Shown: piece by piece, positions 1 through 64,000 of the stretch
Layout: each line of letters begins with the position of its first letter
Position numbering within the stretch: the stretch's first letter is position 1
Assembly (NCBI RefSeq): GCF_000504085.1
Contig: NC_022792.1
Coordinates: forward strand, 1,206,001-1,270,000
Reading direction: 5' to 3'
Length of the DNA stretch: 64,000 nt
DNA from: Pseudothermotoga elfii DSM 9442 = NBRC 107921
GTDB taxonomy: Bacteria; Thermotogota; Thermotogae; Thermotogales; DSM-5069
The notes under the pieces: model-generated
Told to the model about the DNA's origin: nothing
Databases searched by the model: none
Seen by the model: only the letters and a program-made list of their open reading frames with translations
Made by a program: the position numbers and the translations under genes

Positions 1-426
1 TATGTTGAAATAAGGAAAATATGGAAGAATAAAGACCAGATAGAACTAAAATTTGTAATGCCAGTTGAGTTGATTCAAAGTCATCCATATGTTGAAGAAA
101 ACCGTGGAAGAGTGGCTATTAAAAGAGGACCAGTTGTTTATTGTGCCGAAGGGGTTGACAACGATTTTGATGTTCGAGCTCTTTCATTATCTTATAAATC
201 TATGAGTGTGGATTTTGAACAAGTCGGTGGTCTTGGAAAGATTCCTGTGATAACGGGCAATGGGCATGTAGAAGAATTGTCTGCATGGAAAGGTAAACTT
301 TATCTTCCCGTCAACACACAAAATCCGAGAACGAAACCCGTAAACTACAAATTGATACCTTACCACCTCTGGGCTAACAGAGAAGCTACCCCCATGGTAG
401 TCTGGATCAAATTTTCTCAAGATTAG
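1..426 (+). CDS. Beta-L-arabinofuranosidase, GH127 family, C-terminal part
   Basis: The frame is open from the first base, so only the C-terminal ~141 residues are present. The surviving part carries the block RGRVAIKRGPVVYCAEGVDN and a near-terminal KLIPYHLWANRE, which resemble the end of GH127 (DUF1680) proteins: a beta-sandwich domain that closes with an IPYYAWANR-type motif. GH127 enzymes remove beta-L-arabinofuranose, including arabinose linked to hydroxyproline in plant extensins. No catalytic residues are visible because the barrel lies outside the window. The stop is followed 11 bases later by the M24 peptidase start with a clear ribosome site (AGGAGG), so the two are probably co-transcribed. 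Family call rests on pattern recognition only. Confidence 0.8.
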   Translation, partial: YVEIRKIWKNKDQIELKFVMPVELIQSHPYVEENRGRVAIKRGPVVYCAEGVDNDFDVRALSLSYKSMSVDFEQVGGLGKIPVITGNGHVEELSAWKGKLYLPVNTQNPRTKPVNYKLIPYHLWANREATPMVVWIKFSQD

Positions 427-437
427 GAGGATAGATA

Positions 438-1523
438 ATGAAAAGATCTCAACAACTTTTGAATCTTGTCAGGTCCTCAATTAATCCAGATGTAGATACC
501 ATTATGATATGGAATTACGAAAATTCTTCCAGAGCAAACACTATTTATCTGTCTGGCTTTAGAGGATCTTTCAGCGTCTTAATTTTGCGCGACGACAGTT
601 GCTATATAGTAACTGATTCAAGGTATTTCGAACAGGCAGAAAGCGAGACTGATTTTGTTCTCGTCAGGCATGCAAACAATACACTTGCAGACACTGTATC
701 AAATCTGCTCGAAAGATTATCTGCAAAAGTTGTTGGTTTTGAAGCACAGAGACTGGACTGTAAAAGTTACAGTGATCTGACTGAGAAAATCAATGTGAAA
801 TTCGTCCCAATTGACAGTGCAATTCATCAACTCAGGTCTGTCAAGACACAGGAAGAAATTGAGTCCATACGCAAAGCAACCATGGTAGCAGAACAGGCAT
901 TTTTAGAAACTCTAAAGTTCATTAAAGAGGGTGTGACAGAAGCTGAAATATGTGCCGAACTGGAGTACAGAATTAAAAAGCTTGGAGGGCAGGTTGGGTT
1001 TGAAACGCTCATAGGTTCTGGCCCAAGAACATCTATGCCGCATGTTAAGCCGACAAATAAGCAGGTAAGAAATGGCGAACTGATTTTATTTGATTTCGGT
1101 GCACGAGTAGATGAATACTGTTGTGATATAACACGAATGGTAGTGATAGGGAGTGCTTCTGAAAAAATCAAAGAGTGCTATTATATTGTAAAGCAATCTC
1201 TCAAGAAGGCAACCGAGGCAGGCAAAGCCGGTATGAGTGGCAAAGATGTCGATTTTGTGGCAAGAGAGGTTGTTCAGAAAAGCAAATATTCCGAGTTCTG
1301 CTTCAGATATGGTTTAGGACATGGTATAGGACTTGAGGTTCACGAAGAGCCAAGGTTCAGTCCTAAAGCTACTGATCCATTGCCAGAGAATGCTGTTGTA
1401 ACTATTGAGCCTGGTATTTATATTCCCGGTGAATTTGGGATAAGAATCGAAAACGACGTGATTGTAAAAAGTTCATCTTTTGAAACAATAACAACTCTGT
1501 CAGAGGACCTGACAGTACTTTAA
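438..1523 (+). CDS. M24 metallopeptidase, Xaa-Pro aminopeptidase type
   Basis: A 361-residue cytoplasmic protein with the usual two parts: an N-terminal creatinase-like domain (about 1-130) and a C-terminal pita-bread peptidase domain. All five metal ligands are visible: D219 in FDFG, D230 in DIT, H295 in GHGIGL, E324 in TIEPGIYI and E338 in RIEND. The length matches bacterial Xaa-Pro aminopeptidases, which remove an N-terminal residue ahead of proline. The AGGAGG ribosome site lies about 6 bases before the ATG. Its position between a GH127 arabinofuranosidase and a putative hydroxyproline dehydratase suggests, by inference, that it trims peptides rich in proline or hydroxyproline. A general housekeeping peptidase is the alternative. 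Confidence 0.88.
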   Translation: MKRSQQLLNLVRSSINPDVDTIMIWNYENSSRANTIYLSGFRGSFSVLILRDDSCYIVTDSRYFEQAESETDFVLVRHANNTLADTVSNLLERLSAKVVGFEAQRLDCKSYSDLTEKINVKFVPIDSAIHQLRSVKTQEEIESIRKATMVAEQAFLETLKFIKEGVTEAEICAELEYRIKKLGGQVGFETLIGSGPRTSMPHVKPTNKQVRNGELILFDFGARVDEYCCDITRMVVIGSASEKIKECYYIVKQSLKKATEAGKAGMSGKDVDFVAREVVQKSKYSEFCFRYGLGHGIGLEVHEEPRFSPKATDPLPENAVVTIEPGIYIPGEFGIRIENDVIVKSSSFETITTLSEDLTVL

Positions 1524-1547
1524 GATCTATTTCTGGAGGTGGCCAGT

Positions 1548-3959
1548 GTGGAAAGGACCAAAATATACGAAGAGCTTGAAAAAAGGCGCTCCGCTATAAA
1601 ACCGATCAACAAGCGGATCAAAAAACTCAGAGATGAAAGTGTAAGCGCTAAAGCTAAAGTTTCTCTTGAACGCGCGAAGCTTATAACTGATTTTTACAAA
1701 ATGGCGCCGAAAAATGTTTCATACCCTGTCTTACGCGCGCTGGCTTTCAAATACCTCATGGAAAACTGCAGCCTTCCAGTTGAAGATGGGCAGTTAATAA
1801 TTGGCATCAGAGGTACTGGCCCCAAAGAAGTTCCCACTTATCCAGAAATATGCGTTCACACTCTGGAGGATCTCGAGACACTGGCAACAAGAAAAAACAT
1901 GCCATTTCAGGTCGATAGTCAAACACGTAAAGTGTATGAAGAAGAAATAATACCTTTCTGGCAAGGACAGGCAATGAGAGACATTCTCTTTCAAAATTTG
2001 CCGGCTGAGTGGAAAAGAGCCTATGAAGCTGGCATCTGGACGGAATTTATGGAACAAAGAGCCCCCGGACATACTTCTGGTGGCGGATGGATTTTCAAAA
2101 CAGGTGTTCTGGATATAAAGAAAAGGATAGAAGAAAAAATCCAGCAGCTTTCTGCTTCCGATCCAGAATATTTTGAAAAACTCGAAGAATTGAAAGCAAT
2201 GAATATTTCCTGTGATGCTATTTTAATATATGCAAAAAGATACAGCGAGAAATTAAAAAAACTTTCAGAGAATGAAAAAGACCCTCAGAGAAAACAAGAA
2301 CTTTTAGAAATGTCAAGAATCTGCGAGAAAGTCCCAGCACATGCCCCGGAAACTTTCTGGGAAGCCCTTCAGCATTACTGGTTTATCCACGTTGGTATCA
2401 CTTATGAAACAAATCCATGGGATTCTTTTACTCCGGGCAGGCTGGATCAGCATGTATACAAATTTTATGCAAAAGATATTGCATCAGGTGTTTTAACACG
2501 CGAGAAAGCAAAAGAGTTATTGCAGGCTTTCTGGTTGAAATTCAACAACCAGCCATCGGTGCCAAAAGTGAAGATAACCGCCGAAGAAAGTTTCACATAC
2601 AACGATTTTTCAAAGATCAATATCGGTGGTCTTAAAACGGATGGATCAAATGCCGTGAACGAGCTTTCCTATCTCATCCTTGAAGTACTTTCCGAGATGA
2701 GAACGCTTCAACCAAACACTGCTGCTCTTATAAGTGACAAGAATCCCGACGCTTTTCTTCTGAAAGCCCTGGAAGCTCTCTCACCTGGTTTTGGGGAACC
2801 ACCTCTTTTCAATTACGACAGGATAGTTGTAAAAATGCTACGCCAGGGCAAAACTCTTGAAGATGCCAGAGAATCAGGTGTGAGTGGCTGTGTTGAAACG
2901 GGTGCACTTGGTAAAGAGGCGTATATTCTGACAGGATATCTCAATCTTCCGAAGATTCTTGAGATAACACTCAATGGTGGGATAGATCCAGGAACCGGCA
3001 AGCGTATAGGGCTTGAAACGAAAAAACCACAAAATTTTGATGAACTCTGGGATTTTTTTGCAAAACAGCTTCGATATTTCATAGACATAAAGATGAAAGG
3101 TAACGATATCATCGAAGCTCTGTATGCTAAATATCTGCCTGTGCCATTCATGTCGCTATGGATACAGGACTGTGTGGAAAATGCAAAAGATTACAACGCC
3201 GGTGGAGCCCGATACAATACGCAGTACATTCAATTTGTGGGTCTTGGAACCGTTACAGATTCACTTGCGTCCATTAAATGGAATATCTTTGATAGAAAAC
3301 TTTTTACTTATGAAGAAATGCTAAAAGCTCTGCATAATGATTTTCAAGGTTTTGAATATATGAGGCAGATTTTCCTGAACAAAACGCCAAAATACGGAAA
3401 TGACAATGATTACGCTGACGATATAGCAAAAAAGCTTGTCGATTATATCGTCCAGATTGTTGAAAGTTATGAGCCTTCCCCGGTGAGAAAGGCATCTCGA
3501 AGATGCTATTTCCTTCCAACAACTGTTCATGTCTATTTTGGCAGCGTGACAGGAGCAACCCCAGACGGTAGAAAAGCCGGTATGCCCGTTTCAGAAGGTA
3601 TATCACCTGTCCAGGGTGTAGACAGAAAAGGCATAGCAGCTGTTTTCAACTCTGTTTGTAAATGCGATTGGGACAAAACTGGCGGGGCTCTGTTGAATCA
3701 GAGGTTAACACCGGATTTAGTCAAAGAAAAAGACAATCTGGAAAAACTTGGTAAATTGATAAGAACATATTTTAGAATGGGTGGACATCACGTTCAGTTC
3801 AACGTAGTTTCTTCAGAATTATTGAGAGAAGCCCAGAAAAAACCAGCTGATTTTGAAGACTTAATGGTTCGGGTTGCTGGTTACAGTGATTATTTTGTCA
3901 GTTTGCCAAAAGGCCTTCAAGAAGAAATCATAGCTCGGACAGAACAGGATGAGTTGTAA
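1548..3959 (+). CDS. hypD: Glycyl radical enzyme, probable trans-4-hydroxy-L-proline dehydratase
   Basis: An 803-residue glycyl radical enzyme of the dehydratase/decarboxylase branch. The catalytic cysteine lies in SGCVETGALGKEAY (C448, with base E450), not the CC pair of pyruvate formate-lyase. The radical glycine is in RVAGYSDYF (G778). Spacing from C448 puts D292, S348, D353, F354, Y464 and G778 at or within one residue of the distances I remember for the Clostridioides difficile HypD pocket (D278, S334, D339, F340, Y450, G765 around C434); H175 is also within one. Length fits HypD better than the longer 4-hydroxyphenylacetate decarboxylase. The GTG at 1548 was chosen because GGAGGTG (1535-1541) sits just upstream; a GTG at 1539 lies inside that site. 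HypD converts hydroxyproline to pyrroline-5-carboxylate. An arylacetate decarboxylase or another dehydratase remains possible. Confidence 0.72.
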   Translation: MERTKIYEELEKRRSAIKPINKRIKKLRDESVSAKAKVSLERAKLITDFYKMAPKNVSYPVLRALAFKYLMENCSLPVEDGQLIIGIRGTGPKEVPTYPEICVHTLEDLETLATRKNMPFQVDSQTRKVYEEEIIPFWQGQAMRDILFQNLPAEWKRAYEAGIWTEFMEQRAPGHTSGGGWIFKTGVLDIKKRIEEKIQQLSASDPEYFEKLEELKAMNISCDAILIYAKRYSEKLKKLSENEKDPQRKQELLEMSRICEKVPAHAPETFWEALQHYWFIHVGITYETNPWDSFTPGRLDQHVYKFYAKDIASGVLTREKAKELLQAFWLKFNNQPSVPKVKITAEESFTYNDFSKINIGGLKTDGSNAVNELSYLILEVLSEMRTLQPNTAALISDKNPDAFLLKALEALSPGFGEPPLFNYDRIVVKMLRQGKTLEDARESGVSGCVETGALGKEAYILTGYLNLPKILEITLNGGIDPGTGKRIGLETKKPQNFDELWDFFAKQLRYFIDIKMKGNDIIEALYAKYLPVPFMSLWIQDCVENAKDYNAGGARYNTQYIQFVGLGTVTDSLASIKWNIFDRKLFTYEEMLKALHNDFQGFEYMRQIFLNKTPKYGNDNDYADDIAKKLVDYIVQIVESYEPSPVRKASRRCYFLPTTVHVYFGSVTGATPDGRKAGMPVSEGISPVQGVDRKGIAAVFNSVCKCDWDKTGGALLNQRLTPDLVKEKDNLEKLGKLIRTYFRMGGHHVQFNVVSSELLREAQKKPADFEDLMVRVAGYSDYFVSLPKGLQEEIIARTEQDEL

Positions 3960-4857
3960 TATGGAAGCCCTTGTTTTTAATATACAGAGGTTTGCCATAC
4001 ACGATGGGCCTGGTATAAGAACAACAGTTTTTCTAAAAGGATGCCCTTTATCTTGCTGGTGGTGCCACAATCCTGAGGGCATCCGTTTTTCCAGGGAATT
4101 GATGTATACCCAACACAAATGTATTCATTGCCAGAGCTGTGTGGTTTCGTGTAAAAAAGAAGCTCTCAGCTTCAAAGATGACATATTATTTCTTAACAAA
4201 GATCTCTGTTCACTGTGCGGTGCGTGCACAGAAATATGCCCCACAACTGCTCTGAAAATGGTAGGTACACAAATAAGCTGCGAAGATATTTTGAAAGAGC
4301 TTGAAAAAGATACGACTTATTTCGACCAATCAGGCGGTGGAGTTACTTTTTCAGGAGGTGAGCCTTTATCTCAAATTGATTTCTTACTTGAAATTCTACC
4401 GGAATTGAAGCGACGCGCCGTGCACGTGGCAATCGACACCTCTGGCTATGCAAAAACAGAGGATCTCAAAAAAGTGCTGCCATATGTTGATCTATTTTTG
4501 TACGATCTGAAAGTTATCGATGAAAAAAAGCACATAAAGCATACAGGGGTGTCAAACAGAATCATCAAGGAGAATTTGAAATTTCTCCTTTCGGAAAGAA
4601 AATCTTTGATAATACGTTTGCCCATTATACCATCTGTGAACGATTCTGACGAGGATATTCAGAAAACAATTGATTTTCTGAACGAATTAAGGTTCAGATC
4701 CGAAATAAATCTCCTGCCCTATCACAATGTGAACGAGAAATATGATGCTCTGTGGAAGATTTTCACTGGAACCAATGAGAAAATCAGCAAGGAAAGGTTG
4801 AACCTTATAAAGCAACTGTTCGAAAACAACGGTTTTAAGGTGAAAATAGGTGGATGA
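3949..4857 (+). CDS. Glycyl radical enzyme activating protein (radical SAM)
   Basis: A 302-residue activase that would install the glycyl radical on the enzyme encoded just upstream. It shows the radical-SAM CxxxCxxC signature (C32, C36, C39 in GCPLSCWWC) after the family motif HDGPGIRTTVFLKG. An inserted ferredoxin-like segment has two four-cysteine sets (C58/C61/C64/C68 and C87/C90/C93/C97), typical of dehydratase-type activases rather than the short PFL activase. A SAM-binding GGGVTFSGGEPL motif follows. The ATG at 3949 overlaps the end of the upstream gene by 11 bases. An ATG at 3961, with GGATGAG upstream, is an equally good start and would remove four residues. Function follows from family and adjacency. 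Confidence 0.92.
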   Translation: MSCNMEALVFNIQRFAIHDGPGIRTTVFLKGCPLSCWWCHNPEGIRFSRELMYTQHKCIHCQSCVVSCKKEALSFKDDILFLNKDLCSLCGACTEICPTTALKMVGTQISCEDILKELEKDTTYFDQSGGGVTFSGGEPLSQIDFLLEILPELKRRAVHVAIDTSGYAKTEDLKKVLPYVDLFLYDLKVIDEKKHIKHTGVSNRIIKENLKFLLSERKSLIIRLPIIPSVNDSDEDIQKTIDFLNELRFRSEINLLPYHNVNEKYDALWKIFTGTNEKISKERLNLIKQLFENNGFKVKIGG

Positions 4858-5195
4858 GCGTCATTTAAGTCAGATTTATTACAAAGGTTAAAGCGGGAAA
4901 AAAATCAAAGATATAAAACGTGACAATCCGATTTTGAACATATTTTCAAGAATACTGCTGAAAATAACCAGAAATCAATCCTTATTTTTATAAGAAGCGC
5001 CTTGAATCAGTTTAAATGTTGTGGTCTAATTTGTATGTACATATATGTATAAATATTGATATTCGCCAAATCGTTGTCTTGTTTTCTGATTGTTTTTTGG
5101 AGTTTATATCTGATTCAAACATCTTAAGGGGGTGATATTGTTCAAAAAGGTTTTGAGAAAACCTTTGTTGGAACTCATATGGGGAGGTGGATTAA
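4858..5195 (+). promoter_or_regulatory. 338-bp leader region ahead of the sugar transporter
   Basis: An AT-rich gap with no protein gene of normal length. It has palindrome-rich sequence near 5034-5055 (TATGTACATA, then TATATGTATA), a perfect hairpin/palindrome at 5146-5166 and a possible 21-residue leader frame. I could not pick a convincing -35/-10 pair. It probably holds the transporter promoter, since the dehydratase-activase unit ends upstream without a clear terminator. Confidence 0.4.
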
Positions 5196-5203
5196 ATGGG
5201 TAA
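5138..5203 (+). CDS. Possible leader peptide, 21 residues
   Basis: A TTG at 5138 follows an AAGGGGGTGAT ribosome site and opens a 21-codon frame whose TAA (5201-5203) overlaps the first codons of the solute-binding protein gene. The hairpin at 5146-5166 lies inside it. The product would be basic (FKKVLRKPLLELIWG) with no known relative. It could couple translation to the transporter gene or be chance. Confidence 0.25.
   Translation: MFKKVLRKPLLELIWGGGLNG
5146..5166 (+). promoter_or_regulatory. Perfect hairpin/operator before sugar-binding protein
   Basis: AAAGGTTTT-GAG-AAAACCTTT is a perfect 9-bp inverted repeat with a 3-base centre, 29 bases before the ATG at 5196. As DNA it could be a repressor operator; as RNA it is a short hairpin between an unused Shine-Dalgarno-like stretch and the real ribosome site (GGGGAGGTGG). 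Confidence 0.5.
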
Positions 5204-6437
5204 AAGATCATTTTTCCTGGTCGCTGTGCTGTTGATTTCTCTGATGGTTCTGGTAAGTGGAAAAGTTACTATTACATTCATGACGCCTCTTGCAGGTGAA
5301 GATGGTGCGTATATGGATAAAATCATACAGAAATTCAATGCCGAACATCCGGATATTGAAGTTGTGCATCTTGTTCTCGTTAACGACCTTGAGTACAAGA
5401 CCAAGTTTTTCACAGGCGTGAGTACAAAACAGGCTCCGCAGGTTTTGTTTTGCCGTAAATACGTTATACCTGCGCTGATGGATCAGCTCAAGACTTTTAC
5501 TGCAGAAGAGCTTGTTAAATACGGAATTGATGTAAACGATATCTATCCAGGACTGATTGAAGGCCTTGTGCAGGATGGAAAAATTTATGGATTTCCTCTC
5601 GATTGCTGGATTTTCTACTTGGCATACAATCGTGGTAATTTCGTCAAAGCCGGCCTCGATCCAAATAAACCACCAACAAACAGAGAAGAATTTTTAGCTG
5701 CACTGGAAGCTCTCAAAAAGGTCACACCAAAAGATGTCACTCCATACTATGAAAACCCAGGTTGGAGCTGGTTATGGGTACACTATCTGTGGCAATTTGG
5801 TGGAGACCTTTTAACGCCAGATTTCAAAAAACCAGCTTTTATGGAAGCTGGTGCGAAAGCACTCAGGTTCATGATGGAACTTCAGGACAAAGGGTATTTA
5901 CCAAAAGCCAGTGTTGATCCAGGCCCAGTTTTTCTTGGTGGTCAATCGACATTTCTGATCACCGGAATTTGGACAGCTGCTGCTTTCAAAGAGGCTCTCG
6001 GTGAAAACTTTGGTGCCGCGCCAGCACCATTACTTGGTACTGAGAAAGCAGTCTTTGGTGGTTCACACGTTCTGGCTTTGACAAAAGTAATGGTGGAAGA
6101 TCCAGAGGTATTAAAAGCAGCAATGACCTGGGTCAAATATCTCTGGGACCATGCCATAGAATGGTATGCAGCTGGTCAGACGCCAGCAAGAATATCAATT
6201 GCGCAGAGTCAGGAATTGAAAGAAAAACTTCCACACATCTACACCGTTGCACAGCAATTACCTTATGTTAAGACATTCCAGATGTTCCCATATATTTCAG
6301 AAATGCTTGATTCAATTGCAGTGTATCTGGAAGATGTACTGATAACAAGGAATATGACACCTGAGGATGCAATGGAAGCAGCTGCAGAAGAAGTCCAGGA
6401 CATTATTGACGATTACTGGGCAGAGCGCGGCAAATAA
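5196..6437 (+). CDS. Sugar ABC transporter substrate-binding protein (CUT1 type)
   Basis: A 413-residue extracytoplasmic binding protein of the MalE/UgpB type (SBP family 1). A signal peptide is evident (MGKRSF followed by a hydrophobic stretch to about residue 22) with no lipobox cysteine. The mature protein starts VTITFMTPLAGEDGAYMDKI and continues into the classical helix with IIQKFNAEHPDIEV. Strong ribosome site GGGGAGGTGG precedes the ATG. The two permeases follow directly, and no ATPase is encoded nearby, so the transporter must use a shared MsmK-like ATPase elsewhere. Context with GH10, GH51 and GH127 enzymes suggests arabino- or xylo-oligosaccharides as substrates; that is inference. 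Confidence 0.93.
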   Translation: MGKRSFFLVAVLLISLMVLVSGKVTITFMTPLAGEDGAYMDKIIQKFNAEHPDIEVVHLVLVNDLEYKTKFFTGVSTKQAPQVLFCRKYVIPALMDQLKTFTAEELVKYGIDVNDIYPGLIEGLVQDGKIYGFPLDCWIFYLAYNRGNFVKAGLDPNKPPTNREEFLAALEALKKVTPKDVTPYYENPGWSWLWVHYLWQFGGDLLTPDFKKPAFMEAGAKALRFMMELQDKGYLPKASVDPGPVFLGGQSTFLITGIWTAAAFKEALGENFGAAPAPLLGTEKAVFGGSHVLALTKVMVEDPEVLKAAMTWVKYLWDHAIEWYAAGQTPARISIAQSQELKEKLPHIYTVAQQLPYVKTFQMFPYISEMLDSIAVYLEDVLITRNMTPEDAMEAAAEEVQDIIDDYWAERGK

Positions 6438-6467
6438 ATAAAAGGAGATGAGGGGAGGAGATGCAGC

Positions 6468-7376
6468 TTGATGAAACAAAAACTCTCCAGAAGGGTGCGT
6501 ATGGGGGTTGGAGCTTATCTGTTTCTCCTCCCCCATCTTATCTTCTTTGCGCTATTTGTAGCAGCTCCTTTAATTTATGGTATGATTATGAGCTTCTATA
6601 ATTGGAAACTAATTGGGGAAGCTCGATTTATTGGACTTGATAACTTTATTCGTGTGTGGAACGATTCGCGATTCTGGGCAACCGTGAAAAATACTGTTTT
6701 TTTTGCAGCGATAAGCGTGCCTGTAACGGTCGTTCTTGGTATTGTACTTGCTCTAATATTGAATCAGAAAATGTATGGAAAACTCTGGCCACTTGTCGCT
6801 TTTGTTTCACCGGCTTTTTTTGGCTCGATTGGAATTTTGTTTTCATGGGACTGGATTTTAGGATCGCAACCTGCCGCATTAGCAAATTATTACCTGGGAA
6901 AACTCGGCGTAATAAAAGAACCTATGTCATGGTTTGCAACTTCTGCCATGGCCTGGGCCTGGATAATTGTAATTACGGCATGGTGGATAGTTGGTTTCAG
7001 CGTTTTGTTGTATCTTGGTGCTTTGCAGAGAATACCACCAGAACAATATGAAGCTGCAAAATTGGATGGAGCAGGACCTTTTAAAAGATTTTTTCATATC
7101 ACGTTACCATGGCTGAAAAATGTACTGTTTTTTGATGTGGTCAGGCACGTGATACTGGCTTTCGGCCTTTTTGATCAGGTTTATATATTGACTGCAGGAG
7201 GTCCGGCTGGTAGCACACGAACGATGGTTTATTACCTTTACTTGGTTGGTTTTGAAAGACAGCAATTGGGAAGAGCTGCTGCAATATCCTGGTATATATT
7301 CATAGTCGTTATCATATTTGGCCTGATCCAGCTTGCACTTCTAACAAGATCAATCAGAACAGCGGAGGTGGAATAA
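6468..7376 (+). CDS. Sugar ABC transporter permease (MalF type)
   Basis: A 302-residue inner-membrane permease with about six hydrophobic helices and the EAA loop EQYEAAKLDGAGPFKRFFHI near residue 190, which contacts the ATPase. Start is TTG 6468 or ATG 6471; the GGGGAGGAG ribosome site at 6452-6460 fits both. It forms a heterodimer with the following permease, which begins two bases after its stop. Part of the transporter proposed to import cell-wall oligosaccharides. Confidence 0.92.
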   Translation: MMKQKLSRRVRMGVGAYLFLLPHLIFFALFVAAPLIYGMIMSFYNWKLIGEARFIGLDNFIRVWNDSRFWATVKNTVFFAAISVPVTVVLGIVLALILNQKMYGKLWPLVAFVSPAFFGSIGILFSWDWILGSQPAALANYYLGKLGVIKEPMSWFATSAMAWAWIIVITAWWIVGFSVLLYLGALQRIPPEQYEAAKLDGAGPFKRFFHITLPWLKNVLFFDVVRHVILAFGLFDQVYILTAGGPAGSTRTMVYYLYLVGFERQQLGRAAAISWYIFIVVIIFGLIQLALLTRSIRTAEVE

Positions 7377-7377
7377 T

Positions 7378-8247
7378 ATGCCACGCCGTATACCAAAAAA
7401 ATTAAGAAGACGCATCAAAACTACGTTATTCACAGTGTGCATATGGGTACTTGGTATTTTCTGGTTTGCACCCATCTTTTGGATGCTGAGCACTTCACTT
7501 AAACCAACAAATACAGCTGTTACCGAACAAATTCCTCACTGGATACCGCAACCATTTACTGTTGAAAATTTTGAAAATGTTTTTCAGGCTGCAAGTGGTA
7601 TAAATGTAAGTCGTGCTTTACTCAATAGTTTGATCGTAGCCATACTTGCTACGATTGCTGGTCTTGTAGTGGCTACTCCAGCCGCGTATGCTCTTGCCCG
7701 CCTGAAATTTCCGGGCCAGAAAGTCATTTTTTGGATGTATGTAGCCATATTGGCTTTTCCTTCGGTGCTATTTCTGGTTCCGAACTTTTACATAGTGAAC
7801 CGTCTCGGAATGATGGATTCTTTTGCGGCTTTGATTTTACCTGGACTGGGAGGAACTTTCGGTGTATTTTTGCTCAGGCAGTATATGCTTGGAGTTCCCA
7901 GAGAAATAGAGGAGTCAGCATTGATTGATGGATGCAACCGATTTAGAATATTGATAAGCATAGTTATACCTTTGATCAGGCCTGCTCTGGTTACCCTTGG
8001 TCTCATGACTTTCCTTGGTTCCTGGAACAGTTTTCTTTGGCCATTAATTGTGCTTACCACATCGAGTAAGTTTACTTTGCCCATAGCACTTGTTCGTTTT
8101 AGTGCTGGCTGGGGAGACCCATACAGAGGGATAGGTACAACCATGGCTGCTGCATTTATATCTGTTGCACCTGTGCTGATTATCTTTGTTTTATTTTATA
8201 GATACCTGATACGTGGAATTTCCCTTGGTGCTATTGGAAAGGGGTGA
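7378..8247 (+). CDS. Sugar ABC transporter permease (MalG type)
   Basis: A 289-residue permease with a basic cytoplasmic N-terminus (PRRIPKKLRRRIK), an N-terminal transmembrane helix, a MalG-like periplasmic segment (STSLKPTNTAVTEQIPHWIP) and the EAA loop EIEESALIDGCNRFRILISI. It overlaps the following xylanase start by four bases, which implies translational coupling between transporter and secreted hydrolase. Confidence 0.92.
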   Translation: MPRRIPKKLRRRIKTTLFTVCIWVLGIFWFAPIFWMLSTSLKPTNTAVTEQIPHWIPQPFTVENFENVFQAASGINVSRALLNSLIVAILATIAGLVVATPAAYALARLKFPGQKVIFWMYVAILAFPSVLFLVPNFYIVNRLGMMDSFAALILPGLGGTFGVFLLRQYMLGVPREIEESALIDGCNRFRILISIVIPLIRPALVTLGLMTFLGSWNSFLWPLIVLTTSSKFTLPIALVRFSAGWGDPYRGIGTTMAAAFISVAPVLIIFVLFYRYLIRGISLGAIGKG

Positions 8248-9608
8248 AATGGTTGAAATTTGCTGGTTTCACATTATGTATTTTTCTGCAGGGAATATTG
8301 TTATTTGCAAATTCATTGAACATAGATTTAAGCAGATACAATGAGCTTATTGAATCTACAAGAAAAATACCTGTTACCATTCATATAATTGATTTTGATG
8401 GCAGACCTCTCAGCAACGTTGATGTTCATATAGAACAAAAAACACATCAATTCTTTTTTGGAAATGCTCCTGAGTATCTAATTTTTGCCTATGCACGTTT
8501 TAATTATATGCGGGGTAGAAGATTTGGAATAACGCCTATATCTGCAGAGAAACTGGAACAATACAAATCCCTATATGCAGATCTTTTCAACTATGCTACC
8601 GTTCCTTCTTTTTACTGGGCAGATTACGAACCAAGAAAAAATACTCTACCCTTGCTGGATGCAAGTAAGCAAATCATAGAATGGTTAAATGAGAGTGGTA
8701 TCACAGTAAAGGGGCATACCCTTGCCTGGGGAAATTCACCCGGCGTAGGCGTTCCTGGATGGGTCAGATCTATAGGAGAATCTGGAAATTGGCAGGAAGT
8801 CAAAGTTTTGTTAATGGAGAGAATTAAAAGGGAAATTAATGAATTTAAGAGTATGGTGCAGATGTGGGATATTGTCAACGAACCAATTGTTCAAGAATGG
8901 TTCAACGGTATTGGCGATGACTACATCTTTGAGGCCTACAAATTGGCCAGAGAGATTGACCCCGATGCAAAACTGGTTTTAAATGAATTCGGAGTGCTTA
9001 CAAATAAAAACATAAGAAATAGATTTATAAATCTTGCAAAACGCCTCATAGAAAACGATGCTCCTATAGATATAATCGGGATTGAAGCGCATATTTTCAC
9101 TGGAGAGGATTTAAAAACACAACTTGCAAACCTCGATGGCATATATGCTGCACTTGATGAAATAGCCGAACTTGGTAAACCCATCCATATAACAGAGTTT
9201 CAAATACCCCTACCAGCAATTGTGGAAGCTTTTCAAGTAGATACAGAAACAGCTGAAAAGCTTCAAGCAGAAATTGCCCAGGTTTTTTACACTGTTTTCT
9301 TCAGCCATCCTGCTGTTGAAGCAATTATCTACTGGAATTTCTACAGAGCCTGGCAGTCTGGTAGTGGATTCTTAAGAGATGATTTTACAGTAAAACCAAT
9401 CTACTATATTCTTAAAGAATTGATCCAGGAAAAATGGAGAACTTCACTTAATTTAACCACAAACATCGATGGAAGTCTGAATTTTCGGGGATTTTCAGGG
9501 GATTATGAAATTAAAGTAAGAGCTGCAAATAAAGAAAAAACCTTCAAAGTCAAAGTAGGCAAAGAAGCCTGTGAACTCATTTTGAAAATAAATGGTGATC
9601 AAGAATGA
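8244..9608 (+). CDS. Secreted endo-1,4-beta-xylanase, GH10 family
   Basis: A 454-residue protein with a signal peptide (KWLKFAGFTLCIFLQGILLFANS). The GH10 barrel spans roughly residues 80-420. The acid/base is E213 in WDIVNEP and the nucleophile E318 in HITEFQ; the substrate-binding HTLAW motif is also present (the usual form is HTLVW). Residues about 25-75 form a small beta-rich domain before the barrel, and the last ~35 residues a short beta tail. GTG start overlaps the upstream permease stop. It would cut xylan outside the cytoplasmic membrane to oligosaccharides. The next gene overlaps its stop by four bases, so the genes form a tight operon. Confidence 0.93.
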   Translation: MKWLKFAGFTLCIFLQGILLFANSLNIDLSRYNELIESTRKIPVTIHIIDFDGRPLSNVDVHIEQKTHQFFFGNAPEYLIFAYARFNYMRGRRFGITPISAEKLEQYKSLYADLFNYATVPSFYWADYEPRKNTLPLLDASKQIIEWLNESGITVKGHTLAWGNSPGVGVPGWVRSIGESGNWQEVKVLLMERIKREINEFKSMVQMWDIVNEPIVQEWFNGIGDDYIFEAYKLAREIDPDAKLVLNEFGVLTNKNIRNRFINLAKRLIENDAPIDIIGIEAHIFTGEDLKTQLANLDGIYAALDEIAELGKPIHITEFQIPLPAIVEAFQVDTETAEKLQAEIAQVFYTVFFSHPAVEAIIYWNFYRAWQSGSGFLRDDFTVKPIYYILKELIQEKWRTSLNLTTNIDGSLNFRGFSGDYEIKVRAANKEKTFKVKVGKEACELILKINGDQE

Positions 9609-12007
9609 GAAGACTATTCTGTTTTTTCGCAATAGCTGTTTCCATATTTGTTTTTTCGGTTGATTATGAGCTATTCATTGACCTCGATAGAAAAGGTCCC
9701 CAAATAAGCCCGGCTCTTTACGGAATTTTTATAGAAGATATCAATCACGGCATCGATGGTGGACTTTATTCTGAACTTGTTAGAAATCGTTCGTTTGAAC
9801 ACACAAACCCTTTAGAAGGGTGGTTAATTAATATCGAAGGTCAGGCTAATGCAGTAATTGAAAGCGTTGATCCAATTGGTGAACAAAATAAAAATTATAT
9901 GAAAATATCTATCCGGGATGAGAAATCAAAGGTCATCCTTTCAAACGCAGGATATGATGGTTTTTCACTTGAAAAGAATAAAAATTATCTATTTTCGGTA
10001 TTTGCAAAAGGCAGGTCAAAATTGAATATTATTCTTCACAACGCAGGTATTATTTATGCAAATGTTTGCTTGGAAATCGATAGCAACAATTGGAGAAAAT
10101 ATGAACTTGAGCTTTTTCCTGCCGAAAAATGCGAGAATGCGGTATTCTCAATCGAGATAAATGAGCCATCTGATGTATCCTTAGATATGATTTCTTTGAT
10201 TTCACCAAATTCGTGGAATAAAATCATGAGGAATGATTTAGTTGAGATGCTCCAAAATCTTCAACCAGGTTTCATGAGATTTCCAGGTGGTTGTCTGGTT
10301 GAGGGATACAATTTGGAGAATGCATATAGATGGAAAGATACTATTGGCCCTGTTGAATACAGAAAAACAAAGGCCAATTTATGGGGATATTATCAATCCT
10401 ATGGCGTAGGCTTTCATGAATATTTTCTTTTATGTGAACATCTATCCTCTGAACCTGTCCCGGTAGTTAATGCAGGTATATCTTGTCAGGTGCGTGGAGC
10501 ACAATTTTGCCCTGTAGATCAAATTGATGAGTGGGTTCAGGACGCTCTGGACCTCATTGAGTATGCTAACGGATCAACATCAACTGTTTGGGGTAACAAA
10601 AGAATGATAAACGGTCATGAAAAACCTTTCAATCTTAAATATCTTGGCATTGGAAACGAAAATTGGGGTGAGGAATATCAAAATCGTTTCAAGATTTTTC
10701 AACAAGTTATAAAGGAAAAATACCCTGATATTAAACTGATTTTCTCGTGCCCTCCCGAGTACGAAGGTCCAATATTTGACGAGGCAATTACATGGGCGAA
10801 ATCGAATGGTATTCAAATAATAGACGAACACATATACGCTCCTTTTGAGTGGTTTCTTGCAAATGCTGATCGTTATGATAGTTACGACAGAAACGGACCC
10901 AAAGTCATGATCGGAGAATATGCATGTCACGTATCTGGTAGAAGAAACAATCTTCAGGCCGCTCTTGCTGAAGCTGCCTTTATGACTGGCTTAGAAAGAA
11001 ACAGCGATGTGGTGGTTATGGCTTCTTATGCTCCTCTGTTCAATAGAGTGGGGTGGTCACAATGGACACCTGATTTGATCTGGTTTGATGCTTCTCGTGT
11101 ATATGGTACACCGAGTTACTATGTTCAGAAAATGTTCAGCACCAATCCCGGCGATGTAATAATTTACTCTATATTGAGCCCTGAAGATCAACCAATTATA
11201 TCTGGTATGGCAGGGCTTGGCAGCTGGAAGACACAGGTGGAGTTCGATCATATAAAGATCAGCAATTTTGAAAAGATTCTTTTATATGACGATTTCGCAA
11301 AAAATGAGAAAACATGGCAATCTTACAGAGGTATCTGGAAAATAGACAATGGCGTTTTGAAGCAGACAAGCTTGGGAGAAGATCGGCGTGCTTATTTTGG
11401 TGAAAAGAACTGGACAGATTACGCAATCGAGGTACGGGCAAGGAAGATTTCTGGGACTGAAGGTTTTCTTGTGTTTTTTGGTGTAAAAGATGATCAGAAT
11501 TATTATTGCTGGAATATTGGAGGCTGGAACAACAGTATTTCTGCGGTACAAAAATCTATAAATGGTGAAAAAATGATTTTGGCAGGAACAAAGCCTTTAA
11601 AGATAGACACAAATAAATGGTACGACATCAGAATAGAGTTAAATGGCGAAAATATTAAGTGCTATCTAAATAGGCAACTTATCCATGACATAAATGATTT
11701 CTATCAATACAAACCTTTATACCAGGTTTGCAGCTACGATTATGAATCTGGAGATATTATTTTAAAGGTTGTTAATCCATGGCCAAATGATAAAACAGTC
11801 AAAATAGAATTCAATAGAAAAATAAATCTGCATCACACTCGCACCATAACAATAACTTCAAACAGCTATGCAGATGAGAATTCTTTTATTACGCCTGAAA
11901 ATGTTTTTCCATATGCATTCATCAGTGAACCGGAAAATCCTTTTATATACATATTTAAGAAATACTCTGTAACAATTTTGAGGATGAATGTCAACGATAA
12001 TCAGTAA
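9605..12007 (+). CDS. Secreted alpha-L-arabinofuranosidase, GH51 family, multidomain
   Basis: An 800-residue GH51 enzyme with an N-terminal signal peptide (RRLFCFFAIAVSIFVFSV). After the first strand block (SPALYGIFIEDINHGIDGG) comes a carbohydrate-binding-like insert (about 70-200), then the barrel. The acid/base is E352 in GIGNENWGEEY and the nucleophile E438 in VMIGEYACH. A jelly-roll, DUF1080/laminin-G-like domain (about 555-720) sits within the C-terminal region. The signal peptide distinguishes it from the cytoplasmic enzyme encoded next. It would strip arabinose from arabinoxylan or arabinan outside the cell, helping the GH10 xylanase. ATG overlaps the xylanase stop. Confidence 0.92.
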   Translation: MRRLFCFFAIAVSIFVFSVDYELFIDLDRKGPQISPALYGIFIEDINHGIDGGLYSELVRNRSFEHTNPLEGWLINIEGQANAVIESVDPIGEQNKNYMKISIRDEKSKVILSNAGYDGFSLEKNKNYLFSVFAKGRSKLNIILHNAGIIYANVCLEIDSNNWRKYELELFPAEKCENAVFSIEINEPSDVSLDMISLISPNSWNKIMRNDLVEMLQNLQPGFMRFPGGCLVEGYNLENAYRWKDTIGPVEYRKTKANLWGYYQSYGVGFHEYFLLCEHLSSEPVPVVNAGISCQVRGAQFCPVDQIDEWVQDALDLIEYANGSTSTVWGNKRMINGHEKPFNLKYLGIGNENWGEEYQNRFKIFQQVIKEKYPDIKLIFSCPPEYEGPIFDEAITWAKSNGIQIIDEHIYAPFEWFLANADRYDSYDRNGPKVMIGEYACHVSGRRNNLQAALAEAAFMTGLERNSDVVVMASYAPLFNRVGWSQWTPDLIWFDASRVYGTPSYYVQKMFSTNPGDVIIYSILSPEDQPIISGMAGLGSWKTQVEFDHIKISNFEKILLYDDFAKNEKTWQSYRGIWKIDNGVLKQTSLGEDRRAYFGEKNWTDYAIEVRARKISGTEGFLVFFGVKDDQNYYCWNIGGWNNSISAVQKSINGEKMILAGTKPLKIDTNKWYDIRIELNGENIKCYLNRQLIHDINDFYQYKPLYQVCSYDYESGDIILKVVNPWPNDKTVKIEFNRKINLHHTRTITITSNSYADENSFITPENVFPYAFISEPENPFIYIFKKYSVTILRMNVNDNQ

Positions 12008-12034
12008 TTTTTTATTTTTCGAGGAGGTAAGAAT

Positions 12035-13513
12035 ATGCAGGGCTATGTGAAGGTGTCGAATGTAAAAACCGCCAGGATTAGTGACATGGTCTATGGGCAT
12101 TTCATCGAACATCTTGGTAGATGTATTTACGGTGGAATCTATGAAAGAGGTTCTCCATTGTCAGATCAGAGAGGTTTTCGGAAAGACGTACTTGAAGCTG
12201 TGAAAAAAATCAAATGTCCAATTCTAAGATGGCCCGGCGGGAATTTTGCTTCTGCTTATCATTGGAAAGATGGTATTGGACCTGTTGAAAAAAGGCCGAA
12301 ACTTTTAAATTACATCTGGGGAGGGATTGAAACAAATGAATTTGGTACAGATGAATTTATTGAATATTGCAGAGAGGCAGGTGCTGAGCCTTATCTTTCC
12401 GTAAGTCTGGGCACAGGTACACTTGATGAAGCCCTTCAGTGGTTAGAGTACTGTAATCTTGACACACCAACTAAATATGCTACTCTCAGAAAACAGTCTG
12501 GTCATGAAAAACCTTACAATGTCAAGTATTGGGGTATTGGAAATGAAGTGTATGGTCCATGGCAAGTTGGTCATTGCAGCGCTTCTGAATATGCAGAAAA
12601 ACTCAGACAGTTTGCACAGTTTATGAAAGGCATCGATCCATCGATAAAGATCATAGCTGTCGGGGCAGATGATCCAGAGTGGGATATGACCGTGTTAAAA
12701 CACGCCGGGAAAGTTATCGATTACATATCGATTCATCAATACCACGGCTCAGAAGATCACTACGAAACCATTTCTTCAGTTTATTATATTGAGGAAAGAT
12801 TGAAACTCCTGCGAAGTCTAATAAAACATCTCAAACTCGATCACGTAAAGATTGCATTTGATGAATGGAACGTCTGGTACCAGACCATTCCCGAAAAAGA
12901 AATGGCTGAACAGGGAATTGTAACTCTTGAAGAGTCATACGCTTTGAAAGATGCTCTGTTTGCAGCAGGTGTTTTTTGCGTGATGCACAGAATGAGTGAT
13001 ATTGTTGAAATTGCAAACGTAGCACAGATGGTAAATGCCCTTGGAATTATCAAAACAAATAAAACTTCACTTGTTTTAACGCCTATATACCATGTTTTTG
13101 ATTTGTTTGTGAATCATACAGGTCGTACACGCCTTGATATGAAGCTTGCCTGTGATACATATTCTATAAAGGCAAAAAGTTTCTTTGAGGGCCGTATTTC
13201 TTTCAGTTTAGAAAATGTTCCATATATAGATGGCTCAGCAACCTATGATGAAAGAACAAAAACAGTTTCACTTGCACTGGTAAATTACAAAGATGGCACG
13301 GTAAAAGTCACTGTGGATTTAAGCGACTTCAAAACTCTCTCGACACAGGCTGTTGTTCACGAACTTACTGGACCTGATGCTTTTTCAAAAAACGATTTTG
13401 AAAACCCAAATATCGTAAGACCTTCACAGAAAATTATTCAGCTTGCCGGGAAGGTTTTTGACATCGAGTTGCAGAGGCTTTCTTTAACGATTTTAGAAAT
13501 AAAGATTGAATAG
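12035..13513 (+). CDS. Cytoplasmic alpha-L-arabinofuranosidase, GH51 family
   Basis: A 492-residue GH51 protein of the usual intracellular size without a signal peptide. Start ATG follows GAGGAGGT. Catalytic residues are E171 in WGIGNEVYG (acid/base) and E277 in AFDEWNVW (nucleophile). The N-terminal SDMVYGHFIEHLGRCIYGG strand-loop block is classical. It would hydrolyse short arabino-oligosaccharides after import, giving L-arabinose for the isomerase and kinase encoded downstream. A 76-bp gap after it holds no clear promoter or terminator. Confidence 0.95.
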   Translation: MQGYVKVSNVKTARISDMVYGHFIEHLGRCIYGGIYERGSPLSDQRGFRKDVLEAVKKIKCPILRWPGGNFASAYHWKDGIGPVEKRPKLLNYIWGGIETNEFGTDEFIEYCREAGAEPYLSVSLGTGTLDEALQWLEYCNLDTPTKYATLRKQSGHEKPYNVKYWGIGNEVYGPWQVGHCSASEYAEKLRQFAQFMKGIDPSIKIIAVGADDPEWDMTVLKHAGKVIDYISIHQYHGSEDHYETISSVYYIEERLKLLRSLIKHLKLDHVKIAFDEWNVWYQTIPEKEMAEQGIVTLEESYALKDALFAAGVFCVMHRMSDIVEIANVAQMVNALGIIKTNKTSLVLTPIYHVFDLFVNHTGRTRLDMKLACDTYSIKAKSFFEGRISFSLENVPYIDGSATYDERTKTVSLALVNYKDGTVKVTVDLSDFKTLSTQAVVHELTGPDAFSKNDFENPNIVRPSQKIIQLAGKVFDIELQRLSLTILEIKIE

Positions 13514-13589
13514 TTGTAAAAATAATTCAGAAGTGGTAAAAAATAATTGAGAACCACAAATTTATAACAAATTCAGGAGGGATGATAAA

Positions 13590-15020
13590 ATGAAGCATTT
13601 AAGGCAGATGACAGTTGGATTGATTGCGGCTAACAGAGGTTTTTTTCCCGGCTGGTTAGTTGAAGAAGGAAAGAAAGCTTTTTTGAATGTTCTTGAATCA
13701 ATGAATGTAAGAGTCATAACGCTTACAGAAAAAGATACTAGATATGGAGCAGTTGAAAACTTGCAAGACGCTGAAAAATGTGCAAATCTTTTCAAACAAC
13801 ACGCAGAAGAGATCGATGGCATCATTGTGACTCTTCCAAATTTTGGCGATGAACGATCTGCCGCAACAGCCATAAGATTGTCTGGATTGAATGTTCCTGT
13901 TTTGGTGCATGCCTTTCCAGACGAAACAGATAAACTCGATTTGAAGCACAGACGGGATTCTTTCTGCGGGAAAATATCTCTGTGCAATAATCTTGTCCAG
14001 TATCATATACCATTTACAGACACAACCTACCATACAGAAGCATTAGACAGTGAACAGTTCAGGAAAGATCTCCAGGATTTTCTGGCTGTTTGCAGAGTAG
14101 TCAAAGGTGTCAGAAATCTGAAAATAGGGGCTGTTGGTACAAGGCCTGCAGCTTTCAACACGGTGCGTTTCAGTGAAAAGATTTTAGAAAGCTATGGCAT
14201 TAGTGTAGAAACAATAGATCTTTCAGAAATTATAGCGCGCGCAAACAGTTTTGATTCAAATTCACTCGAATACAAAGAGCATCTGCAAAAATTGAAGGAT
14301 ACTTTCAAACCAGGTAATGTTCCAGAAAAATCTCTTGACAGAATGGCAAGGTTGTCTGCAACACTGAATGAATGGATAGAACAAAACCACATCGATGCAG
14401 TTGCCATCCAGTGCTGGACAGCATTGGAAGCGCTTTATGGAATAGTTCCATGTGCCGTCATGAGCATGCTCTCTGAATCGCTTACGCCCAGTGCGTGCGA
14501 AACAGATGTAATGGGCGCTCTTTCAATGTACATACTTCAACTTGCATCAAATAAGCCATCTGCTTTGATGGACTGGAATAACAATTTCAACGACGAAGAA
14601 GACAAAGCAATAATGTTCCATTGCAGTAATTTCCCGGTTTCTTTCTTTGAAAGTTGCCAGATGTCCTATCAAGATATTATTGCAGGAACAGTTGGAAAAG
14701 AAAATACGTATGGTACCTGTGTGGGAAGAGTTTCTCCGGGTCCAGCAACCTTTTTAAGACTCTCTACTTTTGATAACGAAGGCATAATTGCCGGCGTTAT
14801 AGCAGAAGGCAGATTCACAGAAGACAATGTTAAAACCTTTGGTGGTTATGGTGTTGTGGAGATTCCAAATCTGCAGAGTCTTTTGAAGACAATAACACAA
14901 AATGGTTTTGAACACCATGTGGCAGTTAGCAAAAGCAACGTAGGTTATATAGTTCAAGAAGCACTCGAAAAATATCTTGGCTGGGAGATTATTTCATATC
15001 AGTGCAGTTGCAAACATTAA
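13590..15020 (+). CDS. L-fucose/L-arabinose isomerase family protein
   Basis: A 476-residue protein of the FucI/AraA-like superfamily. N-terminal Rossmann-like features (VGLIAANRGFFPGWLVEEGKK; GIIVTLPNFGDERSAATAI) and a central AIQCWTALE segment ahead of the C-terminal domain fit the 'L-fucose isomerase and related' group rather than canonical AraA. In this operon it most likely converts L-arabinose (or another released pentose) to the ketose that the adjacent FGGY kinase phosphorylates. The substrate cannot be read from sequence. Good ribosome site (AGGAGGGATGA); 16 bases separate it from the kinase. Confidence 0.8.
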   Translation: MKHLRQMTVGLIAANRGFFPGWLVEEGKKAFLNVLESMNVRVITLTEKDTRYGAVENLQDAEKCANLFKQHAEEIDGIIVTLPNFGDERSAATAIRLSGLNVPVLVHAFPDETDKLDLKHRRDSFCGKISLCNNLVQYHIPFTDTTYHTEALDSEQFRKDLQDFLAVCRVVKGVRNLKIGAVGTRPAAFNTVRFSEKILESYGISVETIDLSEIIARANSFDSNSLEYKEHLQKLKDTFKPGNVPEKSLDRMARLSATLNEWIEQNHIDAVAIQCWTALEALYGIVPCAVMSMLSESLTPSACETDVMGALSMYILQLASNKPSALMDWNNNFNDEEDKAIMFHCSNFPVSFFESCQMSYQDIIAGTVGKENTYGTCVGRVSPGPATFLRLSTFDNEGIIAGVIAEGRFTEDNVKTFGGYGVVEIPNLQSLLKTITQNGFEHHVAVSKSNVGYIVQEALEKYLGWEIISYQCSCKH

Positions 15021-15036
15021 GAATGGGGGATGAAAG

Positions 15037-16557
15037 ATGTATTTGATAGGTTGCGACATAGGAACACAAAACACAAAGAGCGTTCTTGTGGATGAGAATG
15101 GCGTGGTAATCTGTGAAGCAACAAGAGAATACGAAGTGAACACACCCAGACCAAACTGGGCTGAACAATGGCCAGATATCTGGGTAAAAGCCGCTTTTGA
15201 AACTATAAAAGAAGTGGTAGAAAAATCAAATGTAGCAAAAAAAGAAATAGCTGGTGTTGCTGTTAGTGGCTTATATGGTGGTGCAGGTATACCTGTAGAT
15301 AGAGATGTAAAGCCACTTTACCCCTGTTTGATCTGGATGGATAGAAGAGCTGTGAAAGAAACCGAATGGGTAAAAAAGAATATCCCAAGAGAAGAGATTT
15401 TTTCAATAACGGGAAATTACGTTGACTCATATTTCGGATTTCCGAAGATGATGTGGATAAAAAACAATGTTCCTGAGGTTTGGAAAAAAATATACAAATT
15501 CATATCACCAAAAGATTATGTGATTTATCAAATAACTGGTAGAATAGTGATCGACTATTCATCTGCAGGAAATCTCGGAGGAGTTTTTGATCTGAAAAAC
15601 CTCACCTGGTCAAAACACATGTGCGAAATTCTTGGCATACCTATTGAATATCTTCCTGAAAAAATTGTCAAGTCATCAGATGTGGTTGGTAGTGTCACTA
15701 AGGAAGCATCGCAGTACTGCGGTTTATTGGAAGGCACTCCCGTTGTGGCTGGCGGCATAGACGCACCTGTAGCCCAGCTTTCTGCAGGTGCACTCAACGA
15801 AGGAGAGCACGTGGCAATGGTGGGCACTTCTACCTGCTGGGGGACGGTACATGACGGCAGTAAGCTCGCACCACAACTTGTCAATTACCCATATGTAGTT
15901 TACGATACAGAAAGGATCTATACTTTTGGTGGCTCGGCAACAACAGGCGCTCTCGCAAGATGGTTCAAAGAGCAATTTGGTGAATCAGAAACGGCTGTGG
16001 CAGAGAGGATGAACACATCGCCCTATCAGCTGTTTGATAAAGAAGTTGAAAAAATTGCACCAGGTAGCGATGGCATAATCGTACTTCCATATTTCATGGG
16101 TGAAAGATCACCAATCTGGGACCCATTTGCAAAAGGTGTATTTTTTGGCCTGAGTTTGTACCACAGCAGATCACACATATACAGAGCACTCATGGAAGGT
16201 GGAGCATATGCGCTGAGACACAATATGGAAGAGGGCATCAAAGCTGGTCTGAAATTAGACGACGAATGCTGGATCGTGGGTGGAGTTGCAAAATCAAATC
16301 TTTGGGTGAAAATCTTCGCAGATGTTACAGGTTTTAAGATGAGGCAGGTTGCAAGTTTAGTAGAAGCTCCTTTTGGCGATGCGTTCCTGGCAGGCCTTGG
16401 AACAGGCGTGATAGACAGACCGGAGGCAATTAAAAACTGGGTAAAATACAGAGAAAGTATTTCTCCTGACAAATCTAACAAACAGGTTTATGACAAATAT
16501 TACCAGATCTTCAGAAAACTCTATGAAAATACAGCAGATTTGATGAAATCATTATGA
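15037..16557 (+). CDS. FGGY-family carbohydrate kinase
   Basis: A 506-residue sugar kinase with the N-terminal phosphate loop GCDIGTQNTKSVLVDENG, a sugar-binding EQWPDIWVKA motif and a WMDRRA segment. The second domain shows GGIDAPVAQLSAGAL and VGTSTCWG. Paralogous in fold to the kinase at 29295-30755. Following an isomerase, it probably phosphorylates the ketopentose (ribulose or xylulose). It is the last gene of the operon and runs into a perfect terminator hairpin that overlaps its stop codon by one base. Confidence 0.9.
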   Translation: MYLIGCDIGTQNTKSVLVDENGVVICEATREYEVNTPRPNWAEQWPDIWVKAAFETIKEVVEKSNVAKKEIAGVAVSGLYGGAGIPVDRDVKPLYPCLIWMDRRAVKETEWVKKNIPREEIFSITGNYVDSYFGFPKMMWIKNNVPEVWKKIYKFISPKDYVIYQITGRIVIDYSSAGNLGGVFDLKNLTWSKHMCEILGIPIEYLPEKIVKSSDVVGSVTKEASQYCGLLEGTPVVAGGIDAPVAQLSAGALNEGEHVAMVGTSTCWGTVHDGSKLAPQLVNYPYVVYDTERIYTFGGSATTGALARWFKEQFGESETAVAERMNTSPYQLFDKEVEKIAPGSDGIIVLPYFMGERSPIWDPFAKGVFFGLSLYHSRSHIYRALMEGGAYALRHNMEEGIKAGLKLDDECWIVGGVAKSNLWVKIFADVTGFKMRQVASLVEAPFGDAFLAGLGTGVIDRPEAIKNWVKYRESISPDKSNKQVYDKYYQIFRKLYENTADLMKSL

Positions 16558-16580
16558 AAATGGGGCAAGAGCCCCATTTT
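16557..16580. terminator. Bidirectional rho-independent terminator
   Basis: AAAATGGGGC-AAGA-GCCCCATTTT is a perfect 10-bp stem with A/T tails on both sides. It lies between the convergent kinase gene (plus) and DUF4127 gene (minus) and can serve both. The ATGGGGC/GCCCCAT core recurs in the hairpin at 24783-24810. Confidence 0.9.
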
Positions 16581-16589
16581 CGTGTTAGT

Positions 16590-18020
16590 TCAATGTTTGT
16601 ATTCTCCATTCAATTCCACTTGGAGTTCGCATTCAAAGGTTCTGTTCCAAGGTAGCTTAAAATCTTTGAGTTCAATTTTATGAATGACAAAAATGCAAGA
16701 TTTCTGTTTACACACACAAATGTTTTCATTAAAATATTTCTCTAAGAATTTATTACAACAGGGCTTAAAAACTTCATCGACGAATCTTCTGTATGTTTTT
16801 GACTTCTCAGAAACGTCATATATATTTTCTCCATTTTTCATTAACTCTCTTTCAAGCCATTCTCTCCAAACACCCTGATAAAAATGATCATCCAGAAGTC
16901 TTTCGAGGTAAAATTTAAATAAACCTATCTTATCTTTATTTGGTGCCTCTGCTATTTCTGCAAGTATTGTTCCCAAACTGTTTGAAGCTGTGTTCCAGGC
17001 AGAATATCCCTTTATTGAGCTGCCTCCGATTGCCAGAGCATCGTTAACAAAGTCGGGGTTAGATCCATTTGCTTTGAAGACATCAAGTATATAGATCTTT
17101 TTTCCAGTTTTCTTAAGTTTTTCAATGATTTTCAAGCTTCTCTCTTTGCTATTACCACTGATGAGTACCACATTTTCAGCATTTTCACTCACATTGAAAC
17201 CAGTCAATCTCAGATGAGAATTTACGTTCTCCAGAAATTTCCTATCTTCGTAATCCATTATCTTAACTTTGGTTTCCTCACTATCGTATATCACATTGAT
17301 AGTACCTTTGTTAAACGTTCTGATTAACAAATTCTGTAAAGCTTCATCTGCCCCGTTATGTATAAAACACTTGTCTTCAATTCCATATTCAGTAATTTTT
17401 TGCTTTAAAGCTTCCTCTTCTCTCTCATGAGGACCCCCTGGAAAAGTATCTTCAACGGAGAACACTATTAAATCAACTATGCCTTTCTTTACCAATTCAA
17501 GACATTTCAGGTTTATTTTATGATTCCTTTCTCTTGATTTCCAGTAATTTTCAATATAGCCTCTTGGAAAGTTTTTTTCTACCTTTTTTGCTTGCTCGGG
17601 GTTCGTTTTGAAAATTCTCAAATATGTGTTCATTTTCTCCCAGCACTCGTACGAACTTTCTGAAAAGACAGATGTTGATGCTCTTCTTATTATTGATGAA
17701 AGTTGTATGTTGCTATTCGGATTGAGTTTTTTGATAATCTTCAAAACTGATAATCTCTTTTCTGCCTCTTCAAAAGTTGTCCAATTTTCCCTTGATGCTA
17801 TCAATCCTCCATAGCAAAGCATATCAGTTGAGATTATGTATAAATCTGCTCTTTGTCTAAGCAACCACTCAATCAGCAAGTTTATATCACCTGGTGTTCT
17901 ATAAAAACCAAGAATATTTTTTGGAGGAAGTGTTACATCCAATTTGTATATATTTGCAAGATCAATTAAGAAACGATAATTTGGTGGCCTGTTATCCATA
18001 GGTAGTATGATTATTTTCAA
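16590..18020 (-). CDS. DUF4127 family protein
   Basis: A 476-residue protein beginning IIILPMDNRPPNYRF, the signature opening of DUF4127, a family with no established function. Further blocks are STDMLCYGGLIASR and FSVEDTFPGGPHEREEEAL. No signal peptide or membrane segment is visible. It overlaps the upstream FAD oxidoreductase stop by four bases and is the last gene of a LacI-led sugar operon. By context it may process an imported sugar or a derivative; that is inference. Confidence 0.85.
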   Translation of the reverse strand: MKIIILPMDNRPPNYRFLIDLANIYKLDVTLPPKNILGFYRTPGDINLLIEWLLRQRADLYIISTDMLCYGGLIASRENWTTFEEAEKRLSVLKIIKKLNPNSNIQLSSIIRRASTSVFSESSYECWEKMNTYLRIFKTNPEQAKKVEKNFPRGYIENYWKSRERNHKINLKCLELVKKGIVDLIVFSVEDTFPGGPHEREEEALKQKITEYGIEDKCFIHNGADEALQNLLIRTFNKGTINVIYDSEETKVKIMDYEDRKFLENVNSHLRLTGFNVSENAENVVLISGNSKERSLKIIEKLKKTGKKIYILDVFKANGSNPDFVNDALAIGGSSIKGYSAWNTASNSLGTILAEIAEAPNKDKIGLFKFYLERLLDDHFYQGVWREWLERELMKNGENIYDVSEKSKTYRRFVDEVFKPCCNKFLEKYFNENICVCKQKSCIFVIHKIELKDFKLPWNRTFECELQVELNGEYKH

Positions 18021-19342
18021 AGTATACCTCCCATCCTTTTAATTTCACCTTGTAATTCTTGGTATCTTACATCTCTGATATTGCAATTTTCTCTTACGGC
18101 TATCGCGGCACAAATGCCAGCTGCTAAACCGATAGAAGCAGCAAGAGGACTCGTTCTAATTGCGGAGAAAGCTAAATGATCCGCGCTTATGTTTCTACCT
18201 GATAGTAAAACGTTATTCAACCCTTGTGGGAAAAGTGATCTTAGAGGGATTTGATATTCTCCCGGATAAGGAATTTTAATTGTTTTCAGCCCACTAGAAT
18301 TCGGTGAATGTAAATCCACAGGGTAAGCTCCTATGGCTATTTTGTCTTGAAAATCTCTTGTCTCAAGTAAATCTTTAATTGTTAACTGGTAATCTCCAAT
18401 TATATGACTGGTTTCTCTTATGCCTATCGTGCATCCCACTTGTTCTAATTTTGCACTTTCAAAACCAGGTATCTCATTATTGAGAAATTCCAAAAAGTTC
18501 CATATATCAAGGCTTGCACAGCTTTGAGCTCTGGTTAACTCCATTGGATCTGCCGCATATCCAGGATATCGAGTTGTATTCATGAAGACCTCGTCTTCTC
18601 TGAAAGGTACCTCAAAAAATAAGAGCCTATCACGTTTGAATCTCACATTATATTTTTCAAGTTTTTTCATGTGATCGAAGAATCCAGAAACAGCCAGATA
18701 AGAAAAATCTGGACTATTTGCAAGAGTAAACTGCTCAGGATTCGTCTGTATGTAACTGATTATTTCTTTCTTATTTACCCTGCTCAACTTCATTATCAGA
18801 GTCATAGGCTGGCATCTTTTTCTATCGTTATTTCCTTCCACATATGGGGCACCAGCTTTTATGCAAAAATTTCCATCTCCTGTCGAGTCTATGTAAATTT
18901 TTCCGTTTAAATTTATCTTTTTTTGCATTGTTGCTACTTCTATCTGAGTTACTGTTCCATTTTTTGTTTTAACATCACTAACGAGACATCCAAATAAATA
19001 ATCAACGTTCTCCTGATGCAACATGTTTATCAGCACTGTTTTAAGTTTTTCCGGTTCAAACGGCGTTATGGTTTTTACAAAACCTATAGGGTCCTTTATA
19101 TGTCCATAACTTCCTTTGATCTTTACTAATCTATCCACTATCTCTTGAGCAATAGCACCAGCTATCTGCCTCAGAGGTGAATGAAAAGTCATCATGGGAT
19201 TAACCAAAGCATTCGTTAGTACACCGCCGAGAGCCATATCTTTTTCTAAAAGTAAAACGGAAACACCCATACGCTTTGCTGCAACAGCACTGCAAACGCC
19301 CGCAATTCCTCCACCTACTACTATTACATCGTAATCTGGCAT
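18017..19342 (-). CDS. FAD-dependent oxidoreductase
   Basis: A 441-residue flavoprotein with an N-terminal dinucleotide fold DVIVVGGGIAGVCSAVAA and a second FAD contact near YIDSTGDGNFCIKAG. It belongs to the broad FAD_oxidored group common beside sugar ABC transporters in Thermotogales and Bacteroidetes. The C-terminal block LLSGRNISADHLAFSAIR is typical. Ribosome site GAGGAAAG precedes ATG at 19342. Substrate unknown; location between a permease and DUF4127 suggests oxidation of an imported sugar or polyol. Confidence 0.88.
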   Translation of the reverse strand: MPDYDVIVVGGGIAGVCSAVAAKRMGVSVLLLEKDMALGGVLTNALVNPMMTFHSPLRQIAGAIAQEIVDRLVKIKGSYGHIKDPIGFVKTITPFEPEKLKTVLINMLHQENVDYLFGCLVSDVKTKNGTVTQIEVATMQKKINLNGKIYIDSTGDGNFCIKAGAPYVEGNNDRKRCQPMTLIMKLSRVNKKEIISYIQTNPEQFTLANSPDFSYLAVSGFFDHMKKLEKYNVRFKRDRLLFFEVPFREDEVFMNTTRYPGYAADPMELTRAQSCASLDIWNFLEFLNNEIPGFESAKLEQVGCTIGIRETSHIIGDYQLTIKDLLETRDFQDKIAIGAYPVDLHSPNSSGLKTIKIPYPGEYQIPLRSLFPQGLNNVLLSGRNISADHLAFSAIRTSPLAASIGLAAGICAAIAVRENCNIRDVRYQELQGEIKRMGGIL

Positions 19343-19367
19343 AACTGCTTTCCTCCTCGGATAAGTA

Positions 19368-20249
19368 TTATTTAATTCCTGAGCTTAAAGATATATCCGT
19401 AAAGTATTTTTGAAAAACGAAGAATACTATCACAATCGGGATTATACTCACTGTTGTTGCAGCCATAAGAGGTCCCCAATCTACTGTGTACCTGCTTTTA
19501 AAAGTTTCCAAACCTAGTTGAATGGTTCTCATATTGCTATCACTTGTTACAACCAAAGGCCAGAGAAAATCATCCCAAGCTTGTGTGAAAGTAAATATTG
19601 CAAGTGCGGCTAATGAGGGTTTTCCTAATGGCAAGAAGATTTTTGTAAATATTCTAAGCTCGCTTGCACCATCTATTCTGGCAGCTTCCATCAATTCTCG
19701 TGGAAATTGCATATAAAACTGCCTCATAACAAACACACCAAAAGCACTCATTATATGAGGTATCATAAGTCCAAAATAAGTATTAAGTAAACCTGTGCCG
19801 CCTCTGCCAAATATGTCATTTCCGCCGACAAGAGGGAACGATTTGACCAATAGAAACGTTGGAACGAGTGTAATCTGTATAGGAACCATCATGGTACTCA
19901 GCAAAATGAGAAAAAGAATATTTTTAAAAGGAAACTCAAGTTTTGCAAAAGCATAACCTGCGACTGAACAAAATATGAGATTTATGATTGCAGATGATAA
20001 AGCAACAATGAAACTATTCAAAAAGTATCTACCAAAACTTCGTGTCATAATTGCATTTTGATAGTGCTCAAAAGTCGGAGTTTTTGGTAAGAACGTGGGA
20101 GGCCATAAGAAAATCTCCTCATTGGATTTCACAGATGAGGTGATCATCCAAAAAAAAGGGAATCCCATTATAATAGCAGTGAAAACCAATAACATTATTG
20201 TCCATACTCTTCTGCTCTTCACACTTACACCTCTTTTCTCTTTCCCCAC
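19368..20249 (-). CDS. Sugar ABC transporter permease (MalG type)
   Basis: A 293-residue membrane protein with a MalG-like N-terminus (WMITSSVKSNEEIFLWPPTFLP) and the EAA loop RELMEAARIDGASELRIF. It overlaps the start of the partner permease region by 25 bases, showing tight coupling. Forms the membrane channel with the protein encoded at 20225-21115. No ATPase in the operon. Confidence 0.93.
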   Translation of the reverse strand: MGKEKRGVSVKSRRVWTIMLLVFTAIIMGFPFFWMITSSVKSNEEIFLWPPTFLPKTPTFEHYQNAIMTRSFGRYFLNSFIVALSSAIINLIFCSVAGYAFAKLEFPFKNILFLILLSTMMVPIQITLVPTFLLVKSFPLVGGNDIFGRGGTGLLNTYFGLMIPHIMSAFGVFVMRQFYMQFPRELMEAARIDGASELRIFTKIFLPLGKPSLAALAIFTFTQAWDDFLWPLVVTSDSNMRTIQLGLETFKSRYTVDWGPLMAATTVSIIPIVIVFFVFQKYFTDISLSSGIK

Positions 20250-21115
20250 ATAAAACTAAAAATGGAAAGAACCATTATGATGATGCCTAAAATAAATGAC
20301 ATTGCACTGGCATATCCCATGTTCATGTAGTCAAAAGCTGTTCTGTATACAAGTAATCCTACTGTCGTAGTGGACTGTAATGGTCCTCCACCGGTCATAA
20401 CGTAAACTTCTGTAAAAGTCTGCAAAGTGCTTGCAAGACCAACTATTAGAACATATATATGAACGGGTCTTAGAAGTGGAAGTGTGATTTTCAAGAATCT
20501 TTTGAATTTTGTCGCGCCATCTATCGAAGCAGCTTCATAAAGGAATTTGGGAATTCCTTGAAGACCTGCAAGATAAATAAGCATATTCCAGCCGACCCCG
20601 CGCCATACTCTCATCACTACCAGTGAATGTAACGCCCATTTCGTATCCTTTAAGAAATTAATAGGTTGTATGTTGAAAAGCGAAAGTAAATAATTAAGAA
20701 TACCAAATTGTGCATCATAAAGCCATATCCAGATCATACTTGCAGCTACCATTGGGGTTATTACCGGCAGATAGTAAATTGCTCTGAATATACCAACTCC
20801 TCTAATACTATTATTTACGAGAAGAGCGAGTAGTAAAGAAATGATCATATTCAGTGGCAATACTTCTGCGGAAAACTGAGAGGTTTTGAGAACAGCATTC
20901 CAGAATTCGGAATCTGTTAGTGCTCTTAGGTAATTGGAAATTCCTACAAAATTAGCTTTTCCAAATCCCGAGAAATCGGTGAAACTGAGATAAAGCGAAG
21001 CAAAGATTGGTACTATTCTGAATATCATATTGTATATGAAAACAGGTGCAATAAGTAAAAAGGCAGTAAAGATTATCCGCTTCTGCAATGTGTGCAATTT
21101 TCTTTTCCCGGTCAC
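20225..21115 (-). CDS. Sugar ABC transporter permease (MalF type)
   Basis: A 296-residue permease with six predicted hydrophobic segments and the EAA loop KFLYEAASIDGATKFKRF. Located directly after the binding-protein gene and separated from it by a 56-bp gap containing a perfect hairpin. Confidence 0.93.
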   Translation of the reverse strand: MTGKRKLHTLQKRIIFTAFLLIAPVFIYNMIFRIVPIFASLYLSFTDFSGFGKANFVGISNYLRALTDSEFWNAVLKTSQFSAEVLPLNMIISLLLALLVNNSIRGVGIFRAIYYLPVITPMVAASMIWIWLYDAQFGILNYLLSLFNIQPINFLKDTKWALHSLVVMRVWRGVGWNMLIYLAGLQGIPKFLYEAASIDGATKFKRFLKITLPLLRPVHIYVLIVGLASTLQTFTEVYVMTGGGPLQSTTTVGLLVYRTAFDYMNMGYASAMSFILGIIIMVLSIFSFMWGKRKEV

Positions 21116-21137
21116 TTTTTATCACCTCAAAGAAAAC

Positions 21138-21163
21138 TTGCCGATCCCGTTAAGGATCGGCAA
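21138..21163 (-). terminator. Intercistronic hairpin after the binding-protein gene
   Basis: Perfect 10-bp stem (TTGCCGATCC / GGATCGGCAA) with a 6-base loop, followed on the minus strand by GTTTTC. It lies between the binding-protein stop and the permease start. It likely acts as a partial terminator or mRNA stabiliser, letting binding protein be made in excess over permeases. Confidence 0.7.
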
Positions 21164-21171
21164 AGCAAATC

Positions 21172-22401
21172 TTATTTGAGTTTTTTGATTTCCTCTGCAG
21201 CTTTATCAAGGGCTTCTTTTGGATTCACAACTCCTCTAATTGCCTGTTCCAAGTACTTAGATAGAATATCCCTTGCTTGTACCCAGAATGGCACGTTTGG
21301 ATTTCCAAATGCATATTTTGTACCAAGCACAAACATTTTGATTACAGGGTCAGAAGACACAAAGCTCGCCTCAGCTGCAGATTGCCTTGGTGGGATACCA
21401 CCCAGTGAGCTATTGATTTTAATTATGGAATCTTTTGATGTCAAATGAGAAAGAACTTTAATTGTGGAGTCAAGATTTTTTGTTGTGCGTGAAACCATAA
21501 AACCAGCAAATGAGTAAAACGCAGCTTTGGTATATCTTGCTGGTGAAAGACACAGCTGTATGTTGTCAAAGGCATCAGGTGCATACTTTTTAAATGCACT
21601 CATGGATTCGGAGGTTACAAATGCCATCGCGGCTGTCCCTGCTGCTATTGGTTCAAGGTTTCCAACTGCAGAGAGTCCATATTCCGAAGTAACTTTGTGT
21701 TTTCGTATAAGATCTACATAAAATTGAAGGGCCTCAGTGCCTTCTGGTCCGTTAAATATTGGATTAAATTCTTCATCAAAGAGCCTGCCACCATTCGCAA
21801 TTAAGAACATTGTCCATACTTGTTGCAAATCGATTCCTGAGACTGGGAGGTCTAAGCCCGCAATTTTTAATCTCGAACCTTGCCATTCTGTGGTGGCAAC
21901 TGCAAAGGCTTTAAGTTGCTCCCAAGTAACAGGAGGTTCATTAGGATCTAAACCTGCTCTCTTGAAAAAGTCTTTTCTGTAAGCAAGAAGCCTTCCAGAG
22001 CCAAAAACAGGTATAAAGTATGTCTTTCCTTTGTAAGTCCCCACATTCAAAGCTGTACCAAAGTCATCACTATTTTCGATTTGTGAGAGATACTCATCCA
22101 GTGGAAGAATCAATTCCTTCTCAGCAAACCCAGCCACTGCAGCCTGGCCATGCATGAATATGTCAGGACCTATACCACCAGCGAAAGCGGTCATCAGTTT
22201 TGTAGAAAGCTCTCCCCATGGCACAAAATCAACTACCATGTCTATATCTGGATTTTTTTCCTCAAATTCTGGTACTATTTGTGACTCGACAACATCCATA
22301 AAACTTTTCGTTGTACCTGCAAACCATACGGTAACTTTCTCTTTCGAAATTCCTGTCACAAGTGCCAGAACTAGAAACAAGGAAACAACTACTTTTTTCA
22401 T
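21172..22401 (-). CDS. Sugar ABC transporter substrate-binding protein (CUT1 type)
   Basis: A 409-residue protein with signal peptide MKKVVVSLFLVLALVTGIS and mature start KEKVTVWFAGTTKSFMDVV, typical of SBP family 1. The start at 22401 was chosen because AGGAGGGATAATT lies just upstream on the minus strand; a longer frame starting 36 bases earlier would include the ribosome site. Works with the two permeases downstream. Substrate unknown. Confidence 0.92.
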   Translation of the reverse strand: MKKVVVSLFLVLALVTGISKEKVTVWFAGTTKSFMDVVESQIVPEFEEKNPDIDMVVDFVPWGELSTKLMTAFAGGIGPDIFMHGQAAVAGFAEKELILPLDEYLSQIENSDDFGTALNVGTYKGKTYFIPVFGSGRLLAYRKDFFKRAGLDPNEPPVTWEQLKAFAVATTEWQGSRLKIAGLDLPVSGIDLQQVWTMFLIANGGRLFDEEFNPIFNGPEGTEALQFYVDLIRKHKVTSEYGLSAVGNLEPIAAGTAAMAFVTSESMSAFKKYAPDAFDNIQLCLSPARYTKAAFYSFAGFMVSRTTKNLDSTIKVLSHLTSKDSIIKINSSLGGIPPRQSAAEASFVSSDPVIKMFVLGTKYAFGNPNVPFWVQARDILSKYLEQAIRGVVNPKEALDKAAEEIKKLK

Positions 22402-22440
22402 AATTATCCCTCCTTTTGGATAAAAATATATATTCAAAAA

Positions 22441-23118
22441 TCATCCATGAATGACTTTTCCATACTCTCTTACAGCCTTGCTGAAATCTCTTAAATTAAC
22501 TCCTGTTACTATAGGGCCTATTATTATTCCCCGAAATCCCATTTCTAAAAGCCTTTCACATTCCGTTGATGATATTTTCTTTTGAGTGGGCACAAAAGCA
22601 GGTAGTTCAGTCATGCTAAGAATTTCTTTGTATTTTGTGATATCGAGGAGTGTAAGAGGTTTTCCATAATCACTTGGGTTTATGATGGAAACTTCCACAG
22701 CATCAGCACCTATCAAAACAAGATGTTTGACCATATAAAGTTCATACGTATAATTGAGTGCTAACATTTTTGCCATATTACTGTTAAGCAGATATAGTGG
22801 AGCATAGTCTATATAAACGTCGAAAAACGAGAAACCTGAATCTTCCATTTCCTTAATTTCAGAAGGAGAGGCCATTGTTTCTGTACCAGGGACAATGCCC
22901 ATACAACAGTTTAATTCCTTTATTTTTTCAACCTCAGATTTTATTGCCTTCCATGAAGTATGGATTTGACCAGTTACTCTGTGTTTGAGATTTACGTGCA
23001 GCTTGATAGCATCAGCACCATTATCAATTGCTGCTCTCGCATAATCCAAAGAATTCTCAGGAAGGCTCACAATAAGAAGTGGTTTTTCTGAAGATAAAAG
23101 CTCATGAAAATTCAACAT
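22441..23118 (-). CDS. TIM-barrel protein of unknown function
   Basis: A 225-residue protein with alternating strands and helices typical of a small (beta/alpha)8 barrel: LLIVSLPE, AIDNGADAIKLHVN, GIVPGTE, FFDVYID, GADAVEVSII and a final MGFRGIIIGPIV phosphate-loop-like strand. It recalls NanE-like epimerases and other sugar-phosphate barrels, but I cannot assign a family. It overlaps the LacI regulator stop by seven bases and precedes the binding protein, so it is probably a catabolic enzyme of the same sugar. Confidence 0.65.
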   Translation of the reverse strand: MLNFHELLSSEKPLLIVSLPENSLDYARAAIDNGADAIKLHVNLKHRVTGQIHTSWKAIKSEVEKIKELNCCMGIVPGTETMASPSEIKEMEDSGFSFFDVYIDYAPLYLLNSNMAKMLALNYTYELYMVKHLVLIGADAVEVSIINPSDYGKPLTLLDITKYKEILSMTELPAFVPTQKKISSTECERLLEMGFRGIIIGPIVTGVNLRDFSKAVREYGKVIHG

Positions 23119-24119
23119 AAATCACCCCTGACCAAAGTCTCCCCATTTATTACTGTGGGCTCGACAAAGACAACCCCTTTAGCTTCAGTATTGCCATCAA
23201 GTAGTTCGCGTAGCATCAGAAAAGCAATTTTCCCTAATAAATATGGATTGAGCGAAACAGTAGAAATCTTAGGAGTGATGTGTTTGCAAAAACTCAATCC
23301 CCCAAAGCCAAGCAATCCTACTTCCTTAGGGACTTTGAATTTTAAAACATTCAGTTCTTCGAGGGCACCTTTTGCAAGCCAATCAGTAGTACAAAAAAGA
23401 GCTGTTCTGTAAGATCTCAGAAATTTTTCATGTTCTAAAACAGCCTTTTTGCCTGCCTTCTCGTCGAATTCTTCAAGCTCTATTATCTTAATATCATCAG
23501 TGCTTTTTCCTCTTTCTTTAAAGGATTTCAGAAAACCTTCTACTCTGTCGGAAAAGGTGGAAATAGATCTTGGACCAGTTATAACACACACTTTCTCATA
23601 ATAAGTTTTTAGAATCTCGACTCCCGCTAAGTATCCTCCACGAATATTGTCATTATTCACTGATGGAAAGGATTCAAGTCCGTCATATTTGCCTATAAGT
23701 ACAACTGGAAGCTCTATTTTGAGGAGAAAATTTTTCATGGACTCTGGCATAGGGATACCGCCAGCAATTATTCCATCAACAAGATTTAGAGGCACAAGAG
23801 TGTTGTCGAACTCTTCAATTGATGAAACTGTTTGAACTAAGTAATGAAAATTCTCCTTAGTAGCGTTTTCGAGAATGCCTTTTTGAACTTTTGAAAAAAA
23901 CTCATCACTTTCCATTGATTCATGAGGATTGGCAACGAGGAGCATTATTATTTTATCGTTTCCTATTTCAATACTGGTTTTGTAACCTAATTCGCGAGCA
24001 ACCCTGAGGATCTCCCGTTTTGTCTTGTCGCTGATACGTGGATCATTTTTAAGCGCTCTGGAAACAGTTGAAATGGAAAATCCTGTAATCTTCGAAATAT
24101 CTTTCAATGTTCCAGCCAC
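23112..24119 (-). CDS. LacI-family transcriptional regulator
   Basis: A 335-residue regulator: N-terminal HTH (LKDISKITGFSISTVSRALKNDPRIS) followed by a periplasmic-binding-protein-like effector domain. GTG at 24119 was chosen because AAGGAGGA sits 7 bases upstream; a start at 24146 would put the ribosome site inside the gene. It heads a minus-strand sugar operon and is preceded by a good promoter and two matching TGCA-N5-TGCA sites, suggesting autoregulation and control of the operon. Confidence 0.92.
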   Translation of the reverse strand: MAGTLKDISKITGFSISTVSRALKNDPRISDKTKREILRVARELGYKTSIEIGNDKIIMLLVANPHESMESDEFFSKVQKGILENATKENFHYLVQTVSSIEEFDNTLVPLNLVDGIIAGGIPMPESMKNFLLKIELPVVLIGKYDGLESFPSVNNDNIRGGYLAGVEILKTYYEKVCVITGPRSISTFSDRVEGFLKSFKERGKSTDDIKIIELEEFDEKAGKKAVLEHEKFLRSYRTALFCTTDWLAKGALEELNVLKFKVPKEVGLLGFGGLSFCKHITPKISTVSLNPYLLGKIAFLMLRELLDGNTEAKGVVFVEPTVINGETLVRGDLC

Positions 24120-24131
24120 AAAACATCCTCC

Positions 24132-24146
24132 TTGCAAATTATGCAA
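24132..24146. promoter_or_regulatory. Candidate LacI-type operator, site 1
   Basis: TTGCA-AATTA-TGCAA is a perfect 5-5-5 inverted repeat lying between the promoter and the ribosome site of the LacI gene. The same architecture recurs at 24290-24304. Confidence 0.5.
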
Positions 24147-24161
24147 ATAAATATCACTATA

Positions 24162-24189
24162 AGTATAACATATTTAGATCGAAAGTCAA
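24162..24189 (-). promoter_or_regulatory. Sigma-70-like promoter for LacI operon
   Basis: On the minus strand TTGACT (24184-24189), a 16-bp spacer and TATACT (24162-24167). The start point would lie about 35 bases before the GTG start, with operator site 1 in the leader. Confidence 0.75.
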
Positions 24190-24289
24190 GCAGCGCAAAT
24201 ATCAAAAACATCTGTTTTATTCGTTGAATAAAGCATATCATAGCTTGAAACAAGGAGAATTGAAATTACACATAATCAAAAAATGAGTT

Positions 24290-24304
24290 ATGCAAAATAT
24301 GCAA
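24290..24304. promoter_or_regulatory. Candidate LacI-type operator, site 2
   Basis: ATGCA-AAATA-TGCAA has the same half-site and spacing as site 1, about 158 bp away centre to centre, which would allow looping across the promoter. One outer base breaks the symmetry. Confidence 0.4.
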
Positions 24305-24321
24305 ATTTATCAATGTTAAGT

Positions 24322-24340
24322 CAGAAGGTTCCACCTTCTG
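24322..24340. repeat. Short perfect hairpin, possible left end of an IS605-like remnant
   Basis: CAGAAGG-TTCCA-CCTTCTG, a 7-bp perfect stem with 5-base loop. It lies 124 bp upstream of the omegaRNA-like segment. IS200/IS605 elements carry subterminal hairpins, so it may mark the left end, but this is a guess. Confidence 0.3.
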
Positions 24341-24463
24341 TAAGGTAGAGATGAATAGTTTAACAAAGACCTGAAAAAATTAATGGACATGATTTTATAA
24401 TAAAGATGGTAAGAAAAGGCAAAGGTAATATTCAAGGTACAGTTTTTGGAGTAATAAAAAATA

Positions 24464-24587
24464 TGGCGAAATGCCTCTCAAGGCATACGCGGCAAAAGGT
24501 GTATGTGAACCACCCTGCGAGAATGAGGCACCCAAAAAGTGCAAACTCCTCAGGAAGCCTCAACTTGTAGAAACGAGGGTAGTTCGC
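24464..24587 (+). ncRNA. omegaRNA-like IS605 right-end segment without tnpB
   Basis: The segment runs from GAAATGCCTCTCAAGGCAT through CGGCAAAAGGTGTATG and GAATGAGGCACCC to AAGCCTC...GAGGGTAGTTCGC. This is the layout I recognise from the 3' ends of IS200/IS605-family elements, where the tnpB omegaRNA scaffold ends at a right-end hairpin followed by GTAGTTCAC. No tnpA or tnpB reading frame is present nearby. It shares AAGCCTC, GGGTAGTT and the right-end layout with the minus-strand element at 44356-44532. Identification is by pattern memory, not search. Confidence 0.55.
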
Positions 24588-24782
24588 AATAAAGTATTTC
24601 AACTCTTATTCATCTTAGCATTGGTATCATGAAATATCTTTTCATTAGTTTCGAATTCTCAAAATCACGTTTCATCTAAACTGTTTGCTCAATACTAAAA
24701 TTAACGACTCTCACAAAGTAGTTGGAAAACACCTCCAACTCACTTTTTATGTCTAATATACCGGCAAATTTGACAAAATGTG

Positions 24783-24810
24783 AAAAAATGGGGCTCTTGC
24801 CCCATTTTTT
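24783..24810. terminator. Bidirectional rho-independent terminator
   Basis: A 12-bp stem, AAAAAATGGGGC / GCCCCATTTTTT, with TCTT loop. It lies past the stop of the minus-strand lipoprotein gene. Its core equals that of the terminator at 16557-16580. Confidence 0.85.
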
Positions 24811-24885
24811 ATTGTGTTTTATAAATACTCGTGTTTCAACAGTGCCTCAAAGTTTTTATTTAATATTTCACAAAATCACCGAAAA

Positions 24886-25434
24886 CTATAAAAACAGCAT
24901 TGGAATTGGATAAATTATAGCTTCAGTAGCACTGCCTGTATCATCGACAAATACCGCGAAGAAATAGCCATCATCATTAATTATCAGAAATGGTAATGAG
25001 AAAGAAGTTATTGTGCCATCTTCAGTCTCACCTTGAACAGTCATCATATAAGTCTTTTGGACAAAATCTGGTGGATTTGCCCAATTATAAGACAAAAGCT
25101 TGCTGTCAATTTCGCTGAGCCCTTTGAGCTCTACACTTGTAAGTGTAGAGGGCCAAATGAAATCGAAAAGAAAAATACCAAACACCTCTACCCCATCGAT
25201 CACATCTGTATCTGAAGCATCTTGATCAGGAATATAAACGAATTGCTTGATCAACTGCATGAACTCTGTTGGGCTTGAATCTGGGTTAGGGATATCAGAT
25301 TCGAAGGCATCTAAAACAGTATTTAGCAAATTTTCAGCCGTTTGGTTGACATCTGTAGCTGTTGGAGAAATAAGCCCACAACCTGCAAGTACGAATAAGC
25401 CCGCAATCAGAAAAGTTAGAAACACCATTTTCAC
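24886..25434 (-). CDS. Putative lipoprotein of unknown function
   Basis: A 182-residue protein with a lipoprotein signal: MKMVFLTFLIAGLFVLAGC, lipobox LAGC with C19 as the lipid site. The mature part has no family I recognise; it is acidic early (DVNQTAENLLNTVLDAFESD) and then beta-rich with TMTVQGETEDGTITSFSLPF. GTG start with AAGGGGGTGG upstream. Monocistronic: its own promoter (25460-25488) and terminator (24783-24810). Likely surface exposed. Confidence 0.75.
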   Translation of the reverse strand: MKMVFLTFLIAGLFVLAGCGLISPTATDVNQTAENLLNTVLDAFESDIPNPDSSPTEFMQLIKQFVYIPDQDASDTDVIDGVEVFGIFLFDFIWPSTLTSVELKGLSEIDSKLLSYNWANPPDFVQKTYMMTVQGETEDGTITSFSLPFLIINDDGYFFAVFVDDTGSATEAIIYPIPMLFL

Positions 25435-25459
25435 ACAACCACCCCCTTGTGCTTAATAA

Positions 25460-25488
25460 ATGTTATCATTATTTCGAAATAATGTCAA
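25460..25488 (-). promoter_or_regulatory. Lipoprotein promoter with palindromic operator in spacer
   Basis: On the minus strand TTGACA (25483-25488), exactly 17 bp, TAACAT (25460-25465). The spacer contains the perfect 16-bp palindrome ATTATTTCGAAATAAT (25468-25483), a position where a bound repressor would block RNA polymerase. Confidence 0.75.
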
Positions 25489-25544
25489 CTTACTTTTACT
25501 CTGACTATCTTTTTCTGAAGATCTTTTTTTCAAGATAATTTTTC

Positions 25545-25589
25545 AATCACAACTGTCACAGTTTGTAGACAACTATCACATAAGTCACA
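25545..25589 (+). repeat. Five-iteron array upstream of AAA ATPase 1
   Basis: Five 7-bp units at 25545, 25554, 25564, 25574 and 25583 (AATCACA, TGTCACA, TGTAGAC, TATCACA, AGTCACA), spaced 9, 10, 10 and 9 bp, so all on about one face of the helix. The segment 25547-25589 recurs with only two mismatches in 43 at 26791-26833, after the gene. The array ends 11 bp before TATAAT (25601-25606), covering the -35 region of the ATPase promoter. Confidence 0.85.
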
Positions 25590-25622
25590 ATCTGTGATGT
25601 TATAATTATACCTGGTGGTCAA

Positions 25623-26786
25623 ATGAAAAAAGATGATATAAAACATATCCTGAAAGCACTTTTTGATGAACCCCTCTCCTCTAAGGATCTACTTGTTGAC
25701 AGAGAAAAAGAAATAGATTCTCTCAATATGGTGTGCTCACTCCAGCCGGCGGGAGTTTATGGTGTGTGCGGCGAAACGGGTGTTGGAAAAACAACTGTGT
25801 TGAACTTCGTTAATCCCGATGAAGGAGAAAGGATTTATCTGAAGCTCACAGAAAAAGAGAGCAAGGAGATAATAATTGCCGATATGCTTTACAAACTCGC
25901 TATGGAAGTAAAGAAAAGCAAAGCCACAGAGCTTTCGAAAATTGCAAAGCAAGTGATTGATTTCGTTGTCGAAGAAAGAAGTGAAACCAGTTCTCTTGGA
26001 GCGGCTGGAGGAGTTTTTGTGACAGGAAATTTTTCTAAAAGCACAACTCGCACAAAGAAATTCAATATTTATCAAACTTATGAATTGTTTGATGAACTCC
26101 TTGAGGCTCTATTGAAAAAATACAATAAAGTCGTTTTGCTTATAGATGAACTGGATAAAGAAAAAAAGGAAGAAGTGCTTGTAATTCTCGATTCGCTCAA
26201 AACTGTTTTTGGTAAAAACGGACTATTGGTAATACTTTCTTTGCCATTTGCGATATACAGGGAATACGTGAGAGACAGATTGAGATGGAACGAATCTGGG
26301 AATTTAGAGAATATACTGAAAGACACATTTTTTATAGAGCCACTCGATGATAAACAAATACAGCAAATGATCTCAAAAAGGTTGATAGCTTATCCAGACT
26401 ATTTCGATGGTGACGCTCTTTATGAAATAGCGAGATACAGTGATGGAAACCCAAGAGATGCCCTTTGGATTTCTCAACAGATCGTTCAGAATAATCTCGA
26501 TAACGAAAGAATAACAGGACAAATAGCAAGAGAAACTATTAAAAAGATAGTCAAAAGATATTTTGGAAGTTCCTGGGAATTAACAGATCTTCAGAAGAAG
26601 GTGCTTCGTATAGTAGCGGACCACCAGGGAAGTAGAAATGCTATAGTAAAAGAACTCGAGAAAAAAAACGTAAAAAGGCAAACCGCCTATACTTATATAA
26701 ACCGTCTGAAAGAAGATGGGCTGATAATTGAAAGAGATGAAAAATTAAGGGTTTCTGGGAAGATATTCTATTTGATCTCATCCTGA
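25623..26786 (+). CDS. Orc1/Cdc6-like AAA ATPase with C-terminal winged helix (ATPase 1)
   Basis: A 387-residue protein. Walker A is GETGVGKTT (50-58), Walker B LLIDELDKE (172-180), a sensor-1-like LVILSLPF, and a sensor-2-like GNPRDALWI (275-283) that recalls the Orc1/Cdc6 GDxR motif. The last ~70 residues look like a winged helix (QKKVLRIVADHQGSRN, then KRQTAYTYINRLKEDGLI). It is clearly paralogous to the protein at 51700-52857. It is flanked on both sides by five-iteron arrays, the likely targets of its winged helix. Exact family is not assigned; initiator, regulator or defence ATPase are all possible. Confidence 0.75.
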   Translation: MKKDDIKHILKALFDEPLSSKDLLVDREKEIDSLNMVCSLQPAGVYGVCGETGVGKTTVLNFVNPDEGERIYLKLTEKESKEIIIADMLYKLAMEVKKSKATELSKIAKQVIDFVVEERSETSSLGAAGGVFVTGNFSKSTTRTKKFNIYQTYELFDELLEALLKKYNKVVLLIDELDKEKKEEVLVILDSLKTVFGKNGLLVILSLPFAIYREYVRDRLRWNESGNLENILKDTFFIEPLDDKQIQQMISKRLIAYPDYFDGDALYEIARYSDGNPRDALWISQQIVQNNLDNERITGQIARETIKKIVKRYFGSSWELTDLQKKVLRIVADHQGSRNAIVKELEKKNVKRQTAYTYINRLKEDGLIIERDEKLRVSGKIFYLISS

Positions 26787-26788
26787 TC

Positions 26789-26833
26789 TGTCACAACTGT
26801 CACAGTTTGTAGACAACTGTCACACAAGTCACA
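26789..26833 (+). repeat. Five-iteron array downstream of AAA ATPase 1
   Basis: Units at 26789, 26798, 26808, 26818 and 26827 (TGTCACA, TGTCACA, TGTAGAC, TGTCACA, AGTCACA) with the same 9-10-10-9 spacing and orientation as the upstream array. It starts two bases after the ATPase stop and lies 45 bp before the start of the AAA/PD-(D/E)XK gene, so it may control that gene. Confidence 0.85.
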
Positions 26834-26877
26834 TTATCCTCAAGAATATCCATGACATAATAAGGTGGGGTGAAACT

Positions 26878-28470
26878 GTGAAGAAATTACCGATAGGTAT
26901 AAACGATTACAAACAGATCATAGAGGGTAATTACATATATGTAGACAAGACAAGATACCTGCATGAGATGGCAACGACAGGGATATATTATTTTCTCTCA
27001 CGACCAAGGAGATTTGGGAAGAGTTTAACGGTCAGCACATTTTATTATCTATTCACAGGACAAAAAGAACTGTTCAAAGATACATGGATATACAACAACT
27101 GGGATTGGGAGAAAGAGAGATATCCTGTTGTTGTATTGGACATGAACAAAATAGACAGTACAGATCTTGAGACATTGAGAGAGAGTATTCAGATGATGTT
27201 ATTAGATTACTCCAAGGAGTACGGTATAGAATTTCAGACCAAAACGATATCGAACAGGATACAGGAATTGATAAAAAACATTCACTTAAAGACATCAAAG
27301 CCTGTAGTTTTACTGATAGACGAATATGAGAAGCCGATATTGGATCACATAACAAACAAGGCAAAGATAGAAGAGATGAGGAATGAACTAAGGCAGTTTT
27401 ATGGGAAGATAAAGAGTCTTGGCAGTTCGCTGAGGTTTGTATTCATAACAGGCATAACCAAATTCACAAAGATGGGTGTATTCAGCGCGTTGAATAATCT
27501 CACAGATATCACTTTCAGTGAATTTTATTCGCAGATGCTTGGATATACACAACGAGAAATAGAACACTATTTCAGTGAACACATAACAAAAGTGAGCAGA
27601 GAAATGAAGATGACAGAAAAAGAATACCTTGAAACCTTGAAAAGCTATTACGATGGTTTTTCTTTTGATGGTCTTCATCATGTATACAATCCCTATGCTG
27701 TATTACTTGCGCTGTACAACAAAAAATTTGCTTCATACTGGAACGAATCTGGAGCTCCACAGTTCATTTTCGAATATTTCAAAACTCACAAAGTTACAAG
27801 AGATGATCTGGTAGGGAAAATAGTTCCTGAAAGTGATTTTACTGACAAAGAAATAGAAGATACATCACCTGGTATCTTTCTAACTCAAGCGGGATATTTA
27901 ACACTAACAAAGAGAGTATCACCAGATCCCAAGCAAGGACCGATGTACATATTGGGTATACCCAATATAGATGTAGAGGCAGGGTTAGATAAAGTATTGT
28001 TAGAAGCGAGATATGGCATGAACACAAGTGAAATAAACCAAAAGATATACATAATACGTGAATCAATGGCAAAAGAAGACGTAGAGCAATTGATGGGGGC
28101 GATACAATCAGCATTAGCAGAGATAAGTTATGATGTTATTGAAAGGATAAAACGATCAGGGAAAGAAGATAAAATAACCCAGCTTGAATCATTTTACCAG
28201 ACATATATAAAGACCTTACTTGGTGTCGCTGGGTACAAAGTGATAGAAGAACAGATAACGAATACGGGAAGGGCAGACTTAGTGGTGAAAACCAACGGTA
28301 CAGTGTACATATTCGAATTAAAAATAGACCAACCTGCGAGGAAAGCGATAGAACAGATAAGACAAAAAAGATACTATGAATCATACAGATACAAAAGATG
28401 TTATTTAGTGGGTATAAGTATCTCAAGTGAAGAAAGAAATATAAAAGAATGGAAATATGAAAGAGTCTGA
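26878..28470 (+). CDS. AAA-ATPase-like protein with PD-(D/E)XK nuclease-family C-terminus
   Basis: A 530-residue protein of the AAA-ATPase_like (DUF1703) group. The N-terminal P-loop is atypical (SRPRRFGKSLTVS), Walker B is VVLLIDEYEKPI. The C-terminal ~110 residues show a PD-(D/E)XK pattern: GRADLVVKTNG then YIFELKIDQPARKAIEQI, giving D and ExK. GTG start with AAGGTGGGG upstream. Members are abundant in Thermotogales and Bacteroidetes and their role is unsettled. A broken second copy starts at 29037. The iteron array of ATPase 1 lies directly upstream. Confidence 0.85.
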   Translation: MKKLPIGINDYKQIIEGNYIYVDKTRYLHEMATTGIYYFLSRPRRFGKSLTVSTFYYLFTGQKELFKDTWIYNNWDWEKERYPVVVLDMNKIDSTDLETLRESIQMMLLDYSKEYGIEFQTKTISNRIQELIKNIHLKTSKPVVLLIDEYEKPILDHITNKAKIEEMRNELRQFYGKIKSLGSSLRFVFITGITKFTKMGVFSALNNLTDITFSEFYSQMLGYTQREIEHYFSEHITKVSREMKMTEKEYLETLKSYYDGFSFDGLHHVYNPYAVLLALYNKKFASYWNESGAPQFIFEYFKTHKVTRDDLVGKIVPESDFTDKEIEDTSPGIFLTQAGYLTLTKRVSPDPKQGPMYILGIPNIDVEAGLDKVLLEARYGMNTSEINQKIYIIRESMAKEDVEQLMGAIQSALAEISYDVIERIKRSGKEDKITQLESFYQTYIKTLLGVAGYKVIEEQITNTGRADLVVKTNGTVYIFELKIDQPARKAIEQIRQKRYYESYRYKRCYLVGISISSEERNIKEWKYERV

Positions 28471-28496
28471 GGAGTAAATTTTTGCTTCGTGTTAAG

Positions 28497-28518
28497 ATAG
28501 ACATGAGATTCTGTCTAT
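28497..28518. promoter_or_regulatory. Palindromic operator of the HicBA module
   Basis: ATAGACA-N8-TGTCTAT, perfect 7-bp arms, 15 bases before the HicB start. HicB antitoxins commonly bind an operator at their own promoter, so autoregulation is likely. Confidence 0.6.
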
Positions 28519-28533
28519 AGAAGGTGATGTTAA

Positions 28534-28752
28534 ATGAAACTCAAAGAGATGATTTTCATAGTAGAGGAAGATCCGGAGGGTGGATATAACGCCAGAGCTT
28601 TAGATTATAGTATTTTTACCGAATCAGACACCTTAGAAGCGCTCAAAGAGAATATAAAAGACGCTATAAATTGCCATTTTGAAAAAATTGATGACAGACC
28701 AGATATTATTCGACTCCACATTGTAAGAGAAGAAACATTTACATATGGCTAA
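28534..28752 (+). CDS. hicB: HicB-family antitoxin
   Basis: A 72-residue protein with the HicB partial RNase-H-like fold: FIVEEDPEGGYNARALD, FTESDTLEALKENIKDAIN. No added DNA-binding domain is apparent. It overlaps the HicA start by eight bases. GAAGGTGATG precedes the ATG. Confidence 0.85.
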   Translation: MKLKEMIFIVEEDPEGGYNARALDYSIFTESDTLEALKENIKDAINCHFEKIDDRPDIIRLHIVREETFTYG

Positions 28753-28987
28753 ACTTCCACGAAACCTTTCAGGTAGGGAGCTTGCCAAATTACTTAACGG
28801 GTATGGTTATGAGATCACAAGAAAGAGCGGCAGTCATCTGAGATTGTCCTCAAATATTATGGGTTATGAACATAGAATCACCATTCCAGATCATTCTTAT
28901 CTCAAAATAGGTACCTTAAATAACAACATAGCAGAATATCTGAAAATACCCAAAGAGCGTTTGATAAATGAGCTTTTTAGCAAGTGA
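28745..28987 (+). CDS. hicA: HicA-family mRNA interferase toxin
   Basis: An 80-residue dsRBD-like toxin. Motifs: LSGRELAKLLNGYGYEITRKSGSHLRL, with the catalytic histidine in GSH, then HRITIPDHSYLKIGTL. HicA toxins cleave mRNA at the ribosome and are held inactive by HicB. Here the antitoxin gene comes first, the less common order. Confidence 0.88.
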   Translation: MAKLPRNLSGRELAKLLNGYGYEITRKSGSHLRLSSNIMGYEHRITIPDHSYLKIGTLNNNIAEYLKIPKERLINELFSK

Positions 28988-29036
28988 AACTCGTTGTACG
29001 TTCCTTTGGCAAAAATAAAATCAGAGGAGGTCTAAA

Positions 29037-29175
29037 GTGAAAAAACTACCAATAGTAATAAACGATTACAAACAAATCATAGAAGGTAACTACATATACA
29101 TAGACAAGATACCTACACGAGATGGCAACAGCAGGGATTTATTATTCTCCATTACAACCAGGGAGATTTGGGTAT
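29037..29175 (+). pseudogene. N-terminal remnant of a second AAA/PD-(D/E)XK gene
   Basis: After AGAGGAGGTC a GTG opens KKLPIVINDYKQIIEGNYIY, nearly the N-terminus of the 26878-28470 protein. The DNA match continues through the P-loop region but with a small deletion and frameshift around 29105, and ends near 29175. The rest to 29294 (about 120 bp) shows nothing recognisable. Confidence 0.85.
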
Positions 29176-29294
29176 AAGCGTCAATGAAAGTATGAGAAGG
29201 CCTAAAAATGTCTTCGCCAGATTTTGCACAAATATTTCTCAGCAATTCTTTCACTCTGAAATAATGCACAGCCGTATGTATTTCTTAATACACT

Positions 29295-30755
29295 TTACTC
29301 ATTTGTTTTGAATTCAAATAACTTTGTGAGGGCATCATAAAGCATCTCAAATTTTTCTACAAGGTGTGTATACACGTTATGAATATTCTGGTCTGGCAAA
29401 ATTATTTTAATTTGAGTACTACTATGAATTTTCAGAACCTCATCCAGCGAAAAATGAGTGCTCATAGCCATTAAAGCATCTCCAAATGATGCATCAATAT
29501 CTGGATAAACTCTAAGGGCCATCCCTGTGATATTCGATATTACCTGAAGAAGCACATCATCTTTCGAGAGACCTCCTGTTACATAAATCTTTTCCGATTG
29601 TTTTAGATGTTTTTCTAATTTTTTCAGAATAACAGCGAGTTCAAAACCAATAGATTCTCTAACAGCAATATACAAATCTTTCGAAGAACTATTACTTGAA
29701 ATGCCATATATAACACCAGTAGCATCAGGGTTGTGAAAGGGACATCTCGCTCCATCAAAATAAGGAAGCACAATTATACCGGTGGGAGATAAATCAATTT
29801 TTTGTAAAAGAGATTTCGAAGGCCTTGTAAAAAGTTGACCTGCATGATTTACAAATCTTCCTCCCGACGATGTAGCACCTCCTAAGCGATACTGTCCAGG
29901 AATAACAGATACTCCGCTAACAAAACCTTTTTCGAAATTTAATGCATCAAGAGTAAGAAGAATACTGACAGTGGAACCAAGCACAACCAACAAATCACCA
30001 GGATTTATAGCTCCACAACTAATTGCTTCTGCATTTATATCGCAAGCGCCAGTCAGAACCATCGTACCTTTCTTTAATCCTGTTTCTTTTGCTGCTTTTT
30101 CAGTGACTGTACCCAACGACTGCAAAGGCCAGGTAAGTTCTGGAAATTTATTTATTTCGAGGCCCACAGATTCCAGTATTTCGATGGGGTAATTAAGCTT
30201 ATGCAAATTGATCAATTGACATCCAGCTGCTGTGGGTAAATCCCAAGCAGCTTGCCCTGTTAGCTTCCCCGTTATAAAATTAACACTTTCAACGAAAAAA
30301 ACTGTTTTTTTATATACATCAGTGACATTTTCTTTTAACCACAGTATTTTTGGCAAAACAGAATGAGTTGTGAACGATGAACCCAATTGGTTTGTGAGAT
30401 AATCTTCGCCAAAACGATCATTGAGTTTTGAAACAAGAGAAGCTGATCTCTTATCAATTCCGTACAAAATGGCGTTGTACAGAGGGTCGAAATTGCTATT
30501 TACCGGAACAAATGAACCACAGACAGAACTCAAACAAATAGAATTTATTTCTGATAAATCCACGTCTTTTGATATCTTCCTTAAAACATCAACAAAACCT
30601 TTCCACCAGGAGGCAACAGGATTAACTTCGTAAAAACCTGGCTGAGGATTCAAGATTTTGATTTTGTTTTTGTGAGAAGTTACAATATTTCCCAGTTCAT
30701 TCAAGACAGTTGCTTTGATTGTTGAAGTTCCAACATCAACACCAAGAAAAAATAT
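29295..30755 (-). CDS. FGGY-family carbohydrate kinase, AUA start
   Basis: A sugar kinase of ~486 residues. The first ATG/GTG/TTG in frame would begin at MNELGN (30704) and lose the essential ATP-phosphate loop. Reading further upstream in frame gives FFLGVDVGTSTIKATVL, so the real start is near 30755, where AAAGGAGG is followed by five bases and the codon ATA. The second domain has LTGACDINAEAISCGAI and VVLGSTVS. It closes a ribose-type ABC operon and would phosphorylate the imported sugar or its ketose form. Confidence 0.85.
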   Translation of the reverse strand: MFFLGVDVGTSTIKATVLNELGNIVTSHKNKIKILNPQPGFYEVNPVASWWKGFVDVLRKISKDVDLSEINSICLSSVCGSFVPVNSNFDPLYNAILYGIDKRSASLVSKLNDRFGEDYLTNQLGSSFTTHSVLPKILWLKENVTDVYKKTVFFVESVNFITGKLTGQAAWDLPTAAGCQLINLHKLNYPIEILESVGLEINKFPELTWPLQSLGTVTEKAAKETGLKKGTMVLTGACDINAEAISCGAINPGDLLVVLGSTVSILLTLDALNFEKGFVSGVSVIPGQYRLGGATSSGGRFVNHAGQLFTRPSKSLLQKIDLSPTGIIVLPYFDGARCPFHNPDATGVIYGISSNSSSKDLYIAVRESIGFELAVILKKLEKHLKQSEKIYVTGGLSKDDVLLQVISNITGMALRVYPDIDASFGDALMAMSTHFSLDEVLKIHSSTQIKIILPDQNIHNVYTHLVEKFEMLYDALTKLFEFKTNE

Positions 30756-30775
30756 TAAAACCTCCTTTCCTGATT

Positions 30776-30801
30776 AAAAAGGCGGGCGATAATCGCCCAC
30801 C
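30776..30801 (-). terminator. Intercistronic terminator after ribose-type binding protein
   Basis: On the minus strand GGTGGGCG-ATTAT-CGCCCGCC (8-bp stem, one G-T pair) followed by TTTTT. It lies between the binding-protein and kinase genes and would reduce kinase expression relative to the binding protein. Confidence 0.75.
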
Positions 30802-30817
30802 CTTTATTGTTTTAAAT

Positions 30818-31747
30818 CTACTCGCCTTTTGTGAGATGTTGATCGACATTACCAATGTCAACAAGCGGCGCATCCACATATATAATCTTACGTGGAGCCG
30901 CTTCAGCTGCAGGTATTTTGTCGACCACTATTTTCCTGATCAAATCAATTGCAACAGACGCCATTTCTTCAAAAGGCTGAGCAACCGTTGCGGTCATGAT
31001 ACCTTCTTTGATCCTCCTGAAGGTTTCCTGATTGCCATCAACACCGACAACGATAACATCCTTAAGGTCATATTCTTGAAGCACGTCAGAAGCCGAATAC
31101 GCCAGCTGATCAAAAGCGCACCAGACACCGTTAATCTGTTTACCAAATCTCTGCGCATAAGTTTCCATTGCCGAGCGGGTATCTTCCATAAATCTTGCCG
31201 ATGCAGGTACAGTGTATTCAGCCAGTACCTTTATGCCCGGATATTCTGAGAGAACCTGATCCAAAACCTTTCCCCTTTTTCTCGTACCATGATGTTTTTC
31301 AAACTTGATCACAACTATATTGCCCTGACCGCCCAGTGAATCAACAAAATATGTAGAGATCTTCGCACCCATGACAAAATTGTCACAGGTGATATCCGCA
31401 ACAACTCCTTCAACATAACCTGAATCAATTGTTATCACAGGAATTTTCGCGGCAAATGCCTTCTCAAGCGCTGGTTTGATTTCCAAAGGATGAGACATTG
31501 CCATAACTATGGCGTCAACTTTCATTTGAACAAGGTTTTCCAGCTGATTTGCTTGTGTCTCATATGAACCTTTTGAATTAAGCATAACTGGTTCCCAGCC
31601 ATTTGCCTTTGCCAGTTTTTCAAATGCGTTTGCCACTCTTGCCTGAGATTCAGCAGCAAAATTCGTGGCGATAAATCCGACTTTAATTGCAAAAGCACTT
31701 CCCACTAAGAGTAAAGAGATAACCACAAAAATCACAGTGGCTTTCAT
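30818..31747 (-). CDS. Sugar ABC transporter substrate-binding protein (ribose type, CUT2)
   Basis: A 309-residue RbsB-like protein. The signal peptide ends near FAIK; the mature protein begins VGFIATNFAAESQARVANAF. VDAIVMAMSHPLEIKPALEKA and VPVITIDSGY-type strands match the Peripla_BP_4 fold. Partner permease and dual ATPase genes lie upstream in the same operon. Confidence 0.93.
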   Translation of the reverse strand: MKATVIFVVISLLLVGSAFAIKVGFIATNFAAESQARVANAFEKLAKANGWEPVMLNSKGSYETQANQLENLVQMKVDAIVMAMSHPLEIKPALEKAFAAKIPVITIDSGYVEGVVADITCDNFVMGAKISTYFVDSLGGQGNIVVIKFEKHHGTRKRGKVLDQVLSEYPGIKVLAEYTVPASARFMEDTRSAMETYAQRFGKQINGVWCAFDQLAYSASDVLQEYDLKDVIVVGVDGNQETFRRIKEGIMTATVAQPFEEMASVAIDLIRKIVVDKIPAAEAAPRKIIYVDAPLVDIGNVDQHLTKGE

Positions 31748-31765
31748 TGAAACACCCCCTTTCAG

Positions 31766-32725
31766 TTACGCCCTCTCCAATTTGAGGGCGTGGATTGATG
31801 TTATAACTACTGAAAGAATGATAATTATCCCCTTTGCAATATCATGTACATAATAAGGAACCCCCAATAAAGTCATGCCATTGTTCAGGATACCTACAAG
31901 AAGTGCCCCCACAAAAGTTCCTATAGGGCTGGCTCTTCCAACACTGATTACAGTTTGCCCAAGAAGTGCTGTTGCAAACCCATCCATTAGAAAACCAGCG
32001 GCTCCTTCAGGATTAGCAGCTCCAAGCCGAGATGTCAATAAAATGCCGGTAAAAGCAGCGCCCAGACTTGAAAAAACTAAGCCAAGAATTTTATATGCAG
32101 TCACATTCACTCCGGCCAACAGTGCAGCAGTACGATTACCGCCCGTTGCTTGCATATAGCGGCCAAAACGAGTTTGCTTTACAAAAACCTGTGCTGCTAT
32201 CAGGACAATAAACATGATTATCACAAGAATAGGAATAGAACCTATCATCCCTCGGCCAAGCTGGAGAAATGGAGCTGGCATATGACCATAGACAGAAACA
32301 CCCTTAGTGTACATATAAGTAACGCCACTCACTATTATGCCCATAGCCAGAGTCGTTATCAAAGAAGAAATGCCAACGAGAGTCACAAGCAATCCGCTGA
32401 ATAGTCCTATAGAAGCTCCTATAGATAAAGCAATAACTATACTTATCAAATAATTTAAACCACTGACTATCAACTTAGCCACAATAACACTTGAAAGGCT
32501 TGCCACATTGGCAAATGACAGGTCCAGTTCTCCTACTATAAGACACATAGTAAAACCAACCGATAATATGAAAAGAAGTGACATCTGGCGAAGTATGTTT
32601 ATAAAATTAGAATAACTGAGAAAACCAGGCACAATTATTGAAAAAACGATAAACAGAAGAATCAAAGCTGCTATAGTGCCGTACTTTGCAAAAAAACTGG
32701 TCATTCCGAATTCCTTTTTTATCAA
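31766..32725 (-). CDS. Sugar ABC transporter permease (RbsC type)
   Basis: A 319-residue integral membrane protein with the BPD_transp_2 pattern: MCLIVGELDLSFANVASLSS, then AATGGNRTAALLAGVNV-type loop (ATGGNRTAALLAG) and long hydrophobic helices. It overlaps the ATPase stop by four bases. Confidence 0.92.
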   Translation of the reverse strand: MIKKEFGMTSFFAKYGTIAALILLFIVFSIIVPGFLSYSNFINILRQMSLLFILSVGFTMCLIVGELDLSFANVASLSSVIVAKLIVSGLNYLISIVIALSIGASIGLFSGLLVTLVGISSLITTLAMGIIVSGVTYMYTKGVSVYGHMPAPFLQLGRGMIGSIPILVIIMFIVLIAAQVFVKQTRFGRYMQATGGNRTAALLAGVNVTAYKILGLVFSSLGAAFTGILLTSRLGAANPEGAAGFLMDGFATALLGQTVISVGRASPIGTFVGALLVGILNNGMTLLGVPYYVHDIAKGIIIILSVVITSIHALKLERA

Positions 32726-34206
32726 AACTCCTCACCCCCCAGCATTTGCCGAAGTATTTGCGCTTCATTAAAAGGTCTTTGATGTTCAGAGATGATTTTT
32801 CCTTTTCTCATGACATATATACGATCAGATATTGCTACCAGTTCTTTCAGATCAGAGCTGATGAACCAGATAGCCGCTCCATTTTTAGCAAGATCTCCCA
32901 TGATTTGATAAATTTCTCTTTTAGCTTCTACATCTATTCCCTGTGTTGGTTCATCAAAAATCCACACCTTTGCTTTACCGGCAAACCACTTTCCCAAAGA
33001 TACTTTTTGCTGATTTCCTCCGCTGAGTGTTCTCACCATTTGGCGCAATGAAGAACATCTTATAGAAAGTCTTTCTCTTATTCTTTCGCTTATTTGAGCA
33101 ACCACTGATTCAGCAATAAATCCCATATTAGAAAGATTTTTCAATACTGGCAGGGTCAGGTTTTCTTTTATAGATAAATCCAGTATCAAACCTTCTGTTC
33201 TCCTGTTTTCCGGGATCATTACAATTCCATTTTTAATAGAATGCCAGCTTGACTTAGATACAAATTTATTACCAAAAATGTAGATTTCGCCACGATCGAA
33301 TTTTTTGCCAAGGTAAATTGCACGTGCAAGCTCTGTTCTTCCAGCTCCAACAAGTCCAGCAAATCCAACTATCTCACCTGAGCGTATGTTGAAAGAAACA
33401 TCATGAATACCCATTTTATCGAAACTCACATTTTTTGCTTCGAAAACTATTTCTCCAGGTTCAACACATTCTTTGGGATATTGTTCCTTAATGCTCTTGT
33501 CTATCATTAATTCAATTAATTCATCTTCAGTAACTTTTGAACTTTCTACTGTAGACACTTTTATTCCATTGCGAAGAACAGTTATTCGGTCGCACAGGTC
33601 CAAAACTTCAGAGAGGTAATGTGATATGTAAAGTATCGTCACCCCTTTTGCTTTTAAATTTTTAATCAATTCGTACAAACTCTTCTTTTCAGATAAACTT
33701 AAAGGTGCCGTTGGTTCATCAAAAACGACTACTTTTGGATTTCTGAACAGGATTTTCAAAATCGTCACCATCTGCTGCTGCCCCGGACTGAGTTCGTTCA
33801 CAGGTATATCAAGTGGTACTTCAATCTTGTATCTGTTCAAGAGCTTGTTTGCTTGTTTGAACATCTCACGCTCAATGAGAAAGGAGCCCTTAGAAATTTC
33901 AAAGCCCAGAAAAAGATTTTGGAGCCCGGTGAAAAAGGGCACCAGCTCTCTTTCCTGGTAAACAGCTCCTATGTATTTGTAAGCCTCTGAAATATCCCAT
34001 TTTGAAACCTTCGAACCATAAATTAGAATGGATCCAGCAGTCGGTTTGATAACTCCCGTTAATATCTTGACAAGTGTTGATTTGCCAGCCCCATTTTCTC
34101 CAACAAGCCCATGGATTTCGCCTTCTTTCAAGTCGAAATCTACATTATTAAGCGCAAGAATCCCGGGAAACTGTTTGCTTATACCCAGCATTTCTACAAC
34201 ATTCAT
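32722..34206 (-). CDS. Sugar ABC transporter ATP-binding protein (RbsA type)
   Basis: A 494-residue dual-domain ATPase. First domain: Walker A GENGAGKST, signature LSPGQQQM, Walker B VVFDEPTAPL. Second domain: degenerate Walker A GLVGAGRTEL and signature LSGGNQQKVSLGKW, as usual in the RbsA family. The start at 34206 was chosen because AAAGGAGTAAC precedes it; an ATG seven codons earlier overlaps that site. Confidence 0.93.
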   Translation of the reverse strand: MNVVEMLGISKQFPGILALNNVDFDLKEGEIHGLVGENGAGKSTLVKILTGVIKPTAGSILIYGSKVSKWDISEAYKYIGAVYQERELVPFFTGLQNLFLGFEISKGSFLIEREMFKQANKLLNRYKIEVPLDIPVNELSPGQQQMVTILKILFRNPKVVVFDEPTAPLSLSEKKSLYELIKNLKAKGVTILYISHYLSEVLDLCDRITVLRNGIKVSTVESSKVTEDELIELMIDKSIKEQYPKECVEPGEIVFEAKNVSFDKMGIHDVSFNIRSGEIVGFAGLVGAGRTELARAIYLGKKFDRGEIYIFGNKFVSKSSWHSIKNGIVMIPENRRTEGLILDLSIKENLTLPVLKNLSNMGFIAESVVAQISERIRERLSIRCSSLRQMVRTLSGGNQQKVSLGKWFAGKAKVWIFDEPTQGIDVEAKREIYQIMGDLAKNGAAIWFISSDLKELVAISDRIYVMRKGKIISEHQRPFNEAQILRQMLGGEEF

Positions 34207-34211
34207 GGAAG

Positions 34212-35018
34212 TTACTCCTTTATGCATTTTTTAGCTTTTTCAATCAGGATTCTCGCTCTTTCTTCATCTATTGGGTTGAAAGTATTTCCGTTCTTCTTTA
34301 TACTTGTACCAACAATAATTCCATCTGAAAGCTCCAGCATCCGCTCGATGTTGTTCACATTTACACCTGTTCCAACAAAAACGGGTTTTCCTGCCGAATG
34401 ATCTCTGGCTTCTAAAATATCTGATTCACTCACCGGTTTTCCCGCAGTTGTTCCTGCTAAACATATAGCGTCAGCGAGGCCAAAGAAAACAGCTCCCGTT
34501 GTGATATCCCCTATGCTTCGCCCTCCCAGCGGGGTAGTGTGCCCGCTTACATTTGCGAAGATTTTGCATTTACCATGCAAGCTTGCCTTAATTCTTTGAA
34601 GGTTGCCGGCATCAGGGTCAACTATTCCCCAATCACCAACATAAACCCATGAAAGAAAAGTTCGCACAAAATTTGCTTCGACCGCTTCTGCTACAGATAT
34701 GGCTGCCTCTGGGTCGGCAAGGACAGAGACGCCAAAGGGTATCTTCACCTTTGAGACAACTTTTTCTATCAATCTGGCCATTACTGCAACAGTGTATTTC
34801 GAAACATTACGCAGATAAGGTCTATCCCCCTCGTTGCTGAAAACTATACCATTGTAACCGAGTTTTACAAGTATTGATGCCTCTTTCAAAGCCTGATCTG
34901 AAATTTCATTCAAAGTTACATCTGGATTGTACAGAGGTGATCCAGGCAATGGTGGAAAATGCACCATACCGATTATAGGTTTTGAGGTACCAAACATTTC
35001 TTTAAGCATCTCAGTCAT
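34212..35018 (-). CDS. BtpA/SgcQ-family TIM-barrel protein
   Basis: A 268-residue protein with BtpA family marks: PIIGMVHFPPLPGSPLY, NGIVFSNEGDRPYL, GVSVLADPEAAISVA and SGHTTPLGGRSIGD. BtpA-like proteins occur in sugar operons (SgcQ) and may act on sugar phosphates. It overlaps the SorC regulator stop by four bases. Confidence 0.88.
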   Translation of the reverse strand: MTEMLKEMFGTSKPIIGMVHFPPLPGSPLYNPDVTLNEISDQALKEASILVKLGYNGIVFSNEGDRPYLRNVSKYTVAVMARLIEKVVSKVKIPFGVSVLADPEAAISVAEAVEANFVRTFLSWVYVGDWGIVDPDAGNLQRIKASLHGKCKIFANVSGHTTPLGGRSIGDITTGAVFFGLADAICLAGTTAGKPVSESDILEARDHSAGKPVFVGTGVNVNNIERMLELSDGIIVGTSIKKNGNTFNPIDEERARILIEKAKKCIKE

Positions 35019-35968
35019 GATATACCCCCTTCTTCATTTAACAGTCTTGATGCTGTTTCGCTATCTGTGACGAGAATATTGACGTATTTAGCCTTCAAAG
35101 CAGCTTTTATAGCCCTGTATTTTAACCTTCCCCCGCCAATACCGATTCTCACAGGTATATTGCGAAGTTCTTCAAGAGGAATTGAAACAAGTTTTCTGTT
35201 GAAATCAATATCCAGTACATTCCCATTTTCATCTATTAAATATCCCAGAATATCACCCACAGCCCCTAATTTCTTTGCCTCATGGATATGATTTTCATCT
35301 GGAACTAACTGTCGAAAAAGGCCGTGTTCTATCTCGGGGCCTATTGAAAATATTGCTGTGTCAATATGTTTCCACAATTGCGTTATTGCAGAAATTTGAG
35401 GTTCTTTCATAATTAATTCTCGAAGGTTCTGACTGCTCACATAAGCAGGTGCAGGCAAAATGTGATAATCACTTCCGAGCACGCTTGCAAATTCTGTCAC
35501 AAGCTTGTTTGTCTCGTGTTCAAGATCGTATAAACTCCAGCCTCCCATCAGTGGCACCAATTTTATATCTTCCATAAAATGATCTCTGGTGAAAGAACTG
35601 ACTAATTCTGCTATTGTTTCACCAGGTCCAATACCAACAATTACACCGGGGGATAAAGTCTCGATAACCAGATTTGTAGAATGGAGCGCCAGTAATCTCT
35701 TCAAACTCGACTGGCTCTCATTCACATTTTGAGAAATAACAAGACTTTTTACCAATTCAAAGCGCCTTGCAAGAGATCTTTCCAGAATCTCCACGCGCTC
35801 GCGGGGGTCAGTTATTTCAAATTTAACTATTCCCACCCGGCTGGCTTCAGCAAGCATTCTTGATACTGTAGCTATAGATGTTTTCAGTTCTTTTGCAATC
35901 GCCCGAAGGGGTTTTCTCTTCAAATAATATAATTTTGCTACCTTGATCAATTCACCATATTCGTACAT
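35015..35968 (-). CDS. SorC/DeoR-family sugar-binding transcriptional regulator
   Basis: A 317-residue regulator: N-terminal HTH (VAKLYYLKRKPLRAIAKELKTSIATVSRML) and a SorC-type sugar-phosphate-binding domain (VIVGIGPGETIAEL, LVPLMGGWSL, GIGGGRLKYRAI). ATG at 35968 is preceded by AAGGTGATAAAT. First gene of the minus-strand operon, divergent from manC, so it probably regulates its own operon in response to a phosphorylated sugar. Confidence 0.9.
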   Translation of the reverse strand: MYEYGELIKVAKLYYLKRKPLRAIAKELKTSIATVSRMLAEASRVGIVKFEITDPRERVEILERSLARRFELVKSLVISQNVNESQSSLKRLLALHSTNLVIETLSPGVIVGIGPGETIAELVSSFTRDHFMEDIKLVPLMGGWSLYDLEHETNKLVTEFASVLGSDYHILPAPAYVSSQNLRELIMKEPQISAITQLWKHIDTAIFSIGPEIEHGLFRQLVPDENHIHEAKKLGAVGDILGYLIDENGNVLDIDFNRKLVSIPLEELRNIPVRIGIGGGRLKYRAIKAALKAKYVNILVTDSETASRLLNEEGGIS

Positions 35969-35985
35969 ATTTATCACCTTGAAAA

Positions 35986-36014
35986 ATTATACAGAAAAAA
36001 TTTTCACACACCAA
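35986..36014 (-). promoter_or_regulatory. Promoter of the SorC-led operon
   Basis: Minus strand TTGGTG (36009-36014), 17 bp, TATAAT (35986-35991), ending 17 bases before the SorC start. Confidence 0.7.
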
Positions 36015-36113
36015 ACATCATAAGCACAAGTAATTACAAGCCACACCGAGAAAGAACAAGAATCTGGTGTTATTCTTACAGTAATCAACAAATATCAATA
36101 AAAACCGTGAGAT

Positions 36114-36141
36114 TTGAAAAGCAATGTCTGTGTGATATACT
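36114..36141 (+). promoter_or_regulatory. Promoter of the exopolysaccharide cluster
   Basis: TTGAAA (36114-36119), 16 bp, TATACT (36136-36141), 42 bases ahead of the manC start. Confidence 0.65.
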
Positions 36142-36183
36142 AATGTTGTAAGTTAGAGATACAATACAATCAGGAGGCATATA

Positions 36184-37155
36184 ATGAAAACAATAATCTT
36201 GGCTGGGGGAAGCGGGGAACGTTTCTGGCCGTTGTCGACGGTCCAGACACCAAAGCAGTTTCTAACAGTCTTTGGTGAAAAGACATTACTCAGACAGACC
36301 TTTGAAAGACTCTCCTTCAGAGCCAGTCCAAAAGACATATACATAGTGACACACAAAAACTACAAAGAAAAAACCCTTTCTGAAATACCCGAGCTTCCTG
36401 AAGAAAACATCCTCCTTGAACCTTCAAAGAAAAACACCGCACCTGCATGCACTTTTGCAAGCCTGAATTTTCAGAATAACGAAACCATTTTCATAGTTCC
36501 TGCAGATCACTACATACCCCAGACGGAAAAATTCTGGCATTGTGTTGAAAAGGCTCAAAGATTTCTCGAAGATCACGAAGGTATAATTACTTTTGGAATA
36601 GTTCCATCAAGGCCTGAAACAAGTTATGGCTATATAGAAATAGATGAACAGATCGAGCAAGATATATTTTCTGTGAAACTGTTTCGGGAAAAACCAAATT
36701 ACGAAACAGCTGTGGAGTATGTAAATTCAGGAAGTTTTTACTGGAACAGCGGTATGTTCATGTACAAAAAAGATTATTTTGTAGAACAGATGAAAAAACA
36801 TGCGCCGCAGGTAATTGAACCATTTTTAAACCAGACAGATATAGAAAGTGTTTATCAAAAAGTACCATCTGTAAGCATCGATTATGCATTGATGGAAAAA
36901 GCAGATAGAATATACATGGTAAAAAGCGACTTTATCTGGTCTGATGTTGGAAATTTCAAATCATTAAAAGACCTTGGAATAAAAAATTCACCCGGTGTGG
37001 TATTAATAGACAGCAACGCATTTGTTAAAACTACAAAGCCAACGATGGTTATTGGTTTGAAAGACGTAATCGTCGTGGAAACAGAAAACGGCATATTGAT
37101 TGCCGATGAAAAACAACTTGAAAGAATAAAAGAAGGTTTGGGAAAGATTGGGTGA
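36184..37155 (+). CDS. manC: Mannose-1-phosphate guanylyltransferase
   Basis: A 323-residue nucleotidyltransferase. N-terminal LAGGSGERFWPLSTVQTPKQ is the GDP-mannose pyrophosphorylase signature. ILLEPSKKNTAPACTFA, FIVPADHYI and GSFYWNSGMFMY follow. It lacks the C-terminal isomerase domain of bifunctional ManC. It makes GDP-mannose for the glycosyltransferases encoded downstream. Strong AGGAGG ribosome site. Confidence 0.92.
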   Translation: MKTIILAGGSGERFWPLSTVQTPKQFLTVFGEKTLLRQTFERLSFRASPKDIYIVTHKNYKEKTLSEIPELPEENILLEPSKKNTAPACTFASLNFQNNETIFIVPADHYIPQTEKFWHCVEKAQRFLEDHEGIITFGIVPSRPETSYGYIEIDEQIEQDIFSVKLFREKPNYETAVEYVNSGSFYWNSGMFMYKKDYFVEQMKKHAPQVIEPFLNQTDIESVYQKVPSVSIDYALMEKADRIYMVKSDFIWSDVGNFKSLKDLGIKNSPGVVLIDSNAFVKTTKPTMVIGLKDVIVVETENGILIADEKQLERIKEGLGKIG

Positions 37156-37186
37156 AAATGGCATTTCAAACACTGGAGGCCATGTT

Positions 37187-38296
37187 GTGGAAAATAGAGA
37201 TAAGATAAAAGTTTTACAACTGATCACACGATCAGACTGGGCAGGAGGTCAAAAAGTACTTTATTCCATAGTCTATGGTTTGAAAAAGTATTATCCAGAT
37301 CAGTTCGAAGTTGAAGTTGCCTGTGGTCCAGAGAACGGTCAATTGATAGAAGAATTAAAAAAGATAAATGTGAAAGTACATGTCATTCCTGATCTTGTAA
37401 GAGAGATTTCTCCAGTTAAGGATCTGAGGGCTTATTTTCAAATAAAAAGACTCATAAAGGATGGAAAATACGATGTTGTTCACTGTCACTCTTCGAAAGC
37501 CGGTTTTTTGGGAAGAATAGCCGCAAAAAGAGCCGGTGTTAAAAACGTGATCTACACGGTTCATGGATGGTGGGGAATAGAACAGTACAGAGGTTTAAAA
37601 AGAAAACTCCTCATCCTTGCCGAAAGGTTCGCCGCAAAATTCTGTGATAAGATCGTACTGCTGTGCCACAGAGAACTTTTGAAAGCCAAAGAATGGAATA
37701 TAGGAAAAGACTCACAGTACGTTATCATTCCAAACGCTTTGATTCCTCAGCCACCTGCATCCAGAGGAAAACTGAGAAAAGAACTCGGCATACCAGAAAA
37801 CACAAAAATAGTAGGAAACGTGGCAAGACTGGATCCCCCAAAAAATCCTCTCAGGTTTCTTGAAGTGGCAGAGTTGGTTCTCAAAGAAAGAGACGATGTC
37901 GTTTTTGTATGGATTGGTGGAAGCATCGTCGACGACAGTTACGGAAAACTCGTACAAAAATGGCTCGACGAGCATCCGGATGTGGCAAAGAAAGTGTATT
38001 TTCTTCCTTTCAGAAAGGACGCTGTGGAACTCATGGCAGATTTTGATGTGTTTCTGCTCACCTCCGATTCTGAAGGAATGCCGCTTGTGGTACTTGAAGC
38101 GTTAAACCAGGGAGTACCCGTTGTGAGCACAGATGTAGGATGTGTGGGAGAGATGATAGACAGCGTTTATTCAAAAAAAGAGGATCTTGCATTAAATCTC
38201 CTCAAGATACTGAATGAAAACGACTATGTAAGTCATAGATATAAAGAGATATACGACAGGTTCATAGAAAATCATATATCGATCTATAGGAAGTGA
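37187..38296 (+). CDS. Glycosyltransferase, GT4 family
   Basis: A 369-residue GT-B enzyme: N-terminal KVLQLITRSDWAGGQKVLYS, donor domain with IVGNVARLDPPKNPLRFLE and the EX7E block SDSEGMPLVVLEALNQGVPV. The GTG at 37187 was chosen because GGAGG lies 7 bases upstream; a TTG at 37148 overlapping manC has no ribosome site. Cytoplasmic face, exopolysaccharide repeat-unit assembly. Acceptor and donor unknown. Confidence 0.9.
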   Translation: MENRDKIKVLQLITRSDWAGGQKVLYSIVYGLKKYYPDQFEVEVACGPENGQLIEELKKINVKVHVIPDLVREISPVKDLRAYFQIKRLIKDGKYDVVHCHSSKAGFLGRIAAKRAGVKNVIYTVHGWWGIEQYRGLKRKLLILAERFAAKFCDKIVLLCHRELLKAKEWNIGKDSQYVIIPNALIPQPPASRGKLRKELGIPENTKIVGNVARLDPPKNPLRFLEVAELVLKERDDVVFVWIGGSIVDDSYGKLVQKWLDEHPDVAKKVYFLPFRKDAVELMADFDVFLLTSDSEGMPLVVLEALNQGVPVVSTDVGCVGEMIDSVYSKKEDLALNLLKILNENDYVSHRYKEIYDRFIENHISIYRK

Positions 38297-38407
38297 TCGA
38301 TTGATGGAGGGTTTATCAATCAAGAGAGGATATTCATCCAACAGTATGTTTGACACATTCTTGGCAAAAATTGTCTTGGTAAGTTATATTTCGGAGGTGT
38401 AAATCTC

Positions 38408-39490
38408 GTGATAGTTATAAACGGAAAATTTCTTCTTCAAAACATAACAGGCACGCAACGTGTAGCATTCGAACTTCTGAAAAAGATGGACGAATATTAC
38501 AGCCATTTCAATGATAAGATAGTAGTTGCAGTTCCCAATAGAGAAAAAATTCCTGAAAATTTGTGCTTGAAAAACATCTTATTGATTCCAATAGGCAATC
38601 TTAAAGGATCTTTATGGGAGCATATAAATCTTGCAAGATTTGTACAAAAAAACGATGCAATCTGTTTCTCGTTCTCAGGTGCCTTTCCATTGTTTGTGAA
38701 AAGAGGGGTTTATTATTTGCATGATATTCATCCTATCCAATATAAGCAATACTTCTCAAGAAGATATAGCATATATCAAAAAATCATTGTCAATCATGTC
38801 TCAAAAGCTAAAGATATATTCGTTTTGACTAACTCTGAACATACTAAGTTAAACATACTGCGGTGGTTTCCGTCCTTAAAAGAGAGAATTTCCATAGTAT
38901 ATCCTGGTTGGGAACATACAAAGCGATACAACTTAAGTGATGAAGTTTGCGTAAAATGGGGAGTTAAGAAACATCAATATTACGTGGTCTTAGCCACTTT
39001 AACAAAACATAAAAATCTTGAAATAGTATTGAAAGTTGCCTCTGAAGAGAAGGATAAGATATTTGTGATTATTGGCCAAAAGCCAAGTAATCAAGTCTTA
39101 AGATCTTTGAATTTACAGGTAAATACTATCGATCAAAAAAATATCATTTTTACAAATTATATAAATGATGAAGGGGTATTTTCACTTATTAAATATGCAA
39201 AGGCAGTCATAGTTCCTTCTATTTTCGAGGGTTTTGGATTGCCAATATTGGAAAGTTTGTCACTACAAACACCCGTGATAGCCTCTAAAATAGAGGCTTT
39301 TCAAGAATTGTTCTCTGATGTTGTTACATTCTTTGATCCATTCAATGTATCAAGCTTAAAAGAAGCACTCGAGAATTTAAAATTCGATGAAGATAAAGCC
39401 AAAAATCTTCTCGAAAAATACTCATGGGAAAGAGCTATTTTATCTCTAATAAAGGTATACAAAATTATGAGAGAGCACAATTATTTCTGA
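38408..39490 (+). CDS. Glycosyltransferase, GT4 family
   Basis: A 360-residue GT-B enzyme opening with VINGKFLLQNITGTQRVAFE, a pattern of mannosyl/fucosyl transferases in polysaccharide clusters. Donor-site block is PSIFEGFGLPILESLSLQTPV. GTG start with GGAGGTG upstream. More AT-rich than the gene before it. Confidence 0.9.
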   Translation: MIVINGKFLLQNITGTQRVAFELLKKMDEYYSHFNDKIVVAVPNREKIPENLCLKNILLIPIGNLKGSLWEHINLARFVQKNDAICFSFSGAFPLFVKRGVYYLHDIHPIQYKQYFSRRYSIYQKIIVNHVSKAKDIFVLTNSEHTKLNILRWFPSLKERISIVYPGWEHTKRYNLSDEVCVKWGVKKHQYYVVLATLTKHKNLEIVLKVASEEKDKIFVIIGQKPSNQVLRSLNLQVNTIDQKNIIFTNYINDEGVFSLIKYAKAVIVPSIFEGFGLPILESLSLQTPVIASKIEAFQELFSDVVTFFDPFNVSSLKEALENLKFDEDKAKNLLEKYSWERAILSLIKVYKIMREHNYF

Positions 39491-39513
39491 TCTCTTCGAG
39501 GAGGTTTTAAAAA

Positions 39514-40809
39514 ATGAAGATCAAAACACTTATTTCACCAATAGTGATTACACCCTTGATATTTTTAAGTCAATTTTTTATATGGTTATTAACTTTTGAG
39601 AGACTTAAAAATACTGTCCCCGGATTAGAAAGTGTTTCTTACCATTTAACAGCTTCTGCTTTTCTTAAATATATGCTCTTTTTTGGATTCCTATACTTCT
39701 TCATAATATTAGGGTTCTTTTCGATTAAAAATATACAAAAATTGAGAGTTAGAAATGCCCAACATTCAGCGCAATGTATTAAATTGTCTAATATTTTTTT
39801 AATACAAATTGCAGACTTATTACTTCTCCTTGTGTTGATTTCAGAAATAATTAATTTTTACATTATGTGGGATTTACTCAAAAAACCAACAATATTGTTT
39901 TCACAAGGACTTGGTTTAGCTAATCTTGCTTATGTGACTTTACAGGATGAAAGCAATTGGTTTAGAACCTTTTATAATTTCCTTCCAATAGTTGTGGGCA
40001 TATATACTTATTTTCTTTCAAGTCTGCCGGCAGAAAGATATAACCTTACAAAAAAAAGGCTCAAAATAAAGCTTGTAATCTCTTTCATAGTATCTATGAT
40101 GCTTTTTTTTAGGGGTGCCAGGCAACTAACAATTGTTATTTTGTTAGTATTTGTCGCTTTATATGCCAAATATAAAATAGGTTTTAACAAGAGAATAAGT
40201 ATCAAACTAATACTATCTTTGGTTATACTACTTTTATTCTTAATAGTATTTTCCGAAATACTTCGTTTTGGCGTTTTAAACGCAACAAGAAGGGATATAG
40301 GATTATTTTCATTAGAAAATATCTCAGATGTCATTAAATATATTTTGGTCGCCTATTTAGGTAAGAATGTAAATAACGCGATGATCATTTTTGATAGTAA
40401 CCCTACTTATTCTATGTTTGGCACAGGTAGTAGATTGATATATAGCATCATTGAAAAAATAGTATCTCCTCCACATTTTACTCCATCATACTATCTTGGT
40501 CCTCATGGAACTGTAGATTTTACAGCACTGACTTGGGAAGACTGGGGATGGGGTGGGCTTATTGTGATTTCCTTAATAGGTTTCCTTATAGGGTTTTCAT
40601 ACAAAATGTATTTGATTACGAGAACCAGTTTTTTCTGGAATTTGTTATATTCGATAGTCTATCCCGGGACTTTTTCTTGCATAAGAATAAATTACTTTTT
40701 CTTAAACGTATTTATATATCCATTTATCATTTTAATGTTCTCATGGGTTATTGAACAATCCTTTCGCAAACACAATAAAATATTTCAATTCAATAAGGAG
40801 GTGCTTTGA
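39514..40809 (+). CDS. Wzy-like oligosaccharide repeat-unit polymerase
   Basis: A 431-residue integral membrane protein with about ten hydrophobic segments and a large extracytoplasmic loop between about 285 and 345 (SPPHFTPSYYLGPHGTVDF). The loop layout, very AT-rich DNA and place among glycosyltransferases point to an O-antigen/exopolysaccharide polymerase. Sequence is poorly conserved in this family, so the call rests on topology and context. GAGGAGG ribosome site. Confidence 0.75.
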   Translation: MKIKTLISPIVITPLIFLSQFFIWLLTFERLKNTVPGLESVSYHLTASAFLKYMLFFGFLYFFIILGFFSIKNIQKLRVRNAQHSAQCIKLSNIFLIQIADLLLLLVLISEIINFYIMWDLLKKPTILFSQGLGLANLAYVTLQDESNWFRTFYNFLPIVVGIYTYFLSSLPAERYNLTKKRLKIKLVISFIVSMMLFFRGARQLTIVILLVFVALYAKYKIGFNKRISIKLILSLVILLLFLIVFSEILRFGVLNATRRDIGLFSLENISDVIKYILVAYLGKNVNNAMIIFDSNPTYSMFGTGSRLIYSIIEKIVSPPHFTPSYYLGPHGTVDFTALTWEDWGWGGLIVISLIGFLIGFSYKMYLITRTSFFWNLLYSIVYPGTFSCIRINYFFLNVFIYPFIILMFSWVIEQSFRKHNKIFQFNKEVL

Positions 40810-41898
40810 GTGAAAGTTTTAGTAATATCATCAATTCCTTGGAGTAATTCTAATAGAGGAATTGATATTCTCTGCCAAGCACTTGCTGAAGAAGGGCACA
40901 GTGTGACGCATCTTGTTTTTCCTGTGTACAGAATGAAAAAAAACACAAAATTCCCTTCAAACAAGCCCGTACAACAAATATATGCCAACAGTATTTTAAT
41001 TCCCTATGATGATAACTCAATGTTTTGGCTTCCGAAAATTGCTATGAAATTAACTCACTGTAATCACATTAGAAGTGTTAAGAATATTAATTTTAACTCA
41101 TATGATCTCGTAGTTATAGAATCAGGAAAGCCTTTGTTTTTAGTTGATATTATACCCCAAAATGTGAGTTTAATATACAGGCAGTCTGATCCTGTGTGGG
41201 TCTTAATGAAGAGTAAGTACTTAAGGAAACTAGAAGAAAGGGCTATAAAAAAATCCGACCTAGTGCTTATTGTAAGAGATATATTCCTTAATTATATAGA
41301 CCCTGGTTTTCGAAACAAGGTATTTACTTGGAAAAATGGTTTTAGTGCACCAATCCCTAGAAAAATGGATAATCCATATTGTTCAAATGGCTTAAAAAAA
41401 GCTGTTTACGTAGGTTTTACCCCTATTGACTACAAAACCCTTGAGCATATTTCTTCAGTCCATTCAGATGTAGAATTTCATATAATTGGTAATTGCCTTT
41501 CTTATTTTGAAAAGAGAGAACTTAGAAAGAAAAAAAATATCTTTATTCATGGATACATGACGCCTGAAGATTATTTGCCATATGTAAAACATGCGGATTT
41601 TGCAATTGTTCCTTATAATAGAAAAAAAGAAGCTTTCAAGTTTATAGGTTTAAACAGTAAATATCTCTTATTCATGTACTTTAATCTTCCAATTGTTTCC
41701 TACAAACCAGGCTTGGTTGAAGAATTTGGGGATTTACCAGTACTTTTTGCGGAAGATATTGATGAATTTTCCAAACAAGTTGAAACTGCCAAAAGAATTG
41801 GAAAGATCGATTATAACATTGATTTTGATTACTATTCCTACGAAGGTAGAAAAAAAGAATTGCTTGAAATTTTGGAAAAAGCAAGAATAATAGGATAA
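40810..41898 (+). CDS. Glycosyltransferase, possibly GumK-like
   Basis: A 362-residue GT-B-like protein starting VLVISSIPWSNSNRGIDILCQALAEEGH. The middle has LIYRQSDPVWVL and FTWKNGFSAPIPRK, and the donor half KHADFAIVPYNRKKEAFKFIGLNSKYLLFMYFNLPI. This recalls GumK-type (GT70) enzymes but the match is by memory. GTG start directly abuts the polymerase stop. Confidence 0.7.
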   Translation: MKVLVISSIPWSNSNRGIDILCQALAEEGHSVTHLVFPVYRMKKNTKFPSNKPVQQIYANSILIPYDDNSMFWLPKIAMKLTHCNHIRSVKNINFNSYDLVVIESGKPLFLVDIIPQNVSLIYRQSDPVWVLMKSKYLRKLEERAIKKSDLVLIVRDIFLNYIDPGFRNKVFTWKNGFSAPIPRKMDNPYCSNGLKKAVYVGFTPIDYKTLEHISSVHSDVEFHIIGNCLSYFEKRELRKKKNIFIHGYMTPEDYLPYVKHADFAIVPYNRKKEAFKFIGLNSKYLLFMYFNLPIVSYKPGLVEEFGDLPVLFAEDIDEFSKQVETAKRIGKIDYNIDFDYYSYEGRKKELLEILEKARIIG

Positions 41899-42108
41899 GC
41901 CTTTATTCAAAACACTTTGAAAAGTAAGGTTTGGCTTTGAAAAGCAATTACCTTCACCAACCTCTTTCCAACAGAAAAAACCTGCCCTCTGGTATCTTCA
42001 TAACCAAAAGATTGAAAATACACAAAGTTCAAAGTTGATCTCACAACCATTTTGCTGGCGTTCAGGGATAAATGTTTTTCTTTGCTGTTCAGAAACTTTG
42101 GCAAATGA

Positions 42109-42134
42109 AAAACCCCCTTCGAAAAGGGGGTTTT
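42109..42134. terminator. Bidirectional rho-independent terminator
   Basis: AAAACCCCCTT / AAGGGGGTTTT with a 4-base loop; symmetric A and T tails. It separates the plus-strand glycosyltransferase (stop at 41898) and the minus-strand sigma-like gene (stop at 42150). The 41899-42108 stretch shows no supported gene. Confidence 0.9.
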
Positions 42135-42149
42135 GCTTTCAATCTTTAT

Positions 42150-42518
42150 TCACATGTACTGTTCTAAAATATCTTCTTCCATAAAACAAAGCTGCATTTT
42201 TCTGTCTTTCAAAAACGTAAATGGGCTGTTGTTACTCCACGGTGCATATTCTCCGTTCATCATAGATTTCAATTTGTATCTGATCACTTTTTCCAAATAA
42301 CCTTCAAAAGAACCTTTTTCAGGCTGCCAGATATTGTATGCATAGATAAACAAATACTGTATTGTCTGGTACAAATCATTCCATGAATCAATCTTATAAC
42401 AATACTTTTTCCAGAACTCTTTACAGATCTTTTTCAGCAAAGGCTGGTATTTTTCAAAATACTCTTCAAAAGAGGAGGGATGACCCCTCCTCGTTCTTAT
42501 GCTGCCTGCTTTTTCCAT
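42150..42518 (-). CDS. Sigma-factor-like protein with region 2 only
   Basis: A 122-residue protein. Residues about 15-90 (SFEEYFEKYQPLLKKICKEF, DSWNDLYQTIQYLFIYAYNI, KGSFEGYLEKVIRYKL) follow the sigma-70 region 2 pattern, but no region 4 helix-turn-helix follows. Size and content recall RsoA, the region-2 subunit of the two-part Bacillus SigO factor. The start overlaps the upstream gene by 22 bases with no separate ribosome site; a GC-rich hairpin lies just inside the coding sequence. Function inferred. Confidence 0.6.
   Translation of the reverse strand: MEKAGSIRTRRGHPSSFEEYFEKYQPLLKKICKEFWKKYCYKIDSWNDLYQTIQYLFIYAYNIWQPEKGSFEGYLEKVIRYKLKSMMNGEYAPWSNNSPFTFLKDRKMQLCFMEEDILEQYM
42472..42492 (-). 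terminator. Hairpin between hypothetical and sigma-like genes
   Basis: Minus strand GAGGAGGG-GTCAT-CCCTCCTC followed by TTTT, a perfect 8-bp stem five bases after the stop of the 42497-42742 gene. It could be an attenuator reducing expression of the sigma-like gene, inside whose first codons it lies. Confidence 0.6.
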
Positions 42519-42742
42519 AAAGTTTGGTTTAGGAAATCCACTAAATTGTCGATCATGAAATCAAGGACATAATCAAGGACAATATCTGGTATAGGCAGCC
42601 TTATGTTGAAATCATCCAGAAAATCGAAAACCATTTTTTTGACTTCCTCTTTCTTGTTTACTCCATCTTTTGGCCTTTCTACAAGAAACACTCCCAAAGA
42701 CACGATCCTTCCAATAATTTGAAAAGTCTCAAACAGATTCAT
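42497..42742 (-). CDS. Hypothetical 81-residue protein
   Basis: Small protein with an N-terminal hydrophobic stretch (FQIIGRIVSLGVFLVE), a charged middle and a C-terminal helix rich in I, V, D and L. I do not recognise the family; the layout is holin-like. AGGAAGTGATT precedes the ATG. It lies between DUF2922 and the sigma-like gene in a clear four-gene minus-strand unit. Confidence 0.65.
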   Translation of the reverse strand: MNLFETFQIIGRIVSLGVFLVERPKDGVNKKEEVKKMVFDFLDDFNIRLPIPDIVLDYVLDFMIDNLVDFLNQTLWKKQAA

Positions 42743-42754
42743 TCAATCACTTCC

Positions 42755-42964
42755 TCAGAGTAAGTTGAAAAATTCATTAGAGGTTGTTTCTACTATCGCT
42801 GCTCTGTCTTTTACATAAGTACTTGGCACTACTCCAAGGCTTATGAACGTATCCATTGCATCTGAAACTTGCTGGCTTGTTAGATCTTCTTTTGGTGACT
42901 GGATAGTTATCCTTCTTCTTTTACCTTCTACTTGGTCCACAAAATCAAGAAACAGCCTTTTCAT
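42755..42964 (-). CDS. DUF2922-family protein
   Basis: A 69-residue protein: KRLFLDFVDQVEGKRRRITI, then VSDAMDTFISLGV, matching the small DUF2922 family often paired with DUF1659 in Firmicutes. Ribosome site GGAGGTG upstream of ATG. Function unknown. Confidence 0.8.
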   Translation of the reverse strand: MKRLFLDFVDQVEGKRRRITIQSPKEDLTSQQVSDAMDTFISLGVVPSTYVKDRAAIVETTSNEFFNLL

Positions 42965-42977
42965 TTTTTACACCTCC

Positions 42978-43172
42978 TTACATAACCTGTGTGGTGACTA
43001 TCAAATAAACTTCCTGGACAGTGTAGTTTGTAAGAGCAGCTATAGTCTGAGCTATTTGCATAGCCTTTGTGGAATCTACAGAATCTTCTACATCGATGTT
43101 GTTTCTGCGCAGGATGGGACGACCTGTTTGTGACAGTTCACCAGTGTTGTAAACAATTCTAAGTTGCTTCAC
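42978..43172 (-). CDS. DUF1659-family protein
   Basis: A 64-residue protein: LRIVYNTGELSQTGRPILRR, then DVEDSVDSTKAMQIAQTIAAL and a C-terminal beta strand (VQEVYLIVTTQV), the DUF1659 pattern. GTG start with AAGGAGGTG. First gene of the four-gene unit. Confidence 0.8.
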   Translation of the reverse strand: MKQLRIVYNTGELSQTGRPILRRNNIDVEDSVDSTKAMQIAQTIAALTNYTVQEVYLIVTTQVM

Positions 43173-43197
43173 TATAACACCTCCTTAAATTTTTTGG

Positions 43198-43213
43198 GAG
43201 CACCCGGGTGTTC
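43198..43213. promoter_or_regulatory. Near-perfect palindrome upstream of DUF1659
   Basis: GAGCACCCGGGTGTTC, 7 of 8 pairs symmetric, GC-rich in an AT-rich context, in the leader of the DUF1659 gene. Just upstream (minus strand) is GTATACTATATAGT, which holds a -10-like TATACT but no clear -35; an alternative sigma factor is conceivable. Confidence 0.45.
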
Positions 43214-43261
43214 TTCCCACTATATAGTATACGAATGAATACGTTATGTAGAATACCCCTT

Positions 43262-43431
43262 CCTTTGAACATCACGGTAAAAATAACGCTTTTCTGGAAG
43301 AAACTCTTTATTCAAGCCTGTCTTGGAACTTAGTTAAGGCTAATGAAGGACAGTAATGTGTTTGTTCTTTATTCATGCCTGTTTCAGCAAACGTACCAAT
43401 CTGGTTAAAATAAAATGTTGTTGGGGATAAC
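43262..43431 (+). repeat. 170-bp direct repeat, copy 1
   Basis: The stretch from CCTTTGAACATCAC to TTGGGGATAACA matches 44551-44720 at roughly 85% by eye, in the same orientation. Longest shared runs include TGGAACTTAGTTAAGGCTAA and TGTTTCAGCAAACGTACCAA. No coding potential is apparent. It occupies most of the 470-bp gap 43173-43642. Confidence 0.85.
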
Positions 43432-43590
43432 ACCAGTAGGGGTAAAAAATAAAAATCTTGAGTATAGGCTTTCTGAACCTGGAAAGATATATTTTGTATG
43501 ATAGAACCTTTTAGTGAATTTCATTGAAGTGACTCTTTATTTTCAGGGGGTTAATGAGATGTTCAAGAGACAAAACATAATCCATATTTG

Positions 43591-43618
43591 TTGTCTAAGG
43601 TACTGAATATGGTATGAT
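43591..43618 (+). promoter_or_regulatory. Promoter of PIN module 1
   Basis: TTGTCT (43591-43596), 16 bp, TATGAT (43613-43618), 24 bases before the antitoxin start. Confidence 0.6.
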
Positions 43619-43642
43619 TAAAAGTAGGATATAGGAGGTGAT

Positions 43643-43933
43643 ATGATGCGTGCAATACGTTATGTAAAAAGTAAAGAAATACGTTCCAACCCTGCTATTT
43701 TGTGGAAAGAAAATGAAACCATCATTACTTCAAATGGAAAGCCTATAGCAATTGTTATTCGTATTGAAAACGATCTTGATATAGAAAGTAATTTAGCCGC
43801 ATTTAGGCAGGTAAAAGCCATGAGAGCAGTTGAAGAAATGAGACTTATTTCAAAACAAAAAAATTTGGATAAACTCAGTGATAAAGAAATAGAAGAGATA
43901 ATCGATGAGGTGCGAAATGAAGGTAGTCGTTGA
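43643..43933 (+). CDS. Antitoxin of PIN module 1 (Phd/RelB-like)
   Basis: A 96-residue protein. The N-terminal YVKSKEIRSNPAILWKENET and VTSNGKPIAIVIRIE-type strand (TSNGKPIAIVIRIE) form a Phd-like DNA-binding fold; the charged C-terminal helix would bind the toxin. Homologous to 54016-54276. GGAGGTGAT precedes ATGATG; the first ATG is used here. Its end overlaps the toxin gene by 17 bases. Confidence 0.8.
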   Translation: MMRAIRYVKSKEIRSNPAILWKENETIITSNGKPIAIVIRIENDLDIESNLAAFRQVKAMRAVEEMRLISKQKNLDKLSDKEIEEIIDEVRNEGSR

Positions 43934-44315
43934 TACTAATGTAATAGTTTCTGGAATATTGAAACCAGGAGGGCTTCCTGCTAAAGTTTTGAATTTAGTG
44001 CTTTCAGGAAAACTATTGATATGTGCTGACAGTAGGATAATTAACGAGTATAGAAATGTGTTGTTGAGAGATAAGTTTGGATTTCCAAAAAAGTTAGTTG
44101 ATGATTTAATTGACTTCATTGAATCCACGGCGATTTTAGTGTCTCCACCGCCGGTTTTGCTGGATTTAATAGATGAAGGTGATTTGCCATTTATAGAAGT
44201 AGCTTTATTCACAAACGTGCCAATAATTACTGGAAACGAAAAGCATTTTCAAGCAATTGATGGTTTAACAATTTATACCCCTAATGACTTTTTAAAATTA
44301 TACAAATCAAGATAA
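43917..44315 (+). CDS. PIN-domain toxin 1 (COG1569 type)
   Basis: A 132-residue PIN ribonuclease. Acidic residues are in VVDTNVIVSG (D6), in the ADSRIINEY segment and in DEGDLPFIEVAL. It belongs to the 'PIN family toxin component' group (TIGR00305-like). The ATG at 43917 with GAGG upstream was preferred to a start at 43905. Homologue at 53609-54013. Confidence 0.85.
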   Translation: MKVVVDTNVIVSGILKPGGLPAKVLNLVLSGKLLICADSRIINEYRNVLLRDKFGFPKKLVDDLIDFIESTAILVSPPPVLLDLIDEGDLPFIEVALFTNVPIITGNEKHFQAIDGLTIYTPNDFLKLYKSR

Positions 44316-44355
44316 ACAGACTCTGCAATTACGCTCTATGTTGGCAAGTTTTAAA

Positions 44356-44532
44356 GTCAACTACCCACCGCTTGTAAAGGCGGAGGCTTGAAAAGCCTTA
44401 GTTGACTACCCTCAGCCACACAAGTGGCTACGTTAGACAGGTCATGACACCCTGGAATGCTGCTCAAGTTCCAGGCTCTGTCGTGCAGGTCTAAACAGTC
44501 CTGAGGGGTGCGGCAGACATAACAAACCTGCC
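44356..44532 (-). ncRNA. Structured omegaRNA-like element, IS605 right end, no tnpB
   Basis: On the minus strand the segment ends in a right-end structure: GTCAACTA (44399-44406) pairs with TAGTTGAC (44356-44363), enclosing AGGCTT/AAGCCT and CCGC/GCGG hairpins. Upstream stems, by plus-strand position: CCCTCAG 44409-44415 with CTGAGGG 44501-44507; AGCCAC/GTGGCT 44414-44429; TTAGAC 44433-44438 with GTCTAA 44489-44494; CCTGGAA 44451-44457 with TTCCAGG 44469-44475. The tail matches the AAGCCTC...GGGTAGTT layout of the element at 24464-24587. No transposase or nuclease gene is attached. Confidence 0.65.
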
Positions 44533-44550
44533 TAAGATTGGGGATGAGTA

Positions 44551-44720
44551 CCTTTGAATATCACAGTAAAAATGATGTTTTTCTGGAAAAAATCCTTTGT
44601 TCAAGCTTGTTCTGGAACTTAGTTAAGGCTAATGAAAGATAATGAGGTATTTGTTCTTTATTCATGCCTGTTTCAGCAAACGTACCAAGTTGGTTAAAAT
44701 AAAATGTCGTTGGGAATAAC
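44551..44720 (+). repeat. 170-bp direct repeat, copy 2
   Basis: Matches 43262-43431. Together the copies flank the PIN module and the structured RNA. The remaining 44721-44800 holds a weak TAGAAT box and the ribosome site of the next gene. Confidence 0.85.
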
Positions 44721-44800
44721 GCAAAAAGTTCATTTCTGTGTTATCTATGTGGTAGAATTTCTTTGGTAAATTTAATTCAAGTCTTGTTGGGGAGAAAAAG

Positions 44801-45997
44801 ATGAAAATTTTAGTGATCACAAATCTTGCACCAACCAATAGTAACCCTATGGCCGGAATATTTGTGGTGAAAAGGCTTGAGCAATTTACAAAATCTGATG
44901 TTGATTATTCTGCCGTATCGCTTGGGCTTGAAGACAACTGGGCCATAAAACTGGCAAGGAAAATACTGAAGAAAAATCCTGGCACACCTCTGAATCGAAT
45001 GGGAAAAGTGGAACTTACACCAATTTTGATTCGGCGCAACCTTTCAAAGGCAATTTTGTTCAAAACAGGCTTGATATCTTACTATGGATTAATAAAAAAA
45101 TATTCAAATAGAATAAAATCACTCCTTGAAGTCCCCAAATTCGACCTCATACATGCTCATGGTATGTACTCAATTCCTGCTGGAGAGATTGCATATCTTT
45201 TGGCAAAAGAATACAATAAGCCTTTTGTAATAACATTGCACGGTAGTGATGTGAATTTGCTAATGCCAAAAAGAAAAGAAAGATACATTGCGATCCTTGA
45301 AAACGCTTCAAAATGTATCTTTGTGAGTAAAGCACTTCTTGAGAAGGCAAAATCTTTTGGATACTCTGGAAAAAACGCGGTTGTGATACCAAACGGGTAT
45401 GATCCAGAGGTCTTTAAACCAATGGACAAGGATCATGTGAGAAAGGCACTTGGAATATACAGAGAAAACACACATTACGTTGGTTTTGTTGGAAATCTCA
45501 TACCCATAAAGAGGGCAGATAAACTGCCTGAGATATTCAGAAAAATAGCTAAAGAACTTCCAAACATCAAATTTCTAATCGTCGGAGATGGAGCGCTAAG
45601 AGATAAAATACTAAAAGAGATGAAAGGACTTGACGTTGTTTTTGCTGGAAGAGTGCCACAGCTGGAAGTTGCAAAGTACATGAACGCAATGGATGTGATG
45701 GTTCTTCCAAGCAGAAATGAGGGATGGCCATGTGTTGTGCTGGAAGCCCAGGCCTGTGGAACGTGTGTTGTTGGAAGCAGTAGTGGTGGAATTCCAGAAG
45801 CAATAGGCTTTGAAGAATACGTGGTGAAAGAGGGAGAAAACTTCGAAGAGAGGTTTGCCAGAAAAGTGGTTGATGTTCTGAAGAAAGGCTATGATAGAAA
45901 CAGGTTGATAGAAAGAGCAAAAGGATTTACGTGGGAAGAGATAGTGAAAAGGGAGATAAAGATTTATAGTTTGATAAGGGGGAAAAATAAAAAATGA
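44801..45997 (+). CDS. Glycosyltransferase, GT4 family
   Basis: A 398-residue GT-B enzyme starting KILVITNLAPTNSNPMAGIF, acceptor domain with DLIHAHGMYSIPAGEIAYLL and VITLHGSDVNLLMP, donor domain with VGNLIPIKRADKLPEIFRKI and EX7E block PSRNEGWPCVVLEAQACGTC. Most like capsule/teichuronic-type GT4 enzymes. Starts after GGGGAG; its stop overlaps the next ATG by four bases. Confidence 0.93.
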   Translation: MKILVITNLAPTNSNPMAGIFVVKRLEQFTKSDVDYSAVSLGLEDNWAIKLARKILKKNPGTPLNRMGKVELTPILIRRNLSKAILFKTGLISYYGLIKKYSNRIKSLLEVPKFDLIHAHGMYSIPAGEIAYLLAKEYNKPFVITLHGSDVNLLMPKRKERYIAILENASKCIFVSKALLEKAKSFGYSGKNAVVIPNGYDPEVFKPMDKDHVRKALGIYRENTHYVGFVGNLIPIKRADKLPEIFRKIAKELPNIKFLIVGDGALRDKILKEMKGLDVVFAGRVPQLEVAKYMNAMDVMVLPSRNEGWPCVVLEAQACGTCVVGSSSGGIPEAIGFEEYVVKEGENFEERFARKVVDVLKKGYDRNRLIERAKGFTWEEIVKREIKIYSLIRGKNKK

Positions 45998-47286
45998 AGG
46001 GTTTGATTTTTGCTTCTTTTAAGTTACTACCACGAGCAGGAGGACCATCTACTTATCTTTATAATCTGCGACAAGGACTTGAAAGAACACAAATAAACGA
46101 CATATTTATAATAAGTGCCTCTAAAGAGTCCCACATAAACGGAAGAAAGGAGATTAAGGACAGATATTTAGCATTTTCCATAAGAAAATGGCTTAAATCT
46201 ACTTTATTAAATATCTTCCCTAGTGCGCTAGCACAGTTATACATCATTAACCATAAAATAATATTAAAACATACTGCACATAAGCAAATCATAAAGGTGT
46301 TGATGGAATTAACGGAGAATGATATCAGATTTATTCACTTTCATAGTGTATATGATATAATGAGTTTTTTCATAGTAAGGAAAAAATTACCCTATCCTTT
46401 TTCCGAAACACCAGTCATTTTAACATCTCATTCCCCTGAAGCAACACATCGCGAAGTAATAAATCTTATCCAGGGTAATTTTCATAGATTGTTGCAAAAT
46501 GATATATCAAAAGAACGTAAATTGGAAAGATACATAAATAAATTGGAAAGATACTATCAAATGATCGATTTCCTAGCTTTTCAGAATAGTGATTACCTGA
46601 TGTTTCCTTGTGAGGAATCCACTGAACCTTATTTTGAAACCTGGAAGGAATTTGAAAGATTGTTTTCTCAAAAAAAGGTATTCTATGTACCAACAGGAGT
46701 TGAAAGACTACCGGTATTTGAAGAAAGAGATTTTATCAGAGAAAAGTACAACATACCAGTAGATTCATTCGTTGTAAGCTACGTTGGTAGGCATACAAAA
46801 GTGAAGGGATATGATCTTCTATGTGAAGCAGCTGAGGAAGTGTGGAAAAAAAATTCCAGTATTTATTTTCTAATTGCTGGGAAACAGGAGCCTTTAAAAG
46901 GACCGAAAGATAAAAGGTGGGTAGAGGTGGGTTGGACAAATGATCCAGGCAGTATTATCAATGCCGCAGACGTTTTTGTATTACCTAATAGAAGGACATA
47001 TTTTGATCTTGTTTTATTGGAAGTGATGTCTATTGGAAAGCCTGTTATTGCATCAAAAACAGGTGGCAATAAGTTTGTTGCCAGACAGTCCGAAGGAGTA
47101 CTTCTTTTCGAAGAGCTAACGCCACGAAGTCTTGCACAGAAGATATTAGAAGTAGCTTCTTGTTCCAAAAGTGTTTTGGATAAACTAGGCCAAAAAAACT
47201 TAGAAACATACGAACGATTTTACACAGTAGAACTTTTTGCAAAACGGTATAGAAAAGAAGTCGGAAAACTATTTTTTGGAGAGTGA
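45994..47286 (+). CDS. Glycosyltransferase, GT4-like
   Basis: A 430-residue protein opening GLIFASFKLLPRAGGPSTYL. The donor half shows VVSYVGRHTKVKGYDLLCEA, FLIAGKQEPLKGPKDKRWVE and LPNRRTYFDLVLLEVMSIGKPV, in which the usual EGF is replaced by YFD. Translationally coupled to the preceding transferase and followed by glf. Confidence 0.85.
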   Translation: MKGLIFASFKLLPRAGGPSTYLYNLRQGLERTQINDIFIISASKESHINGRKEIKDRYLAFSIRKWLKSTLLNIFPSALAQLYIINHKIILKHTAHKQIIKVLMELTENDIRFIHFHSVYDIMSFFIVRKKLPYPFSETPVILTSHSPEATHREVINLIQGNFHRLLQNDISKERKLERYINKLERYYQMIDFLAFQNSDYLMFPCEESTEPYFETWKEFERLFSQKKVFYVPTGVERLPVFEERDFIREKYNIPVDSFVVSYVGRHTKVKGYDLLCEAAEEVWKKNSSIYFLIAGKQEPLKGPKDKRWVEVGWTNDPGSIINAADVFVLPNRRTYFDLVLLEVMSIGKPVIASKTGGNKFVARQSEGVLLFEELTPRSLAQKILEVASCSKSVLDKLGQKNLETYERFYTVELFAKRYRKEVGKLFFGE

Positions 47287-47298
47287 GGTATATTTACG

Positions 47299-48402
47299 AT
47301 GACGTTCAATTTCATAGTTGTAGGTTCCGGCCTTGCTGGATCCACAGCGGCACGAATACTAGCAGAAGCAGGACATAAAGTTCTTGTAGTCGAGAGACTC
47401 AAACACGTGGCAGGACACTGCCACGACCAGAAAGACACAAACAACATCACCATTCACACATACGGCCCACACATATTCCACACGAACAACAAAAAAGTTT
47501 GGGATTTTGTCAACAGATTCGCTGAGTTCCACTACTACCAGCACAGAGTGCTCAGCTATGTGGAAGGAAAATTTGTGCCATTTCCAATAAACAGAGACAC
47601 AATAGCGCAGATCTTTGGAATAGAACTTGCCACATACGAAGTGGAAGAGTTTCTGCAAAAAGAAGTGAAGAAATCAAAATACAACGACCCACCAAAGAAC
47701 TTCAGAGACGTTGTGGTTTCACAGGTTGGAGAAAGACTGTACGAACTCTTCTTCAAAAACTACACGATCAAGCAGTGGGGAAGAGACCCTGAAGAGCTCC
47801 TTCCGGATGTAGCAAAAAGAATCCCTGTCAGAACAAACAGAGACGACAGATACTTTTCGGACAGATACCAGGGCATACCAAAAGAAGGGTACACGAAGAT
47901 GGTGGAGAGAATGCTCGACCATCCAAACATAGCCGTTCTTCTTGGAGTGGACTACTTTGAGATAAAAGACGAGTTGAAACCAAAGCTCACCGTTTACACA
48001 GGAGAACTGGACAGGTTCTTTGACTACGTTCATGGAAGACTGGAGTACAGATCTTTGAAACTCGAGTTCAAGACGCTGGATGTAGAGTACTATCAGCCCG
48101 TTGCGGTTGTGAACTATCCAAACGATTACGACTGGACCAGGGTGACAGAATACAAGCACTTTTTGAACGAAAAGAGCAGCAAAACCACCGTGTGCTTTGA
48201 ATATCCCCTCCCTGAAGGAGAGCCCTACTACATAGTCATGACACAGGACAACATGAAAAAGAGAGACCTTTACATGAAGGAAGTGGAGAAACTTGAAAGA
48301 ACGGGTGAGTTCATCTTCGTTGGAAGACTTGCCGAGTACAGATACTACAACATGGATCAGGTGATCGAAAGAGCGATGGAGAAGATAAAACAGGTGATAT
48401 GA
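47299..48402 (+). CDS. glf: UDP-galactopyranose mutase
   Basis: A 367-residue flavoenzyme. FIVVGSGLAGSTAARILAEA is the FAD fold; GPHIFHTNNKKVWDF and YTIKQWGRDPEELLPDVAKR are hallmark blocks. It converts UDP-galactopyranose to UDP-galactofuranose, so the polysaccharide probably contains galactofuranose. Codon use looks richer in G and C than the transferases on either side, suggesting separate acquisition. ATG directly precedes by GAGG-type site; wzx begins right after its stop. Confidence 0.95.
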   Translation: MTFNFIVVGSGLAGSTAARILAEAGHKVLVVERLKHVAGHCHDQKDTNNITIHTYGPHIFHTNNKKVWDFVNRFAEFHYYQHRVLSYVEGKFVPFPINRDTIAQIFGIELATYEVEEFLQKEVKKSKYNDPPKNFRDVVVSQVGERLYELFFKNYTIKQWGRDPEELLPDVAKRIPVRTNRDDRYFSDRYQGIPKEGYTKMVERMLDHPNIAVLLGVDYFEIKDELKPKLTVYTGELDRFFDYVHGRLEYRSLKLEFKTLDVEYYQPVAVVNYPNDYDWTRVTEYKHFLNEKSSKTTVCFEYPLPEGEPYYIVMTQDNMKKRDLYMKEVEKLERTGEFIFVGRLAEYRYYNMDQVIERAMEKIKQVI

Positions 48403-49851
48403 ATGGGAATAACCAGAAACTATTTGTATAACGTTCTTCTACAAATCTCCAACATTTTGGTTCCTCTCATAACAACTCCCTACGTAACACGTGTTCTGGA
48501 TCCTTCTGGTTTTGGAATAGTTTCTTTCGCTAATTCAATAATTCAATATTTTATACTCTTTGGAACGCTGGGCCTGAATTTGTACGGTAACAGATTGATC
48601 GCTTACGTTCGTGATGATAGGGAGAAATTATCAAAGACTTTCTGGGAACTGTTCTGGCTGAGGTGTATCACAGTTTCAATTGCCAGCGGTGCTTACATTA
48701 TTTTCCTGCTTCTTCTTAAACCTTCATTTCTGGTAGTTTATCTGATTCAGATATTGAACCTACTAGCTACTGTTTTAGATCTTTCTTTTTTATTCATGGG
48801 CATAGAAGAGTTCAGAATAGTTTCTCTGAGGGGATTCACTGCTCGTTTGATAACAGCTGGGCTGATATTTGTCTTTGTGAAAGAGAAAGATGATTTTGTA
48901 ATCTACACATCAATCAGTGCGCTTGGTAATTTGATAAGTCAATTGATAGTGTGGAAATTTCTGTTTCGGCATATCTCAAAGGGAATATCGCTATCCATAA
49001 AAGGGTTATTCAAGCACCTGCCTGGTTCCTTGAAACTCTTTGTGCCATTGATAGCCATTCAGGTGTACACAATACTTGACAGGACCATGCTTGGTATTTT
49101 GTCTTCGAAAGACCAGGTGGGAATTTATACACCGGGTTTAACCCTGGTTAAGACAGCCCTTTCTTTAATTACAGCTCTTGGGACAGTTATGTTGCCAAGA
49201 ATATCAAATCTGGTTTCCAATCGAAGAGAAGATCTTATAAAAAACTATGCTGTCAAGACTTTCGGCTTTGTAACGTACGCAGGGCTTTTCCTAACGCTGG
49301 CACTCTATTTGCTAACTCCAGATTTTGTTCCGATATTTTTTGGAAAAGAGTTTCAACCAGTTCTTCATGTAATAAAGGTAGTATGCCCAATTGTCTTATT
49401 CATATCGTGGAGTAACTTTTTTGGAATACAGCTCATGGTTCCTATGCAACTTGAAAAAGAATTCACACTTTCTGTTTTTATTGGCGCTATTACCAATTTC
49501 TCCCTAAATCTATTTCTTATATCAAAGTATGGTGCTATCGGTGCTTCTATTGCAACTGTTTTTGCAGAGTTCCTTGTAACTCTATCACAGATGATGTTCA
49601 TAAGAAAAATCATAGATGTTCCTGGGCTTCTGAGAAATTCCTGGAAACATTTCCTTAGTGCTTTTGGAACTCTGGTGATTTATCTAACCATTAACAGATG
49701 GATATCCTTCGGTGGAAGTTTTTCTTCTTTATTGATCAACGGTGTTTTACTCACAGTTTCATACATGCTCATCGAAAAACTTTTAAGAAGCGAGATCAAC
49801 GAACTTGTTTTGGGGAAAGTAAAGATATCTCTCAAGAAAGTATTCCACTAG
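48403..49851 (+). CDS. Wzx-like polysaccharide flippase
   Basis: A 482-residue MOP-superfamily exporter with about 12 membrane segments. N-terminal NYLYNVLLQISNILVPLITT-type opening followed by PYVTRVLDPSGFGIVSFANS is typical of RfbX/Wzx. It would flip lipid-linked repeat units to the outside for the Wzy-like polymerase. Last gene of the exopolysaccharide cluster. The ~200 bp after it show nothing recognisable. Confidence 0.92.
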   Translation: MGITRNYLYNVLLQISNILVPLITTPYVTRVLDPSGFGIVSFANSIIQYFILFGTLGLNLYGNRLIAYVRDDREKLSKTFWELFWLRCITVSIASGAYIIFLLLLKPSFLVVYLIQILNLLATVLDLSFLFMGIEEFRIVSLRGFTARLITAGLIFVFVKEKDDFVIYTSISALGNLISQLIVWKFLFRHISKGISLSIKGLFKHLPGSLKLFVPLIAIQVYTILDRTMLGILSSKDQVGIYTPGLTLVKTALSLITALGTVMLPRISNLVSNRREDLIKNYAVKTFGFVTYAGLFLTLALYLLTPDFVPIFFGKEFQPVLHVIKVVCPIVLFISWSNFFGIQLMVPMQLEKEFTLSVFIGAITNFSLNLFLISKYGAIGASIATVFAEFLVTLSQMMFIRKIIDVPGLLRNSWKHFLSAFGTLVIYLTINRWISFGGSFSSLLINGVLLTVSYMLIEKLLRSEINELVLGKVKISLKKVFH

Positions 49852-50049
49852 TTTACAATTTTTTCGATGAGTGCCCCTTGCAGGACAAAAAAGAATATTC
49901 CCTTTCTCTCATTCTTCGGAACCTTCCTACAAAATTCCCTAATCTTTTCTTCTCTATCCGTCACAGGGATATTTCTTATCTTACTTCTCTACAGAGACGA
50001 GATGATCTATCTGAAAAACCATTTCAAAAACCTGCACAGGTAAAAAATC

Positions 50050-51444
50050 TCAATCAGCCTCCACCAGGGCCAGAAACAGCCATGCGGGAATACCTACGAT
50101 ACCTTCGTCTTTGAAGATGGTATCCTGGGTGATGAGAATTCCTTTCCCGAACACCCTTTTCATGCCAGTATAGTCGGATTTGTTTATCCTGCTCTGGTAC
50201 TTCACTCCGACTGGAATCAGGGTTCCTTCATGGTTGTAGATGAAATCGATCTCGTTTCCTCTCTCTGAATACCAGAAGAACGGCCCGTCGTAGAGATTCA
50301 TGCCGTGGTGGATAACGTCAGAACCTTTCAAAAGATGCCTCAGCGTGAACATCTCTATGAGTTGTGGAAGTTTGATTGTTTTCCCACTGATGTCAGATAT
50401 TATATCGGCAATCACTTTATCGATCGGGTAGGTCTTTTTTTGTTTTTTGGGTCTGATGGTCTTTCTGGAAATATCGATGAAGAAGACGTTCATGAGTATA
50501 AAACTGTAGCCCAGATATTCGAAGTATTTCTGAATCGTATCAACACTTTCCACGGTACCTGTGAAAACGTCAACCAGGGAGTTCCAGGAAAATCTCTGAC
50601 CAACGATGTCTGGAAGTTTTCTGAATATCTCCAGCAAGTTTGTTCTTGCCCTTAGATATTTTTCTGCGTCTCCGAGAATGAAGTCTTTGTACACGTTCTT
50701 TGTCGTATCGGTGATTCTGCCTTTCCTCAGAAAATCATCTATTACCTTTGGAAAACCTCCTGTGTTCAGGTACTTCATGAAGTGCTCTTTTAAAAAAGCG
50801 TTTCTAAGGTATAGTCTGTTCAGATCGTTAATGGTACTTTCGAGAATTTCTTCTATCGTTTTTCTTTCAACTTCAATTCCTGAACTTCTCAGAAATTCTC
50901 CGAACGTGATGGGAATGTAAACCAGGTCTTTTCCATGACCCTTTCTTCCTGGAAGTCTTTCACTGGACCTTTTCAGGTCGTAAGCGGAAGAGCCTGTGAG
51001 AACAACAAGGCAGTCGTCGAGCAAGCCGATATCTACAAGATACTTCAACGATTTCTGCCAGTCCTCAATGGTGGTTATCTCGTCAATGAAGATATACCTG
51101 ATCTCTCCCTGTTTTCTTTCGAACATCTGAAAGTAAACCCTCACAGTTTCTATCAGATCGAACCTGTCTTTTATTCCATCACACGTGAAGAAGAATATAT
51201 TGGATGGTTTCACACCATCTTCGATCAACCTTTTGATGTAGAGTTTAAGGAAGGTGGTCTTCCCTATCTGACGAGGCCCTCTTATTGTGTATATCCCGGG
51301 TTTGTTCGGCGGAATCTTCCTAAAGAGATTTTCTGGGAAGTATTTGAATTTGCTGTTTTCAAACATCGATATGTGCCAATCAGTGTTTATAACCTCCAGA
51401 TCTCGCCACCACGGATTCATAATGTAAAGCTCGTCCATCCTCAC
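50050..51444 (-). CDS. AAA_14/DUF4143 ATPase, copy A
   Basis: A 464-residue protein: N-terminal PWWRDLEVINTDWHISMFEN, Walker A RGPRQIGKTTFLKLY, Walker B YIFIDEITTIEDW, LTGSSAYDLKRSSERLPGRKG, and a C-terminal DUF4143 domain with restriction-endonuclease-like GNEIDFIYNHEGTLIPVGVKY. The nuclease-like ExK is GxK here, whereas the fragment at 54986-55240 keeps PVEVKY. GTG start with AGGAAGTG upstream. Paralogues at 55519-56895 and, more distantly, 57637-58956. Cellular role of this family is unknown. Confidence 0.88.
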   Translation of the reverse strand: MRMDELYIMNPWWRDLEVINTDWHISMFENSKFKYFPENLFRKIPPNKPGIYTIRGPRQIGKTTFLKLYIKRLIEDGVKPSNIFFFTCDGIKDRFDLIETVRVYFQMFERKQGEIRYIFIDEITTIEDWQKSLKYLVDIGLLDDCLVVLTGSSAYDLKRSSERLPGRKGHGKDLVYIPITFGEFLRSSGIEVERKTIEEILESTINDLNRLYLRNAFLKEHFMKYLNTGGFPKVIDDFLRKGRITDTTKNVYKDFILGDAEKYLRARTNLLEIFRKLPDIVGQRFSWNSLVDVFTGTVESVDTIQKYFEYLGYSFILMNVFFIDISRKTIRPKKQKKTYPIDKVIADIISDISGKTIKLPQLIEMFTLRHLLKGSDVIHHGMNLYDGPFFWYSERGNEIDFIYNHEGTLIPVGVKYQSRINKSDYTGMKRVFGKGILITQDTIFKDEGIVGIPAWLFLALVEAD

Positions 51445-51509
51445 TGCGAACCACTTCCTGGAGAGATATCATTTCATTTCACCATATTCGTGCGAATTTT
51501 TCTATTTCA

Positions 51510-51564
51510 TTCGATAAAAACGTACGATTTTATCGGATCTGTTCGATAAATACCGACGTGTTTG
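51510..51564. repeat. 55-bp duplicated segment, copy 1
   Basis: 47 of 55 bases match 54556-54610 in the same orientation. Each copy holds two direct TTCGATAAA boxes 32 bp apart; this copy also has a palindrome CGATAAAA-N8-TTTTATCG (51512-51535). It lies in the upstream region of AAA_14 copy A. In one minus-strand frame both copies read KHVGIYR...VFIE, so a shared coding relic is the alternative. Confidence 0.7.
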
Positions 51565-51593
51565 ATTTTCAAGTCACATCTACCTGTGAAAGC

Positions 51594-51640
51594 TGTCGAA
51601 CCTGTCCGGTGTCTGTCGAGTTTGTCGACGATGTCGAGAT
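51594..51640 (+). repeat. Five-iteron array upstream of AAA ATPase 2
   Basis: Units at 51594, 51603, 51614, 51623 and 51632 (TGTCGAA, TGTCCGG, TGTCGAG, TGTCGAC, TGTCGAG) spaced 9, 11, 9 and 9 bp. The 29 bases 51612-51640 recur identically at 52881-52909. The array ends 18 bp before TATAAT (51659-51664) of the ATPase 2 promoter. A TCACA-N6-TGTGA palindrome lies just upstream near 51574. Confidence 0.85.
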
Positions 51641-51699
51641 GTAGATAGGAATTTGTAGTATAATCTAAACAAAACAGAAAACAGAACAGGGGTGATTTT

Positions 51700-52857
51700 G
51701 TGAAACGAACAGTAGCCGATCTTTTGAGTGTTCTGGTAGACAGACCGCTCAGAGAAGGTGAATCAGAATATTTGGTGGACAGGGCCAGAGAGATAAACTA
51801 TCTGAATTCAATAGCACTTCATCAACCTTTTGGGATTGTGGGTGTTTCTGGAGAGACAGGCATTGGAAAAACTACGGTACTCAACTTTGTGAATCCAGAA
51901 GGAGTCTTCACGGTCAGGGTAAACATTTCGCTCAGAGACTCCATGGAGAGCATACTCTACGATCTTTTACATAGCCTGGCACTTTCCCTGGAGAAGGTGG
52001 AGGGAGTGTCAGATCTTGCAAAAGAGGTTAGAAAGTGGATAACAGATGAAGTTTCAACCATAAAGGGCTTTTCCCTTGGTGTTTCCTTTGGTGTGAACGC
52101 CAGCCTGACACACGAAAAGTCGATTAGGCCAAGGTTCAACTTCTTCGAAGCCAGAGAAAAACTCGGAGAACTGATAAAACAGACGGTTCAGAGAAAGGAA
52201 AAATTCCTTCTGATCATAGATGAACTGGACAAGGAGAAGAAGGAAGACGTTCTCAGGGTGATAGATTCGATAAAGAATTTCATCATCATGGAAAATTTCG
52301 TTGTTGTTCTCTCTCTTCCCTTTTCGATATACCGGGAGTACGCCGCCGACAGACTGAGATGGAACGAAGCAGGAAATCTGGAAAACATATTCACAGACAT
52401 CGTTTTTGTTGAACCTCTGAAGAAACTTGAGATCAAAGAGTTGATCATCAAAAGACTTGGATCCTACATTGAACTCATCGAAGACGAAGTGCTCGATGTA
52501 GTGGCCGATTTTTCCGATGGAAACCCAAGAGATGGTCTGTGGATACTGACAAAGGCAATCTACAACAATATTCACAAAGAAAGGTTGAGTAAAGAGGATC
52601 TAATCAACTCGATCAACAGAACGATAGCAGAGTACACCGGATTAACCCTGAGCCTGACAGAAAACCAGAAAAAGGCCATCCGAGTCCTGAGAGGTTCTGT
52701 TTACTCCAGAGAAAAGATCATAGAAACACTCCAAAAAGAAGGCTTCAAGCGAACAACGGCGTATTCAGTCATGGATCAACTCCTTCAAAAGCGAATACTC
52801 CTTGCTGAAAAAGAAGGTTACAGGATCTCTGGAAAGTTTTGGTATGTGGAGATTTGA
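51700..52857 (+). CDS. Orc1/Cdc6-like AAA ATPase with C-terminal winged helix (ATPase 2)
   Basis: A 385-residue paralogue of 25623-26786, aligned over its whole length: VDRAREINYLN, Walker A GETGIGKTTVLNFVNPEG, Walker B LLIIDELDKEKKEDVLRVID, VVLSLPFSIYREYAADRLRW, sensor-2-like GNPRDGLWIL, winged-helix end (SREKIIETLQKEGFKRTTAY). GTG start after AGGGGTG. Less AT-rich than ATPase 1, so the two have separate histories. Iteron arrays of a different sequence but the same architecture lie on both sides; a GIY-YIG gene follows the distal one. Confidence 0.75.
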   Translation: MKRTVADLLSVLVDRPLREGESEYLVDRAREINYLNSIALHQPFGIVGVSGETGIGKTTVLNFVNPEGVFTVRVNISLRDSMESILYDLLHSLALSLEKVEGVSDLAKEVRKWITDEVSTIKGFSLGVSFGVNASLTHEKSIRPRFNFFEAREKLGELIKQTVQRKEKFLLIIDELDKEKKEDVLRVIDSIKNFIIMENFVVVLSLPFSIYREYAADRLRWNEAGNLENIFTDIVFVEPLKKLEIKELIIKRLGSYIELIEDEVLDVVADFSDGNPRDGLWILTKAIYNNIHKERLSKEDLINSINRTIAEYTGLTLSLTENQKKAIRVLRGSVYSREKIIETLQKEGFKRTTAYSVMDQLLQKRILLAEKEGYRISGKFWYVEI

Positions 52858-52862
52858 CGGTT

Positions 52863-52909
52863 TGTCGAATCCGTTCAGCCTCTGTCGAGTTTGTCGACGA
52901 TGTCGAGAT
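52863..52909 (+). repeat. Five-iteron array downstream of AAA ATPase 2
   Basis: Units at 52863, 52872, 52883, 52892 and 52901 (TGTCGAA, CGTTCAG, TGTCGAG, TGTCGAC, TGTCGAG), same 9-11-9-9 spacing and orientation as the upstream array; starts eight bases after the ATPase stop codon begins. A further TGTCGAT lies at 52952. It precedes the GIY-YIG gene by about 175 bp. Confidence 0.85.
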
Positions 52910-53084
52910 AGAGTGAGATCTAGGACTTTTCGTATCTTTTTTGTATAACCCTGTCGATTATTAACGTTGTCAATCAGTGTTTTTGAAGAATGGTGTTATT
53001 TAGAAATTCAGAACAAATTGTAACATTATTTAAACATAAATCACTGAGATAATTCAAGTGAATTAACTGCAGGGGGTGAAGCGA

Positions 53085-53390
53085 ATAAAAGCAAGGGAAA
53101 TTCAAAAGAAGTGGAGTCCCTTTAAAGAAGAGAAGATTAAAGACGTACCAGATGTATTTGGTGTGTATGAACTGGCAGATGAAAATAGAGAAATTGTTTA
53201 CATTGGTCATGGAAAGCTCAAAGAGCGTCTTAGTGAGCATTTTAGAAAAAAGACCTGTCCAGGGGCAAGGTTCTTCAGGTATGAAAAAACATCTAACAAA
53301 GAGAGGGCTGAAGAGAGAGAAAAAGCCCTGCTGAAGAGATTTGAAAAGGAGAACAAAAGACTGCCAGAGTGCAACAAACGGCTTGGTTGA
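53085..53390 (+). CDS. Small GIY-YIG nuclease-like protein
   Basis: About 101 residues. GVYELADENREIVYIGHGKL carries the GIY (as GVY) and YIG motifs, followed by the conserved arginine in LKERLSEHF and a terminal ECNKRLG with the usual asparagine. The GTG at 53076 lies inside the AGGGGGTG ribosome site; an ATA at 53085 has normal spacing and is preferred, so the start is uncertain. It follows the distal iteron array of ATPase 2 and precedes a cmr1 fragment by 30 bp. Confidence 0.7.
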   Translation: MKAREIQKKWSPFKEEKIKDVPDVFGVYELADENREIVYIGHGKLKERLSEHFRKKTCPGARFFRYEKTSNKERAEEREKALLKRFEKENKRLPECNKRLG

Positions 53391-53420
53391 TCTTTTCTAA
53401 TAAGTGGAGGGGATATAGTC

Positions 53421-53597
53421 ATTCAAATTCAGGCTAAAACCCCTATATGGACAGGAAATATCGATTCAAAAAGTGATACTATTCAGCCAACCGGAATAAT
53501 GGGTTCCCTCCGATGGTGGACAGAAGATCTCCTCAGAGGTATGAATGATTTTGCGTGTGATCCCACTGGCAAAACAATATGCCCTGGTGATGAATAA
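53421..53597 (+). pseudogene. N-terminal fragment of a cmr1-like gene
   Basis: From ATT at 53421, eight bases after GGAGGGG, 58 codons read as the N-terminus of Cmr1: KTPIWTGNIDSKSD, GIMGSLRWWTEDLLRGM, FACDPTG, ending at TAA. It aligns codon for codon with the cmr1-like gene at 59149, sharing its ATT start, but at the DNA level the two are clearly diverged. The PIN module begins 12 bases further on, so the rest of the gene is gone. A relic of a second type III CRISPR locus. Confidence 0.85.
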
Positions 53598-53608
53598 GAA
53601 AGAGCTTT

Positions 53609-54013
53609 TCAAAAAGTGTGTCTAATGAACTTCTCAATGAACTCAGAGGGAGTGTATATTTCTATTCCCTTCACGTTCTCGAAATGTTTTCTGTTTCCTG
53701 TTATGATAGGTGCTTTTGCTGAAAAAGCAACTTCCAGAAAGGGAAGATCGGACTCGTCGAGTGGATCTATTCTAAGAGGTGATGGTACTACAAATACAGA
53801 CTTTCTTTTTATGAAATCCAAGAGTATTTTCACATACTCCTTAGGAAAAGAAAACTTTGGACTTAGAAGAACTCTTTCATACTCATCGTATATTCTGGAA
53901 TCAATACAGAGTATGAGCTTTCCATCCAGGACAAGATTGAGAATATGGGCAGGTCTGCCGTGTGGATTTATGATTCCAGATACCAAAACATTTGTGTCAA
54001 CAACCACTTTCAT
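53609..54013 (-). CDS. PIN-domain toxin 2 (COG1569 type)
   Basis: A 134-residue PIN ribonuclease with VVDTNVLVSGIINPHGRPAH, CIDSRIYDEYERVLLSPKF and DESDLPFLEVAFSAKAPIIT. Homologous throughout to 43917-44315. It begins two bases after the antitoxin stop and forms a toxin-antitoxin pair with it. Confidence 0.87.
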   Translation of the reverse strand: MKVVVDTNVLVSGIINPHGRPAHILNLVLDGKLILCIDSRIYDEYERVLLSPKFSFPKEYVKILLDFIKRKSVFVVPSPLRIDPLDESDLPFLEVAFSAKAPIITGNRKHFENVKGIEIYTPSEFIEKFIRHTF

Positions 54014-54015
54014 TT

Positions 54016-54276
54016 CTATTTCCTTGCCTCTCTTACTATCTCTTCGATTTCATCCTCTGAGAGCTTGTCCAATCCTTTTTCCAGTGAGAACAACCGTAAC
54101 TTCTCAACTGCCATTTGAACTCTTATTTTTTCCATGAAATCCAGAATTTCCTTTGGATCACCATCGATTTTCATGACAATAGCCTTTGGTTTCCCATTCA
54201 CTGTGATGACTGTTTCGTTGTCTTTCCAGAGCACAGCCGGATTGTTCCTGATGTCTCTACTTGAAACAAAGCGCAT
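54016..54276 (-). CDS. Antitoxin of PIN module 2 (Phd/RelB-like)
   Basis: An 86-residue protein: MRFVSSRDIRNNPAVLWKDN, then TVNGKPKAIVMKIDGD and a charged toxin-binding helix. The frame stays open far upstream, but GGAGGTGAT before the ATG at 54276 and a good promoter define this start; the upstream part belongs to a decayed gene. Confidence 0.85.
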   Translation of the reverse strand: MRFVSSRDIRNNPAVLWKDNETVITVNGKPKAIVMKIDGDPKEILDFMEKIRVQMAVEKLRLFSLEKGLDKLSEDEIEEIVREARK

Positions 54277-54294
54277 ATCATCACCTCCACTAAA

Positions 54295-54323
54295 ATCATA
54301 CGATATGTCCCACAACATGTCAA
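54295..54323 (-). promoter_or_regulatory. Promoter of PIN module 2
   Basis: Minus strand TTGACA (54318-54323), 17 bp, TATGAT (54295-54300), 18 bases before the antitoxin ATG. The TATGAT box is shared with module 1. Confidence 0.75.
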
Positions 54324-54525
54324 GCAAAACGTCATAATACTTCTGAGACAGCCAGTTCCTCAAGTGCACTGAATCCTTTTGATGTATCATGATAAACCCA
54401 ACTCGAAATCTTGAAAACCTATGGCTTCCCGCTTCAACCCGTGATGGCTCGTAAAACTCTCTTGGGGTTCCGCCGCCTCTGAACCATTCACCACAAACAC
54501 GCTGAATCCGTAAATTCATCTCCAT

Positions 54526-54850
54526 TACGTAGAAAACTGCGCCTTCTTTGCGATGTTCGATAAAAACGCACGAATTTATCAAATTCATTCGATAAATACC
54601 GACATGTTTGTATTCACTCAGAGAATAGACGTGGAGTTCGAGGCCTTTCAACCTGATGGTCTTTTTCACTATTTTGTAGGCATCTTCTCTGATTGGGTCA
54701 TCATAAACTACAAGCAGATCGACATCGCTGAAGGCGGTGAAGTTCCCTTTGCGTATGAGCTGAAGAGCGCCACGAATCTGAGACGATCTTTTCGGCATAG
54801 TTCACCAACCTTTCGGCTTCGATTCTGGAAGATTCAGAAGGAAGGCGAGA
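54526..54850 (-). pseudogene. Decayed minimal nucleotidyltransferase (MNT-type)
   Basis: One frame holds SRIEAERLVNYAEKIVSD; a shifted frame continues LIRKGNFTAFSDVDLLVVYDD and LKGLELHVYSLSEYKHVG. The SDVDLLVV strand with RKGNFTAF before it matches the MNT signature (GSxxRGxxxxxSDxDLLV), but GS is lost and a frameshift separates the parts. It includes repeat copy 54556-54610. It runs into the antitoxin frame without a stop, a chance fusion. The 54324-54525 part is not recognised. Confidence 0.55.
54556..54610. repeat. 55-bp duplicated segment, copy 2
   Basis: Second copy of the TTCGATAAA-containing segment of 51510-51564, with the same 32-bp spacing between its two boxes. It lies inside the nucleotidyltransferase relic rather than upstream of an intact AAA_14 gene. 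Confidence 0.7.
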
Positions 54851-54985
54851 AGAAAACATGACCAGTTGTAGAAACTGTGTCGTTTCGGCTTTCACTGGGC
54901 CTTCTTCTGAGATCATTTGAAAGATTCCTTATGGGCTGAGAGCTGAGAACAGAGATTTCTTTGAACATTGTGAAGCCAAAGGTCG

Positions 54986-55240
54986 CTATTCGTTCCCTTC
55001 AAACACCGCAAAGAAGAGCCACGCCGGGATCGCCACGATATTTTCGTCTCTGAAGATCGCATCCTGGGTGATGAGAATTCCTCTGCCGAATACCCTTTTC
55101 ATTCCAAGGTAGTCAGATCTATGTACCTTGTTCTGGTATTTCACTTCGACTGGAATCAGAATTCCTTCATGGTTGCAGATAAAACCGATCTCGTTTCCCC
55201 GCTCTGAATACCAGAAAAACGGCCCATCGTAAAGGTTCAT
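54986..55240 (-). pseudogene. C-terminal fragment of an AAA_14/DUF4143 gene
   Basis: The 84 residues from MNLYDGPFFWYSERGNEIGF to the end align with the C-terminus of copy A (50050-51444), with the nuclease-like EVK intact (PVEVKYQ). The ATPase part is absent; homology stops abruptly near 55240. Confidence 0.85.
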
Positions 55241-55518
55241 ACCATGGATGATTATGAATTACTGGTTGAAAATATAAGAAAACACAAAGATGAATTCATC
55301 TGAAATGAGGAAAAAGAAATTTTTGTATTTTGTGACCGACGGATGATAATTCCTTGAATGCACTTAAGATAATGAAAAGTGTATTTTTTCTGTTAAATAC
55401 CTCCGTTATATATTTATTTCGAATGGGGAAATACTGCGAAGAATAACCAGGCAAGAGGAATCGATCAAAAAAGGGAAAGTAACGCATAGTTCAAGTCAGA
55501 TAATTTATTTATAAGAAT
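55241..55518. other. Gap without recognisable features
   Basis: AT-rich stretch between the DUF4143 fragment and the stop of the next AAA_14 gene. Short open frames exist on both strands but none has a ribosome site or a recognisable product. Possibly decayed accessory DNA. Confidence 0.4.
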
Positions 55519-56895
55519 TTATAAGAAAAGTAAAAACGATTCAATTGGAAGTGCAATTATGCTATCTTTTTTTAATACAGTCTTTTTTGTCACCAATATT
55601 CCCCTTTGAAATACTTTTTTCATCGAAAAATAATCAGATGGAGAAATATTGTTTTGAAATTTAATTTCTATGGGTAAAATCTTATTTCTTAATTCGATTA
55701 GAAAATCTATTTCATTTCCTTTTTGTGAATACCAAAAATATGGACCGTTGTACAATATCAACCCTTCGGATAAACTTTTTGAATATCTTAAAAGGTGAGT
55801 AAAGACAACTTGCTCAATTTTTGTTGATAATTTAATTTCAGTATTTGTAATGTTTTCAATTACAGATGTAATAACCAAATCGACAGGATAAATCTTTTTC
55901 TGCTTTTTAAGCTTAATTGTTCTTTTAGAAAAATCATAAAAAAACAAAATCCCAAAAAGGAAATTAAAACATAATAAATTGAAATAATCTTCAATTGTAT
56001 TTTTCGAACTAATTGCCTCTATATCGTTTGAAAGTGAATTCCAAGAAAAACGTTGACCTATTAAATCAGGTATTTTAAAAATCAACTGATTCAATATCAA
56101 CCTCGAGCGATTGAATCTTTCAATATCACCATACAAATAATTCATATATGTATTCAAGATTTCTTCTGAAATAATATTATTCTCAAAAAAGTCATTAATC
56201 ACTTTTGGGAAGCCTCCAGTTGTGATATATGTTTTAAAATCGTCTTTGAATCTTAAAACTCTCAGATTTGCAGCTTTTAACTCTTCCTCATTCATTTCAA
56301 ATAAATCTTCTAAGTTATACTCAAAATCAACGTTGTATTTTTGATTAATATATTCTCTGAATGTAACTGGCAAATACACGATGTCTTTTCCAGATCCTCT
56401 TCTTCCCGGAAGTCTCTCGGAAGATTTTTTCAAGTCATACGAAGAAGAGCCCGTTAAAACAACAAACGAGTTTTCCAACTTTCCAATATCATATAAATAT
56501 TTTACTGATTTTTGCCAATTATTCACACTTGAAATTTCGTCAAGGAATATGTATGACTTGTTGTTATTCCTTCCTTTCATCGAAAAATAGTCCAGCAAAA
56601 GCTGTGTAAGCTCATTTTCATTACTTATCAAATCAAGTGTGGCATAGAAAATATTTAGTGGATTGACCTTTCTTTCGATAAGGTCTTTTATAAGCAATTT
56701 TAATATGGTTGTTTTCCCAATCTGCCGAGGACCTTTTATTATGTAAACCCCGTTTTTGTAATTTTTCAATTCATCCATAAAATCAGGTATGTGTTTGAAT
56801 TTGCTTTTTTCAAAGTTTTTTATATGCATATCGATATATATTAATTCCTTGTCTTCCCACCATGGATTTTGTCTATAAACATACGAAAAGTCCAT
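55519..56895 (-). CDS. AAA_14/DUF4143 ATPase, copy B
   Basis: A 458-residue paralogue of copy A: NPWWEDKELIYIDMHIKNFE, Walker A KGPRQIGKTTILKLLIKDL, Walker B YIFLDEISSVNNW, LTGSSSYDLKKSSERLPGRR, DUF4143 end with GNEIDFLIELRNKILPIEIKF, where the nuclease-like ExK is intact. ATG at 56895 chosen because AGGAGGT lies six bases upstream. Much more AT-rich than copy A, so probably acquired separately. Confidence 0.88.
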   Translation of the reverse strand: MDFSYVYRQNPWWEDKELIYIDMHIKNFEKSKFKHIPDFMDELKNYKNGVYIIKGPRQIGKTTILKLLIKDLIERKVNPLNIFYATLDLISNENELTQLLLDYFSMKGRNNNKSYIFLDEISSVNNWQKSVKYLYDIGKLENSFVVLTGSSSYDLKKSSERLPGRRGSGKDIVYLPVTFREYINQKYNVDFEYNLEDLFEMNEEELKAANLRVLRFKDDFKTYITTGGFPKVINDFFENNIISEEILNTYMNYLYGDIERFNRSRLILNQLIFKIPDLIGQRFSWNSLSNDIEAISSKNTIEDYFNLLCFNFLFGILFFYDFSKRTIKLKKQKKIYPVDLVITSVIENITNTEIKLSTKIEQVVFTHLLRYSKSLSEGLILYNGPYFWYSQKGNEIDFLIELRNKILPIEIKFQNNISPSDYFSMKKVFQRGILVTKKTVLKKDSIIALPIESFLLFL

Positions 56896-56944
56896 ATTTG
56901 TACCTCCTGAGCAAATTATATTATAGCATACAGTCAATCAAATA

Positions 56945-56980
56945 ACTAAATAAGTCCCTATTTAGTCATTAAACTGACTA
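56945..56980. promoter_or_regulatory. Two overlapping palindromes upstream of AAA_14 copy B
   Basis: ACTAAATA-N6-TATTTAGT (56945-56966) is perfect, and TAGTCA-N6-TGACTA (56963-56980) overlaps it by four bases. Both have a 6-base centre. They lie 50-85 bp upstream of the start, upstream of a TATAAT box on the minus strand. Confidence 0.6.
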
Positions 56981-57240
56981 TATTTATACCAATTCAATCA
57001 TAGCAATGAGGCATTGAAAAAAAGAATTTAAAAGTATGAATTTGCAAACTTGTATTTCTTTAGTTTTTGTAGCGTGATACTAAGCAAGATTAGTATAATT
57101 TATTAGTATATTTTTGATTTCGTATAATTATTTTAGGACCAACATGTTAATCCTTTCTTTTAGAGGGGAGATACAACATACAATTAGGCATACGGAGAAC
57201 CGGGAGAGAAGGAATGTAATCGATAGAATCCTTCTGGCCA

Positions 57241-57520
57241 TTACCATAACATTCCAAGCATCCATAGAGGAATTACATTTCTCAGAGGAAGATCGATATC
57301 ATCTCTGAGCACAAAATCACTTAATTTGGATGACTTCTTTTTTCCACCGATCTCCAATTTCATACCCTCAAAGATAAAATCTCCATCCTGTTCATTTTTT
57401 GCAGCCCAGATCTTTCCTTTTTCTTTCAAGGCAAACACGCTGAAGGCTTCTCTTTAAAGGGCTCGGAAGGAGTAAGTCGTTTTACCACCTGCCAGCATTC
57501 TTCGGGTTTTTTGGTAATTT
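57241..57520 (-). pseudogene. C-terminal remnant of an AAA-type ATPase
   Basis: The 57241-57438 frame reads FALKEKGKIWAAKNEQDGDF, then VLRDDIDLPLRNVIPLWMLG, the typical last ~60 residues of AAA/DUF4143-like ATPases (usually ending IPLWLFGFLY). Upstream a shifted frame gives VKNWEITKKPEECWQVVK, so at least one frameshift has occurred. No start or ATPase domain remains. The 56981-57240 part holds nothing recognised. Confidence 0.6.
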
Positions 57521-57528
57521 CCCAATTT

Positions 57529-57580
57529 TTGACCTGCATGAAGGTCAAAATATTCAAAACTTGACCTGCTTATAGGTCAA
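57529..57580. promoter_or_regulatory. Paired TTGACCT-N6-AGGTCAA operators
   Basis: Two perfect 7-bp inverted repeats with 6-base centres at 57529-57548 and 57561-57580, 32 bp apart centre to centre (about three helical turns). They lie upstream of the AAA_14 copy C gene; the second contains a TTGACC -35-like box followed by TACAAT (57586-57591) at a long 19-bp spacing. Confidence 0.75.
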
Positions 57581-57636
57581 TATGCTACAATGGAGTAGAA
57601 ACAAGTTTCTGGAAAAATATTTGGAGGCTGTTCAAG

Positions 57637-58956
57637 ATGAAACGCGAAGAAATACTATCGGTTCTTATAAGATGGAATATATGGGGAAAGGCGAGAAAGG
57701 GTGAGGCGATCCCAAGGGAATCGATTCAAAAGATAGTATCCCTTAAAAATTACCACGGCGCTATTGTGATAAAAGGACCACGCAGAGCGGGAAAATCAAC
57801 TCTCCTGTACCAACTCATGGAAGATTTCTCCAAGGGGGGCGATCCAAAAAGCTTGCTGTATGTGAATTTCGAAGATTACGCTTTTTCTTCGGAGAAACTC
57901 GTTCCAGCGGTGCTTGAAAGTATTATCGATGCCTACAAACAAGAGGTATATCAAGGAGAGAACTTTCTTTTGTTTCTCGATGAAATTCAAAATGTGGAAA
58001 ATTGGCATAGGTGGATTCGAACTGCGATAGATTCCAATTTGGCGAAGACTATCTTCGTGACGGGATCGTCTTCGAAGCTTTTATCCGGTGAATTGGCGTC
58101 TTTTTTAGCTGGAAGGCACGTTGATTTTGAGTTATTTCCTTTTTCATTCAGGGAATATGTAGCTGCAAGGGGATATGGCTTTACAGATAAGTTTAAGTTG
58201 ATCTCTGAGAAGAACATTTATCTTTCGCTTTTGAAAGATTATCTTATGTACGGTGGTTTTCCAGAAACAGTTAAAAACACAGAAAGAGAAGAAGTTATCG
58301 GCAGAATTCTCTCACAGTACGCAGAGGATATTGTTTTAAAAGATGTGGTGGCAAGGTACAGTGTGGAAAATGTAAAGCTTTTAAAGGCGCTATCAAAATT
58401 CATCGCTCAGAATATAGGTAACAGATTCTCGGTTAGAAGGATGCAGAAGTATTTTGAAAATATTTTTGCGGAGAAATCCTCCACGAGTACAATATCGAAT
58501 TACATCTCATATCTGGAATCTGCTTACTTATGCTTCGAAGTTCCAAAGTTTGATTATTCACTTAAAGAGCTTGTCAGAAGTCCGGTGAAGTACTATCTGA
58601 TAGACACAGGTCTAAGGAATGCGATATACCCTTCATTCAGTCCTGATCTTGGAAGATTGTTGGAGAATGCAGTCTATTTGAAGTTAAGAAATATGTACGA
58701 AGGAGTATATTACTGGGAAGAAAAGAACGAAATTGATTTCGTGTGTAGAAAAGGAAATGATCTGGTATTGTACAACATTTCGTATGCTTCAAAAGAATCT
58801 GAGATAAAAGAAAGAGAACTAAAAGGTTTTATAGAATTCCCATCCCCCGTGGCTGAAAGATACCTCATAACCTGGGATTTATACACCGAACTTGTCTGGA
58901 ATGATTTGAAAATAAAGGCTTTACCTGCTTATCTTTTTTTGCTCAATTTTGATTGA
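57637..58956 (+). CDS. AAA_14/DUF4143 ATPase, copy C
   Basis: A 439-residue protein of the same superfamily but a different branch: IRWNIWGKARKGEAIPRESI, Walker A KGPRRAGKSTLLYQL, Walker B FLLFLDEIQNVENWHRWI, VTGSSSKLLSGELASFLAGR, then the DUF4143 part with KNEIDFVCRKGNDLVLYNIS, in which the ExK lysine motif is lost. ATG follows GGAGG by 10 bases. Probable repression through the paired operators upstream. Confidence 0.88.
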   Translation: MKREEILSVLIRWNIWGKARKGEAIPRESIQKIVSLKNYHGAIVIKGPRRAGKSTLLYQLMEDFSKGGDPKSLLYVNFEDYAFSSEKLVPAVLESIIDAYKQEVYQGENFLLFLDEIQNVENWHRWIRTAIDSNLAKTIFVTGSSSKLLSGELASFLAGRHVDFELFPFSFREYVAARGYGFTDKFKLISEKNIYLSLLKDYLMYGGFPETVKNTEREEVIGRILSQYAEDIVLKDVVARYSVENVKLLKALSKFIAQNIGNRFSVRRMQKYFENIFAEKSSTSTISNYISYLESAYLCFEVPKFDYSLKELVRSPVKYYLIDTGLRNAIYPSFSPDLGRLLENAVYLKLRNMYEGVYYWEEKNEIDFVCRKGNDLVLYNISYASKESEIKERELKGFIEFPSPVAERYLITWDLYTELVWNDLKIKALPAYLFLLNFD

Positions 58957-59058
58957 TTTAAAACTTTCTGCCAATCGATGAATCTTGATTTTGGGCTATC
59001 TGCCATAACAATCGTCTTCTTCTAAATAACTTCGATGAAAATAATTAAGCAAATTCAT

Positions 59059-59086
59059 TTGACAGAAAAGTAAAAATATTTATAAT
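59059..59086 (+). promoter_or_regulatory. Promoter of the type III CRISPR operon
   Basis: TTGACA (59059-59064), 16 bp, TATAAT (59081-59086), about 60 bases before the cmr1 start. Both hexamers match consensus. Confidence 0.8.
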
Positions 59087-59148
59087 AAATATAATAAAAT
59101 AACATGTAATAAAAAGATTTTTCTGATTTCAACCGTGGGGGTGTAAAG

Positions 59149-60399
59149 ATTAACTTACAAATAAAAACTCCTATCTGGACCGGTGATGTTGATTCAAAGA
59201 GTGATATTATTCGATCAACAGGTATTGTTGGATCTCTTCGCTGGTGGACAGAAACGCTCCTTAGAGGAATGTGTGAATTTGCCTGTGATCCCACCGACAA
59301 TTCAAGATGTCCTGATGGTGGGAATTATTGCTCTTCCTGCTTGATTTTTGGCGCTACGGGAAGAAGAAGATTGTTTAGAATCGAAATAAACGGAGGAGAG
59401 AAAATTTCTTTTCCAGGAAATGGAGCAATAAACATAAAACCTTCCGGTCGGTCACATGGCTGGTTTTTTGAGCCTGGTGTTGTAGGAAATTTAGAGATGA
59501 AAATGATTCCTCTCGATGAGAAATTCGATGAAGTTCTCGTATTAACACCACTGATTATCGCTTCCAACTGGGGAGGAATTGGAGCAAAAACACAACTTGG
59601 ATATGGAGTTGTTGAAATAACAAATCCTCCAAATGTCAGTTTCGAGAATTTCAAAAGAGTTCTTAGGAATCTTTCACAGAAAGGAAAACGCCAGAAATCA
59701 AATGAACCTGGTTTTCCAAACCTCAAAGATATGTTTTTTGCAAAAGTCAGATTTAAAGCAAACGGAAATTGTTGGGAGAAGATTGATGGGCTAATAGATA
59801 AATCAAGCAAAAGTAGACTTGAAAAAGAAATAAGAAAAAAAGGGATAGAGGAGTGCTTTCGTAACAATTTCTTACCCATAGCGCCTGTGATCAAAAACTG
59901 GTTGAGATATGATGATGGAAGCCAAATTTGGAAACCTAAAAATGGAACCACGAAAGGCATTGAAAATTGGTTATTTGGAACAATTCGAAATATTTGTCCA
60001 AAGTGCTATAACATTGTAAATCCGCAAAATGAAAATGGGAAGACAGTTTATGAGTGCCAAAATTGTGGTCAAAAATTCAAAAAAGAAGAAATTATCAATA
60101 AATGTGCTTCAAAAATAAATATCTCCTGTGCTTATAAAATTGGCAATGATCTTTGGGAAATCAGAATCTGGGGATGGATACCGAAAGATGCACCCCAGAA
60201 TTTTCCAAGAGAAGAATTTCTGGATAAACTCAAGAAAGTATTGCAAACTGGAATTGCTGGATTTTTGGGCAACAGTACGTCAGATCACAAACTTGCTGTG
60301 TGGCGAGAATATGCTTCAAAGAGAGATACTATTAAGGAAGAGCAAAATTTCGATAATTTCGTTGAAAGTTTGCTGAGGGGGACAGATGATGTATCATGA
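59149..60399 (+). CDS. cmr1: Cmr1-like RAMP protein, AUU start
   Basis: A 416-residue RAMP protein. The N-terminus KTPIWTGDVDSKSDIIRSTG and GSLRWWTETLLRGM is the Cmr1 pattern; cysteines in CDPTDNSRCPDGGNYCSSC and the glycine-rich GIGAKTQLGYG (about 144-154) follow. A zinc-ribbon insert is visible at about 283-306 (CPKC...CQNC), unusual for the family. The first in-frame ATG (59269) would cut away the conserved start; ATT at 59149, five bases after GGGGGTG, gives the full domain. Part of a type III crRNA effector complex. Next gene overlaps its end by 14 bases. Confidence 0.82.
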   Translation: MNLQIKTPIWTGDVDSKSDIIRSTGIVGSLRWWTETLLRGMCEFACDPTDNSRCPDGGNYCSSCLIFGATGRRRLFRIEINGGEKISFPGNGAINIKPSGRSHGWFFEPGVVGNLEMKMIPLDEKFDEVLVLTPLIIASNWGGIGAKTQLGYGVVEITNPPNVSFENFKRVLRNLSQKGKRQKSNEPGFPNLKDMFFAKVRFKANGNCWEKIDGLIDKSSKSRLEKEIRKKGIEECFRNNFLPIAPVIKNWLRYDDGSQIWKPKNGTTKGIENWLFGTIRNICPKCYNIVNPQNENGKTVYECQNCGQKFKKEEIINKCASKINISCAYKIGNDLWEIRIWGWIPKDAPQNFPREEFLDKLKKVLQTGIAGFLGNSTSDHKLAVWREYASKRDTIKEEQNFDNFVESLLRGTDDVS

Positions 60400-61468
60400 T
60401 TTCTATGCTTATTATCAGGTTGGAAATGAACAAAGTATCGACGAACTTATAAGTGGTTCTGGAAAATACAACGATATTTTAGACACGTATCAGAAGATTT
60501 TACTTCTCTCTACTGCTTACTCTAAGGGTAAAGGCGCTATCGACTATGCGAAATCTGGAGATAGACATAAGACTTCTGGATTAAAAGTGATTTTGCATTC
60601 TCAAAAGAAATATGATCAGTACATTCATTGCAAACTGAATGAAATAAAATTGCTTGAAATAGATTCAAGTATAGACATCACTCTTTTACCAAAAGGAAGC
60701 TGGATTCTTGAGTTTCAAACAGAACTGGAAAAACCCTTTCTGTCGAAAGACGATATACCGTTTTATATCATCGAAAACCCTGTAAAAAAAGACGCAGTTT
60801 TTGGAGTACCTTACACATCTGCTACTACTTGGAAAGGGAATCTTCGTTGGGCAATGATGAAAAAGTTTTTAGAGGAGAGGAAAAACAACCCGGAGGAATT
60901 TGCAGAAGCAAGATTTCGACACACGCTACTTTTTGGAACAGAAAAGGGATGGGAAGAAACACCAACTGGATGGGCTGAATATATAGATAGAATGTGCCCT
61001 GATGCACAAACATTATATAGAGAAATATTGAGGAAGATGTTCAATAAAAATGAGAACACGATAAAAGATCCGCATGTTGAAGGAATGCTCCATTTTTATT
61101 CTACTTTCTGGGACAGAATTGATCTGATGGTTATCAATCCGCAAGACAGGAAAACAAAAACTGGAAAGAATCCCATTTATTTTGAAATCGTTCCTGAAGG
61201 AGCAAAGGGCATGTTCAGATTACTCTACGTGCCATACTACTGGCTTGGAAAAGATGATGAAGAGTTGAAAAATAAGGTCTGGGAAGATTTAGCTCAGACT
61301 ATAACCGGGCTCAAAGCTATGATGCTCGAATATGGATTTTCTGCAAAGAAGACGATCGGGTTTGGAAAGATAAAAAAATTAGATTCAGGAAGACTGGAGA
61401 TAAAGGGATTTTTACCAGCCCAGAAATTTTCGAACTTTGATGATATTCTGGGGTGTGTGGGAAAATGA
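60386..61468 (+). CDS. RAMP-superfamily Cas protein of the type III module
   Basis: A 360-residue RAMP. FGVPYTSATTWKGNLRWAMM matches the KGxLR block and EYGFSAKKTIGFGKIKKL the C-terminal glycine-rich loop of RAMP proteins. I cannot tell whether it is a Cmr6-like, Cmr4-like or distinct subunit. It overlaps both neighbours (14 and 4 bases), so the three genes are translationally coupled. Confidence 0.75.
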   Translation: MMYHDFYAYYQVGNEQSIDELISGSGKYNDILDTYQKILLLSTAYSKGKGAIDYAKSGDRHKTSGLKVILHSQKKYDQYIHCKLNEIKLLEIDSSIDITLLPKGSWILEFQTELEKPFLSKDDIPFYIIENPVKKDAVFGVPYTSATTWKGNLRWAMMKKFLEERKNNPEEFAEARFRHTLLFGTEKGWEETPTGWAEYIDRMCPDAQTLYREILRKMFNKNENTIKDPHVEGMLHFYSTFWDRIDLMVINPQDRKTKTGKNPIYFEIVPEGAKGMFRLLYVPYYWLGKDDEELKNKVWEDLAQTITGLKAMMLEYGFSAKKTIGFGKIKKLDSGRLEIKGFLPAQKFSNFDDILGCVGK

Positions 61469-64000
61469 GTATTCTTAAAACGTTAGAAGAAAACAGAACC
61501 CCTATTTTGCTCGCTGAAATAGGAGCGCATTTACATTTAGTTGGAAGATTTTCGAAAAAATTTCTTGAAAGCCATGCTAAAAATGGCGATTCATCATCAA
61601 AATTTGATTATAAAGAAATCTGTTCAGATCCTGCATTTTTTGAAGGAACAAGATTGCATGAAATACTTAGCGATAAAATGTTAGAAACTTTTATAAATAA
61701 ACTCAATGTTAATAAAAAAGTGAATCTCGGAGAGTTAAAAACAGACAAAGTTTCCAGTTTCTGCAATTTTATTCAGAAACACACCTGGAACCGTGACTCA
61801 AAATGTGATCCAAAAGGGCTTTGTAGAATATTGGCAGATGCCCATGGAATTGTATCTGGTATAGACAAATCGTTAGCTGGCATGGTGGAAACAGGAAAAC
61901 AGAGGAAAAACTATATATTTCGCTCCACAGCTTTTGGTTATGAAAAAGAAATAGAACTGCTGAAAAATACCGATTTGAAAAAAGAGTTGTTCAAAGAACT
62001 ACATAGAGTTCTAACCGAGATTTTCAATGAACTTGAGCATTTCGGAAAAATTTCTTACGAAACTTATCTATATTTTCTTTCGGTTGCGGAAAAATATTAT
62101 CCAAAAACTATCGGTGAAACCAGAAGGTCTATCAATGAGATTTCTCTTTATGATTACGCTTATTCAATAGCATCTTTGATGAAATCTAATCTCGCCAAAA
62201 TGCTCATAGATGGCTGGTATGAGCCAAGAAGCAGGTCCAAATGGAAGATATTATCAATAAATCTTGATGTTTTTGAATTGCTTTCCAGAGGGTTGAAAAT
62301 AGGGGATATTTTAGGATACCAGAGCGAAATCGAAAAACTTTTCAATAAAATAAAAGAAATCGTTGAATACACCTATCCCTTTGGTAATGAAATTTATAGA
62401 GACAGAACGGGCATTTACTTTTCTTGTCCAAATTTCACAAACATCAATGAATTCTTAAAAGAAATTAAGGAGACTTTTTCCAAAGAAATCAGTTTTGATG
62501 TTAGCCTTCAAATCAACATTTCAGAGGAAAGTAGAAGTATGACGGTTCTTTCCAGTGAAAGGATAGGAGCCCTAAGGAAAGTTTCTTTTCCATATGACAG
62601 TGACATGCTATATTGGGGAAGCACTCTGACCAATGAAAGTTGTGAAGGAAACCATAGCCTCGAAAAATGTCCTGTTTGTGGTATCAGGGCGAAATCGGAG
62701 AAGGATAGCAGGTGCAAAGCGTGCAATGAGCGATACAAGAAAAGGGCAAAGGCCTGGAGTAAAGATCCGAAAAAGACCGTATGGATAGATGAGGTATCAG
62801 ACAAAAATGACCGTGTTGCTATGATAGTTGGAAAATTTAATCTAAACGAATGGCTTTCTGGAAGAATCCTGGATACATTAGCCTCAGCAACTTTCAATGA
62901 GTGGAGAGATGAAAATGGTTCTGTTTGTTCAAAGCTTGGAATTAATACAGTAGAAGATTTAGAAAGAAAATTTCAAGATATGTTCAAAAATCCCAAACTC
63001 AACGAAGATGAGATAGAACTTATTAAATCATTTGTTGATATAAAATTAGATGATTTCAATCTTTTTTGGAATGCTATTGCCGAAAGAGATGCCACTGGAT
63101 ATGCCTTAAAGCTCACGGACGATAAAGAAAAAGCAAGGCATCTTATTAAATTACTTTTTAGAAAACATCCTTCGTTTGCTCGTTTAAGGCGTGTCTGGCT
63201 GACAACTAAGGAATTTATTGATGAGACAGTGATCGAAATAATAAAAAACACTCTCACACATTCAAATCCAAGGTCAAAACGAATCCAGTTTAAGATATCT
63301 CCAGATCCCCATATTCCAAAAAACTCAACATGCGACGTAATTGTAAGTGGCGTGAGGTTCAGCCCGGTATGTGTTGATGATATAAATGGAATTTTTATAA
63401 GTACGATAAATCTTGAAATTTTGAGCAAATTTGGAAAGACAGTTGGAGAAATAGCAAATGCGCTTTCTGGACAGGACATAAAACTGAAAACAGAGACAGA
63501 TAAGATCTGGAGAGATTTCAAGATAACCAGAGCAATGCCGGCAGATGATATGTATCAGGATTATCTTCCTTACATAAAAATCTATGACTTTCCAGACCAA
63601 TTCATGATACTCGTGCCTGCTTATGAAGCACTCGATATAACAGAAAAAATTGTTGAAGAATACGAAAAACAATTTTCCAAGGTGAGAGATAGATTACCTG
63701 TGCATCTTGGAATCATAGCTTTCCACAGGAGAACACCTCTTTATGTCGTAATGGATGCTGCAAAAAGGTTACTGAAAAAGTTTGAGTCATCGGAGAGTTT
63801 AGAGGTTAATGTGAAAGAAGCAAAAGATATTGAAGATCCAGCATTAGGAAAGTGTAGGAAACTTGTATTGCAATTTGGTGAAAGAAAAATTCCTTTGAGG
63901 TGGACTGTTTCATATTCCACAAAAGATTCGGAAGTAGAAGATCTTTGGTATCCATATTTGAGGATCTGCAGTGCAGAAAAACCTGACAGAAATCTCTGTT
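61465..64000 (+). CDS. csx11: Csx11-type Cas10 large subunit, partial
   Basis: The frame from ATG 61465 is open to the window end (845 codons). A zinc ribbon is at about 401-417 (CPVCG...CKAC). The blocks WIDEVSDKNDRVAMIVGKFN (about 440-460) and DFPDQFMILVPAYEALDITE (about 708) are the patterns I recall for Csx11, the large subunit of subtype III-C. The place of GGDD holds PDQF, so cyclic oligoadenylate synthesis is unlikely. The N-terminal GAHLHLVGRFS stands where GAxLHDxGK is expected, so the HD nuclease also appears inactive. C-terminus lies outside. Confidence 0.75.
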   Translation, partial: MSILKTLEENRTPILLAEIGAHLHLVGRFSKKFLESHAKNGDSSSKFDYKEICSDPAFFEGTRLHEILSDKMLETFINKLNVNKKVNLGELKTDKVSSFCNFIQKHTWNRDSKCDPKGLCRILADAHGIVSGIDKSLAGMVETGKQRKNYIFRSTAFGYEKEIELLKNTDLKKELFKELHRVLTEIFNELEHFGKISYETYLYFLSVAEKYYPKTIGETRRSINEISLYDYAYSIASLMKSNLAKMLIDGWYEPRSRSKWKILSINLDVFELLSRGLKIGDILGYQSEIEKLFNKIKEIVEYTYPFGNEIYRDRTGIYFSCPNFTNINEFLKEIKETFSKEISFDVSLQINISEESRSMTVLSSERIGALRKVSFPYDSDMLYWGSTLTNESCEGNHSLEKCPVCGIRAKSEKDSRCKACNERYKKRAKAWSKDPKKTVWIDEVSDKNDRVAMIVGKFNLNEWLSGRILDTLASATFNEWRDENGSVCSKLGINTVEDLERKFQDMFKNPKLNEDEIELIKSFVDIKLDDFNLFWNAIAERDATGYALKLTDDKEKARHLIKLLFRKHPSFARLRRVWLTTKEFIDETVIEIIKNTLTHSNPRSKRIQFKISPDPHIPKNSTCDVIVSGVRFSPVCVDDINGIFISTINLEILSKFGKTVGEIANALSGQDIKLKTETDKIWRDFKITRAMPADDMYQDYLPYIKIYDFPDQFMILVPAYEALDITEKIVEEYEKQFSKVRDRLPVHLGIIAFHRRTPLYVVMDAAKRLLKKFESSESLEVNVKEAKDIEDPALGKCRKLVLQFGERKIPLRWTVSYSTKDSEVEDLWYPYLRICSAEKPDRNLC

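Follow-up and report, generated by a model that had tools for sequence, protein, structure and literature searches.

A 64,000-nt stretch of the Pseudothermotoga elfii DSM 9442 chromosome, analysed here in full (the window), contains an AAA+ ATPase gene that lies between two near-identical arrays of short repeats, which raises the question of what the same array does at both ends of one gene. A preliminary description had proposed that the ATPase binds both arrays and that it either controls itself and a neighbouring nuclease-family gene or defines a mobile or replicating unit. We examined these proposals in the window and in 101 genomes.

A single ATPase gene between direct arrays

Two 43-nt segments (25547-25589 and 26791-26833), previously described as differing at two positions, lying in one orientation and each carrying five units at a spacing of 9-10-10-9, are indeed identical at 41 of 43 positions in direct orientation, and the full array of this locus (unit A) is 45 nt long with five units at that spacing (Table 1). 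The last unit or units of the promoter-side array (U array) overlie the −35 region as placed by the TATAAT box, as had been claimed. The second array (D array) was said to start two bases after the stop codon, which holds for the 45-mer, whereas the 43-mer then noted starts four bases after it. Only two copies of the 43-nt core pattern are found in the window at up to three mismatches, with 0 expected from 100 shuffles. These shuffles and the pairing in homologues rule out chance repeats as the origin of the pair, and a recent tandem duplication in one genome alone is ruled out by pairing that spans the relatives searched.

The whole genome has one clear paralogue of the unit A ATPase gene, which is also in the window (unit B) and was absent from the preliminary description. 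It has its own direct array pair, identical at 41 of 47 positions, in which TGTCGA replaces TGTCACA while the layout 0-9-19-29-38 is the same. Arrays of TGTCACA units are hereafter called type A, and those of TGTCGA units type B.

Table 1. Positions of the two array-bracketed ATPase units in the window
Feature	Position	Strand	Remarks
U array of unit A	25545..25589	+	five TGTCACA-type units, offsets 0, 9, 19, 29, 38
−10 box TATAAT of unit A ATPase promoter	25601..25606	+	read from sequence
AAA+ ATPase gene of unit A, 387 aa	25623..26786	+	Walker A GETGVGKTT, Walker B LLIDELDKE, C-terminal winged helix
D array of unit A	26789..26833	+	starts two bases past the stop codon (26784-26786)
U array of unit B	51594..51638	+	TGTCGA-type units
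−10 box TATAAT of unit B promoter	51659..51664	+	read from sequence
Paralogous AAA+ ATPase gene of unit B, 385 aa	51700..52857	+	41% identical to unit A ATPase
D array of unit B	52863..52907	+	TGTCGA-type units

An ATPase match at E ≤ 1e-3 was found in 40 of the 101 genomes (the genome of the window included), the few weakest of these matches probably being other ATPases. The preliminary description had suggested aligning the flanks of homologues for paired arrays. We compared flanks at 41 loci, from which three with broken genes (L033, L042 and L043) were set aside, and judged a pair complete by a pair test, a weight matrix and covariance models taken together. A complete pair, with one array at the promoter and one just past the stop codon, is present in 33 of the 38 intact Thermotogota homologues, and both arrays are in direct orientation in the complete pairs. 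Among the five other homologues, L010 has its next array 6.2 kb downstream, past a polysaccharide gene cluster, L015 has a U array only, L041 has a complete U array and a partial D array, and L029 and L032 have no array at the threshold. The D array typically starts 1-23 nt past the stop codon and often precedes a terminator-like hairpin; in genome G085 the reading frame extends into it. A TATAAT box lies about 7-23 nt beyond the U array in most loci. At some loci the similarity between the two sides continues into the promoter (74 of 78 positions at L021, 70 of 79 at L035), and judging from these alignments the D side there looks like a copy of the U side that has decayed. The ATPase gene is the only gene between the two arrays of the unit, which has no transposase.

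Several smaller features lie near the two units in the window. A HicBA-like toxin-antitoxin pair is found at 28534-28987 (HicA 4e-9; the HicB-like match is below the cutoff), and a PDDEXK_9 5′ fragment lies at 29037-29172, downstream of a full-length copy of that gene; a piece of this PDDEXK_9 5′ region, about 67 nt long, directly adjoins the U array in G002. Between unit B and a divergent AAA_14-DUF4143 gene, repeats following the pattern TTCGATAAA / TTCGAATTTATC (51497-51560) are kept in related genomes and are perhaps the operator array of that gene itself. To the right of unit B, a remnant at 53415-53594 resembles the Cmr1 N-terminus, as judged by eye against Cmr1 of L048/L071.

The ATPase and its probable binding sites

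Pfam assigns the unit A ATPase to KAP_NTPase (9.9e-11) and ATPase_2 (1.1e-8, above the cutoff), with weak winged-helix matches at the C-terminus, and GETGxGKTT-like and DELDKE motifs are invariant or near-invariant in 36 sequences. No NCBIfam family scores above the cutoff, and matches to PDB sequences are weak. An AlphaFold2 model built from the 36-sequence alignment (mean pLDDT 86.2, pTM 0.81; residues 123-145 unreliable) has a C-terminal winged helix formed by helices 322-364 and strands 368-377. Its best whole-chain fold match is an archaeal Cdc6/Orc1 protein on origin DNA, 2qby_A (Foldseek E 6.1e-12; VIA Z 18.6 over 320 aligned residues); given the rmsd of 8.5, the domains are probably set at different angles. 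Next come further Orc proteins of archaea (Z 17-18), the archaeal ATPase_2 protein 2qen (Z 16.5) and, lower, TnsC (7mbw, Z 14.2). The likeness to Orc1/Cdc6 raised in the preliminary description thus stands at the level of the predicted fold and not by sequence: the Pfam scan at E ≤ 1 returned KAP_NTPase, ATPase_2, AAA_22, MCM_C and others and no Orc/Cdc6 model, and no curated Orc family was assigned.

The two arrays of a locus are closely tied to each other. Identity within own pairs averages 0.919 (n = 28), compared with 0.714 between loci of the same type, and the own D array is the closest or joint closest D array in 21 of 28 loci. In G041, G081, G085 and G089, for example, the U and D arrays agree at all 45 positions. 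Between U and D arrays of the same locus, mismatches are fewer in the units (39/826) than in the spacers (63/434; P = 6e-9, Fisher's exact test, 28 loci), so that both arrays appear to be selected at their units. Moreover, array type and the recognition helix in the C-terminal winged helix vary together. Around residues 352-358, as read by eye in a 36-protein alignment, 12 of 13 type A rows have R-Q-T-[AVI]-Y-T-Y (L015 has K-Q-T-V-Y-T-Y) and type B rows have R-[TS]-T-[AS]-Y-[SD], the array-less L029 excepted. Since types A and B are split by one branch of the gene tree (97/94), this covariation counts as one independent event. Conserved pairing, constraint on the units and helix covariation make it very probable that the ATPase binds its own arrays, which lends support to the earlier proposal.

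The U arrays are also linked to promoters. A script found −10 boxes after at least 20 of 29 U arrays (shuffle mean 10.1), a lower bound because the scan began 6 nt past the array and missed closer boxes (e.g., at L007, L016-L018, L030 and L038). No −10 excess is seen at D arrays (6/29; shuffles 7.4) or at lone arrays, those away from an ATPase gene (11/40; shuffles 11.3). As a general role, control of a downstream nuclease gene, proposed earlier, was rejected: PDDEXK neighbours are not conserved, D arrays have no −10 excess, and the sequence after the D array varies by locus, often with a terminator-like hairpin. No neighbour gene family occurs in more than 3 of 17 neighbourhoods, which makes the nuclease gene in the window incidental, and no recombinase or integrase recurs in these neighbourhoods.

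Empty sites, lone arrays and islands

The preliminary description had also suggested looking for empty sites in related genomes. Three filled/empty comparisons, each within one genus or family, were obtained, and in each the empty site keeps one array. At the place where its relatives G042 and G041 carry array-ATPase-array, G012 has just one array; these 45 nt are identical to the G042 D array, array and right flank match the G042 D side at 92.5% over 563 nt, and left flank and array match the U side at 83% over 114 nt. One array likewise lies between two genes of G086 and G088 at the point where G081 and G096 carry array-ATPase-array, the left side matching the left side of the G081 U array (94.5%, 787 nt) and the right side that of the G096 D array (78.9%, 904 nt). 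In G026 array-ATPase-array adjoins a 464-aa ATPase gene, at which G028 has one array, with a left flank, array included, 87% identical over 294 nt. Flank identities of about 65-70%, the noise level for unrelated flanks, were not used. The wider distribution suggests loss, not gain, at the G012 and G086 sites, and the crossover position within the array is not at one fixed place. Furthermore, two f11 genomes (G082 and G089) have five lone arrays that join the end of a U-type left flank to the start of a D-type right flank, the combination that unit excision would leave; a sixth lone array, in G083, has an apparent decayed ATPase 3′ end on its left. These cases make loss of the unit with one array left behind well supported in several lineages.

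Other candidate sites were less clean. Sequence syntenic with the left flank of unit A in G002 is present without the unit in G000, G001 and G003, and G000/G002 homology begins inside the U array; an orthologous insertion at this tRNA-Leu was rejected, the right of the unit not being colinear with the G000, G001 and G003 sites. The syntenic unit-free stretch beside tRNA-Leu in G000 is the L087 region (G000:C1:735841-736842). A comparison of G050 with G072 as one unit at two sites was dropped, the left flank in G072 being a repeat family of the genus, and for a clean empty site in G011/G025 the flank was not found.

We searched the 101 genomes for arrays by covariance models of sequence only (R1 for type A, R2 for type B). 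At E ≤ 1e-6 there are 104 arrays (33 A and 71 B), of which 66 adjoin an ATPase gene, some of these genes damaged, and 38 (13 A and 25 B, in 27 genomes) lie away from one. One array (G081:1075616), 129 nt from the gene where the limit was 120, was counted by hand as ATPase-adjacent, giving 46 adjacent and 25 lone arrays for R2. Several lone arrays lie just past a stop codon, following a flippase gene (L065), a glycosyltransferase gene (L070) or a PDDEXK_9 gene (L056).

Within islands that hold several arrays, the strong arrays are all in one orientation. In three islands lone arrays delimit modules, several of which are defence-like, and the position of the unit is shifted relative to the modules. 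Beside or between lone arrays are a HEC-01-like AAA gene with DUF4276, a HEC-02-like AAA gene (2.8e-132), an AbiL/PDC-M38-like pair, an AriA/AriB-like pair, ImmA/IrrE with HTH, AbiEi/AbiEii, ParE, ATPase_2-DUF234 and AAA_14-DUF4143 genes, and radical SAM, MFS and polysaccharide genes; names given by PADLOC denote candidate systems, AAA domains matching many models. Two island proteins, L064:15095-17248 (717 aa) and L055:7939-11454 (1171 aa), are without a Pfam match at E ≤ 0.01. A type B array precedes the type III-B CRISPR (Cmr) operon in G000 (Cmr4 7.4e-37, Cmr1 7.8e-23) and in G002, where the genes were recognised by likeness. These arrays come with a −10-like box and may therefore be operators rather than scars.

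The order of modules also changes between genomes. The HEC-01-like module lies on opposite sides of the ATPase unit in G082 and G089 (module 90.4% identical over 2,109 nt, unit 94.7% over 1,330 nt), and an island of G026 that has the unit at its left end has in G028, between the same outer genes (92.9% and 94.9%), a decayed unit at its right end. The window segment to the right of unit B, with a PIN gene, is found in G027 to the left of the unit, between two arrays (90% over 742 nt). Within the genus of G017-G027, the units of G017, G019, G021 and G023 are 97-99% identical and their left neighbours differ, a flippase gene in G017/G019 and an AAA_14-DUF4143-like gene in G021/G023.

Units also seem to have spread between families. 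Genomes of another family have a unit B protein that is 96% identical to the one in G000, and in the gene tree the type A proteins of three families are intermixed, both of which indicate horizontal transfer. Some units, such as those of G041 and G042, have kept their flanks for a long time and are thus vertically inherited. Empty sites and shuffled islands agree with the earlier proposal of a mobile unit.

Explanations and known systems

The explanation that we favour, with moderate confidence, is that of an autoregulated one-gene mobile unit in which the ATPase brings the two arrays into contact and the arrays are junctions of recombination. ATPase molecules would assemble on each array, one protomer per turn of about 10 bp, act through the U array to repress the promoter of their own gene, and keep the U and D arrays together in a loop. 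Recombination between the synapsed arrays would free a circle with one array and leave one array behind, and such circles, as well as other array-ended modules, would enter at resident arrays. No dedicated recombinase was seen with the unit, and strand exchange could be carried out by the host RecA system. That the ATPase drives the movement is the part that we infer, and RecA-type recombination explains the filled/empty pairs equally well because the arrays are 45-bp direct repeats. It is quite possible that the gene is immobile and autoregulated, its ATPase binding the U and D arrays, looping the gene and repressing it; general homologous recombination between repeats that selection maintains would then produce losses, shuffling and lone arrays as side effects. 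The promoter linkage of the U arrays, the constraint on units in both arrays and the lack of a recurring neighbour gene such as a recombinase agree with this, and the filled/empty pairs of G012 and G086/G088 fit RecA deletion; however, it alone leaves unexplained the lone arrays in 27 of 101 genomes, their repeated combination of U-type left and D-type right flanks, and the module order changes and horizontal spread. A wider version of the mobile-unit explanation, which we put forward tentatively, is a recombinase-free cassette system in which an Orc1/Cdc6-like ATPase would pair its own direct arrays, drive their recombination, move itself and, by way of scattered arrays, build and reshuffle islands of defence, toxin-antitoxin and polysaccharide modules across Thermotogota.

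We consider it improbable that the ATPase instead clusters all the arrays of a genome and that modules acquired between them, with defence, polysaccharide or CRISPR genes, are insulated or silenced by the arrays. Lone arrays do edge variable modules, precede the Cmr operon and are co-oriented within islands, but they are not promoter-linked, and some array-bearing genomes (e.g., G012, G034, G086 and G088) have no ATPase match. Less probable still is a replication initiator with origin iterons in an integrated or cryptic replicon, even with iteron-like arrays adjoining the gene and a predicted fold whose nearest match is archaeal Orc1/Cdc6 bound to origin DNA: no homologue of the ATPase was found in plasmid, phage or viral (IMG/VR) collections, the unit is one chromosomal gene, and no gene family recurs widely nearby. 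The replicon reading was therefore rejected, and the earlier idea of a replicating unit finds no support.

How does such a unit relate to known systems? Archaeal Orc1/Cdc6 initiators have origin recognition box (ORB) repeats beside their genes, and the ATPase resembles them in these adjoining repeats and in its predicted whole-chain fold (AAA+ domain, lid and C-terminal winged helix). The unit, however, is bacterial, has arrays on both sides of the gene, looks mobile and shows nothing that points to a replicon. Archaeal ATPase_2 (MNS/STAND-like) ATPases are similar by the Pfam and 2qen matches given above, although KAP_NTPase scores better for the unit A ATPase, and we know of no paired arrays for them. 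Integron cassettes carry a recombination site after the stop codon, stand in strings of one orientation and include toxin-antitoxin and defence cargoes. The unit likewise has one gene with a recombination-like site just past its stop codon, and the modules lie co-oriented in series with such cargoes; in contrast to integron cassettes, no integrase recurs among neighbours in the 17 neighbourhoods, the site is made up of five units, directly repeated at helical spacing, the U array would also serve as an operator, and the site would be bound by the product of the cassette itself. Tn7-like elements have arrays of protein-binding sites at their ends. Their AAA+ regulator TnsC is related in fold to the ATPase, but, unlike Tn7-like or IS elements, the unit has no transposase and its bracketing arrays are direct, not inverted. 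Tn7-like elements have been reported to carry defence cargo (PMC8649781).

No description of such a unit, in which a single initiator-like ATPase gene is flanked by direct arrays of its own and lone arrays form joints of islands, was found in the open full-text literature in PMC. If the mobile-unit explanation is true, an initiator-like ATPase and its iterons would have become a mobile gene unit whose sites join defence islands, islands would be built in a way unlike that of an integron, transposon or conjugative element, and the 45-bp array would be a handle for locating defence modules in Thermotogota. With array pairs this alike, PCR on cultivable strains could test excision directly. Even on the modest reading, an autoregulated ATPase that loops its own gene, together with repeats that give rise to clean losses, this would still be a new family of regulators, one in which the code linking protein to site is unusually clear.

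One array lies in a different setting. In G076, which encodes both type A and type B ATPases, a lone type A array is directly followed by B-type units and adjoins an apparent tRNA gene (by eye; L078:4930-5014); genes for phage terminase and dUTPase lie in the same region. A prophage with such a composite array could serve as a decoy or as an entry site.

Follow-up and report, generated by a model that had tools for sequence, protein, structure and literature searches.

A HEARO RNA on the plus strand beside a PIN-domain gene

The window, that is the whole stretch of DNA analysed here, comprises 64,000 nt of the genome of Pseudothermotoga elfii DSM 9442. A structured element lies within it just after a PIN module, flanked on either side by a 170-bp repeat (the two copies are 87% identical), a setting that the original prediction had described correctly. 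The features of the locus are as follows:

43262-43431, unstranded: 170-bp repeat, copy 1, a conserved intergenic leader (sequence comparison)
43643-43933, plus strand: short ORF upstream of the PIN gene, a neighbour only, with a weak RelB-like antitoxin match (PF18506, 17.5 bits, below the cut-off of 27)
43905-44315, plus strand: PIN-domain toxin gene, a neighbour only (PF13470, 60.3 bits; TIGR00305, 46.7 bits against a cut-off of 29.15)
44340-44355, plus strand: putative 16-nt guide in the left flank of the element (by analogy with IscB omegaRNA, PMC9640706)
44356-44554, plus strand: HEARO RNA/IscB omegaRNA scaffold, an orphan copy with its 3′ end truncated at a junction (Rfam RF02033, plus-strand fold)
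44356-44406, plus strand: 5′ hairpin domain (helix 1), closed by GTCAACTA/TAGTTGAC (Rfam model, covariation in alignment A1)
44432-44536, plus strand: long-range stem of GTTAGACAGGT (44432-44442) with ACCTGCCTAAG (44526-44536), with two broken pairs in this copy
44513-44514, plus strand: position of a 9-nt gap by which the CAGTG block is lost (alignment A1)
44551-44554, unstranded: CCTT junction, where the 3′ end of HEARO coincides with the beginning of the second repeat, with no right end here
44551-44720, unstranded: second copy of the 170-bp repeat, ahead of the glycosyltransferase gene at 44801 (sequence comparison)

The Rfam scan that had been proposed as a check, run over the whole window, returned one HEARO RNA (RF02033), matched on the plus strand at 44356-44556 with 117.7 bits (curated threshold, 83 bits) and spanning all 211 positions of the model (1-211). 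The current name of HEARO is IscB omegaRNA (excerpt of PMC9755519), and the omegaRNA-like nature originally proposed for the element is thus borne out. The plus-strand fold of 44356-44556 reaches -77.5 kcal/mol with a z-score of -4.30 and none of 200 shuffles as good, compared with a z-score of -1.57 for the minus-strand fold of 44356-44532, which 12 of 200 shuffles equalled. The element is therefore a real structured RNA whose strand had been wrongly assigned: structure above chance, as predicted, lies on the plus strand and is weak on the minus strand that had been named, and Rfam, the fold and the orientation of iscB in sister copies all place the RNA on the plus strand. Raw stem density is no guide to strand, and the first reading took the complement.

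The pairs GTCAACTA (44356-44363)/TAGTTGAC (44399-44406) and CCCTCAG/CTGAGGG are indeed present in the sequence. Of the interval first proposed, 44356-44532, the start is right; the element extends to about 44554, and the 3′ end had therefore been set ∼22 nt short. The description as an orphan also holds, there being no iscB beside the window copy. A second similar element (“element 1”, given no coordinates) found no counterpart, as the window contains one HEARO only, also at E-values up to 1, and a blastn search of the window with the element as query gave only the self match and matches of 11-18 nt. The sole other Rfam entry at E-values up to 1, SmY at 39279-39352 on the minus strand (24.6 bits against a threshold of 39), was taken as chance.

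Sister copies, iscB remnants and miniature elements

The P. elfii genome (2.17 Mb, one contig) carries seven HEARO copies, all above threshold at 117.7-154.6 bits, the window copy scoring lowest; we name the six sisters (c20, c639, c828, c1159, c1317 and c1828) by their positions in kb. An iscB gene lies downstream on the same strand in three of the seven (c20, c828 and c1828), and the genome holds three RRXRR-domain matches, none of full length. The c1828 gene is without the HNH stretch and that of c20 has a large internal deletion. The c828 IscB retains RuvC and HNH and scores 314.1 bits on NCBIfam guided_IscB (cut-off 175), with a stop ahead of its C-terminal end; the C-terminal part of OgeuIscB is the TAM-reading domain (excerpt of PMC9640706). 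No intact iscB is present among the copies found in this genome. Right-end sequence was matched at the six other copies and at C1:1998256, with none at the window copy, and in each of these seven cases the element stops directly before ATGAA.

Two further loci carry iscB-like remnants. At C1:1998256-1998332, the 3′ part of an iscB and a right end, without any HEARO match, stand directly before the ATGAAA of a glycosyltransferase gene. At C1:1480500-1483500, IS200/IS605 tnpA and tnpB genes adjoin a half-length IscB-like frame that retains HNH and the last RuvC part only and differs from the HEARO-linked iscB copies; the TnpA encoded there looks intact.

Beyond this genome, HEARO was recovered in four of the 41 genomes searched (our own, G004, G018 and G034) and in none of the three others of the genus, under stricter filters with which weak matches are lost. 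The iscB of G034 is open over 438 aa and scores 351.7 bits on guided_IscB. Similar DNA in plasmids was limited to partial matches in two records, from Anoxybacillus and Acidithiobacillus, and none was found in phages; one scan of genome contigs for iscB relatives gave a single locus, in an uncultured Methanobrevibacter, at 46% identity.

Three of the sisters are miniatures: c1317 (C1:1317608, plus strand), c639 (C1:639111, minus strand) and c1159 (C1:1159043, plus strand). Each consists of the omegaRNA, a 28-codon open frame and the right end, measuring 331-336 nt to the measured point with ∼4 nt more to the element end (about 335-340 nt). The 28-codon frame is made of the first iscB codons fused in frame to the last, and the frame is kept in all three. 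One internal deletion is common to them, and this suggests that the miniature form spread as such. All are inserted directly before the ATGAA of the next gene, and the TGA of the 28-codon frame overlaps an ATG (TATGATGA) in three of three. For c1159 the empty site is present in relatives G001 and G002, reading straight into ATGAAAA; for c1317 no clean reading of an empty site was obtained. Immediately upstream of c1317 is a cobalamin riboswitch (RF00174, 102.7 bits; L008:1269-1436), and this miniature thus sits between the riboswitch and the next gene.

These miniatures before start codons are the more interesting part of the system, the window element being another member of the known HEARO/IscB omegaRNA family and an ordinary copy save for its rearranged setting. 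With the frame kept in three of three, they offer a simple test of whether the insertions still permit translation of the host genes. Searches of one open-access library returned no publication on such elements, and we make no claim of novelty.

Covariation in the family and damage in the window copy

We aligned 12 HEARO RNAs (alignment A1: seven from P. elfii, three from G034 and one each from G004 and G018) out of 13 matches, leaving out G004:C143 (32.3 bits, below cut-off). With the Rfam stems placed on A1, 85.2% of cells are paired. Changes on both sides occur at 23 pairs, a number reached by none of 500 shuffles and compared with 1-8 for slid structures, the structure tested being that of the Rfam model itself, a choice that gives it an advantage over its slid counterparts. 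Helix 9 gives the clearest covariation, with both sides changed at seven of its nine pairs. The covariation across the 12 RNAs therefore indicates that the HEARO family is under structural selection.

The stems are not all intact in the window copy, which forms 47 of the 66 model pairs (11 mismatched, 8 gapped), the fewest among the 12; the six sisters form 50-58, the G034 copies 60-61, and those of G004 and G018 53 and 54, respectively. Its long-range stem contains A-C and G-G mismatches, and CAGTG (helix 10), kept in the 11 other aligned copies, is absent from this one alone. At columns of A1 (without G004) that are otherwise invariant, the window copy deviates 10 times (five substitutions and five gaps), compared with 0-4 times for the other P. 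elfii copies and six for G018. Helix 9 is broken in this copy and likewise in c1159, c1828 and c828, two of which are among the three with iscB, and a broken helix 9 alone is therefore no mark of a dead copy. In these four of the seven P. elfii copies a 5′ strand of one type is combined with a 3′ strand (CAGAC) resembling the one in G034a, and the breakage looks as if it came from recombination. A separate descent for the window copy is suggested by a 4-nt stretch that recurs in similar form in G034, G004 and G018 and in none of its six sisters; a tree built from all 12 RNAs gave the window copy no resolved position among its sisters.

The original prediction spoke of a functional RNA, “now or recently”. 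For the family this stands, given the covariation; for the window copy “recently” fits better than “now”, because of the unique loss of a conserved block, the two broken pairs in the long-range stem, the missing right end and the lack of an intact iscB among those found.

The junction and the reading of the window copy

The likeness of the window copy to its sisters extends as far as ACCTT (44550-44554), and CCTT (44551-44554) is already the beginning of the second 170-bp repeat, so that 44356-44554 is followed by this repeat instead of an iscB or a right end, neither of which is found there. The CCTT common to RNA and repeat therefore points to deletion or recombination at this short homology. 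An empty site for the window copy was not found: in G014 and G032 the region after the PIN gene is unaligned at the insertion point, and the G018 stretch used in this comparison is non-homologous. G017, a relative from another family of the order, has the upstream operon, one repeat and the glycosyltransferase gene together, without PIN module or HEARO, and the PIN module occurs outside the setting of the window in G014, G018, G032 and G024.

In the P. elfii genome the 170-bp repeat occurs only twice. G002 has it at two places ∼16.6 kb apart, and G008 has it ahead of a glycosyltransferase gene and a second time on contig C4. This stretch, conserved in G017, G002 and G008, is non-coding and has glycosyltransferase genes on one side and, on the other, a small operon encoded on the minus strand (sigma-70-like, DUF2922, DUF1659), and it is possible that it serves as the shared leader of such loci. 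The two repeats in the window look like the leaders of two related loci, the first of which may have lost its gene.

In IscB omegaRNA a guide of 16-17 nt precedes the scaffold and its TAM-proximal pairing matters; the nexus pseudoknot is also required, and the TAM is recognised by the TAM-interacting domain (excerpt of PMC9640706). The 16 nt before the window scaffold would by this analogy be the guide. The TAM here is probably ATGA, judging from the ATGAA that follows the right end in all six other P. elfii copies. Work by Weinberg in 2009 and Altae-Tran in 2021 reportedly describes ATGA/GTGA sites and standalone omegaRNAs. The putative guide followed by ATGA had no other match in the genome at up to three mismatches, and self-targeting beyond its own locus was rejected at the same limit. 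Promoter-like sites in 43200-44900 are about as many as chance would give (five; chance mean, 4.9), and the interval from the PIN stop codon to the element contains none.

We consider it highly probable that the window element is a stranded, immobile and decaying orphan omegaRNA relic left by a deletion, and not an active standalone guide. In an intact IscB element, by analogy, the omegaRNA would have at its 5′ end a guide that copies the left flank, and would lead IscB to a re-emptied insertion site (the target and then the TAM), where cutting may help the element to stay in place. At the window locus, a deletion or recombination across the common CCTT would have joined the omegaRNA 3′ end to the 170-bp leader repeat and removed whatever part of iscB and the right end lay downstream; the copy has also lost a conserved stem strand, and with these losses presumably its mobility and activity. 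Against this reading, the fold of the window copy is still strong and its Rfam score well above threshold, helix 9 is broken in three sisters too, and the c828 IscB keeps both nuclease regions. Taken together, the genome offers what reads as a clear case of the death of IscB elements, with iscB eroding, miniature forms of the omegaRNA spreading and a single omegaRNA left behind with its right end gone.

It is unlikely that the window copy is instead a working standalone omegaRNA, perhaps made by read-through transcription of the PIN operon, that directs the c828 or an incoming IscB in trans to the sites its guide matches. There are published standalone omegaRNAs that act with IscB in trans (quoted in an excerpt of PMC9581776), and such a role would draw on a scaffold that spans the whole model and folds well and on the RuvC and HNH regions of c828; however, the CAGTG block is lost, the long-range stem has two mismatches, the c828 stop precedes the end that reads the TAM in OgeuIscB, no further genomic target was found, and the interval between PIN stop and element has no promoter-like site. 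We would hold it very improbable that an omegaRNA cut loose from its transposon now acts as a fixed standalone guide beside the PIN toxin module, using the truncated c828 IscB, with the miniatures as translational leaders of host genes through the TATGATGA overlap. It is also very improbable that the window copy is a still mobile miniature like its three sisters of ∼335-340 nt, moved in trans by an IS200/IS605 TnpA: an intact-looking TnpA is available at 1481 kb and such forms have probably spread, given both ends and one common deletion in three siblings, but the right end matched elsewhere is missing here and the 170-bp repeat follows the scaffold directly. A minus-strand RNA of another kind can be dismissed, since complementary stems fold to some extent on either strand whereas Rfam matches the plus strand only, the plus fold is far the better one and the iscB genes of the sisters lie downstream in plus orientation.

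As a HEARO RNA, the stranded relic is typical in matching the entire covariance model above the curated threshold and in belonging to a set in which three sister copies share one orientation relative to iscB; it differs in having no adjacent iscB, no CAGTG block and a 3′ end fused to an unrelated repeat. It resembles the standalone omegaRNAs that act in trans (excerpt of PMC9581776) in being without an effector gene of its own, and departs from them in its damaged scaffold and in a genome where no intact iscB was found. An IscB-type miniature mobile element has both ends, the right one before ATGA, and the window copy is without the right one; c1317, c639 and c1159 resemble miniature, internally deleted IS derivatives in keeping both ends with one common internal deletion, and differ from the window copy in having a right end, together with a complete omegaRNA and the in-frame iscB remnant of 28 codons.

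Follow-up and report, generated by a model that had tools for sequence, protein, structure and literature searches.

An AAA+ ATPase gene bounded by paired, LTR-like repeat arrays in Thermotogota: a candidate one-gene mobile unit

An AAA+ ATPase gene enclosed by two short, direct arrays, probably binding sites for its own product, is found in many genomic contexts among Thermotogota, and sites exist in occupied, lone-array and array-free states. Because these three states exist, a selfish element, which the original prediction had raised as a possibility, is the best-fitting reading. More specifically, we put at about an even chance the proposal, drawn from comparison of sequences, that the ATPase and its two arrays make up an LTR-like mobile unit or cassette with a single gene, in which the ATPase would bind its own ends.

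The window analysed, a 64,000-nt stretch of the Pseudothermotoga elfii DSM 9442 genome, contains two such loci, all genes and arrays of which lie on the forward strand. At the first (W2), the gene for a 385-aa ATPase (51700–52857) lies between a left, upstream type-A array (51594–51640) and a right, downstream type-A array (52863–52909) that begins 5 nt past the stop codon, the integrated unit of gene and two arrays spanning ~1.3 kb. The arrays are 47 nt each and 87% identical, with their final 29 nt identical, and each comprises five units (TGTCGA, TGTCCG, TGTCGA, TGTCGA and TGTCGA) at steps of 9, 11, 9 and 9 nt, unit 2 being degenerate in both copies. This confirms the paired arrays, with their 29 shared bases and their spacing, that had been described from the letters of the sequence, and the claim of a second locus with another unit sequence and the same layout was borne out at 25545–26834. 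There, a 387-aa ATPase (W1, 25623–26786) is flanked by a left (25545–25590) and a right (26789–26834) type-B array of TGTCACA units, which share 95% identity over 43 nt and have a degenerate unit 3 (GTAGACA). Along their full length W1 and W2 share 40% identity, and they are the sole two such ATPases in the 2.17-Mb genome. A promoter beside the left array, also proposed earlier, is plausible at both loci: a predicted −10 hexamer, TATAAT, occurs at 51659–51664, 19 nt past the left W2 array, and another at 25601–25606 for W1, and in each case the final unit of the left array overlaps the expected −35. Chance origin of the window's arrays is excluded, because the pattern TGTCGANNNTGTCGA gave four matches against 0.12 expected and because array PWM scores (53–67) lay far above the maxima from 30 shuffled 64-kb windows (6.5 for type A, 17.5 for type B).

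In a Thermotogota sample of one genome per species, ATPase homologues were detected in about 40/103 genomes; a wider listing reaches 50 genomes, the additional ones contributing weak, partial AAA matches. None was present in 72,556 plasmids, 50,697 phages and IMG/VR viral contigs (pattern scan). Arrays lay on both sides of 33/38 intact genes, weakly so in two (L072 and L073). When the five pairless homologues were scanned for 9-11-9-9 repeats, L036, L037 and L076 gave nothing and L063 only a weak hint, whereas L058 proved to have a left array that is clear and a right one that is truncated. In most homologues a hexamer resembling TATAAT comes after the left array, which again places the final unit of that array at the expected −35. 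On the other side, the right array begins 4–35 nt past the stop codon, and in L057, L059, L064 and L066 the right copy spans a decayed copy of the promoter as well. Hairpins occurred on the right flank in 7/25 cases against 1/25 on the left, although any preference for terminators on the right is suggestive only, since a convergent neighbour supplies a terminator of its own. Lone arrays of Mesotoga-like genomes were found within larger repeats. In G059 one gene is broken near residue 68, and the two halves, each with its own array (L043 and L049), lie 54 kb apart, which suggests a chromosomal rearrangement through the ATPase gene.

W2 carries a Walker A motif (GETGIGKT), a Walker B motif (LLIIDELD), a sensor-2-like motif (DGNPRD) and a C-terminal winged helix with recognition helix KRTTAYSV; among 35 homologues, Walker A, Walker B (DELDKE) and the sensor-2-like GNPR are almost invariant. 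Pfam gave weak matches to AAA_22, KAP and ATPase_2, and winged-helix matches at the C-terminus. An AlphaFold2 model (pLDDT 83, pTM 0.79) has the architecture of Orc1/Cdc6 proteins, with an AAA+ domain, a lid and a C-terminal winged helix, and its top fold match was an archaeal Orc1/Cdc6 on origin DNA (2qby_A, E 1.3e-11; whole-chain TM 0.48–0.50, rmsd 10 Å), followed by RuvB and archaeal ATPases from P. abyssi and S. solfataricus. Scores against the Orc1/Cdc6 family model TIGR02928 were 17.0 and 16.4 bits, far short of its cut-off of 181.3, and the likeness to Orc1/Cdc6 and RuvB, as far as the model goes, is one of fold only. Estimates of dN/dS between related copies were about 0.06–0.12 (about 0.06–0.09 for W2 against Thermotoga copies), values that point to strong purifying selection on the ATPase gene.

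Protein and array appear to have diverged together, as had been anticipated. All type-B homologues, which accompany TGTCACA arrays, have a recognition helix of the form K(R/K)QTxYTY (KRQTAYTY in W1), and all type-A homologues, which accompany TGTCGA or TGTCGG arrays, have xR(T/S)TxYS, with A354S and V357T in addition in the TGTCGG subtype. The recognition helix tracks unit type in these sequences, although this is to be read as a correlation, confounded by clade and without phylogenetic independence, because array type and clade coincide. Even if the unit were immobile, the TGTCGA, TGTCGG and TGTCACA arrays and their proteins would offer a natural matched series in which to follow the evolution of winged-helix specificity.

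Arrays are much more alike within a locus than between loci. Across 16 type-A loci, one per close group, left and right arrays differed at 2.8 of 44 nt, compared with 12.2 when partners were shuffled between loci, and at the 14 non-core spacer positions they differed at 1.6 compared with 7.2; in neither case did any of 10,000 shuffles reach the observed value. The effect was weaker for type B (4.7 against 7.0 differences, reached in 5/10,000 shuffles). Spacers are not expected to stay alike through the selection exerted by a binding protein alone; judged from these patterns, sequence must have been copied from one array end to the other, by insertion or conversion. Several loci look vertically inherited (G067/G070, and hotspot 2 of genus g32), so some of this homogenisation must reflect gene conversion rather than new insertion.

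Related genomes differed in the state of particular sites. G070 and G068 are 96% syntenic: where G070 has array, ATPase and array, G068, which is without an ATPase homologue, has a lone array identical to the G070 right array, and the flanks switch at the 5′ edge of that array, at or before its first 6 nt. All three states are seen at the TrpG locus, which is occupied in G039, carries one array in G042 and is free of arrays in G041; in G041 a terminator hairpin directly follows the PDDEXK stop codon, and at that place G042 has a 99-nt insert containing one array. No target-site duplication was evident in the G041/G042 comparison, which provides the single array-free site seen. G086 and G087 are probably another pair of occupied and lone-array sites, the lone array of G087, at a short contig end, sharing the flanks of the G086 unit. 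The window's own W2 site, between AAA_14/DUF4143 and GIY-YIG/Cmr1-fragment/PIN genes, is occupied in G000, whereas G094 and G060 each hold a single decayed array there; G094 and the other Thermotoga genomes instead carry the unit next to an MNT gene, at a neighbouring site where G000 has a microhomology deletion. A palindrome copy at 54556–54610, considered as a virgin target site, was rejected when its junction proved to be a deletion between TGTTTG microhomologies, and the LarA locus was rejected as a clean empty site when G063 was found to have a different gene there. Flanks at the MNQKAF-gene site in G058/G060 were too divergent for an empty site to be read.

Arrays also bound genes other than the ATPase, and the genes so bracketed are often defence genes. 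G042 and G045 lack a convincing homologue of the ATPase but have two arrays, separated by 4.1 kb, with radical-SAM/SPASM and MFS genes and a ParE-type toxin–antitoxin pair between them; at the same locus G041 has the order array, MFS, array, ATPase, array. In G066, a genome without the ATPase, opposite-strand ATPase_2 and AAA_14/DUF4143 genes lie between two arrays, and in G081, G029 and G030 three or four serial arrays surround AAA_15/AAA_21, TOPRIM-like and toxin–antitoxin genes. Within an island all arrays share a single orientation (four in G029, four on one contig in G030, three in G081 and three in G094). One site sequence therefore bounds unrelated gene modules in G042/G045, G066, G081, G029 and G030, and the notion that arrays are plain operators of the genes they precede was rejected, since many array-bounded genes lie on the opposite strand. 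In two species of the genus, at L115 8371–8416 (G000 1276370–1276415) and at L117 7324–7369, a lone type-A array was also found upstream of a Cmr-type operon, 87 nt ahead of its opening gene in G000 and at the same place in G063; the lone array before this operon fits a regulon member or a remnant alike. Among other array neighbours, L125 15603–18784 holds, between type-B arrays, a HigB/HigA-like toxin–antitoxin pair accompanied by a small, chaperone-like third gene, together with an AAA_15 plus OLD-like TOPRIM/DUF3226 pair, and in L120 a HigB/HigA-like pair and small gene lie 611–1760 nt downstream of the type-A array.

If the unit is mobile, a mechanism can be proposed from its anatomy. The C-terminal winged helix would bind the 9-nt units, at roughly one protomer per unit, and the AAA+ domain would assemble on the array as a spiral of five or six subunits; occupancy of the −35 would render the ATPase gene autoregulated, and the assembly might pair or mark the two ends of the unit. 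Recombination between arrays would delete the ATPase and leave one array, in the manner of a solo LTR, and array-bounded neighbours would travel along as cassettes, and the array left behind might be a place where further modules land or are shuffled. The ATPase is the sole ORF between the arrays (Pfam AAA/KAP only), and no transposase, recombinase, nuclease, reverse transcriptase or integrase is encoded in the unit; the modelled Orc1/Cdc6/RuvB-like fold suggests that the ATPase may recruit host replication or recombination proteins instead of cutting DNA.

The likeness to LTR elements and solo LTRs, offered as a mechanistic analogy only, lies in terminal repeats of direct orientation that agree within one copy but differ from copy to copy, a promoter beside the left repeat, and lone repeats at sites occupied elsewhere. 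The unit differs in being bacterial, in having one gene and neither reverse transcriptase nor integrase, in repeats that are probable protein-binding arrays, and in showing no target duplication at the single array-free site. As in pdif (Xer) modules and integron cassettes, modules that often carry toxin–antitoxin or defence genes are bounded by one short site and may themselves encode no recombinase, but here the site is a direct five-unit array of ~46 nt rather than a 28-nt XerC/XerD site or attC, and one module encodes an apparently dedicated site-binding AAA+ protein; judged from its sequence, the array contains neither a recognisable attC fold, with IntI, nor an XerC/XerD 11-6-11 core. 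Orc1/Cdc6 with its origin recognition boxes, and the Rep proteins of iteron plasmids, share the AAA+ domain with C-terminal winged helix, the best fold match (2qby) and repeats beside their own gene, whereas the present unit has short 9-nt steps and arrays on both sides of the gene, scores 16–17 bits against the TIGR02928 cut-off of 181, and yielded no plasmid or phage member. Matches to the archaeal-type ATPase_2, KAP and AAA_22 P-loop ATPases are weak but real, with P. abyssi and S. solfataricus proteins among the top folds; to our knowledge, these are broad families in which paired arrays of this kind are undescribed. We know of no bacterial element that combines one AAA+ gene, LTR-like repeats of probable binding sites, lone-repeat derivatives and recombinase-free array-bounded cassettes, and no description of one was found in the open-access literature, as incompletely covered here. 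What is categorically new is the anatomy as found, as distinct from a demonstrated new mechanism of movement. It is possible, although we would lean against it, that these loci represent a new class of mobile element, in which an initiator-like AAA+ ATPase mobilises any array-bounded DNA, including defence and toxin–antitoxin cassettes, via host replication or recombination, and so helps to assemble Thermotogota defence islands. Mobility of this kind would amount to gene movement without a recombinase and would be a candidate explanation for the assembly of defence islands in thermophiles.

Ordinary RecA deletion between repeats can also yield lone arrays, and host DNA caught between two separate insertions could explain array-bounded genes; both count against the mobile reading, as do the lack of an encoded recombinase, transposase or nuclease, of an evident target-site duplication at the one array-free site and of a fresh insertion in any same-species pair, the loci that look vertically inherited, the five intact homologues without a clear pair and the lone arrays within larger repeats of Mesotoga-like genomes. 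A less probable alternative is that the ATPase is a non-mobile, autoregulated chromosomal regulator or defence ATPase, with the arrays at its promoter and 3′ side acting as operators that are bridged or silenced and are kept alike by selection and gene conversion, and with lone arrays before other operons forming its regulon. Such a regulator would suit the overlap of the left array with the −35, the lone type-A array before the Cmr-type operon in both G000 and G063, the conservation of left arrays with one another (L-L) between close species and the strong purifying selection, yet binding selection alone leaves the co-variation of spacers within a locus unexplained, several right copies carry a decayed promoter copy and abut the stop codon, arrays persist in ATPase-free genomes, and the genes that arrays bound frequently run on the opposite strand. 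It is rather improbable that the arrays are simply convenient repeats at which homologous recombination after natural transformation shuffles modules, with the ATPase one passenger among them: loss of the ATPase from between arrays does resemble direct-repeat deletion, and differing modules do occur between arrays at one locus, but repeats alone cannot reach unrelated chromosomal sites, as the arrays have, the switch point in G068 comes no later than the first 6 nt of the array and not inside it, and the arrays enclose the gene of a dedicated protein that is probably array-specific.

A nuclease-family gene does follow the distal array at each of the window's two loci, as originally noted (a 104-aa GIY-YIG/DUF7508 gene at 53076–53390 beside W2 and an AAA-ATPase_like plus PDDEXK_9 gene at 26878–28470 beside W1, both on the forward strand), but not at other loci, and neither gene is integral to its unit. 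The claimed cassette of ATPase, iterons and nuclease was not upheld: a survey of homologues found unrelated, mostly ordinary downstream genes with no common partner (secreted transglutaminase, OB-fold or SppA-like, TrpG, LarA, MNT, OsmC, MFS and ABC-F genes among others, often convergent), the random pattern that had been named beforehand as speaking against it. The gene with PDDEXK_9 also adjoins the G063 orthologue. The GIY-YIG gene follows the site-1 array in G000, G094 and G060, which is one inherited orthologous island and not independent recurrence. An anti-phage or conflict system of ATPase and downstream nuclease effector is very improbable: nucleases follow the window's two loci and defence-type genes occur between arrays elsewhere, but the genes downstream vary at random from one homologue to another, G094 and G060 carry the GIY-YIG gene in decayed form, and there is no direct evidence for the ATPase as a defence gene, no PADLOC family covering it (weak partial matches only, to wHTH or short segments).

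Other features of the window and its surroundings were recorded alongside. Positions 28534–28987 and 29037–29172 hold a HicB/HicA-like pair and then a second, truncated version of the AAA-ATPase_like/PDDEXK_9 gene that lies upstream. Decayed fragments resembling the N-terminus of Cmr1, a type III CRISPR effector, lie at 53436–53592 and 59164–59320 and are 76% identical to each other, with intact Cmr-type genes just outside the window, in L115. In L119 (G070), a 5.4-kb segment that includes an array and is cut by an IS21-like insertion is 99.4% identical to G066, the genomes being otherwise ~70% identical, which reflects either recent horizontal transfer or assembly mixing. Between the AAA_14/DUF4143 gene and the left W2 array lies a palindromic region (51510–51564; TTCGATAAAaCGTACGAnTTTATCGAA...), conserved between AAA_14/DUF4143 genes and their neighbours and repeated in Thermotoga genomes; its second copy, at 54556–54610, marks neighbouring site 2, and the two are possibly operators of the AAA_14/DUF4143 ATPase family.
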